Assembly: GCA_020859995.1 (NCBI GenBank)
Contig: JAJBVE010000025.1
Coordinates: 1 to 33,417, forward strand
Direction: 5' to 3'
Length of the DNA stretch: 33,417 nt
From: Clostridiales bacterium
GTDB lineage: Bacteria > Bacillota > Clostridia > Lachnospirales > Lachnospiraceae
The notes beneath the pieces were generated by a model, which worked only from the letters and a program-made list of their open reading frames with translations, searched no databases and was not told where the DNA came from. Below are positions 1 through 33,417 of the stretch, in pieces (position 1 is the stretch's first letter; the number at the start of each line of letters is the position of its first letter). Position numbers and translations under genes: made by a program.

Positions 1-102
1 GAGTAATAATAGCGTATGGATGGAAAAAACAGGCCGGAAAACAGTAGTGGCAAGAGCATTAGTAAAAATACAAAAAGAAGATTGTGAGGAAGAAAAACCA
101 TC

Positions 103-1698
103 ATGGCAAAATTGAAAATCAACGCGGACCATGTCCTCGGAAAAATCAACAAAGAGATTTATGGCCATTTTTCGGAGCATCTGGGACGTTGTATTTATGA
201 AGGACTGTATGTGGGCAAGGATTCTCAGATTGAGAATGTGAACGGCATGCGCACGGATGTGCTTGAGGCACTGAAAGAAATTCAGGTGCCGGTGCTTCGC
301 TGGCCGGGCGGATGCTTCGCGGATGAGTATCACTGGAAGGACGGCATTGGCCCGAAGGATGGCAGAAAGAAAATGATCAATACCCACTGGGGCGGTGTTG
401 TGGAGGACAACAGTTTCGGGACCCATGAATATTTTGAACTTTGCCGCCAGCTGGGCTGTGAGAGCTATGTCAATGGCAATCTGGGCAGCGGTACTGTGCA
501 GGAGATGTCTGAGTGGGTGGAGTATATGACCTTTGACGGAGTTTCCCCGATGGCGGATCTGCGCACGAAAAACGGCCATGAGGAGCCCTGGAGGGTGCAT
601 TATTTTGGCGTCGGCAACGAAAACTGGGGCTGCGGCGGCAATATGAATCCGGATTTTTACGCAAACGAATACCGCCGTTATCAGACTTATGTGCGCGATT
701 ATCATCAGGATTATCGTATTAATAAGATCTGCTGCGGCCCGAATGTCGATGATTATGAGTGGACACAGAAGGTTCTTGAGACCTGTTTTGCACATGGCGG
801 ACAGAACGCGCACGGATTTATGAACGGACTGTCGCTGCATTATTACACGGTGCCGGGCGACGACTGGCAGCACAAGGGCAGTGCGACGGATTTTGACGAG
901 AAGGAATATTACCGCACCCTGCACAAGGCTTATTATATGGAAGAGCTCGTGCGCAAACACGGCGCGATCATGGACAAGTTTGATCCGAAGAAGGAAATCG
1001 GCCTGATGGTGGACGAGTGGGGCACCTGGTATGATGTCGAGCCAGGGACCAATCCGGGCTTCCTCTATCAGCAGAACACCATGCGGGATGCGCTGGTGGC
1101 TGCCCTGACGCTGAATATTTTCAATAAACACTGCGACCGTGTGAAGATGGCGAACATCGCGCAGATGGTCAATGTCCTGCAGTCCGTGATTCTGACGGAC
1201 GGCGCGCAGATGGTGAAAACGCCGACCTGGTCCGTGTTCCGCATGTACCGCGATCACCAGGACGCGCAGCTGGTCGAGAGCAGCCTCGAGTCCGCGCCGG
1301 TTGGCCTCGAAACAGAGTATTCTGTTCCGAACCTCTCCGAGTCTGTTTCCGTGGATGCAGACGGTGTACTGCACATCACCGTAGCGAACCTTTCGCTTGC
1401 GGACGCTTACGACATTGATGTGGAAATCAGCGGCTGCGCGCAGGGCAGTGCTGCTGCAGGCGTTTCTGCAGGAACTGCTTCTGCCGGGAATGTTCTTGTC
1501 GGAACTGCTTCTGCTGGCGTGTTGGGCACTTCCGACGGCATCAAAGGAGAAATTCTGACCGGAGCCATGACGGACAAAAACACGTTTGAAGCGCCGGATG
1601 CGGTAAAGATTGCCGCGTTTGACGGCGTAAAGCGTACCGAAACAGGCCTTTCATTTAAGATTCCGGCCTGCTCGGTGGTACATTTTGCAATCAAATGA
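103..1698 (+). CDS. abfA: GH51 alpha-L-arabinofuranosidase (intracellular)
   Basis: This 531-residue protein has the GH51 fold and releases L-arabinose from arabino- or arabinoxylo-oligosaccharides in the cytoplasm. No signal peptide is visible. The N-terminus ([17 protein letters not shown]) and [13 protein letters not shown] are family hallmarks. The acid/base Glu is E173 in GVGNENWG and the nucleophile is E305 in [10 protein letters not shown]. The catalytic barrel covers about residues 1-390, and a beta-sandwich covers about 400-531. The sandwich is interrupted by an Ala/Gly/Ser-rich insert at about 446-478, encoded partly by a 30-bp duplication. The start is the ATG at 103, with GAGGA at 86-90. 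The next gene begins 132 bases downstream. The family call is firm; the exact oligosaccharide preference cannot be read from sequence. Confidence 0.95.
1471..1530 (+). repeat. 30-bp tandem duplication inside the GH51 gene
   Basis: Two adjacent 30-bp units both begin GGAACTGCTTCTGC and encode GTASAG-type peptides. The array stays in frame and lies in the C-terminal beta-sandwich, away from the catalytic barrel. Confidence 0.7.
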
Positions 1699-1788
1699 TG
1701 GCTGCATAGCATTTGACTTTCGCAGAGAAACGAGGACGCAGTTACCGTTCTTGATTTTCTGCGGAAATCGGAACATTGCCTTCGCCCA

Positions 1789-1804
1789 TATTCGCTGGCG
1801 AATA
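1789..1804. other. short perfect inverted repeat upstream of the Cys-rich protein gene
   Basis: TATTCGC and GCGAATA are separated by two bases, 27 bases before the ATG at 1831. It has no T-tract, so it is more likely a leader hairpin or operator than a terminator. Confidence 0.35.
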
Positions 1805-1830
1805 CGAACATATCGTGATAAAGGAACAAA

Positions 1831-2124
1831 ATGAAAAATACAACACAACAGGTTTGCAGAAAATGCCTGCTCCGGGACATGCCGGAGCAGGAAATATATG
1901 CGAACCTTTTTCACTATCTGGAAAATCTTTCCTCTGACGACCGGGTACCGGACGAGGTTTACAACGAGCGCCTGAATATTTGCCGAAGCTGTGATAAGCT
2001 GCTTTCCGGCACCTGCATTCTCTGCGGCTGCTATGTGGAGCTGCGCGCGGCGATGCGGGTGCGCAGCTGTCCCTGCGTCCCGGCAAAATGGAGTGACTGG
2101 CAGGAAGATTTGGAGGTATTATGA
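1831..2124 (+). CDS. small cysteine-rich zinc-ribbon-like protein (DUF6171-like)
   Basis: This 97-residue soluble protein has nine cysteines: a CxxC pair at C9/C12, another at C51/C54, then C62, C65, C67, C80 and C82. The spacing suggests two zinc-binding knuckles. The CRSC...CxLCGCYVELR pattern resembles the uncharacterised clostridial family annotated as DUF6171. That assignment is from memory of the family pattern, so it is moderate. AAGGA at 1821-1825 supports the ATG at 1831. Its stop codon overlaps the start of a 40-codon ORF (ATGA overlap). No function is known; zinc binding is an inference. Confidence 0.8.
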   Translation: MKNTTQQVCRKCLLRDMPEQEIYANLFHYLENLSSDDRVPDEVYNERLNICRSCDKLLSGTCILCGCYVELRAAMRVRSCPCVPAKWSDWQEDLEVL

Positions 2125-2243
2125 AGCGCTGGATATCCTATACATTTCGTTCCGGTCTGCCCTTATCGCATACCGCTGGCACACAGGAGTGTTTAGAGAT
2201 GAGCGAAGTGGAATGGAGAGTTGTTTTCTTCATATGCCATTAG
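2121..2243 (+). CDS. possible 40-residue peptide, translationally coupled
   Basis: The ORF starts at ATG 2121 inside an ATGA overlap with the preceding stop. A clean GGAGG lies at 2112-2116, and the stop TAG is at 2241-2243. The peptide begins MKRWISYTF and is not recognised. It could be a real coupled small protein or the degraded 5' end of a former gene, since the heparinase-like gene follows 65 bases later. The ribosome site and overlap are the only support. Confidence 0.35.
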   Translation: MKRWISYTFRSGLPLSHTAGTQECLEMSEVEWRVVFFICH

Positions 2244-2308
2244 AGAAGAACGGATGAGGTAAGTCCATGAATTGCAGAAAGTACAGGTATGAAAGGGTAG
2301 CATAACCA

Positions 2309-4189
2309 TTGAATATGTGTCGAACAGAAAAAAGAGAACTGGAAGTAAAGCTTGAAGAATACATATTGTGCATGGAAGAAAATGCAGCTCTCATGCGGGA
2401 TGTCCCGATGCCGGAGCTGGATGAACAGCTGTTTTCTCTGTTTGAAAAGACAGGAAACCGGCTGGCTTATGAAAATGTTTATTTTCAGCGCCGAAAATAT
2501 CTGGCTGTATACGGCTGCCTGGCGATTCTTCAGACATCTCTGTCTAATCCGGGATCCAGTCCGGGGAATCTGCTGAAGCTGGAGGAAGTGATCCGCGGGA
2601 TCTGTAAAGAAGAGTGCTGGGCACTGCCCGCGCATGTCGACCGTGCGAATGATCCTGGCTGGCGGCGGACAGTGGATCTGTTTGCAGCTGAGACAGGAGG
2701 CGCGCTGGCGGAAATCCTTGCACTTGCCGGGGAAAAGCTGGATCCCGAAGTACAGAAGCTGGCCAGAAAAGCGGTGATGGAGCGTGTGCTCACTCCCTTT
2801 TTGGAATCGCGTGCTCCTTATTCATGGTGGGAGAGGGGAGACAATAACTGGAACGCAGTCTGCGCGGGAAGCATTGGCTGCGCTGGTATTTACCTGCTTA
2901 CCGAAGAGCCGGAGCACCTCAATCCGCTGCTAGAGAGAATCGTGGATTCTCTTTCTTATTATATAGAAGGATTTGCGGATGACGGAGCCTGTCTGGAAGG
3001 ACTGGGGTATTTTGGCTATGGGTTTTCCTATTATGTCAGCTTCGCGGAGCTGCTGTACCGCTATACGAAAGGAAAGACGGATCTGCTGGGGCCAGAAAAG
3101 GTTCGCCGGATCGCCCTGTTTCAGCAGAAATGTTATTTTCCCTCCGGCCGCACTTTAAGCTTTTCCGATGGCGGCGGAAACGAGAAATATCGTATGGGGC
3201 TGACATGCGCCCTGGCAAAGCGTTTTCCAGAGGTGGAAATTCCACCGGCTGCGTGCGCGGGAGGATTTGAGACAGATCCCTGCTACCGTTTTATGGCGAT
3301 ATATAGGGATGTCATCTGGACACGCGGCTACCTGGAGGACTGCGATGAAGCACAGATCGGCAGTGAATCGCAGAACAGCAGCGAATCACAGGCTGGCAAT
3401 GTTTCACCAGTGAACGCGTCGGCAGGTTCCATTTTGTTTTGCCCGACAGCAGGTGAATATGTGCTGACGGACTCTACGGCAGGAGACTCTGCATATACAG
3501 TTCTCCCCGACGCCCAGTGGAGTCTGGCGAGAGGCTTTTCCGGCGGAGGAATGGCCTGCAAGGGCGGCACCAACGGAGAGCCTCACAACCACAATGATAT
3601 CGGGAGCTTCCTGTATCTGCTGGGGGACGAAATGCTTCTCGCTGATCTGGGAGCAGGGGAGTATACCAAGGCGTATTTTACAGAGGAGAAAAGATATCAG
3701 ATCCTCTGCAGCCGCTCTCTCGGGCACAATGTTCCGCTCATAGATGGAAAAGAGCAAAAAGCAGGGGAACCATATCGCTGCGACTCCTTCTGGTCGGACG
3801 AAAAAGGAAAGACGGTGATTCATTTTGCCTCCGCGTATGGAAACCATGCGGTCAGGGATCTCGTTCGTACAATGAAGTATGATGCGCTTTCAGAATGTCT
3901 GGTTGTTGAGGATGTCCTGGAGGCCGAAGGGGATCCTGTGGTTTCTATGCAGGAAAATCTGGTCACGGAATTTCAGCCCCGGATAGAGGAAAATTGTATT
4001 ATCATTAAAGGCAAAAACCATGCCTGCCGGATCACGGTGGAGGATGCAGCAGGCCGGATTACGGCAGCAGAAAAAAAGCATTATGATCACGAAGGAAATT
4101 CAAAGGTGGTTTTCTGTCTTTCCTGGGAAACACCTGCCGACGGATCCAAAGGAAGGCGCTGCAGATTTCGGATACAATGGGTGAAGTGA
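2309..4189 (+). CDS. heparinase II/III-like family protein (putative polysaccharide lyase)
   Basis: This 626-residue protein has an N-terminal alpha/alpha-toroid (about 50-330) and a C-terminal beta-sandwich (about 380-626), as in heparinase II/III-type lyases. The hallmark EPHNHNDIGSF lies at 424-434, followed by LLADLGAGEYTKAYF. The toroid contains the family-like GDNNWNAVCAGSIG stretch. No signal peptide is present, so it would act on imported uronate-containing oligosaccharides. A loop at about 349-373, just before the sandwich, holds a short in-frame Ser/Glu/Gln repeat (18-bp units at 3356-3391). The TTG at 2309 is preferred because AAAGGG lies at 2292-2297; an ATG at 2315 is the alternative. 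The substrate cannot be assigned. Confidence 0.82.
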   Translation: MNMCRTEKRELEVKLEEYILCMEENAALMRDVPMPELDEQLFSLFEKTGNRLAYENVYFQRRKYLAVYGCLAILQTSLSNPGSSPGNLLKLEEVIRGICKEECWALPAHVDRANDPGWRRTVDLFAAETGGALAEILALAGEKLDPEVQKLARKAVMERVLTPFLESRAPYSWWERGDNNWNAVCAGSIGCAGIYLLTEEPEHLNPLLERIVDSLSYYIEGFADDGACLEGLGYFGYGFSYYVSFAELLYRYTKGKTDLLGPEKVRRIALFQQKCYFPSGRTLSFSDGGGNEKYRMGLTCALAKRFPEVEIPPAACAGGFETDPCYRFMAIYRDVIWTRGYLEDCDEAQIGSESQNSSESQAGNVSPVNASAGSILFCPTAGEYVLTDSTAGDSAYTVLPDAQWSLARGFSGGGMACKGGTNGEPHNHNDIGSFLYLLGDEMLLADLGAGEYTKAYFTEEKRYQILCSRSLGHNVPLIDGKEQKAGEPYRCDSFWSDEKGKTVIHFASAYGNHAVRDLVRTMKYDALSECLVVEDVLEAEGDPVVSMQENLVTEFQPRIEENCIIIKGKNHACRITVEDAAGRITAAEKKHYDHEGNSKVVFCLSWETPADGSKGRRCRFRIQWVK

Positions 4190-4219
4190 GTATTCATGGG
4201 ATTCGTACAGGGGGAAGAA

Positions 4220-4234
4220 ACGAAAACGCTTGCT
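4220..4234. promoter_or_regulatory. weak cre/LacI-family-like site
   Basis: ACGAAAACGCTTGCT matches 13 of 15 positions of the catabolite-response consensus WTGNAARCGNWWNCA. It lies about 75 bases upstream of a promoter whose -10 also overlaps a cre-like site. Confidence 0.3.
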
Positions 4235-4295
4235 TTTTTGGTGATCCTGAAAAATACTTGCTGAAATTTTGCTATAAGAAAAAACATTTTTAAGG

Positions 4296-4324
4296 TTGCG
4301 ATATGCGTTGAAAACGATTATAAT
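4296..4324 (+). promoter_or_regulatory. sigma-A promoter with overlapping cre-like site
   Basis: TTGCGA (4296-4301), a 17-base spacer and a perfect TATAAT (4319-4324) precede the foldase lipoprotein gene. TTGAAAACGATTATA at 4308-4322 matches 14 of 15 positions of the cre consensus and covers the -10, a position expected for CcpA-type repression. The start codon is 65 bases downstream, with GGAGGA at 4374-4379. Confidence 0.65.
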
Positions 4325-4389
4325 AGAAAAACAGGTGCGGCCGACCAGACCGTGCGAACGTATGAGGGAAACGGAGGATACATTTTAAA

Positions 4390-6006
4390 ATGAATAAAGG
4401 ATTGAAAAGAGCGGCTGTTTTTGGACTGAGTGCGAGTCTTCTGGCGACTTCGCTTGCCGGCTGCTCGAAGAGTGAATCATCTGCATTTGACGCGGATGCG
4501 GTATTGATGACCATAAATGAGGAGGAAGTGCCCGCAGGCCTGTTTAAGTTTGCGGTTCACTATTCGCAGGCGCAGACCCAGTACATTTATGATTCTTATT
4601 TTGGGGATAATTCTTTTAGTTATGAGTATAGCGACGGTTATACCATCGGCGATATGGTCAAATCATCCGCCCTTGCGTCATTCGAGGAGATGATCCTTGC
4701 AAGACAGCATATGGACGAGTACGAGGTAGAGCTGACTGAGGATGAGGAAACGGCGATCTCCGAGGCAGCAGCAGCGTTTATTGAGGCGAATGATGAGGAA
4801 GTCCTGACTGCGATGAGCGCAACGCAGGATATCGTGGAGGAATACCTTTCCCTGATTACCATTCAGAACAAGATGGAGACAGCAATGTCCGCGGATGTGG
4901 ACCGAGAGGTTTCTGACGAGGAGGCAGCGCAGCGCCGGATTGAGTACGTTTACGTTGCTATGGAAACGGAAGGCGAGACCGAGGAAGAGACAGATACTGA
5001 GGAAGCAGAGACCGACAGCGAAGCAGCGGAAAGCGGCAGCGAAGAAGAAACGGCAGGAGAGACAGAGTCAGAAGAGGCTGCGGATACCGAGGCTGAGACA
5101 GCAGCGGATTCTGAATCGGAAACCGCCCTTCTCACAGGGACCACCGCTGTAAAGACGACCTCCGCGGATGAGACAGAGACCGAGACTGCTGATGCGGACG
5201 AGGCTGAGACCGTGGCCGACGCTGCTGCGGAGGAGACCGAAGACGCAGAGGATGCCGAGGCTGACGACGAGACAGATACCGAGGAAGTATCTGAGGAAGA
5301 GACGGAAACTGAGACCGAGACGGAAACCGAGGATCCGGAAGTGGTAGCGGCAATGGAGGAAGCATACGCGAAGGCGGAGCAGATCATTGTTCTGGTACAG
5401 GACGGCACGGATCTGGAGGAGGCCGCTCAGTCCATCGATGAGGACTTGTCTGTGAATGAGATCACCTTCGGCTCTGACAGTACATCGGTGGTGGAAGGCC
5501 TGATCACCTCGACAGAGGGACTTGATGATGATACGCTGGTAGAGTACCCGGTAGAAGCGTCGAGCGGCTACTATGTAGTACGTGTAGTTAATGCATTTGA
5601 TGAAGAGGCTACCGAGGAAGAAAAAGAGAGCATTATCGAGGAGCGGATCAGCGACGCGATTGATGAGCTGTACACAGAATGGGAAGAGGACGCTGACATT
5701 TCTACAGATGAAGATGTCTATGCGACGATTACCTTTGACTTTAACCTGAGCCTCTATGAGGAAGAGACCGATACCGATACCGAAGAGGCTTCAGAGGAGG
5801 CATCTGAGGGTGAGACAGACGCGGAATCTGAGTCTGAGACGGAAGCTGCTTCGGATGCGGAGACAGAGGAAGAGACTGAGGCTGCTTCGGATGCAGAGAC
5901 AGAAGAAGCAGCAGAAACCGAAGCCGCTGTGGAAACAGAAGCTGAGACCGAAGCACAGACTGAGGCTGTAGAAACAGAGAGCGAGACCGAATCGGAGGAA
6001 GCATAA
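4390..6006 (+). CDS. PrsA/parvulin-like foldase lipoprotein with large acidic insert and tail
   Basis: This is a 538-residue surface lipoprotein. The signal peptide ends in SLAGC (lipid-modified C25). The N-terminal helical region (about 33-175) and a C-terminal segment with VRVVNAFDEEATEEEKE resemble PrsA/SurA-type peptidyl-prolyl isomerases that assist folding of exported proteins. After the first strand of the parvulin-like domain (RIEYVYVAM, about 183-191), a Glu/Thr/Ala/Asp-rich insert runs from about 192 to 316. A second acidic tail covers 457-538 and includes a 36-bp duplication at 5842-5913. The insert splits the predicted isomerase domain, so catalytic activity is uncertain and a chaperone or spacer role is possible. 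It is transcribed from its own promoter, with no close downstream partner. Confidence 0.75.
   Translation: MNKGLKRAAVFGLSASLLATSLAGCSKSESSAFDADAVLMTINEEEVPAGLFKFAVHYSQAQTQYIYDSYFGDNSFSYEYSDGYTIGDMVKSSALASFEEMILARQHMDEYEVELTEDEETAISEAAAAFIEANDEEVLTAMSATQDIVEEYLSLITIQNKMETAMSADVDREVSDEEAAQRRIEYVYVAMETEGETEEETDTEEAETDSEAAESGSEEETAGETESEEAADTEAETAADSESETALLTGTTAVKTTSADETETETADADEAETVADAAAEETEDAEDAEADDETDTEEVSEEETETETETETEDPEVVAAMEEAYAKAEQIIVLVQDGTDLEEAAQSIDEDLSVNEITFGSDSTSVVEGLITSTEGLDDDTLVEYPVEASSGYYVVRVVNAFDEEATEEEKESIIEERISDAIDELYTEWEEDADISTDEDVYATITFDFNLSLYEEETDTDTEEASEEASEGETDAESESETEAASDAETEEETEAASDAETEEAAETEAAVETEAETEAQTEAVETESETESEEA
5842..5913 (+). repeat. 36-bp tandem duplication in acidic tail
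   Basis: Two 36-bp units encode EAASDAETEEET-like peptides in the C-terminal acidic tail of the lipoprotein. They differ mostly at synonymous sites, which suggests the peptide is retained while the DNA drifts. Confidence 0.65.
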
Positions 6007-6049
6007 AGCGAAACGGAAGCGTGATCAGAAACTGACAGAGTGAGAAATG

Positions 6050-6072
6050 ACCGCCAGTGAAAGACAGGCGGT
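6050..6072 (+). other. weak hairpin after lipoprotein gene
   Basis: ACCGCC (6050-6055) pairs with GGCGGT (6067-6072) 44 bases after the stop at 6006. No T-tract follows, so terminator function is doubtful. Confidence 0.3.
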
Positions 6073-6211
6073 TCGGGGATATGTGATGGAATACCAGCAT
6101 TCCCGTGTTTATGAAAATCTGCTGTGGCAGCGTACAGGCTGGTACGGCAGATTTTCCTGTATTATGCACAAGGGCGCGTAAGGGATATCCTACACGAAGC
6201 GTGGGATGCCC

Positions 6212-6235
6212 GCCCCCAATCGAAGATTGTGGGGC
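6212..6235. other. intergenic hairpin upstream of the esterase gene
   Basis: GCCCCCAATC (6212-6221) and GATTGTGGGGC (6225-6235) form a near-perfect stem with a GAA loop and one bulged base. It lies 57 bases before the esterase ATG in the 285-base gap. It could be an attenuator or an mRNA-stabilising element. No T-run follows. Confidence 0.4.
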
Positions 6236-6291
6236 ATTACCAGGCGAGGGTGTTTTGGCAATTATTGAACGATCAAAAAAGGGAGGCTTTT

Positions 6292-7110
6292 ATGAAGCAC
6301 GAAAAAATTGACATTAAAAACAAGGATTCTATGGACTATGCGGCGCTGTACCTGTATCTGCTGGATGATTCACCGGAGATCGCGATCCGGGAGCGTCCGA
6401 TGGTTGTGATTTGCCCGGGAGGGGGATATGAGTTTGTGTCCGACCGGGAGGCGGAGATTGTTGCCATGCAGTACCTTGCTATGGGATACCATGCGGCAGT
6501 ACTTCGCTATTCGGTTGCCCCTGCGCGCTATCCGACAGCGCTGCTGGAGTTGGGCAGAGCCGTGGCTATTATCCGCGAGCAGGCGAAGGAGTGGCATGTG
6601 AGTGCGGATAAAATTGTGATTTCCGGATTTTCCGCGGGCGGACATCTGGCGGCAAACTATGGGATGTTCTGGAACCGAACCTTCCTTTCGGAGGCGCTGG
6701 AAGTGAAATCCGATGAGCTCACCCCGAATGGTCTGATCCTGTGCTATCCGGTGATCACTTCCGGAGAATATGCGCATGAGGGCTCCTTCCGAAGCCTTTT
6801 AGGTGCTGATTACGAGGAAAAGAAGAAAGAACTTTCTCTGGAGTTTTGTGTCGGGGAGCAGGTGCCGAGGACATTTGTGTGGCATACCTGCGAGGATGGC
6901 TGTGTGCCGGTGCAGAATTCCCTGCTGCTGGTAAATGCTCTGGTGGAGCATCACATTCCGACAGAGTTTCATCTGTTTGAGCAGGGTGGACACGGGATGT
7001 CCATTGCCAACCGCCTGACTGGATCGACAGAAGGCAGCTGGACGGAGCGCGCCGTAGCCGTGTGGCCGCAGCTGGTACATGCCTGGATGGAGAACTGGGT
7101 CTGTGAATGA
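6292..7110 (+). CDS. alpha/beta hydrolase, BD-FAE/acetyl-xylan-esterase-like
   Basis: This 272-residue cytosolic serine hydrolase has an oxyanion motif CPGGGY (41-46), the nucleophile elbow GFSAGGH with S114, and likely triad partners D202 (CEDGCVP) and H234 (GGHGMS). The layout matches the BD-FAE / carbohydrate acetylesterase-like group, often encoded with plant-glycan degradation genes, so deacetylation of imported xylo-oligosaccharides is the best inference. The start is the ATG at 6292, with GGGAGG at 6281-6286; longer in-frame starts upstream would translate through the intergenic hairpin and are disfavoured. The gene converges on shikimate kinase with only 10 bases between stops, and its transcript probably ends inside that gene (terminator at 7195-7225). 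Confidence 0.85.
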   Translation: MKHEKIDIKNKDSMDYAALYLYLLDDSPEIAIRERPMVVICPGGGYEFVSDREAEIVAMQYLAMGYHAAVLRYSVAPARYPTALLELGRAVAIIREQAKEWHVSADKIVISGFSAGGHLAANYGMFWNRTFLSEALEVKSDELTPNGLILCYPVITSGEYAHEGSFRSLLGADYEEKKKELSLEFCVGEQVPRTFVWHTCEDGCVPVQNSLLLVNALVEHHIPTEFHLFEQGGHGMSIANRLTGSTEGSWTERAVAVWPQLVHAWMENWVCE

Positions 7111-7120
7111 TCGAGTGATC

Positions 7121-7627
7121 TTATGAAACAGAAGCAAGAATTTCCGTACAGATCTCTTGTATAGATTTTCTATCGGTTATTACCGTAATATCGGCGGCTT
7201 CCAGATATTTTGGAAGCCGTTTTTTCATCATAGATTCTATGTATTCCACATTCATGTTTCCTTCAAGAAGCGGCCTGGTATGCGTATTTTTTACGCGTGC
7301 GTAGATCTCTTCGGGCGAGGCGCACAGATAGATGATCTTGCCGCTTTGCCGCATCGCGGCTACGTTTTCCGGACGCATCGGCACGCCGCCCCCGCAGGAG
7401 ACCACCGTGTTTTTTTGCTCTGCCATGGACAAAAGCAGCTTTGTTTCCAGAGCGCGGAAATATTCTTCCCCGCTTTCCGCAAAGATCTGCGAGATCGTGC
7501 GCCCTTCCTGCGATTCAATCTGTTCATCCATCTCGACCAGGCTCATCTGGTAGTTGTCTCTTAAAAACCGCGCAATTGAGGATTTCCCCGCGCCCATAAA
7601 CCCGATTAAAAAAATATTCTGAATCAT
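7121..7627 (-). CDS. aroK: shikimate kinase
   Basis: This 168-residue enzyme phosphorylates shikimate with ATP in the chorismate pathway. Walker A is GFMGAGKSS (9-17), the substrate-binding D34 sits in VEMDEQIE, R58 in YFRALE, a GGG motif at 79-81, and the lid motif TRPLL has R118. The first Asp of the usual DxD near residue 32 is Glu here. Length is normal for the family. The ATG at 7627 is preceded on this strand by GAAAGGGA. It follows the Rpn-type gene by 13 bases, suggesting co-transcription. Its 3' coding region contains, on the opposite strand, a perfect intrinsic terminator. Confidence 0.95.
   Translation of the reverse strand: MIQNIFLIGFMGAGKSSIARFLRDNYQMSLVEMDEQIESQEGRTISQIFAESGEEYFRALETKLLLSMAEQKNTVVSCGGGVPMRPENVAAMRQSGKIIYLCASPEEIYARVKNTHTRPLLEGNMNVEYIESMMKKRLPKYLEAADITVITDRKSIQEICTEILASVS
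7195..7225 (+). terminator. intrinsic terminator of the esterase gene, inside aroK
   Basis: CGGCTTCCA (7195-7203) and TGGAAGCCG (7211-7219) form a perfect 9-bp stem with a 7-base loop, followed by six T (7220-7225). Read on + it ends transcripts of the hydrolase gene that stops at 7110. The same bases encode aroK residues about 134-145. Confidence 0.8.
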
Positions 7628-7640
7628 GGTATTCCCTTTC

Positions 7641-8627
7641 TCACAGGCCGTATTCTTTAAACAGCTGATCCTGATAATCGGTATCAGCTACCGCTCTTTC
7701 CAGATCTGCATTTCGACCGTCCACAAGCAGTCTGGCGTATAATTTACGGCACCTTTCCATGCCTTCCGCCCGGCCTTCCGCTCGGCCTTCCGCCCGGCCT
7801 TCCGCTCGGCCTTCCGCCCGGCCTTCCGCTCGCCCTTCCGCTCGGCCCTCTTCCAGCCCATCTTCGCGTGCTTCTTTCCGGATCAGTTTTTTATAATCTC
7901 TCTCGTTAAATGTAGTCAGAAGCATATTCTTCACCTCCGCTCGATTGGCAATTAAGATATCCGCAAGGATTCCCTTTTCAATACATTCATCCACGGCTTT
8001 GTCGATTGCCGTTTTCAAGTCATGGCCCTCGCTCAGAAAAAAACGAACCCGGTGTATGAAAAATGAATAATCAGAAAGCCTTTTGCTCTTACTCATAAGT
8101 TCCTGATTGTGCCCGTAATTGACATTCAGCATGGTTGCCCGGCATTCCACCGCGGGCAATGAACCTGCTATTTTTGGAAAAGCACTGGACAAGCAAAGCT
8201 CTTCACTATCTTTCGCATCATCTTCTCCATTGTAGAATACGATAAATTTCGGGAATGGAAGTTCAATTAATCTGGAAGAATACAGGCTGTAATGACTCAT
8301 CTCTACGTATGATCGAAGCATTTCTACCAGATAAATCAATCCGCGCAAAGGCATATTCGGATTAATTGTGCTTTGATGCTCATAGAGGTTCATGCAGCTG
8401 CCGACCAGGAAACCGATGTCATTTTTCATGTCCAGGTAGATCACATCCGATAAGGTGGTAATAGTCAAATCTGATGGATCGGTGTACGTAGTTCCGTTGA
8501 TTGCGTTGTAGAGCTCAAGTAAATCCCTCTTATCATTAAAAATATATCGGAACAATCTGTCTTTATATTTACGGTTCACACGATAATTCCGAATTTTCTG
8601 GACTGCCTGGGTAATCTTATTGCCCAT
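7641..8627 (-). CDS. Rpn-family PD-(D/E)XK nuclease / putative transposase-like protein
   Basis: This 328-residue protein matches the Rpn recombination-promoting nuclease / PDDEXK-transposase-like family common in Lachnospiraceae. Core residues visible are D70 and the ExQ motif E83-H-Q85 (YEHQST), consistent with a PD-(D/E)XK active site. A helical C-terminal region ends in an EGRA repeat (about 260-289) built from 12-bp units, then a short conserved tail. The ATG at 8627 has AAGGAGG just upstream. Such proteins move DNA or promote RecA-independent recombination in known members; here no terminal repeats were seen. The gene lies 13 bases before aroK on the same strand, which is unusual company. 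Confidence 0.82.
   Translation of the reverse strand: MGNKITQAVQKIRNYRVNRKYKDRLFRYIFNDKRDLLELYNAINGTTYTDPSDLTITTLSDVIYLDMKNDIGFLVGSCMNLYEHQSTINPNMPLRGLIYLVEMLRSYVEMSHYSLYSSRLIELPFPKFIVFYNGEDDAKDSEELCLSSAFPKIAGSLPAVECRATMLNVNYGHNQELMSKSKRLSDYSFFIHRVRFFLSEGHDLKTAIDKAVDECIEKGILADILIANRAEVKNMLLTTFNERDYKKLIRKEAREDGLEEGRAEGRAEGRAEGRAEGRAEGRAEGRAEGMERCRKLYARLLVDGRNADLERAVADTDYQDQLFKEYGL
7761..7850 (-). repeat. 12/24-bp tandem array encoding EGRA repeats
   Basis: Near-identical 12-bp units alternate GCTCGG and GCCCGG variants, giving a 24-bp super-unit, and encode about eight EGRA tetrapeptides. The array is in frame and probably forms a charged helix. Such perfect units are prone to slippage. Confidence 0.85.
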
Positions 8628-8989
8628 ATAATATCCTCCTTATATTAGCACAACCTGGTTGGTGATACAATAGCAAACGGTAAAAATAATTACTGAAATA
8701 AATAAAAAAATAATATTAATATATAAGGACGCATGCAAATCCTGAAAATTATTTAAGAAAACATATATAACATACCATATCTAATCAATAAATGCAACTA
8801 TAAAATTAAAAAAGTATCACAAGATATCATGCAAATTTAGAAACTTTATACGCTGGCTGGCCACAGTATAGACACAGTCTTTTCCTTAATTGGACACAAT
8901 CTTTCTATAGAATTTTAAAGAGATTTGATATCTGCCCGGATCAGGGTAGCAGTGTTCCCCGCAGTTACTAAAATTTATAGAGAACAGGA
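8628..8989. other. AT-rich divergent intergenic region
   Basis: This 362-base stretch separates the Rpn gene (-) from the ABC operon (+) and must hold promoters for both. No convincing -35/-10 pair was found. A 12-base direct repeat GACACARTCTTT occurs at 8871-8882 and 8893-8904, spaced by 22 bases (two helical turns), so a regulator could bind the same face twice upstream of the ABC operon. Confidence 0.4.
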
Positions 8990-8998
8990 GTGAAAGAC

Positions 8999-10114
8999 TT
9001 GATTGAAGTAAAGCATCTTACGAAGCGCTACGGCTCGAATGCCGCAGTAGATGATTTATCTTTTACAGTAGAGAAAGGCCAGATCTACGGTTTCCTGGGT
9101 CCGAACGGGGCGGGAAAGACGACAACGATGAATATTCTCACAGGATACATCGCGCCGACCGCCGGAGAGGTCGTGATTGACGGACATAATATTATTGAGG
9201 AGCCGGAAGAAGCAAGAAAATGTATTGGCTATCTGCCGGAGATTCCGCCGGTGTATCCGGAGATGACTGTGCTGGAGTACCTGCAGTTCGCGGCGGAGCT
9301 GAAAAAGCTGCCGAAAAAAGATCAGGATGCTATGATTACAGAGGTCATGCAGACGACGGGGCTTACACAGGTGCAGGGGCGGCTGATTCGTAATCTTTCT
9401 AAAGGGTATCGGCAGCGTACCGGCCTGGCACAGGCGATTCTGGGTTATCCGGATATTATTATTCTGGATGAGCCGATGGTTGGTCTGGACCCCAAGCAGA
9501 TTATTGAGATCCGGGAGCTGATCATCAGCCTGGGGAAAAAACATACCGTTATTTTAAGCTCGCATATTCTGTCGGAAATCAGCGCGATCTGCGACCATAT
9601 CATGATTATCGCACACGGAAAGCTGGTGGCGAGCGACACGCCGGAGAATCTGATGAACCTGATGCGCGGTTCCGGCTCTCTGGAAATGACAATCCGGGGG
9701 ACTGAGGCGTCTGTAAAGCGGCTGCTGGCGCCGCTTCCGGGGGTGAAGTCCATCAGCATGAAATCGTCCGCAGAAGCAGGGATGGAGACGGTGGATGTCG
9801 TAATCAAGACAGATGCGGACAACGACCTGCGTGAGAAGATCTTTTACCTCTGCGCGCAGAATAGTGCGCCGATTCTGCGGATGCAGCACACACAGGTATC
9901 TCTCGAGGATGTCTTCCTGGAGCTGACGGAGGATCATCCGCAGCCGGCCAAAGAAAAGAAAAAACGATTCGGATTCGGTGGCAGACCGAAGAAGGATGGA
10001 GCGGCTGCGGCGTCTGACTCGGGAGCTTTCGTCGATGAGGGCAAGAGCAGTAGTGCTGAAACTGAGAAGAATTCGAACCCGGCAGACCAGAACGGACAGG
10101 AAGGAGAGGCGTAA
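8999..10114 (+). CDS. ABC transporter ATPase, Gld-type (GldA-like)
   Basis: This cytoplasmic ATPase of about 371 residues powers the membrane complex encoded downstream. Walker A is GPNGAGKTTT (34-43), the signature is LSKGYRQR (about 134), Walker B is IIILDEP, and the switch His follows in SSHILSE. The start is taken as TTG 8999, with AGGAG at 8986-8990 and an 8-base gap, giving the usual MIEVKHLTKRYG N-terminus. A GTG at 8990 would overlap its own ribosome site. After the nucleotide-binding domain and a regulatory-type extension, the last ~55 residues are Lys/Ala/Ser/Glu-rich low-complexity sequence. The permease starts one base after the stop. Confidence 0.92.
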   Translation: MIEVKHLTKRYGSNAAVDDLSFTVEKGQIYGFLGPNGAGKTTTMNILTGYIAPTAGEVVIDGHNIIEEPEEARKCIGYLPEIPPVYPEMTVLEYLQFAAELKKLPKKDQDAMITEVMQTTGLTQVQGRLIRNLSKGYRQRTGLAQAILGYPDIIILDEPMVGLDPKQIIEIRELIISLGKKHTVILSSHILSEISAICDHIMIIAHGKLVASDTPENLMNLMRGSGSLEMTIRGTEASVKRLLAPLPGVKSISMKSSAEAGMETVDVVIKTDADNDLREKIFYLCAQNSAPILRMQHTQVSLEDVFLELTEDHPQPAKEKKKRFGFGGRPKKDGAAAASDSGAFVDEGKSSSAETEKNSNPADQNGQEGEA

Positions 10115-10115
10115 A

Positions 10116-10979
10116 ATGACAGCGATTTACAAAAAAGAAGTCAAAGGCTTTCTGACTTCGATGATTGGATATGTATTCATGGCGTTTCTGCTGGTGGTGA
10201 CCGGCATCTATTTTACGTATTATAACCTGTCCATAGGCTGGCCGAAGTTTGCCTATGTGCTTTCCTGCATCCTGTTTGTATTTATGATCGCGGTGCCGGT
10301 GCTGACCATGCGTGTATTGGCTGAGGAGCAGAGGCAGAAGACGGATCAGCTGCTTTTGACGGCGCCTGTGAGCGTGACGGATATTGTCATGGGCAAATTT
10401 CTGGCACTGGCGACGATTTATTTGATTCCAATGCTGATCATGGCACTCTATCCTCTGATCCTGTCACAGTTTGGCACGATTTACTTTGCGGAAACTTACA
10501 CGGCGATGTTTGGATTTTTCCTGATGGGCTGCAGCTTTCTGGCAATCGGATTGTTTGTCTCTTCCGTCACGGAGAGTCAGGTCATTGCGGCAGTGCTTAC
10601 CTTTCTGGTTCTGTTTGTCTGCTACATCATTGACGGTATTGCGTCTCTGATCCCGGATACGGCGATCGCTTCGTTTTTTATCGTCCTGGCATTGATTGTA
10701 GTGGCAGCGGCATTAATTTATTCATTGGTAAAAAATGTACTTCTGACAGGCATCTGCTTTACGGCAGGTGTAATAGCAGCAGTCGCTGTCTATGTGGTAA
10801 ACAGCACGGTTTACGAAGGTCTGATCCAGGAAATTCTGGGCGTGTTTGACCTGTCGGATCATTTTTCCAATTTCTACAGCGGCATTTTTGATATCACCGG
10901 TGTGGTTTACTATCTTTCTGTGATCGGCGTTTTTCTGTATCTGACAGTAGAGACGATCCAGAAGAGGCGCTGGAGCTGA
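10116..10979 (+). CDS. ABC-2 type permease, Gld-type (GldF-like)
   Basis: This 287-residue integral membrane protein has about six hydrophobic segments and begins MTAIYKKEVKGFLTSMIGY, typical of ABC-2 permeases of the GldF/NosY kind. The EEQRQKTDQLLLTAPVSVTDIVMGK stretch is the family's cytoplasmic coupling region. ATG 10116 has AAGGAGAG at 10101-10108. It forms the channel partner of the upstream ATPase and the downstream GldG-like subunit. In gliding Bacteroidetes homologues support motility. In Clostridia the substrate is unknown, and gliding is not implied. Confidence 0.88.
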   Translation: MTAIYKKEVKGFLTSMIGYVFMAFLLVVTGIYFTYYNLSIGWPKFAYVLSCILFVFMIAVPVLTMRVLAEEQRQKTDQLLLTAPVSVTDIVMGKFLALATIYLIPMLIMALYPLILSQFGTIYFAETYTAMFGFFLMGCSFLAIGLFVSSVTESQVIAAVLTFLVLFVCYIIDGIASLIPDTAIASFFIVLALIVVAAALIYSLVKNVLLTGICFTAGVIAAVAVYVVNSTVYEGLIQEILGVFDLSDHFSNFYSGIFDITGVVYYLSVIGVFLYLTVETIQKRRWS

Positions 10980-11002
10980 CGGAAAGGAGGGACTTGAACA
11001 AA

Positions 11003-12844
11003 ATGAGTGATAAAAATATAAATGAGCCGGGCATGGGAAATGGCCTTCCAGAGGACAGCAGGCACGAGGCGGAACAGCCAAGAGAAGACGTGGAAATTGT
11101 GCAGGCAGAAGAAAAAGGGATTACATCTGACATAGAAGCAGCCCAGGAAATAAATACCGAAAAAAAGGAAAAGCCTGCTAAAAAGGGCAAAGGAAATAAG
11201 ATGAAAGATTTCCGTCAGCTGAAGCATGGCTCCTACAGTATTGCATTGTCTCTGATTGTGATTGTGGCGGTGATTATGATTAATCTGATCGTAGGGCAGA
11301 TTCCGTCACAATATACGCAGATTGATTTGAGCGGCCAGCAGCTTTCCGTGCTGACTGACACGACGAAGGAACTGGTGGAGGGTCTGACAGAGGATGTGAC
11401 GATTTACTATATCCTGGAGGACAGCAATCGTGATACGACGGTATCCCGCCTTCTGGAGCGGTATAATGACCTGTCTTCGCACCTGACTGTCGTAGAAAAG
11501 GATCCGGTGCTGTATCCACAGTTCACTTCGCAGTATACGGATGAGACTTTGACGGACAACAGTGTCATCATCGTGTGCGGAGACGACAGCAAGGTCGTCG
11601 AGTATGACGACATGTACGAGGTGGAGTACAGCTACAGCTATTATTCCTACTCAAGCTCCACGACCGGGTTCGACGCGGAAGGGCAGATCACCAGCGCGAT
11701 TGCGGCACTGGTGAGCGATGATCTTCCGAAGCTGTACACATTGACCGGACATAATGAGCTGGAGCTGACGGATACGCTGACTTCTTCGATTGAAAAGGAG
11801 AATATCGAGATTGAGGAGCTGAGCCTTCTTTCTTCGGATGGTGTGCCGGAAGACGCGGACTGCCTGATGATTCTCTCACCGACTTCCGATATTTCCTCTA
11901 CAGAAGCGCAGATGATATTGAATTATCTGAGACGGGGCGGGAGCGCGATCATTATCACGGACTATACTTCAGAGGAATTGCCGAATCTGGCCACCGTACT
12001 GGAATACTATGGGACGGAACTGGTGGAAGGTATTATCTTTGAAGGCAACGCAAACTACTATTATTCGCAGTACCTCTATTATCTGCTGCCGGATATCAAC
12101 AGTACCGATGTCTCCTCTGATCTGGCGAGTGCCGGCTCTTATGTCATGCTGGCTTCCGCGCAGGGAATTGAAACGGCAGAGGACGCGCGGGATACGCTGA
12201 CGATTGACAGTGTGCTTACCACCTCTGATCAGGCATATTCTAAGGTCAATGTACAGAATATGACCACCTATTCGCAGGAAGACGACGATATCAGCGGACC
12301 GTTTGACATTGGTGTGATCATCACGGAGACGGTCGAGCTGACCGATGAGCTCCTTGAAGAAACTGCCGAGGTAGATGAGGATCTGGATCTGGACAGCTGG
12401 ATTGACAGCATTGAAATTGAAACAGAAACAGAAACGGAGGAGACTGAGGATACGGCAGAAGAAGAGAGTGAGGCTGCTGCAGATGCAGAAGAAGAGAGTG
12501 AAGATTCTGCTGTGGCTGAAACAGAGACCGAAACCGAGACAGAGACGGAGGAAGCTGCCGATGAGGCGGAAACCAGAATCGCTGTTTATACCTCTTCCGC
12601 GCTCGCCAATGATTCTGTGAATCAGGCTGTCTCCGGCGGAAATTATCAGCTGCTGGTCAATACGGTGAGCTGGGCATGCAACCAGGAGAGCTCTGTATCC
12701 GTTCCGTCCAAGAGTACGGTTGTGGATTACCTGACTCTGACCACAGCATCCGTGAATTTCTGGGCACTGGTGACGACCGTGATCCTGCCGCTTTTGATCC
12801 TGTTCATTGGACTTGGCATCTGGATGAGCCGGAGAAAGCGTTAA
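11003..12844 (+). CDS. GldG-like ABC accessory membrane protein with acidic tract
   Basis: This protein of about 613 residues has a charged cytoplasmic N-terminus, a transmembrane helix (about 78-98), a large extracellular domain of the GldG / ABC-type uncharacterised transport family, and a C-terminal helix (about 588-608) ending MSRRKR. The external domain begins QLSVLTDTTKELVEGLTEDVTIYY and contains the LYTLTGHNE and DADCLMILSPTSDIS stretches typical of the family. A Glu/Thr/Ala-rich tract fills about 472-524, directly before the final folded segment. The start is ambiguous: ATG 11003 is 12 bases after the GGAAAGGAGG box, while a TTG at 10994 is only 3 bases from it. It is operonic with its neighbours. 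Confidence 0.85.
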   Translation: MSDKNINEPGMGNGLPEDSRHEAEQPREDVEIVQAEEKGITSDIEAAQEINTEKKEKPAKKGKGNKMKDFRQLKHGSYSIALSLIVIVAVIMINLIVGQIPSQYTQIDLSGQQLSVLTDTTKELVEGLTEDVTIYYILEDSNRDTTVSRLLERYNDLSSHLTVVEKDPVLYPQFTSQYTDETLTDNSVIIVCGDDSKVVEYDDMYEVEYSYSYYSYSSSTTGFDAEGQITSAIAALVSDDLPKLYTLTGHNELELTDTLTSSIEKENIEIEELSLLSSDGVPEDADCLMILSPTSDISSTEAQMILNYLRRGGSAIIITDYTSEELPNLATVLEYYGTELVEGIIFEGNANYYYSQYLYYLLPDINSTDVSSDLASAGSYVMLASAQGIETAEDARDTLTIDSVLTTSDQAYSKVNVQNMTTYSQEDDDISGPFDIGVIITETVELTDELLEETAEVDEDLDLDSWIDSIEIETETETEETEDTAEEESEAAADAEEESEDSAVAETETETETETEEAADEAETRIAVYTSSALANDSVNQAVSGGNYQLLVNTVSWACNQESSVSVPSKSTVVDYLTLTTASVNFWALVTTVILPLLILFIGLGIWMSRRKR

Positions 12845-12862
12845 AGAAAGGCTGTTTATATT

Positions 12863-14203
12863 ATGAAGAAAAAAAGTGTGAAACTGATTGCCGGAGTGGT
12901 GGTAATCGCACTCCTTTGCGGAGCCTATCTGGGGCTGCGGGTTTATAATCAGAAGACAGAAGAAGCCGAGGAGGAAGCAGCGGCGGGCGAGACGATTCTG
13001 GAGGTGGATACTTCCACGCTGACGGCTGTCTCCTTCCTGATAGATGGCGAGGAGGTGTCCTTCAGTCTGCAGGACGACGATACCTGGCAGAAGGACGACG
13101 ATGATACTTTCCCGGTCAGCCAGTCGGCGTTGCTTTCGCCGCTGTCGGAACTCTCAGAACTGAAGTCGCAGCGGACGCTGACGGATATTGAAGATGCCTC
13201 AGAGTATGGCTTTGACGAACCGCAGAATCTGATCACCCTGACGGATGAAGAGGGAAATGAGACCATCATTACCATTGGCAGCAACAACGACTCTACCGGG
13301 AATGATTACCTGATCCTCAATGAAGATACGACGACCGTTTATACGGTCAGCACCGATTTAAGGGATGGTTTCTCGGATGATGTCTATGATTACGCTGAGA
13401 GTGAAGAGCTGCCTTCCTTCCTGGCCTCGGATGTTACTGGTATTCTCGTGGAGACGGCAGATGGTGAGAGCTATGATCTTTCGATAGAAGATTCCATCTG
13501 GACGGTCTGCGGTGTGAGTGAGAGCGCGGCCGATGATGCGGAGGTCACGGCCGAGGAGCTTGCCGCAGGCGTTGAGGCAGACGCGGATGAGGCGGATACG
13601 CTAACGAGTGCTGTCGCAGGGATTTCCTATGAGGATTTCCTCGACCACAATTGCAGTGATTTCTCAGAATACGGTCTTGATGAGCCGGCAGTGACCCTGA
13701 CGATCACTTATGAGGAGGAAGTCGAGACAGAGGATGAGACAGACGCGGATTCGAGTTCAGAGGAGACCGAGTCATCGGATACAGAGGAAGAAGCGGCGAC
13801 AGAAGCAGCCTCCGAAGAGGAATCTGAGACAGAGACGGAGCAGGAAGTGGAACTGGTTGCGCATACTGTTACGTTTTATATTGGCGATACGGATGACAGC
13901 GGCAATTATTATGTACGGTTTGAAGATTCCTCCGAAGTCCATACACTCTTAAGCAGTACCGTATCGACACTGCTCGGTTACACGGCTTATGATCTGGTTG
14001 CGGAGCCAGAGGAAGAGACGGAAACTGAAACTGAGACTGAAGAAGCGGATGCGGCCGAAACGGAGGAACTGACAGACTCGGCTGAAACAGAAGATGAAAC
14101 GGATTTGGCCGAAACGGAGGAGCTGACGGATATGGCTGAAACAGAAGAAATGGCAGATGCTTTTGAAATAGAAGGAGAAACGGAAGAAACTGAGACAGAA
14201 TAA
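12863..14203 (+). CDS. DUF4340 membrane-anchored protein with acidic repeats
   Basis: This 446-residue protein has an N-terminal anchor (residues 7-26) and an extracellular region with DUF4340 features, including LTDIEDASEYGFDEPQNLITLTDE and repeated GxDEP-type motifs (YGLDEPAVTLTI). DUF4340 proteins usually accompany GldF/GldG-like ABC genes, as here, 18 bases after the GldG-like stop. An acidic insert at about 283-329 interrupts the second half, and a Glu/Thr-rich tail covers 382-446 with four 27-bp units. Its role in the complex is unknown; extracellular ligand binding or complex stabilisation is an inference. Confidence 0.85.
   Translation: MKKKSVKLIAGVVVIALLCGAYLGLRVYNQKTEEAEEEAAAGETILEVDTSTLTAVSFLIDGEEVSFSLQDDDTWQKDDDDTFPVSQSALLSPLSELSELKSQRTLTDIEDASEYGFDEPQNLITLTDEEGNETIITIGSNNDSTGNDYLILNEDTTTVYTVSTDLRDGFSDDVYDYAESEELPSFLASDVTGILVETADGESYDLSIEDSIWTVCGVSESAADDAEVTAEELAAGVEADADEADTLTSAVAGISYEDFLDHNCSDFSEYGLDEPAVTLTITYEEEVETEDETDADSSSEETESSDTEEEAATEAASEEESETETEQEVELVAHTVTFYIGDTDDSGNYYVRFEDSSEVHTLLSSTVSTLLGYTAYDLVAEPEEETETETETEEADAAETEELTDSAETEDETDLAETEELTDMAETEEMADAFEIEGETEETETE
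14054..14161 (+). repeat. 27-bp tandem array, four units, in DUF4340 tail
   Basis: Four units alternate between GCCGAAACGGAGGA- and GCTGAAACAGAAGA-type starts and encode AETEELTDS-like nonapeptides. The alternation implies a 54-bp duplication of an earlier pair. Confidence 0.7.
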
Positions 14204-14212
14204 GCAGTGACG

Positions 14213-14253
14213 CGGGCAAGGCCAGCTTGAGCAATTTCCTCCTGCCCGGTTTT
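14213..14253 (+). terminator. probable terminator of the Gld-type ABC operon
   Basis: CGGGCA (14213-14218) pairs with TGCCCG (14243-14248), with extra partial pairing inside, followed by GTTTTAT. It lies 10 bases after the DUF4340 stop. Confidence 0.5.
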
Positions 14254-14302
14254 ATATAGCCAGACAGGGGGAAAGCCTTATCCAGAGTATTTTTAAAAAT
14301 AA

Positions 14303-14345
14303 TTGTCAAATCTTTACTTTTCTGTTATGATGCATACAGGTGCAT
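14303..14345 (+). promoter_or_regulatory. promoter and candidate ArsR operator
   Basis: TTGTCA (14303-14308), a 17-base spacer and TATGAT (14326-14331) form a strong promoter. The perfect inverted repeat ATGCA-N6-TGCAT (14330-14345) begins at the end of the -10 element, so a bound dimer would block initiation. The ArsR gene starts at 14406, which fits autoregulation. Confidence 0.6.
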
Positions 14346-14405
14346 GACCGGACAATGCGGCAGGGGATATCTCTGAACCGCTTAAGGTGAAGTGGAGATT
14401 TTCAT

Positions 14406-14951
14406 ATGGGTAAGAAGAAAAAAGAGAAAAAGTCCTCAAAATCTATAAAAGCAAAATCTTCAAAGAAGAAATCTTTGCAGGAGAAATTTTCAGAAGAAGA
14501 ATCCTTACAGGAGAAATCTTCTAAAGAGAATCTTTCAAAGAAAAAACCTTTCATAGAGAAATCTTCAAAAGAGAATTTAGCAAAGACGAACACTTCCAAG
14601 AAAAGCCCCCAGGAGATGGTTTCCACAGATGAAACGCTCTCTCATAACGCTGCCCCAGGAGATTGGAATCGGAACATACCCGCTGTTTTCCAGGCACTTT
14701 CTGATGAGAACCGCCTGAAAATACTGAATCTGCTTTCTGAGCGGGAGATGTGTTCGGCTGAATTGCTTCAGTCCGTTGCAGTGGCTCAGTCTACGATGTC
14801 TCATCATATGAAGGTCCTAAATGAAAGCGGGCTGATCAGCTGCCGGCGGGATGGGAAACGGATCTGCTATACGATACGACAGGACACGATGGAACAGCTG
14901 GAAAGTATGATCAGACACTGGAAGCACGCGGACGGGAAGGAAACGGAATAA
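14406..14951 (+). CDS. ArsR-family regulator with Lys/Ser-rich N-terminal extension
   Basis: This 181-residue protein has a winged-helix ArsR domain at about 88-172. The recognition-helix region contains AVAQSTMSHHMKVL, and DGKRICYTIR forms the wing. The usual metal motif ELCVCDL corresponds here to EMCSAEL, leaving only one cysteine (C116), so metal sensing by the classical alpha3 site is doubtful. The first ~80 residues are an extension of Lys, Ser and Glu with approximate 10-residue repeats (SLQEKF/SLQEKS, SSKENL twice), absent from ordinary ~100-residue ArsR proteins. It could bind nucleic acid or be a spacer. GTGGAG lies 10 bases before the ATG. A 55-residue membrane peptide gene follows with no gap. 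Confidence 0.85.
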   Translation: MGKKKKEKKSSKSIKAKSSKKKSLQEKFSEEESLQEKSSKENLSKKKPFIEKSSKENLAKTNTSKKSPQEMVSTDETLSHNAAPGDWNRNIPAVFQALSDENRLKILNLLSEREMCSAELLQSVAVAQSTMSHHMKVLNESGLISCRRDGKRICYTIRQDTMEQLESMIRHWKHADGKETE

Positions 14952-15119
14952 ATGAACCGATACGAACGGGAAGTGAAAAATGACTGGGAGGATTCCTGGG
15001 AAAGAGACGGAAAGAAACAGGGAAATGGCGTTACTCCGGCTCAGATTTTATTGCTCATTCTCATTGCGCTTTTACTTGCCGCGCTGATTGGAATGGGAGT
15101 TATTTTCTTTACAGGTTAA
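14952..15119 (+). CDS. 55-residue single-pass membrane protein
   Basis: The ATG at 14952 immediately follows the ArsR stop, with AAGGAAACGG upstream inside the ArsR gene. The hydrophilic N-terminus (about 27 residues, rich in Glu, Asp, Lys, Arg and two Trp) precedes a single hydrophobic helix at about 29-53. The topology suggests N-in, with a short exposed end (FFTG). It is not recognised as a named family. Tight coupling to the ArsR gene suggests it belongs to the same response. Confidence 0.7.
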   Translation: MNRYEREVKNDWEDSWERDGKKQGNGVTPAQILLLILIALLLAALIGMGVIFFTG

Positions 15120-15127
15120 GAGTTGCG

Positions 15128-15142
15128 GCTGTTCAGAACAGC
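15128..15142. promoter_or_regulatory. perfect palindrome GCTGTTC-A-GAACAGC
   Basis: Seven-base arms with a one-base centre lie 9 bases after the 55-residue ORF and 83 bases upstream of the citrate synthase -35. It could be an operator. There is no T-tract for a terminator. Confidence 0.4.
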
Positions 15143-15224
15143 TGACTGAAGATCTTCACTGCTGTTTCGGCCGATGCTGCTTAAATAACGTTCAGACAGC
15201 TGCGAAAAATTGGAAAAAGAGCGG

Positions 15225-15252
15225 TTGCAAAATTTTTTCATCCGTGTATAAT
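15225..15252 (+). promoter_or_regulatory. sigma-A promoter of citrate synthase
   Basis: TTGCAA (15225-15230), a 16-base spacer and TATAAT (15247-15252). The predicted transcript has a leader of about 255 bases, more than half of which is the inserted element at 15355-15488. Confidence 0.7.
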
Positions 15253-15354
15253 GATTTATAACCATAATAAAAGAAAGACAACCGACGAGGATGGCGGGCG
15301 AAGCACACGGCTGTGCGAATGCCAGGCCATCTGTTTTCTTTTTAAGAAAACATT

Positions 15355-15488
15355 GTAACTGCTCAGAACAGGTCTTCGCACTTGCTGCGAAGGCCGTATG
15401 AAAACATATAGCGTGTGGGGGAAAGCCCATCGCGCAGCGATTTTAAATTGGCTTTCCCCTCGTAACTGTGAAGGTACTGAACAGTTAC
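15355..15488. mobile_element. 134-bp MITE with IS66-like ends and 8-bp target duplication
   Basis: The left end GTAACTGCTCAGAAC and the reverse complement of the right end GTAACTGTTCAGTAC match at 13 of 15 positions. Both ends are flanked immediately by the perfect direct repeat AAAACATT (15347-15354 and 15489-15496). Ends starting GTAA with 8-bp duplications are characteristic of IS66-family transposition. The interior holds no transposase but three strong hairpins: a 10-bp stem at 15371-15395, GGGGAAAGCC/GGCTTTCCCC at 15418-15459 with a nested 5-bp stem, and GTAACTGT/ACAGTTAC at 15462-15488. It lies between promoter and ribosome site of citrate synthase, so it becomes part of the leader RNA. 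Confidence 0.85.
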
Positions 15489-15514
15489 AAAACATTTTTC
15501 AAAGGAGGAGACTT

Positions 15515-16882
15515 ATGGCGATCAGCGAAAAAGATAAAAAGATCCGTGACATCAGGCTGGAGGAGCTGGCAAAATACTGCCTGATTTCCAGCGAATTTGA
15601 CTTGAATCTGTATACGGAATATGATGTGAAGCGCGGCCTGCGTGAGTCAGATGGTAAAGGTGTCCTGACCGGGTTGACAGAGATCTCGGACGTGGTCGCT
15701 TTCCGAACCGAGAAAGGTAAGAAAATACCGGCGGATGGTCAGCTCTATTTCCAGGGCTACAATGTCATGGATCTGAAAAATGGCTTCGCAGGTCGAAGAT
15801 TTAATTATGAAGAAGTGGTTTATCTTCTGCTTTTTGGCGCGCTTCCAAACCGCCAGCAGCTGGACTCGTTTCTGGAGCTGCTGGCGCAGTACCGGGAGCT
15901 GCCGAATAAATTTGTGCGCGACGTCATCATGAAAGCACCGAGTGAAAACCTGATGAACGCATTGCAGAGAAGTGTGCTGACCCTTTATTCTTACGACGAA
16001 AACCCGGATGACATTTCGATTCCGAATGTGCTCCGTCAGAGTCTTTCTCTGATTGCCACGCTTCCCTTGATTTCCGTGTATGCCTATCATGCGCACAAGC
16101 ATTATCACGATGATGAGAGTCTCCTTATCCGTTATCCGGATCCGAAGCTTTCCACAGCGGAAAATATTCTGCGTACCCTGCGGGAGGACGGCCAGTATAC
16201 CGAGCTGGAGGCGCGGGTGCTGGACATTGCGCTGGTGATCCACGCAGAGCACGGCGGCGGCAACAACTCCACCTTTACGACCCATGTGGTCTCTTCCACC
16301 GAGACGGACACCTATTCAGCGATTTCCGCTTCTCTGGGATCATTGAAAGGCCCGAAGCACGGTGGAGCGAACCTGAAGGTTGAGCAGATGTTTGCGGACA
16401 TCCGCGAGCATGTCAGCGATTGGGGAAATGAGGCGCAGCTCGCTGATTATCTGCGGAAAATCATCCGCAAGGAAGCCTTTGACGGACGGGGACTGATCTA
16501 TGGAATGGGACATGCGGTCTACACACTTTCCGATCCGAGAGCGGTGATCCTGAAAGAGTACGCGAGGACGCTTTCTGAGGAAAAAGGCCTGGTCAGGGAG
16601 TTCGAACTTTACGAAAATGTTGAGCGGATCGCGAAAGAGGTGCTGACGAGCGAGAAACATCTGCATAAGCCGATTTGCTGCAATGTTGACTTCTATAGTG
16701 GTTTTGTATATTCCATGCTGGGCATTCCCAAGGAGATGTTTACGCCGATTTTCGCGATTGCAAGGATAGCCGGCTGGAGCGCCCACCGCATGGAAGAGCT
16801 GGTAAATGGGGGCAAAATTATCCGTCCAGCTTACAAATATGTCGGGCATCATGTGCCGTATCTGCCGCTGGAAAAGCGGTAA
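15515..16882 (+). CDS. gltA: citrate synthase (citrate/2-methylcitrate synthase family)
   Basis: This 455-residue enzyme condenses acetyl-CoA with oxaloacetate. Expected catalytic residues are present: H282 in GPKHGGAN, H333 in GMGHAVY and D392 in NVDFYSGF. HAEHGGGNNSTF at 243-254 is the family's substrate loop. The start is ATG 15515, with AAAGGAGGAG at 15501-15510. An in-frame ATG at 15398 inside the mobile element would add 39 unrelated residues. No aconitase or isocitrate dehydrogenase is adjacent. The protein is of the longer clostridial type. A family member using propionyl-CoA cannot be excluded. Confidence 0.93.
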   Translation: MAISEKDKKIRDIRLEELAKYCLISSEFDLNLYTEYDVKRGLRESDGKGVLTGLTEISDVVAFRTEKGKKIPADGQLYFQGYNVMDLKNGFAGRRFNYEEVVYLLLFGALPNRQQLDSFLELLAQYRELPNKFVRDVIMKAPSENLMNALQRSVLTLYSYDENPDDISIPNVLRQSLSLIATLPLISVYAYHAHKHYHDDESLLIRYPDPKLSTAENILRTLREDGQYTELEARVLDIALVIHAEHGGGNNSTFTTHVVSSTETDTYSAISASLGSLKGPKHGGANLKVEQMFADIREHVSDWGNEAQLADYLRKIIRKEAFDGRGLIYGMGHAVYTLSDPRAVILKEYARTLSEEKGLVREFELYENVERIAKEVLTSEKHLHKPICCNVDFYSGFVYSMLGIPKEMFTPIFAIARIAGWSAHRMEELVNGGKIIRPAYKYVGHHVPYLPLEKR

Positions 16883-16911
16883 CCGGGGCATACCATACGT
16901 TGCTACATTTT

Positions 16912-16951
16912 TGGCATATGTCATTTTTACAAATTGACATATGCCATTTTT
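16912..16951. terminator. 12-bp perfect inverted repeat after gltA (terminator and/or operator)
   Basis: TGGCATATGTCA (16912-16923) and TGACATATGCCA (16935-16946) form a perfect 12-bp stem with an 11-base loop, then five T. It can end gltA transcription. The right arm also contains the -35 TTGACA of the next promoter, so the same palindrome could be an operator. Confidence 0.7.
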
Positions 16952-16962
16952 GGTAGTAAGAT
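16934..16962 (+). promoter_or_regulatory. promoter of the flavin/siroheme fusion gene
   Basis: A consensus TTGACA (16934-16939), 17-base spacer and TAAGAT (16957-16962). The -35 lies in the right arm of the inverted repeat at 16912-16946. The leader of about 120 bases contains a GC-rich hairpin (16978-16985 with 17001-17008) and a 17-base palindrome nearer the start codon. Confidence 0.65.
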
Positions 16963-17034
16963 ACAAATATCATTCACGGCGGGCCGGGCTCTCACTGTCG
17001 GGTCCGCCAAAGTACGTTTTGCAAGGATACAAAT

Positions 17035-17051
17035 GACAAATTATATTTGTC
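17035..17051. promoter_or_regulatory. palindrome GACAAAT-TAT-ATTTGTC in leader
   Basis: Perfect 7-base arms with a 3-base centre lie 39 bases before the start codon. ATACAAAT just upstream (17028-17035) repeats ATACAAAT at 16961-16968. It is a candidate operator or leader hairpin; the regulator is unknown. Confidence 0.45.
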
Positions 17052-17090
17052 GGCAGCTTATTGTGAAAACAGAATACGAGGAGAGAAGAT

Positions 17091-19676
17091 ATGAAGGTTA
17101 TCGTATTAGGCGGCGTGGCCGCCGGAACGAAGACTGCAGCGAAGCTGAAACGTGAGGACAGCTCGGCTTCGGTGACTGTCTATACGAAGAGCGAGGATAT
17201 TTCCTACGCCGGATGCGGCCTGCCTTATTATGTCGGAGGGGCGATCGAAAGCCGCGGGGAGCTGATTGTCAATACGCCCCAGAAATACACGGGACTGACC
17301 GGGGTGCAGGTAAAAACGGGTATGGAAGCGGTTGCGGTGGATCCGCAGGAGAAGACCGTGCGCTTTGCGAATGGAGAGATTGTCGATTATGACCGACTGG
17401 TCATCGCGACCGGAGCGGTGCCGTTTGTGCCAAATGTGCCGGGGACTGCCCTGGACGGTGTTTTCACCATGCGCACACCGGATGATGCGGCGGGGCTGCG
17501 CTCTTACGTGGAGCAGCATTCCTGCAGAAGCGCGGTCGTGGTCGGGGCAGGATTTATCGGACTGGAAATTGCGGAAAATCTGATGGTAAAAGGGCTTTCG
17601 GTCACGGTTGTGGACATGGCCTCCCAGGTGATGCCGAATCTGTTTGATGAGGAGATGGCCGCATACATCCGCCGTCAGCTTATGAAAAAAGGCATGCGGA
17701 TTGTGACGGGAGCGGCGCTGACGGAGGTTACAGGCACGGACCGTGCGGCCGGTATCCGCACGAGTGTCGGGAGCTTTGCCGGCGATGTGGTCGTCCTGGC
17801 GATCGGCGTTCGTCCGGCTACGGATTTCCTGAAAGATTCCGGAATCGAAATGAACCGGGGCACAATTGTTGTTGACGAATATCAGAAAACAAATTTTGAA
17901 GAGATTTACGCAGTGGGCGACTGCGCGCAGGTTTTTAACCGCCTTACGAAAAAGCCGCAGTGGTCTGCGATGGGATCCACCGCGAATATTACAGGGCGTC
18001 TGCTCGCCAAAAATCTGACTGCTTCGACGGTTCCCTATGGCGGCTGTCTTGGGACGGGAGTTGTCAGGCTCGCCGCGGATCTGAATGCCGGGCGGACTGG
18101 CCTGACCGAGGAGCAGGCGAAAAACGCGGGCTATGAGGTCATTACAGCTACCTGTGTGACGGATGACAAAGCACACTATTATCCGGACGCGTCAACCTTT
18201 GTCACCAAGTTGGTTGTGGACAAGGCAACACATGCCCTTCTGGGAATCCAGGTGCTTGGCGCGGGCGCGGTCGACAAAATGGTGGATATCGCCGTGACGG
18301 GCATTTCCATGGGAGCGAGAGTGGAAGATTTCGATACGCTTGATTTTGCCTACGCGCCGCCATTTTCCACTGCGATTCATCCGTTTGTACAGGCCTGTTA
18401 CATAGTAGAAAATAAACTTTCCGGTCAGTATGAGTCATTTACGCCTGCAGAATACCTGGCTGGCTGCGCAAAAGGATATCGGGTGCTTGATGTCAGCCCG
18501 GCGCCGGCCATTCCTGGCGCGAAGTGGCTGGATCTGGCGGCTGTCACCGCTTTGTGTGGTGAAGTGGAAGGTCAGTCCTCAGAGACGATCGAAGGCCTTA
18601 AGACCGACGAAAAGCTGCTTCTGGTCTGCGCGAAAGGAAAACGTGCGTATTTTACACAGAATCGCCTGAAAGCGCTCGGTTATACCAATACACGCGCCCT
18701 GGAGGGCGGCCTGTTTGTAAACGACGTCAAGGTCGAAATCACAGGCACCCTGCCGCCTGAAGAAATCAAGCGGGTAAAGGGGCTTGGTTGTCTGCAGGAT
18801 AAACGTTATCCGGATGTCTTTAATGTGCGTGTGATTACCCGCAACGGTAAAATCACAGCAGAAGAGCACCGCGTGATCGCGGAGGCTTCCGAACGCTTCG
18901 GATCAGGCGCGGTGACAATGACGACCCGTCTGACTTTGGAAATTCAGGGAGTGAAATATCAGAATCTGCAGCCGCTGATGGATTTCCTCAGCGAGAGAGG
19001 ACTCTCGACTGGCGGTACCGGCTCTCTGGTCCGCCCGGTGGTATCCTGTAAGGGGACGACCTGTCAGTATGGCCTGATTGACACGTTTGGCCTGTCTGAG
19101 CGCCTTCATGAAAAGTTTTATGTGGGATATCATTCGGTGACACTGCCGCATAAGTTTAAGATTGCAGTCGGCGGCTGCCCGAACAACTGTGTGAAGCCCA
19201 ACCTCAATGACCTGGGGATTGTCGGGCAGAGAGTGCCGATGGTAGATCTGGCGAAATGCCGCGGCTGTAAGAAGTGTAAAGTAGAAGCCGCCTGTCCGAT
19301 TAAAGTGGCGAAGGTCGTGGATGGAAAGATTCTGATCGATCCGAATGTATGCAACAACTGCGGCCGCTGCAAGGACAAGTGCGTATTCGGGGCGATCGAT
19401 TATCAAGACGGCTACCGCATCTATATTGGCGGACGCTGGGGCAAAAAGGTTGCGCACGGCGAGCCGCTGCCGCGGGTTTTCACATCTGAAGAAGAGGTGA
19501 TGGATGTGGTTGAAAAGGCAATCCTGCTGTTCCGCGACGAAGGACAGACGGGTGAGCGTTTTGCGGACACGGTAAACCGGCTGGGATTTGATGCCGTCAG
19601 CAAAAAACTGCTGGAGGGCAGGATTGATAAGGAAAGCATTCTGAAAAAGACGGTCAAAGGCGGAGCTACATGCTGA
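17091..19676 (+). CDS. CoA-disulfide reductase-rhodanese-siroheme reductase-ferredoxin fusion
   Basis: This 861-residue fusion joins four redox modules. Residues 1-450 form an FAD/NAD(P)H disulfide reductase of the CoADR/NADH-oxidase type with GGVAAG, the redox C42 in SYAGCGLPYY and a second GAGFIGLE site. Residues about 458-560 are a rhodanese domain with C513 (LLVCAKGKR). About 570-715 resemble a nitrite/sulfite reductase hemoprotein unit: C653/C658 (SCKGTTCQYG) and C696/C700 (GGCPNNCVKP) would hold siroheme and 4Fe-4S. The first pair is C-x4-C rather than the usual C-x5-C. About 718-780 carry two ferredoxin clusters (CRGCKKC...CP and CNNCGRCKDKC). The inferred role is NAD(P)H-driven sulfite or persulfide reduction. 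GAGGAGAG precedes the ATG. Confidence 0.88.
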   Translation: MKVIVLGGVAAGTKTAAKLKREDSSASVTVYTKSEDISYAGCGLPYYVGGAIESRGELIVNTPQKYTGLTGVQVKTGMEAVAVDPQEKTVRFANGEIVDYDRLVIATGAVPFVPNVPGTALDGVFTMRTPDDAAGLRSYVEQHSCRSAVVVGAGFIGLEIAENLMVKGLSVTVVDMASQVMPNLFDEEMAAYIRRQLMKKGMRIVTGAALTEVTGTDRAAGIRTSVGSFAGDVVVLAIGVRPATDFLKDSGIEMNRGTIVVDEYQKTNFEEIYAVGDCAQVFNRLTKKPQWSAMGSTANITGRLLAKNLTASTVPYGGCLGTGVVRLAADLNAGRTGLTEEQAKNAGYEVITATCVTDDKAHYYPDASTFVTKLVVDKATHALLGIQVLGAGAVDKMVDIAVTGISMGARVEDFDTLDFAYAPPFSTAIHPFVQACYIVENKLSGQYESFTPAEYLAGCAKGYRVLDVSPAPAIPGAKWLDLAAVTALCGEVEGQSSETIEGLKTDEKLLLVCAKGKRAYFTQNRLKALGYTNTRALEGGLFVNDVKVEITGTLPPEEIKRVKGLGCLQDKRYPDVFNVRVITRNGKITAEEHRVIAEASERFGSGAVTMTTRLTLEIQGVKYQNLQPLMDFLSERGLSTGGTGSLVRPVVSCKGTTCQYGLIDTFGLSERLHEKFYVGYHSVTLPHKFKIAVGGCPNNCVKPNLNDLGIVGQRVPMVDLAKCRGCKKCKVEAACPIKVAKVVDGKILIDPNVCNNCGRCKDKCVFGAIDYQDGYRIYIGGRWGKKVAHGEPLPRVFTSEEEVMDVVEKAILLFRDEGQTGERFADTVNRLGFDAVSKKLLEGRIDKESILKKTVKGGATC

Positions 19677-19726
19677 ACATCTCACTGATGCCGGGATATA
19701 CATGAACTGGGATTATATATGAGCAG

Positions 19727-19762
19727 AAGGGCGGGGAACCTGATGATTCCCCGCCCTTTGTG
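19727..19762. terminator. terminator after the fusion gene
   Basis: AAGGGCGGGGAA (19727-19738) and TTCCCCGCCCTT (19747-19758) form a perfect 12-bp GC-rich stem with an 8-base loop, 50 bases after the stop. The T-run is short but the stem is very stable. Confidence 0.75.
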
Positions 19763-19789
19763 AATTGTCTGTTAAACAGGGGAAAAAGC

Positions 19790-19817
19790 TTGACAAATCG
19801 GATTGGGAAATTATAAT
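19790..19817 (+). promoter_or_regulatory. promoter of the TauE-sulfotransferase pair
   Basis: Consensus TTGACA (19790-19795), a 16-base spacer and consensus TATAAT (19812-19817), right after a terminator. The leader is about 120 bases and T-rich. Both hexamers are perfect, so strong basal expression is expected. Confidence 0.75.
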
Positions 19818-19941
19818 GATAAAGTCGGAAAAAATTAAGGAAATCCTTTGATTTTATTCTTTTTTAATTCTCTGCTGCTTGCCATTATGCGCATTTTGTA
19901 TTACTATGAACAATAAGTTTACAGACAAGGGATAAAAATAT

Positions 19942-20712
19942 ATGTGGAAACTGTTTATCGTCTGCGCCACTGCAGGTATCGCGGCTGGTGTTGGGACTGG
20001 GTTTGCCGGGATGTCGGCGACTACGGCGATTGTGCCGATGTTGGTGACATTTCTTGGGGTACCATGGTATGAGGCTGTGGGGATTGGACTGGCGTCGGAT
20101 GTGCTGGCGTCGGTATTTTCCGCACTTGTATATAAGAAAAATGGAAATCTGGATCTCAAGCATGGAGCGATCATGGTGGCAGCAGTGCTGCTGATGACAG
20201 TTTTGGGAAGCTATTTTTCGCAGTATATGCCGGATCTGGAGATGGGACGTCTTTCTGTGGTTTTCACGACGCTGATGGGGCTTCGCTTTATCGTCCTGCC
20301 CGCGACCAAGCAGGCAAAGCTGGGGGTGGCGATTCCGCCGAACCGACGGATGCTGCTTTCTGTGATATGCGGGGTTTTTATCGGCTTTTACTGCGGATTT
20401 ATGGGACTCGGCGGAGGCATGATGATGCTGTTTATCCTGACGACGATCCTGCAATATGATTTAAAGACCGCAGTCGGGACAAGCGTGTTTGTGATGACTT
20501 TTATCGCGTTCACCGGTGCGTGCTCTCATTTTTACTTTGGAGATGTGACGAACTACATCCCGGCATTGCTGCTGTGCATTGTGTTTACACTGGTCTCGGC
20601 TTTGATTGCGGCAGCGGTTTCCAACCGCCTGAAAGATAAGACAACGAATCGCGTGACGGGTGTGGTGCTGTTCGGGCTTGGGCTTATGATGCTGTGGGAG
20701 TCCTTCCTGTGA
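19942..20712 (+). CDS. TauE/SafE (DUF81) sulfite-type anion exporter
   Basis: This 256-residue membrane protein has about eight hydrophobic segments in two related halves. Each half starts with a Gly-rich helix: GIAAGVGTGFAGMSA near the N-terminus and GVFIGFYCGFMGLGGGMMM in the middle. This is the TauE/SafE signature. Known members export sulfite, sulfoacetate or related organosulfur anions, though many DUF81 proteins are unassigned. AAGGG lies about 10 bases before the ATG. The sulfotransferase gene follows after 13 bases, and a siroheme reductase fusion precedes the pair, which strengthens the sulfur assignment. Confidence 0.88.
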   Translation: MWKLFIVCATAGIAAGVGTGFAGMSATTAIVPMLVTFLGVPWYEAVGIGLASDVLASVFSALVYKKNGNLDLKHGAIMVAAVLLMTVLGSYFSQYMPDLEMGRLSVVFTTLMGLRFIVLPATKQAKLGVAIPPNRRMLLSVICGVFIGFYCGFMGLGGGMMMLFILTTILQYDLKTAVGTSVFVMTFIAFTGACSHFYFGDVTNYIPALLLCIVFTLVSALIAAAVSNRLKDKTTNRVTGVVLFGLGLMMLWESFL

Positions 20713-20725
20713 CGGAGGATTTAAT

Positions 20726-21934
20726 ATGGATGACAGAGGTGGCAGAGAGAGTGACGCAAAGGCCTGCCAGACGCGAGACACCAAAGACGCTGCCAGTAAG
20801 GGAATTCAGATGAGTGATTTAGATGCCGACGGGACAGTAAAGAAATGCGGATGCGAGGAATCTGGCATGACTGCTGCGCAGAAAGCGGACTGTGAGGGAT
20901 CTGGCGTGATTGCTGCACAGAGACAGAATCGAGGGAAAAAAACGAAGCATGGCCGCAACCCGGAATTCCTTTGCATGGGCTTTCAGAAATGCGGGACGAC
21001 TTCTTTATTTAAAATTCTGCGGAGACATAAGGACGTTGTGCTCTGCCGGGATGTGAAGGAGCCGATGTACTATCGTGTCAGTGGTCTGTGGTTTTTTGGA
21101 CGCAGATGGTATTACCAGCACCGGTACTATGGACATATCGCGGCAGATGACACCAGACGGTGTGGAGAGGTGAACGCGGGACTGACGTTTACCGGCTGCG
21201 CGAAGAAAGTCTGTCATGATTTTTCTCCGGATACAAAGCTGATCTTTATGATGCGTAACCCGGTAGACCGGGCATATTCTTCTTATAAATATTTTCTGGC
21301 CAGAGGCTTTCTGCCGAAGGGCCTGGTGGAGGAAGATCAGAAATACGGACATGCCGAGGCATTTGACCGGTATGTGCATTCTGTACTGGATGATCCCGCC
21401 AGCGAGCGGCAGATCATGAAAAAACGTTTGAAATATCTGGTATTCTCCCAGAGCCGCTACGCGACCTGTATCCGGGAATATCTGGGGCATTTTCCACAGG
21501 AAAACATCAAACTGGTTTTTTTTGAAGAATTTGTCAGAGATGAAAAGACCGCATGCAAAGAGATCTTTGCTTTTATCGGGGTAGGCGAGGATGAAGCCTT
21601 AAGCGGTTCTGTCCGGGCAAACGAGGGAAATGAGCGCGTTATTTCCAGCTCAGCCGCCAAAAAACAGCAGATTCTGAAGGGATTTTATTACGGGTTCTAT
21701 GAGTTCGTCATGCTGCCGTACTGGCTCCCGCGTGCTTACCAGAAATTCAAAGCATATTATGACAGGAAGCGTGACGAGGCGTTTGCTCCCGATGAGGATA
21801 AAAGCAGGGTTCTGCCGAAAACGAGGACTTTTCTGGAGCAGTATTTCGCAGAAGAAGTGCGTGGAATTGAGCAGATTTCCGGTAGAGATTTATCCGATCT
21901 GTGGTATTCGGCTGGAAAATATCTTGAAAAATGA
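20726..21934 (+). CDS. PAPS-dependent sulfotransferase with repeat-bearing N-terminus
   Basis: This 402-residue protein has a sulfotransferase core from residue 79. The 5'-phosphosulfate loop is GFQKCGTTSL (85-94), and the 3'-phosphate site is RNPVDRAYSSYKYF with R177 and S185. It would transfer sulfate from PAPS to a glycan, lipid or small molecule; the acceptor is unknown. The core resembles heparan/glycan-type sulfotransferases. The first 78 residues are hydrophilic, lack a signal and contain a 13-residue peptide duplicated in tandem (20852-20929). GGAGG sits just upstream of ATG 20726, and the gene is coupled to the exporter. Sulfotransferases are uncommon in gut Clostridia, so transfer is possible. 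Confidence 0.85.
   Translation: MDDRGGRESDAKACQTRDTKDAASKGIQMSDLDADGTVKKCGCEESGMTAAQKADCEGSGVIAAQRQNRGKKTKHGRNPEFLCMGFQKCGTTSLFKILRRHKDVVLCRDVKEPMYYRVSGLWFFGRRWYYQHRYYGHIAADDTRRCGEVNAGLTFTGCAKKVCHDFSPDTKLIFMMRNPVDRAYSSYKYFLARGFLPKGLVEEDQKYGHAEAFDRYVHSVLDDPASERQIMKKRLKYLVFSQSRYATCIREYLGHFPQENIKLVFFEEFVRDEKTACKEIFAFIGVGEDEALSGSVRANEGNERVISSSAAKKQQILKGFYYGFYEFVMLPYWLPRAYQKFKAYYDRKRDEAFAPDEDKSRVLPKTRTFLEQYFAEEVRGIEQISGRDLSDLWYSAGKYLEK
20852..20929 (+). repeat. 39-bp tandem duplication in sulfotransferase N-terminus
   Basis: Two 39-bp units encode CEESGMTAAQKAD and CEGSGVIAAQRQN. They are in frame and precede the conserved core. Confidence 0.75.
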
Positions 21935-21943
21935 AGAAAGGAA

Positions 21944-21959
21944 AACATCCCAGGATGTT
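21944..21959. other. short palindrome after sulfotransferase
   Basis: AACATCC-CA-GGATGTT, 10 bases after the stop. The right arm can instead pair with AACATC a few bases downstream, so two small structures compete. Its function is unclear. Confidence 0.35.
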
Positions 21960-22049
21960 GAATGAACATCTCTGGTCGCTGAATTCCAGTATGCGTAAAA
22001 GGATATAAAGGTAAATAAAAGCCATAAAAGCTATGAAAGTCATTTTATA

Positions 22050-22090
22050 CAGGCGGACAGATGGGAAGGCTTCTTCCTTCTGTCCGCCTG
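22050..22090. terminator. bidirectional terminator between convergent genes
   Basis: CAGGCGGACAGA (22050-22061) and TCTGTCCGCCTG (22079-22090) form a perfect 12-bp stem with an inner GGAAG/CTTCC extension. It separates the sulfotransferase (+) from the HD gene (-), whose stop lies 25 bases away. T-tracts are poor, so it may block read-through chiefly by stem stability. Confidence 0.6.
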
Positions 22091-22114
22091 CATTCGTTTA
22101 ACGTGTTTAATCCT

Positions 22115-22711
22115 TTAGTCCGGCTGGATCTGGCCGTTTTTCAGATTAGGCTCGATGAAATTTTCCCGCGAATAGTCCCAGAGCGTCTGGGAGCCGCCTG
22201 CGGTATTTTTATTTCTCTCAAGGATCTGGCTAAGATGGACGCCTTTTTCACTCCAGGCTTTTCCGCCGGCGGCCGCGTTCAGCATGGCAGGCTGGATGTT
22301 GTCCATCGTGCGTGCGAAACGGGCTTCCGGGGTTTCACAGGCCTCGAATTCATCCCAGAGCGCACGCATTTTTGCAGCCTGGTCAGGCGGGAGCATCCCA
22401 TAGATCCGGTCGGCCGCGGCCAGCTCGCGCGCGTGCTGTGTTTTTTTGCCCTCTTCATCGTAGGCGTAGGTATCGCCTGCGTCGATCTCTACGACATCGT
22501 GGATCAGGAGCATGCTGATGGTCCGCAGCAGGTCTATTTCCTCATTGGCGTATTCGCCGAGGATCAGCGTCATGATGGCCATGTGCCAGGCGTGCTCCGC
22601 ATCATTTTCTTTTCGGGTGCCGTCTGCCAGATAGGTCTGGCGGCCGATTTCTTTTTCTTTATCCATTTCCAGGCAGAAGGCAAACTGCTGCCGGAGGCGT
22701 TCGTTATCCAT
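22115..22711 (-). CDS. HD-domain phosphohydrolase (YfbR/HDDC2-like)
   Basis: This 198-residue protein has the HD metal-binding pattern: H40 in DAEHAWHM, H71-D72 in LLIHDVVEIDAGD and D137 in RTMDNIQPAML. The pattern matches 5'-deoxynucleotidase-like HD proteins (YfbR / HDDC2 group), which remove phosphate from deoxynucleoside monophosphates. Substrate specificity is inferred from the family only. The start at 22711 has AAAGGAAT upstream on this strand. Its 5' leader carries a long inverted repeat (22744-22805). It lies downstream of the megasynthase on the same strand, 309 bases away. Confidence 0.85.
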   Translation of the reverse strand: MDNERLRQQFAFCLEMDKEKEIGRQTYLADGTRKENDAEHAWHMAIMTLILGEYANEEIDLLRTISMLLIHDVVEIDAGDTYAYDEEGKKTQHARELAAADRIYGMLPPDQAAKMRALWDEFEACETPEARFARTMDNIQPAMLNAAAGGKAWSEKGVHLSQILERNKNTAGGSQTLWDYSRENFIEPNLKNGQIQPD

Positions 22712-22743
22712 AGATTTGATTCCTTTCTTTCTGCAAATGGTTA

Positions 22744-22805
22744 GTTACAGGTCACACCCTGACCAAATTTACGATATTTCTGCCTCTACAGGTGTGACTT
22801 GTAAC
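22744..22805 (-). promoter_or_regulatory. leader inverted repeat with competing inner hairpin
   Basis: GTTACAGGTCACACC (22744-22758) and GGTGTGACTTGTAAC (22791-22805) pair at 14 of 15 positions across a 32-base spacer. One arm also forms a local hairpin GGTCA-CACCC-TGACC (22750-22764), which excludes the long stem. It lies 33 bases before the HD-gene start codon. Confidence 0.5.
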
Positions 22806-22959
22806 GGGTACAGGGAGCATATCATGCGTCTGACGACGGATGCGCATATCATAAAGTTTTTTGCTGCATTGATATCTACGCTTCCTCAAGGGGCGCGTTG
22901 GTATCTTTGCTGTCTGAGACAGTCGAGACAGAAAACGTGGGCGGGCCATTCCATGCATG

Positions 22960-22995
22960 TGATGGACAGGACTGCAGAGCCTTCCTGTCCAATCA
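22960..22995 (-). terminator. probable terminator hairpin of the megasynthase gene
   Basis: TGATGGACAGG (22960-22970) pairs with CCTGTCCAATCA (22984-22995), an 11-bp stem with one bulge, 26 bases past the stop at 23021. There is no T-tract on the minus strand, so the assignment is tentative. Confidence 0.4.
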
Positions 22996-23020
22996 TCATT
23001 CACTGGCTCAGATCTGGTTT

Positions 23021-26000
23021 TTACTCATGAAACCGGATATCGGCCGGAATCAGGGATTCCTCACAGTAGTCGGCCAGGTAGGCGCGCAGCTTGTCCGGAT
23101 CCGGCTCCTTGCTGCCGTAAATCTCGGCGGTGAGCACCAGCTGATTTTTCTCGGCGTAGCGGACATAGGCTTCGGCGTGGCGGACCCCCTCGTAACCGGT
23201 AAGCAGGGACTCCAGTTTGTAGAGGTCAAGGAAATGCCGTCCTTTGATGCCCTCGTGGATGACAGTCCGGCCGCTTTTTTCCAGCAGATCGAGGGTGCCG
23301 TCCGGCAGGATGCGGGCGGTTTTTCCGGTCTGGTAGAGCATGCCGGGACCGTAGGGATTCGTGATCTGATCCAGGTAGCCGGTGGTCGGATAATCCAGGA
23401 TGTACAGCTGCCCCCAGGCGCCCAACGGCTGCTTGCGGCAGGTCTCGTCGAAGACGTAGGCCTTCACTCCGGTGTCTCCGGAAACAGTGGGGATCAGAGG
23501 GAAGCCTGCTGCCTCGTTGACGGCGGCGGCAGTGGTGGTATAGTGCTTCGGGAAAAGCGACTGCGGCAGGTAGCTTTTCAGCCTGCGCACGGAGGACTCA
23601 TCCAGCATAGCCTTGGTGATGGTCTCCAGGGCAGTCATGAAAATTTTCAGCTGGCTGACGTCGAAACGGTTTTCCCAGTAGCGCAGCTCGTAAAAGTATC
23701 CTTTGTCGTCCGCCATGATCTGCAGGTGGAAGGGCAGGGAATCGAGCTGCAGCGGCTCGCGTGTGATCGGCTCACCGCCGATTTCTTCTACGTGTAATAG
23801 ATCCCCCTGGTACTGGATGAACATCTCGTCCGCGTGCAGGGTGGAGATCGTACAGTTCATGGTATCCATGATCTGGTGCGCGGACTTTTTCAGCAGCTCC
23901 GGAACGGTCTCGTGCGGGACAGTTGTGGTGCGGAAGAAATAGGTCAGAAACAGAGGCCCGGCGATCCGTGCCCAGCGGCTGTCGGTCCGTCCGCTGTGGA
24001 TACTGCTGCTGACCACATCCTTTTCGTTGCTGAAAATGCCGACGGTGTAGTTGAAGGCTGTCAGGAAGAGTACGTTTTCGGACACTGCGTTTTCCCGACA
24101 GAAGGCGAGCAGCTTCTTTTTCGTCAGCTCCGTGAAGCGTCCCTTCAGGGAGGCGTTCTGACCGCTTTCCAGGTCATGGCAGTCCGTTCGTGCCAGGATG
24201 CTTTTGCGGATACGGAAATCCTGCATCAGATCCCGGAAGTAGGCTTCATTTTTTGCCCGGACGCCTTCCGCGTCGCGCTGTTTTTCATCCAGAATGTATT
24301 CATAGAAGGAGTAGGTCTCCTTTTCCACCGTTTTCCCCTGGTACAGGGCGTCGATATCCTCAAAGAGGACATGCATGGTCGTGCCGTCGCCGATGATATG
24401 CGCGATGTCAAAGAACAGATAATTCGCGGACTCCGTCTTGTAGATCGCGATGTGGTAAAGCGGCTCTCCGGGTGTGTACAGGTAGGGGACAAGGAGCGTG
24501 CCCCTTGTTTTTTCCCATTCCTCGTCAGTCATAGTCACAATCGGGATGTCAATTTTTCGGCTGTCGTCGCGGAAGTTTTTGAAGACACCCTCGTCGAGCT
24601 GAACGATGTTTTTCAGCACCGGATGCACTTCAAACACATCCTCGATGGCTTTTTTCAGCCGCGGCAGGTCAATCCATCTGCCAAGGCGGAAGAAATACGG
24701 AAGATTTGCGGTAGTATTGCCGCGTACGACATACGCAAAATAAAGCTGTAAATTTGTAAGCGGATAAATTTCCCGCGGCGTATAATCTACCTGCGAATTT
24801 GCTGATGAGCGTTCCTGCGCCTGCTGGCAGAGCATCTCGAGCTTTTCTACTGTTGGGTTGCTCATCAGCTCGTTCAGGGTGATGGAAAAATGCAGCTTCT
24901 CGTACAGCTCCGCGAGCAGCATCACGCTTCCCATGGAGTCAAGGCCGGCCTCGAAGATGTCTGTGTTGATGCCGAAGCGGCTGTGTCCCAGCTGAGAGGC
25001 GATCAACTCGTAGATTTGCTGCTGCAGCTCATTCTCCGGCTGCAGAGCACTGGTTTCGGTCGCCTGGTCGTTTTTCTTCTGCTCGAAATACTGGCTGCGC
25101 AGAATCTTTTTGGAAGAAGTCTTAGGAAACGGCGTATCCCGCAGGACAAAGCGGGCAATTCTCTTATAGGAGGGCAGCTCCTGGTTGTAGCGGTTGATGG
25201 TCTCGGAGATCGCTCCGCGGATATCGGTCACGCTGGCCGCGTCTGCGTATTTGAAATTGGGGAAAATCTCCGCGACGATGGCGTCGTCCTCCCCGTAGAT
25301 GAGGATTTCTTCGATCAGCGGCTCTCCCTCAAAGAGGTTTTCCAGCTGCTCCGGAGCCACGTTTTCGCCATTGCTGAGGACAATCAGGTTCTTTTTACGC
25401 CCGGTGAGCCAGATGAAGTTCTCTTCATCCACATAGCCCAGGTCGCCGGTGCACAGCCAGCCGTCCTCGGTCATGACCTCGGCGGTCCGCTCAGGATCCT
25501 TGTAATAACCCATCATGACGGAAGGACTTTTGACCTGAATCTCGCCATCGACAATGCGCACCTGGCAGCCCCGGACGATTTTTCCTACGGAAGAAACCTT
25601 GTCCTGACGGTTCCAGTCGGCGGAAGCGATCTTCGGCGCGCACTCAGACATGCCGTAGCCCTGCGCGATGGGGACGCCGATCCGCCAGAAATTCGCCGCC
25701 AGCTCCGGCGCAAGGTAGCCGCCGCCGGTGGTGATGCGGCGCATGTTTTTCCCGAGCACCTCCGAGCGGATCTCGTAGATGGAGCGTTTTGGCTCCTGCC
25801 GGGCGAGCAGGGCAATCCGGTTGTAGAGAGCCTTCGCGATCATCGGTACGACGCGCATCTCTGTGGGTGCAAACAGCTTCAGATGATCGGAAAGGCGCCT
25901 CATATCCTGATTCAGCGCCAGCACACTGCCGTAGCGGAGCGTGGAGAGGACGTCGCAGTTGATGCAGAAGACGTGATGAATCGGAAGTACATTGAGCATG

Positions 26001-26632
26001 ATCCGGTTTTCTGCATTGTCTTCTGCGTCCGCGTTGAAGACATTGTCAATCAGGTTAGCGTTGGAAAGCATGACGCCCTTGCTTTTACCGGTGGTTCCGG
26101 AGGTGAAAAGCACCATCGCACAGTCCTTCTCCCTCACATCTGGCAGCACCGCCTGGCCCTTGTATTTCGTCAGAATCCCGTCCAGACAGGGCACATGCTT
26201 GCCATGCTGCAGGGAAATTGTAGCGCAGAGCGTCGGGCAGAGGGGGCGGGCTCCCTCTACGACGGAATGATGCTCCCAGTCGTAAAATAAAATATCGACG
26301 TCCGAGCGGTTCAGACAGTCGGCGAGCCCGGTGTAGTCAAGCTGCACATCCAGCGGAATCACCACATTTCCGTGGCTCATGACGCCCAGCAGCACCGTAA
26401 GATACGGGTGGCTGCTGCCGCCTAAAATCGCGACGCGCATTTTGCGGCCGACCGTCCGGTCCTGCGCCTCAAGCCAGGCGGAAAAGGCATCGCATTCCTC
26501 CATAAAAGTCTGATAGGTGACCTCGTGCAGGACATCCTGCGTCTCATAGCGCAGGAAAACCCTGCTGTTGTATTCTCTTCCGGCGCCGTGCACCAGATCG
26601 TAGATGGTTTTTGTCTCGTTTTTTGTCAGCAT
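23021..26632 (-). CDS. orphan NRPS-like megasynthase: A-PCP-C plus truncated adenylation tail
   Basis: This is a 1203-residue single-chain enzyme. The adenylation domain (1-515) has the phosphate loop FTSGTTGKSKG (176-186), GYGMSE (325-330), CTGDLGY (394-400) and a C-terminal PKTSSKKILR with the adenylation Lys. Its texture is closer to fatty-acyl/long-chain acyl ligases than to classical amino-acid domains. A carrier domain (532-605) has the phosphopantetheine Ser S566 in GLDSMGS. A condensation domain (620-1030) keeps the catalytic H745 in AHIIGDG, with the first His of HHxxxDG replaced by Ala. The tail (1045-1203) resembles the last third of an adenylation domain but lacks its core and A10 Lys. 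No thioesterase, reductase or PPTase is adjacent. It may make an N-acyl amide. Confidence 0.85.
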   Translation of the reverse strand: MLTKNETKTIYDLVHGAGREYNSRVFLRYETQDVLHEVTYQTFMEECDAFSAWLEAQDRTVGRKMRVAILGGSSHPYLTVLLGVMSHGNVVIPLDVQLDYTGLADCLNRSDVDILFYDWEHHSVVEGARPLCPTLCATISLQHGKHVPCLDGILTKYKGQAVLPDVREKDCAMVLFTSGTTGKSKGVMLSNANLIDNVFNADAEDNAENRIMLNVLPIHHVFCINCDVLSTLRYGSVLALNQDMRRLSDHLKLFAPTEMRVVPMIAKALYNRIALLARQEPKRSIYEIRSEVLGKNMRRITTGGGYLAPELAANFWRIGVPIAQGYGMSECAPKIASADWNRQDKVSSVGKIVRGCQVRIVDGEIQVKSPSVMMGYYKDPERTAEVMTEDGWLCTGDLGYVDEENFIWLTGRKKNLIVLSNGENVAPEQLENLFEGEPLIEEILIYGEDDAIVAEIFPNFKYADAASVTDIRGAISETINRYNQELPSYKRIARFVLRDTPFPKTSSKKILRSQYFEQKKNDQATETSALQPENELQQQIYELIASQLGHSRFGINTDIFEAGLDSMGSVMLLAELYEKLHFSITLNELMSNPTVEKLEMLCQQAQERSSANSQVDYTPREIYPLTNLQLYFAYVVRGNTTANLPYFFRLGRWIDLPRLKKAIEDVFEVHPVLKNIVQLDEGVFKNFRDDSRKIDIPIVTMTDEEWEKTRGTLLVPYLYTPGEPLYHIAIYKTESANYLFFDIAHIIGDGTTMHVLFEDIDALYQGKTVEKETYSFYEYILDEKQRDAEGVRAKNEAYFRDLMQDFRIRKSILARTDCHDLESGQNASLKGRFTELTKKKLLAFCRENAVSENVLFLTAFNYTVGIFSNEKDVVSSSIHSGRTDSRWARIAGPLFLTYFFRTTTVPHETVPELLKKSAHQIMDTMNCTISTLHADEMFIQYQGDLLHVEEIGGEPITREPLQLDSLPFHLQIMADDKGYFYELRYWENRFDVSQLKIFMTALETITKAMLDESSVRRLKSYLPQSLFPKHYTTTAAAVNEAAGFPLIPTVSGDTGVKAYVFDETCRKQPLGAWGQLYILDYPTTGYLDQITNPYGPGMLYQTGKTARILPDGTLDLLEKSGRTVIHEGIKGRHFLDLYKLESLLTGYEGVRHAEAYVRYAEKNQLVLTAEIYGSKEPDPDKLRAYLADYCEESLIPADIRFHE

Positions 26633-26693
26633 AAATGAACCTCGTTATAGACATGCCGCACATCGTTTGCAATGTGGGATGCAGGCGGAAAAG

Positions 26694-26831
26694 CTATTCC
26701 TCCATCGGGATGTCGCTCATCACTTCTGTGAAATCAATGGTAAGATCGTCAAATATACCTACTTTGATGGTGTCCTCAAATGTGTATAGAATTGCTCTTT
26801 TGGTAATGGCATAGGGTACCTTTCCTTCCAT
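26694..26831 (-). CDS. possible 45-residue peptide upstream of megasynthase
   Basis: The ORF begins MEGKVPYAITKRAILYTF and ends MSDIPMEE, 61 bases before the megasynthase start on the same strand. A possible extended -10 lies about 37 bases upstream of its ATG. No good ribosome site is seen. The composition looks protein-like, but no family is recognised. It may be a real small protein or the remnant of a decayed gene. Confidence 0.3.
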   Translation of the reverse strand: MEGKVPYAITKRAILYTFEDTIKVGIFDDLTIDFTEVMSDIPMEE

Positions 26832-26978
26832 TAAAATACATGTGCTGTGTAATGTTGCCTGAAACAGAGTATATCACAGGCATTCAGATTTCGCCACTGG
26901 CAAAATCAACGAGAAATGAAGCCTGGCTGAGCCATATACGTAAAAAAATGAGCGACCTGCCGCGTCATAAAATAGAGA

Positions 26979-27008
26979 TTGACAGAGAAGGATAGCGCGT
27001 GGTATATA
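26979..27008 (+). promoter_or_regulatory. promoter of the MccF-like gene
   Basis: Consensus TTGACA (26979-26984), an 18-base spacer and TATATA (27003-27008). The start codon is 71 bases downstream, with GAGGAT at 27066-27071. Confidence 0.55.
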
Positions 27009-27079
27009 CAACAAAAAGAACAATGTCGAAAGGAATAGCTCCTATTCCTAAACGATGACAGAAATGAGGATACGGCGAT

Positions 27080-28450
27080 ATGAAATATGGAAAATTTTTA
27101 CCGGAACATGGCACGATCGGCTTCGTCGCGCCATCCTTTGGATGTAGTATTGAACCATACAAGACTGCATTTGAAAATGCGCTGCGCCGCTGGAAACGGC
27201 AGGGCTACCATCTGGATCTGGGGCCGAACTGCTATGCAAGTGCCGGTATCGGGATCAGCAATTCGCCCAGGCTCTGTGGTGAGGAGCTGATGGCGTATTA
27301 TTTAAAGGAAGACAATGACTGCCTGATCTCCTGCGGGGGCGGAGAGCTGATGTGCGAGATTCTGGATTACATGGACTGGGATCAGATTGCGGCGGCTCCG
27401 GCGAAATGGTTTATGGGGTATTCAGATAATACAAATATGACCTATCTGCTGGCCACGATCTGCGATACGGCTTCTATTTACGGTCCCTGCGCGGCCACCT
27501 TTGGGATGAGCCGCCAGCATCAGGCCATCAAGGATGCATTTGCGCTGATCAGTGGGAAAGGGCCTGGATGGAAGGGGATTCCCGGGGACGATGCTGCCCC
27601 AAATTCTGCTGACTATGATGCAGATCCTGTGAAAGCTGGGACTGGTTATGCTGCAGATCTTTTGAAAGTTGCGACTGACTATGACGCGGACGATGTGAAA
27701 AGTGAGGTGGTTCGTGATTCGGAAACAAGCTATCCGACATTTACGGTCAGCGGCTACCCCAAATGGGAACTCGAAGGGAAAAAGGATGAGGAAAATCCGC
27801 TCGCTTCCTACAATCTGACGGAGCGGAAGGTACTAAAATTTTATGACGGATCGGCAAAAGGACTGCCTCAGCCAGCTGCGGAGGGTGCAGGCGCGGCCGG
27901 AGTGGATGGGATCGGTTCTGTTGCTAAATCAGGTTTGGCTCTCGCATCGGATTTGGCAGTCGTACTGGGGCCGGCAGCCCGGCCGGAAACATTTCAGGTG
28001 CTGACAGGAAAAGAGATCCCCCAGACCAGTTTTTCGGGGCGGCTGCTCGGCGGCTGCATGGACTGCCTTGTGAATCTGCTGGGTACACGTTATGATTATA
28101 CGGAGGTTTTTCAGGAAAAGTATCGGGAGGATGGGATTATCTGGTTTCTGGAAGCCTGCGATCTGAATGCGTTTGCTATCCGCCGCGCCATGTGGCAGAT
28201 GGAGCATGCGGACTGGTTCCGCTATGTGAAGGGCTTTCTGATCGGCCGGCCGCTGAACGCTCTGGAGCCAACGATGGGGCTGGATCGATATCAGGCTGTG
28301 CTTGATGTGGCGGGGCGCAAGGGTGTCCCGGTCGTGATGGATGTGGATCTGGGGCATCTGCCGCCCGCGATGCCGCTGGTGACCGGCAGCTACGCGACAG
28401 TGCGCGTAGAAGGAAATGAGATCTCGGTGGAGATGGAGATGCGGCCGTAA
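27080..28450 (+). CDS. S66 LD-carboxypeptidase / MccF-like serine peptidase with large insert
   Basis: This 456-residue cytosolic enzyme has the S66 fold. The nucleophile is S115 in MGYSDNTN, with E358 in FLEACDLN and H426 in DLGHLPP completing the Ser-Glu-His triad. The pattern is closer to MccF, which cleaves aminoacyl or peptidyl nucleotides such as processed microcin C, than to LdcA of murein recycling. MccF-type proteins have about 345 residues; this one has about 110 more, mostly a low-complexity insert between about 165 and 300 that includes three 33-bp units. The gene is divergent from an adenylating megasynthase. A role in removing stray acyl-adenylates or giving immunity is an inference. 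A terminator follows directly. Confidence 0.87.
   Translation: MKYGKFLPEHGTIGFVAPSFGCSIEPYKTAFENALRRWKRQGYHLDLGPNCYASAGIGISNSPRLCGEELMAYYLKEDNDCLISCGGGELMCEILDYMDWDQIAAAPAKWFMGYSDNTNMTYLLATICDTASIYGPCAATFGMSRQHQAIKDAFALISGKGPGWKGIPGDDAAPNSADYDADPVKAGTGYAADLLKVATDYDADDVKSEVVRDSETSYPTFTVSGYPKWELEGKKDEENPLASYNLTERKVLKFYDGSAKGLPQPAAEGAGAAGVDGIGSVAKSGLALASDLAVVLGPAARPETFQVLTGKEIPQTSFSGRLLGGCMDCLVNLLGTRYDYTEVFQEKYREDGIIWFLEACDLNAFAIRRAMWQMEHADWFRYVKGFLIGRPLNALEPTMGLDRYQAVLDVAGRKGVPVVMDVDLGHLPPAMPLVTGSYATVRVEGNEISVEMEMRP
27614..27712 (+). repeat. 33-bp tandem array, three units, in the MccF-like gene
   Basis: Units encode YDADPVKAGTG, YAADLLKVATD and YDADDVKSEVV. They are in frame and lie in the insert between the Ser and Glu of the catalytic triad. 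Confidence 0.75.
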
Positions 28451-28456
28451 AGAAGT

Positions 28457-28493
28457 GGGGCAGGTGCGCCGTCAGGCGCATCCGCCCCTTTTT
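28457..28493. terminator. bidirectional intrinsic terminator (MccF-like / GH3)
   Basis: GGGGC-A-GGTGCGCC (28457-28470) pairs with GGCGCATC-C-GCCCC (28475-28488) with a GTCA loop and one internal mismatch, followed by TTTTT. It lies between two convergent genes; the T-run favours the + strand gene. Confidence 0.85.
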
Positions 28494-28509
28494 CAAATTT
28501 GGTATTATT

Positions 28510-30978
28510 TCAGCCTTCCTGCATCTGATTCAGCGCCTGGATCATTTCATTCAGCTGTTCTTTGCTGCATACGCCGAAGGTGACGAGATTCCGCAGCGGC
28601 ATGGAGATCATCATTGCATTGTTCATCTCATCGGACACCGCTTCTGCGGAGGCGGAGTGTTCAGCTTCCTTTGCTTCCGCTGCCGTATTGCCATTTGAAA
28701 TCTGCGCGGCCGGGCCGGCATCTGCTGCACCTTCATTTCCGGATTTTGTTGTACCATCAACCGGATTTTCAGCAGCACCGTCAACGGAATCCCCGGCTGC
28801 GCCATCGTCCGCATCCTCCGGCGCGGCGAAGACGGCGAGCATTTTCTTTTGCTGTTCCTGGACAAACGCGGCCGTTTTCGGATTTGCCAGCAGCTCGCCC
28901 AGAGTGGTATTTCTGGTCACCTTTAAAGGCAGGAGCTGGCTGTTGGCAAGCTGCAGCGTGGCACGAAGACGGATGTCGCGCGAGGAAGCGCCGATGCAGA
29001 CTTCATAGGCACCCGAAGCGGCATACCAGTCGTGGAGAGCGGTGCTGTACCAGGCGAGGCTCCGATAGTCGATCGCCATCGTGACGGTTTTCGTTTCTCC
29101 TGGCTGCAGCGCTACCTTTTCGTATCCCTTTAATTCCATCAGCGGACGGCGGGCAGCGCCGGTCTTGTCAGCGATATAGAGCTGGACAATCTCTTTTCCG
29201 AAGCAGTTGCCGGTATTGGTAACGTCCACTGAAACAGTAATGGTATCCTTTTCTGTCATCACGGCCTGTCCGTCCGCGAAACAGGTTTCCCCGCAGCCAA
29301 GACGCAGATTGCTGTAGGCAAAGGTGGTATAGGAGAGTCCGTGGCCGAATGGATAAGCGACGGGCATCTTTTTCGCGTCGTAGTAGCGGTAGCCTACATA
29401 GATGCCTTCTGTGTAGTCGACATCAACCGGCTCGCCAAAGTTCAGGTAGGAAGGATTGTCTTCCAGGCGAAGCGGGAAGGTCTCCGCAAGCTTGCCGGAC
29501 GGATTTACCTTTCCGAACAGAATATCCGCAATCGCGCCGCCCGCGGCCTGGCCGCCCAGATAGGCCTCGAGGATGCCCTTTACCTCGCCTGCCCAGGGAA
29601 GCTCCACCGGAGAGCCGTTGTGCAGGACAACGATCACATTTTTCTGTACTTTTAAAATTTCTTTGGCCAGACGGTTCTGGCACTGAGGCAGCTGCATGTG
29701 GCGGCGGTCGTAGCCTTCTGATTCAAAGCTGTCCGGCAGACCGAGGAACAGGACGGCTTTATCAGCGGCTTTTGCTGCCTCGATTGCCTCCGCGGCGAGA
29801 GCTTCTTCATAGACATCGGTATCCGCCGCAAAGCCCTTTGCGTAGGTAATGTTTGCGTTGCCCTTTACTTCTTCAAGGATATTGTCAATCCGGAAGCAGT
29901 TGATGTGCGAGCTGCCGCCGCCCTGGAAGCGGGGCTTTTCGGCAAAACCGCCGATGAAAGCGATCTTTTCCGTCTCTTTGAGAGGAAGGATCGGCGATTC
30001 TCCCGAAGCATCCGGATCATTTTTCAGTAAAACCATGGATTCCGCGGCGATCCGGCGGGCCAGTTGGTGATCCTGCTCCAGGGTAAATTCCTGCTCTTCG
30101 CGGTTGTCCACGTATTCGAAAATAATCCGCAGCATCCGTTCTACAGCCGTATCAAGTACCGATTCTTCGAGCGTACCGTTCTTGACAGCTTCCACGATCT
30201 CGGCGTCCGTCACGCCGTTGCAGGAAGGCATTTCCAGCTCCAGACCGGCCTTCAGGCCGTCCACGCGCTCGTTCACAGCGCCCCAGTCGGACATGACATA
30301 GCCTTCAAATCCCCACTCTTTGCGCAGTACATCTGTGAGCAGCCAGGGATGCTCAGAGGCGAAAGTACCGTTCAGGCGGTTGTAGGAGCACATCACCGTA
30401 TAGGGCTGCGCCTTTTTGACGGCTGTCTCAAAGGCCGGCAGATAAATTTCGCGGAGCGTGCGCTCGTCCACATTGGAGGAGGCGCTCATACGGTTAAACT
30501 CCTGGCTGTTCGCCGCGAAATGCTTGATTGATGTGCCGACATGGTGTTCCTGCACACCTTCGATAAACGCGGCCGCCGTCTCGCCCGCGAGATACGGATC
30601 CTCCGAATAATATTCAAAATTGCGCCCGCACAGCGGAGAACGTTTGATGTTGACGGCCGGTCCGAGCACCACCGAAAGGTCATTGGCCTGTGCCTCCTTG
30701 CCGATCGCGTCTCCAAGCGTACGCAGCAGCTCCCGGTCAAATGAGCACGCCGTCAGGCAGCCTGCCGGGAAACAGACCGCTTTGATGCTCTCGTTGATGC
30801 CAAGATGATCCGCCTGATCATCCTGCTTGCGCAGTCCGTGAGGGCCGTCGCTGACCATCACACTCGGAATGCCGAGCCGTTCCACTCCTTTTAAATGCCA
30901 GAAGTCCAGCCCGGAGCACATGCCGGCCTTTTCTTCAAGGGTCATCTGACTGATCAGAGATTTCAGATCCCGATTCAT
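28510..30978 (-). CDS. GH3 beta-glucosidase/beta-xylosidase-type glycosidase
   Basis: This is an 822-residue cytosolic GH3 enzyme. The nucleophile is D231 in GYVMSDWGAV. The second domain carries LFLGLPDSFESEGYDRR, where E419 or E421 is the probable acid/base. A fibronectin-III-like domain follows (about 575-650). The C-terminus adds an unusual extension: low-complexity Ala/Asp/Gly/Glu sequence from about 720 to 790, including four 8-residue units, then a conserved-looking end. The start is the ATG at 30978, with AGGAGGAAC just upstream; an ATG 37 codons earlier would read through a leader hairpin. It is downstream of enzyme I on the same strand, 215 bases away. It probably hydrolyses imported beta-glucosides or xylosides; specificity is open. 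Confidence 0.93.
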   Translation of the reverse strand: MNRDLKSLISQMTLEEKAGMCSGLDFWHLKGVERLGIPSVMVSDGPHGLRKQDDQADHLGINESIKAVCFPAGCLTACSFDRELLRTLGDAIGKEAQANDLSVVLGPAVNIKRSPLCGRNFEYYSEDPYLAGETAAAFIEGVQEHHVGTSIKHFAANSQEFNRMSASSNVDERTLREIYLPAFETAVKKAQPYTVMCSYNRLNGTFASEHPWLLTDVLRKEWGFEGYVMSDWGAVNERVDGLKAGLELEMPSCNGVTDAEIVEAVKNGTLEESVLDTAVERMLRIIFEYVDNREEQEFTLEQDHQLARRIAAESMVLLKNDPDASGESPILPLKETEKIAFIGGFAEKPRFQGGGSSHINCFRIDNILEEVKGNANITYAKGFAADTDVYEEALAAEAIEAAKAADKAVLFLGLPDSFESEGYDRRHMQLPQCQNRLAKEILKVQKNVIVVLHNGSPVELPWAGEVKGILEAYLGGQAAGGAIADILFGKVNPSGKLAETFPLRLEDNPSYLNFGEPVDVDYTEGIYVGYRYYDAKKMPVAYPFGHGLSYTTFAYSNLRLGCGETCFADGQAVMTEKDTITVSVDVTNTGNCFGKEIVQLYIADKTGAARRPLMELKGYEKVALQPGETKTVTMAIDYRSLAWYSTALHDWYAASGAYEVCIGASSRDIRLRATLQLANSQLLPLKVTRNTTLGELLANPKTAAFVQEQQKKMLAVFAAPEDADDGAAGDSVDGAAENPVDGTTKSGNEGAADAGPAAQISNGNTAAEAKEAEHSASAEAVSDEMNNAMMISMPLRNLVTFGVCSKEQLNEMIQALNQMQEG
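28714..28809 (-). repeat. 24-bp tandem array, four units, in GH3 C-terminal extension
   Basis: Units read DDGAAGDS, VDGAAENP, VDGTTKSG and NEGAADAG in the protein (residues about 724-755). They lie outside the three canonical GH3 domains. Confidence 0.7.
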
Positions 30979-31054
30979 AATAAAGTTCCTCCTGATTTTA
31001 ATAAAAGATGAAAAACAACATCTGTCGCTGCTCATTGTACGGCGCGCAGACTGA

Positions 31055-31084
31055 GACAGGCGGCTTTTCACAGCCGTGTCTGTC
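31055..31084 (-). other. hairpin in GH3 leader
   Basis: GACAG and CGGCT pair with AGCCG and CTGTC around a 6-base loop, with a small asymmetric internal loop. It lies about 80-105 bases before the GH3 start codon in the 215-base gap after enzyme I. It could be an attenuator or processing site. Confidence 0.35.
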
Positions 31085-31193
31085 ATCACTGTAAAACCTT
31101 GTCTTATTAAAGTATCATGTTTTACGCATGAATGGAAGGGAAAAAATAAGTTTTTTCACAGAGGGCTGCATAAGAATTTTCAGTGACCGCTTC

Positions 31194-32957
31194 TTAGTCC
31201 AGATTCCGTACAGTCTCTCTTACCGGAAGCAAAAGGGAAGGAGACACAGACAGCTCATCAATCCCCATTTCCAGAAAGGTTTTTGTCAATGTGGTGTCTG
31301 CGCCAAGCTCTCCGCAGATGCCGACCCAGGCGCCGCCTTTGTGACCATTTTCAATCACCGTCTGTATGGCCCGCAGTACGGCAGGGTGGCGGGGGTCATA
31401 AATGCCGTCCAGTCTGGGATTCTGCCGGTCGGCCGCAAGCATATACTGGGTCAGGTCATTGGTGCCGATGCTGAAAAAATCTACTTCCCTTGCCAGCTCT
31501 TCGCTGATCCAGACGGCAGCCGGCGTCTCAATCATAATTCCAACCTCTACGTCTTTATAAGGGATCGAGGCCTCCCGCAGCCGGGCTTTCTCTTCTTCCA
31601 GGATGCGTTTGCTCACCAGAACCTCCTGCACGGAGATGATCATGGGGAACATGATGGAAATGTTTCCGAAAGCGCTCGCGCGCAGCAGGGCGCGCAGCTG
31701 CGTGCGGAAGATGTCCTGTCTGTCCAGGCAGATGCGGATGGCGCGGTAGCCCATGGCCGGGTTGGCCTCCTTTTCCAGATGGAAATAGTCCGCCTGCTTA
31801 TCTGCTCCGATGTCCACCGTGCGGATAATGACTTTTTTGCCGCCCATCTTCTGGGCAGCCATTTTGTAAGCTGTAAACTGTGCTTCTTCGGTCGGATAGT
31901 CTTTGGCTTCAAGATAAAGAAATTCGCTCCGGAACAGGCCGATTCCTTCGCCGTCATTTTCCAGTACCTGCGCGATGTCGGAGACGCTGCCGATGTTGGC
32001 ATACAGATGAATTTTCCGTCCGCTTCTGGTGACGGTCTCTTTTCCGCGGAACTTTTGCAGAAGCAGCTGCTTTTTCTCATCCTCCTGCATTTTCGCGGTC
32101 ATTTGCTCCAGAGTTTCAGGGTCCGGGTCGAGAATCACAATGCCGGTATGGCCGTCGATGATCGCTGTTTTTCCCGCCCATGTATCCTGAATGCCGATGC
32201 CGGTCACGGCGGGGATCTTCATCGTGCGCGCGAGAATGGCTGTGTGAGAATTGGCAGAACCCTGGCGGGTTACGAAAGCCAGAATTTTGGATTTGTCCAG
32301 CTGTACCGTCTCGCTGGGCGACAGATCATCCGCCATCAGAATGACCGGCGATGTCAGGGCGCGCAGATCTGAACCGCGCAGATTTGCACATTGTGTATCT
32401 GCACCCAGCTTATCTGCACCCAGCTTATCTGCGCTCAGCCTATCTGCGTCCTGCCTGTCTGTGCCGTGTGAATCTGCGCATTGGGACTCTGCGGTGAGAG
32501 TATCTGAAACTCCCGTTTCTTTCCCGGAGGCACTAAGCACCGCGACAAGCCGCCCGGAAATGTCCTTTACATCCGCGGCGCGCGCCTGCATATAGGCATC
32601 GTCCATCTGCGCGAACATCCCGGCAAAAGATTCGCCTGTTGCCGCAACCGCATACTCCGCATTTACTTTTTCCTTCCGAATGATATTGCAGACAGATTCC
32701 AGATAGTTTTCATCCTCCATCATCATCTTATGGAACTGGAAGATAGCCGCGTCATCTTTGCCGACTTGCTTTTCCGCCTTTTGATAAATCGCGTCCAGAT
32801 GGGAGAGCGCAACTTCTTTTGCCTGGTGAAAGCGGGCAATTTCCGCCGCCGGGTCGTCGATGTGCTGTTTCCGCACCGGCGCTCCCTTTTTATGGTAAAG
32901 AAATACGGTTCCGATGGCGATTTTAGGATAAACTGTTTTTCCCTGATATTGTTCCAT
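31194..32957 (-). CDS. ptsI: PTS enzyme I (phosphoenolpyruvate-protein phosphotransferase)
   Basis: This 587-residue cytosolic enzyme passes phosphate from PEP to HPr. The phospho-accepting His is H238 in GSANSHTAILARTM, the PEP-binding domain has GTNDLTQYMLAADR, and the proton-donor Cys sits in GICGELGAD. In usual enzyme I (about 570 residues) the His is near 190. Here it is shifted about 49 places by an insert of ten pentapeptides (about 148-198) between the HPr-binding helices and the phosphohistidine loop. ATG 32957 has AGGGGAT upstream; a longer in-frame start is less likely. It follows the PfkB-type kinase by 25 bases, consistent with a sugar-PTS operon. The absence of an adjacent HPr gene is notable. 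Confidence 0.94.
   Translation of the reverse strand: MEQYQGKTVYPKIAIGTVFLYHKKGAPVRKQHIDDPAAEIARFHQAKEVALSHLDAIYQKAEKQVGKDDAAIFQFHKMMMEDENYLESVCNIIRKEKVNAEYAVAATGESFAGMFAQMDDAYMQARAADVKDISGRLVAVLSASGKETGVSDTLTAESQCADSHGTDRQDADRLSADKLGADKLGADTQCANLRGSDLRALTSPVILMADDLSPSETVQLDKSKILAFVTRQGSANSHTAILARTMKIPAVTGIGIQDTWAGKTAIIDGHTGIVILDPDPETLEQMTAKMQEDEKKQLLLQKFRGKETVTRSGRKIHLYANIGSVSDIAQVLENDGEGIGLFRSEFLYLEAKDYPTEEAQFTAYKMAAQKMGGKKVIIRTVDIGADKQADYFHLEKEANPAMGYRAIRICLDRQDIFRTQLRALLRASAFGNISIMFPMIISVQEVLVSKRILEEEKARLREASIPYKDVEVGIMIETPAAVWISEELAREVDFFSIGTNDLTQYMLAADRQNPRLDGIYDPRHPAVLRAIQTVIENGHKGGAWVGICGELGADTTLTKTFLEMGIDELSVSPSLLLPVRETVRNLD
32365..32514 (-). repeat. 15-bp tandem array, ten units, inside ptsI
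   Basis: Ten consecutive 15-bp units centred on TATCTG (two identical TTATCTGCACCCAGC copies and eight variants) encode pentapeptides such as SADKL, GADKL, GADTQ, CANLR and GSDLR. The last two fit the A(D/N)Lxx pentapeptide-repeat rule. The array stays in frame, just N-terminal to the active-site His. Confidence 0.85.
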
Positions 32958-32982
32958 GGAAGATCCCCTTCTATCTTTGCGA

Positions 32983-33417
32983 TTATGATAATCTGCGGCT
33001 GACCACCTTCGCAGCCAACTCATAAATTACATCAGCCTCCGCCGCCTGGGTACCGTCACACATCACATTGGCCGCGCCTGTTGCCATGGCAAGAGAAACC
33101 GTCTCATTTAGAGAGAGCCCCCGTTCCTCCGCGACGGCGAGAGCAGCGACGACACTGTCTCCGGCACCGGCGGTATTCCCGACAGGCACTTTCAGCCCTT
33201 CCGCGTATACGGTCTCATCTGCAGCCGCAAAAAGCGCGCCCAGGCTGCCCATGGATACCACAAGCTTCTGGACCGGATACTGCTGCATCAGACTGCGGGC
33301 GGCCGCGGCAAGCTCATTGGGAGTTTTCTGTGTCTGGCCAGGCAGTTCGGGTGCCTCCGGCATCTGCCTGATCGGCTCGGGAGCCTTCACCGTCTGCCTG
33401 ATCGGCTCGGGAGCCTT
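32983..33417 (-). CDS. PfkB-family sugar kinase, C-terminal part (1-phosphofructokinase-like)
   Basis: Only the last 144 residues are inside the window; the gene continues past the right edge. The PfkB signature NTAGAGDSVVAAL is present with the catalytic Asp in GAGDS, preceded by LVVSMGSLGALFA and followed by GAANVMCDGTQAA. The pattern fits the 1-phosphofructokinase / tagatose-6-phosphate kinase branch. Proximity to ptsI favours a fructose route. The visible N-terminal part is a Pro/Glu/Gln-rich insert with at least two 10-residue repeats (KAPEPIRQTV) at a point where family members are contiguous. Without the rest, the subfamily is uncertain. Confidence 0.82.
   Translation of the reverse strand, partial: KAPEPIRQTVKAPEPIRQMPEAPELPGQTQKTPNELAAAARSLMQQYPVQKLVVSMGSLGALFAAADETVYAEGLKVPVGNTAGAGDSVVAALAVAEERGLSLNETVSLAMATGAANVMCDGTQAAEADVIYELAAKVVSRRLS
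33364..33417 (-). repeat. 30-bp tandem repeat in the PfkB gene, running off the window
   Basis: One full unit and 24 bases of the next are identical (CTGCCTGATCGGCTCGGGAG core). A degenerate unit seems to lie just 3' on the coding strand. The copy number beyond the edge is unknown. Confidence 0.8.

Follow-up and report, generated by a model that had tools for sequence, protein, structure and literature searches.

The 134-bp stretch at positions 15,355–15,488 (forward strand) of the window, as we call the whole 33,417-nucleotide stretch of DNA analyzed here (contig JAJBVE010000025.1 of the Clostridiales bacterium assembly GCA_020859995.1), is very probably a MITE, a non-autonomous transposon belonging to the ISBst12 branch within the IS66 family, and this appraisal includes the following mechanism. 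A single-gene ISBst12-type transposase, absent from the assembly itself, would act in trans on the 12–15 terminal bases, and the element would have been inserted between the terminator-like hairpin of a leader and the ribosome site of the citrate synthase gene gltA. Copies would decay in place by losing the 107 bp between two GTAACT repeats, which would leave a 27-bp palindrome between the old duplications; we infer that the change runs in this direction and that it proceeds by replication slippage over the hairpins.

The element starts with GTAACTGCTCAGAAC (left terminal inverted repeat, 15,355–15,369, forward strand; first 12 bases identical to the ISDge4 end GTAACTGCTCAG(CA)) and finishes as the complement of GTAACTGTTCAGTAC, with an inverted match of 13/15 between both termini. 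It is enclosed by two copies of AAAACATT, the left target-site duplication at 15,347–15,354 and the right one at 15,489–15,496. These features, i.e. the 13/15 terminal repeats and a perfect 8-bp duplication in front of gltA, had been called from the sequence alone and were confirmed here, with 15,355–15,488 as the element proper. The earlier remark that no transposase lies inside was also right: 134 bp is too small for one, and the open reading frames (ORFs) touching the element extend beyond it, so that it is short and without coding capacity. Since the end motif reached only three matches within the window (up to 3 mismatches), a number attained by 17 of 100 shuffles and thus not significant, the case rests on comparison with other sequences.

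Folded as a single strand, the element reached −56.1 kcal/mol compared to a mean of −35.0 for shuffled sequences (z = −5.3), and none of 200 shuffles equalled it. Hairpin 1 (15,371–15,395; stem GGTCTTCGCA / TGCGAAGGCC) and hairpin 2 (15,417–15,459; a nested ATCGC/GCGAT stem) were assigned from this fold, on the forward strand, and both covary across the MITE family. They are followed by the 27-base palindrome GTAACTGTGAAGGTACTGAACAGTTAC (15,462–15,488, forward strand), which holds the right terminal repeat and occurs elsewhere alone as a 27-bp unit. Rfam gave no match at the gathering threshold; with E relaxed to 10, two appeared, both at chance level.

The downstream gene, gltA (15,515–16,882, forward strand), encodes a citrate synthase of 455 aa (Pfam PF00285, 397 bits). 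The element had been placed between a promoter and the ribosome site of this gene, and the placement holds: a sigma-70-like promoter (TTGCAA, 16 bases, TATAAT), kept in the relative G433 as judged by eye, lies upstream of the insertion, the Shine-Dalgarno sequence lies on its other side, and both are intact. Within the MITE, the ATG at 15,398 shares the reading frame of gltA and would add a 39-codon extension (15,398–15,514), giving 494 instead of 455 aa. Elsewhere in the window (23,021–26,632, reverse strand) there is a 1203-aa NRPS-like protein with AMP-binding, carrier and condensation domains.

In the genome that carries the window (4.40 Mb in 239 contigs, 97% complete), there were 46 matching places at E ≤ 10 and 42 at E ≤ 3.3e-4, the window counted in and some places being pieces of one element; apart from the window, four of them cover at least 109 bases of the 166-base query at 80–86% identity. 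G008, a genome of the same genus in which 40 of 340 candidates were scored, gave 43 matches, 41 of them spanning at least 113 of the 134 bases, with identities of up to 96%. Counts of the 12-base end GTAACTRTTCAG were 246 in G008 and 41 in the own genome; the reversed pattern gave 0 and 1, respectively.

We then considered the flanks of 64 full-length copies whose ends had been set from the sequence alone, with the flanks left unused. The flanking 8-mers were at least 7/8 identical in 57 copies, perfect in 41 and below this threshold in seven, while with shuffled right flanks 1.09 copies on average, and 6 at most, reached 7/8. Mean flank identity was 0.92 at length 8 and 0.29–0.37 at lengths 4–7 and 9–12, which fixes the length of the target-site duplication at 8 bp. 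The further copies with the same ends and 8-bp duplications that the sequence-only reading had proposed to look for thus exist, and the family shows both dispersed copies and empty sites (own genome, G008, G433 and G013).

Several other arrangements were noticed among these loci. One (L149, G008:C90:1-400) is a tandem MITE array with a period of about 140 bp that continues past the contig end. Another (L102, G008:C48, around 8618–8780) consists of a full copy and, directly behind it, a 21-bp unit that shares its left end, with three copies of GAATACGG altogether; it looks like a tandem duplication followed by a deletion. A second element type of about 226 bp, with similar ends and a AACAGCAGGCC...GCCTGCTGTT interior, is located at L367:17023-17249 (G008:C10) and L141:517-742 (G008:C18), and numerous matches to it occur in G013 and G014. 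Further, G003 and G016 hold several 47–50-bp matches at about 80% to the left part of the element only, perhaps another subfamily.

An empty site upstream of gltA is present in G433, the closest of 12 leader loci, whose gltA is 90.5% identical in DNA and 99.1% in protein. It reads ...TTTTCTTTTTAA AGATCATT TTTCAAAGGAGG..., the corresponding part of the window being AAAACATT, the element and AAAACATT again; the single target AGATCATT matches that of the window at 6/8 bases, i.e. differs at 2/8, with a one-base length difference alongside. In other relatives, the surroundings of the gltA site were too diverged for a clean target. At a different locus, a G008 copy lies between two GGGGAATG, a sequence that G013 has once, with GGGGAAAG in G014.

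Beside the element, at 15,277–15,346 (forward strand) and outside the MITE, alignment and a covariance model delineated a conserved gltA leader, composed of ACCGRCRAKGATGGCGG, a terminator-like hairpin with a variable inner stem, and a U tract; the MITE insertion point is about ten bases past these U's. Four of the 17 pairs of the hairpin showed a two-sided change among eight sequences. Under the stricter filters of the search tool, the covariance model built from these eight sequences found a single match in each of 12 genomes out of 60, all of the own genus; the 12 matches all lie just before gltA, and four of them were not in the model. The leader matched no Rfam family, and none of the open-licence papers listed dealt, by title, with such a leader. 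We regard it as a candidate attenuator. On the upstream side of this leader, L060 (G014) and L061 (G008) hold, as judged by eye, remnants of a different MITE insertion, and G013 seems to be empty at that far-side site, with GTAGACTG present once (also by eye).

The own assembly contained no match to PF03050 (IS66 transposase), nor to P0001, a fragment taken from L341, at 1e-10, and in G008 only an IS66 transposase remnant was found. The PF03050 profile was positive in 12 of 31 genomes and in 8 of the 16 genomes of the named contigs. Ordinary tnpABC-type IS66 elements were rejected as the source, as the two loci with readable ends have terminal repeats different from those of the MITE: L119 has ends GTAAGCGTCAAATAATAG with an 8/8 duplication, and L121 has ends GTAAGTGTAAAACC (read by eye). 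The right relative is therefore the ISBst12 branch.

IS66-family ends typically begin with GTAA, as do those of the MITE with their 8-bp duplication. With up to one mismatch, the 12-base end was found in 3 of 34 PF03050 loci, namely directly behind transposase remnants in L341 and L346 and inside other sequence in L131. The remnant in L341 terminates 18 bases past its stop codon in AGGGTTCTGAACAGTTAC, and that in L346 in CTCTGAACAGTAAC, each the MITE end or a close variant of it. With P0001 as the query, 10 of 392 genomes of the order were positive. One locus in another genome of the family, L349, is a 1,696-bp IS66-family element with a perfect 8-bp duplication, laid out as AAAAATAT, GTAACTATTCAGAACCCC ... 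GGGGTTCTGAATAGTTAC, AAAAATAT, with GTAACTATTCAGAACCCC at both ends. Its transposase, split over two frames of 346 and 155 aa, matches DDE_Tnp_IS66 (PF03050) and also NF033517 (NCBIfam IS66), each frame below the cut-off of the latter. Shortened copies with perfect duplications were found in L352 (1,072 bp) and L362 (675 bp), while L353 carries a 469-aa transposase (PF03050 match; 260.4 bits for NF033517 vs. a cut-off of 180) between MITE-like ends with no matching duplication. The 469-aa frame takes up nearly all of the 1,453 bp of L353, and the listed coding-strand frames of L349 are those of the transposase only; judging from these frames, both elements would have a single transposase gene and no tnpA or tnpB.

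The ends tie these elements to the MITE. The terminal 15 bases of the MITE copy in L092 equal both ends of L349 (15/15), and the right end of the window element shares 12/12 bases with L352 and L362; its left end matches L349 at 13/15, too little for BLAST to report. Similarity between MITE and insertion sequences (ISs) is restricted to these terminal 12–15 bases. Autonomous partners with matching ends, bearing an IS66 transposase that lies outside the MITE, are thus found in other genomes, L349 with its two frames and L353 without a duplication. The full IS66 that had been called for from the sequence alone is accordingly available as L349, with matching ends and a perfect 8-bp duplication, in another genome; the own assembly holds none. 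A search for an autonomous element among 334 loci gave 165 end pairs lying 260–6000 bp apart, of which one, 272 bp long (L313), had a duplication of at least 7/8, and the ORFs inside five long end pairs in G008 did not look transposase-like by eye. Speaking against the assignment, the 10 genomes with ISBst12-type relatives and the 11 with 27-mers have two in common, G378 and G412, among the 392. As a separate observation, L129 (G008), L134 (G015), L340 (G054) and L348 (G051) belong to a second IS66-like branch, in which the frames are followed by CTGTGAATAGTAAC and the end GTTACTATTCACAG is close to the MITE end.

A described member of the ISBst12 group is ISDge4; according to PMC12898284, the group has a single ORF, and ISDge4 was seen to transpose, has ends GTGACTACTCAGCA and GTAACTGCTCAGCA and makes an 8-bp repeat. 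The left end of the window element equals 12/12 bases of the ISDge4 end GTAACTGCTCAGCA. Both thus share a 12-base end and an 8-bp direct repeat; ISDge4 is autonomous, with a single 449-aa transposase gene, whereas the window element is geneless with an unrelated, hairpin-rich interior. Similarly, L349, L352, L362 and L353, all from the same order, share the GTAACTRTTCAG ends with the MITE, the first three with perfect 8-bp duplications, yet they measure 0.7–1.7 kb, contain transposase sequence and are absent from the own genome. That the element belongs to the ISBst12-type MITEs is well supported, so the IS66-type assignment made from the sequence alone is borne out and refined to the single-gene branch; an ISBst12-type enzyme would have moved the window copy.

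Short, gene-free bacterial MITEs with terminal repeats are known, MITEAba12 reportedly being one. MITEPsy1 and MITEPsy2 (PMC3189936) resemble the window MITE in the same three respects. Compared to bacterial MITEs in general, that of the window has IS66-type ends, covarying hairpins and collapsed states of 27 bp. MITEs and the IS66/ISBst12 elements are already known, while in the open-licence literature we came across neither this family nor its IS66 ends and 27-bp units: mostly judged by title, it yielded no IS66-derived MITE and no such Lachnospiraceae repeat, and, by title, no account related to the 12-mer GTAACTGTTCAG.

Covariation was analyzed in 59 copies from several genera (the window, replacing L001, and 58 of 60 other distinct full copies; L283 and L316 were left out), in an alignment that was not fitted to the structure. 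Over four helices, 96.0% of cells were paired, compared to 85.0% in shuffles, and two-sided changes affected 19 pairs and 205 cells (12.5 and 54.9 in shuffles). Partners slid by 1–3 columns were 31–46% paired, with two-sided changes in 4–8 pairs and 16–30 cells; the structure came from one row and is therefore favored over the slid versions. Helix 4, the 27-base palindrome, hardly varies and is thus uninformative. Further pair types, a weak measure, numbered 40 vs. 36.8 in shuffles, 51 of 500 of which reached 40. As to where copies sit, 22 of 50 insertion points are inside an ORF of at least 100 aa, compared to 2279 of 2500 random points. In the window, the mean unpaired probability of the Shine-Dalgarno sequence is predicted to be 0.27 with the element and 0.20 without it. 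Since promoter, leader hairpin and Shine-Dalgarno sequence are intact, we expect the insertion to have little effect on gltA beyond a longer, more structured 5′ leader.

The fold and its position invite readings other than a transposon. A genus-wide conserved cis-regulatory element of gltA would agree with a stable fold in the leader; this reading is refuted by the empty site in G433, and inspection by eye of the 11 further genomes that have the conserved leader showed no such element between this leader and gltA, while in G014 and G008 a different insertion has left remnants on the far side of the leader. We give this reading practically no credence, and the outcome that would have favored it in the sequence-only reading, namely one copy alone, kept in front of gltA throughout the genus, is contradicted both by the dispersed copies and by the absence in relatives. 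A palindrome of the REP/RAYT type moved by a tyrosine transposase, to which the short palindromes and the high copy number (246 end 12-mers in G008) could point, is equally close to being dismissed: 8-bp duplications in 57 of 64 copies refute it, given that to our knowledge REP/RAYT elements make no such duplication, and IS66-type elements have the same ends. The third reading, a mobile regulatory RNA cassette whose fold is selected and whose transcribed hairpins stabilize or regulate host messages, including gltA, draws on the covariation in the 59 copies (96.0% paired, two-sided changes in 19 pairs and 205 cells) and on the avoidance of ORFs by the insertions, but we consider it quite unlikely. 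The further-pair-type measure is weak, the structure stems from one row and helix 4 is invariant; selection against gene disruption would itself give an intergenic bias; copies are patchy and decaying; and the predicted change at the gltA ribosome site, from 0.20 to 0.27 unpaired, is small. Moreover, template switching can keep the arms of a palindrome alike, and RNA selection, DNA-hairpin selection or arm template switching can each give the covariation.

Returning to the non-autonomous transposon of the ISBst12 branch, its GTAACT repeats are at positions 1 and 108, and a loss of 107 bp yields precisely the 27-bp palindrome. An orthologous site with flanks 95.7% and 94.6% identical is occupied by 134 bp in G008 and by exactly 27 bp in G014, and in either genome AAATATGG stands on each side. 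Among 208 27-mers, the ends of full copies counted in, 39 had an 8-bp duplication of their own at 7/8 or better (shuffles: mean 0.38, maximum 5), and 31 of these 39 units were identical to one another. An A at position 7 occurs in 0 of the 39 units vs. 55 of 64 outer ends, which speaks against plain slippage; therefore, either the junctions lie left of position 7 or the units, or some of them, moved themselves. A scan of loci taken from G008, the own genome and a few others, which required both ends and, as a search criterion, a duplication of 7/8 or better, gave 58 rows, with 84 other starts without a partner. The enclosed lengths were 132–136 bp in 29 rows, 27 bp in 12, 21 bp in three (two sites) and 50 bp in two, plus singles of 26, 30, 32, 41, 49, 52, 77, 81, 187, 188, 226 and 237 bp; L144 and L146 represent a single site, at contig ends that overlap, and the 21-bp unit in L102 adjoins a full copy with which it has a common duplication.

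These data bear on whether the 27-bp palindromes transpose themselves rather than being in-place remnants of the 134-bp element. The duplications owned by 39 of the 208 27-mers, far above the shuffles, the 31 identical units and the lack of the outer-end A at position 7 are in favor of self-movement. On the other hand, the same duplication encloses the 134-bp form in one genome (G008) and the 27-bp form in another (G014) at one orthologous site, a series of sizes (26, 30, 32, 41, 49, 50, 52, 77 and 81 bp) is found between duplications, albeit in a search that had the duplication as its criterion, and 27 is 134 minus 107, the spacing of the two GTAACT. Self-movement in place of collapse is possible, though we doubt it, and both routes, in-place collapse and transposition of 27-mers, may occur. 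The units are similar to REP/BIME sequences, which are short palindromes in many copies, and differ from them in lying between 8-bp duplications and in sharing their ends with a DDE-type element.

The exact 27-mer was present in at least 119 stretches of GTDB genomes. Among the 80 matches listed were Lachnospiraceae, Clostridiales, Eubacteriales, Clostridia, bacterial, Roseburia, Eubacterium and Blautia MAGs, the named strains Oliverpabstia intestinalis, Blautia wexlerae, B. schinkii and Catenibacillus scindens, as well as Murimonas intestini (record marked unverified). With up to one mismatch, it was found in 11 of 392 genomes drawn evenly from the order (own genome included), all from the own family and from 7 of 173 genera, and is therefore patchy. 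Plasmids gave no match to the element, and viral contigs contained no exact 27-mer. Four phage records out of 50,697 (MT837311, MT836459, MT839789 and MT835858; human faecal samples) had MITE-like matches, 71–96% identical, which could be either phage-borne copies or host contamination.

Taken together, these results tie a repeat that is unannotated in gut Lachnospiraceae (among them Blautia, Oliverpabstia and many MAGs) to a specific transposase branch. Annotators are warned off reading the element as a regulator of gltA, for which the separate conserved leader is the better candidate. It is improbable that IS66-moved structured cassettes are under RNA-level selection across several Lachnospiraceae genera, with collapse as a general birth route of REP-like palindromes; if this were true, transposition would spread a leader RNA module in finished form. 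The footprint of transposition can persist around a REP-like palindrome at a MITE site, and the origin of such small palindromes is therefore testable site by site.
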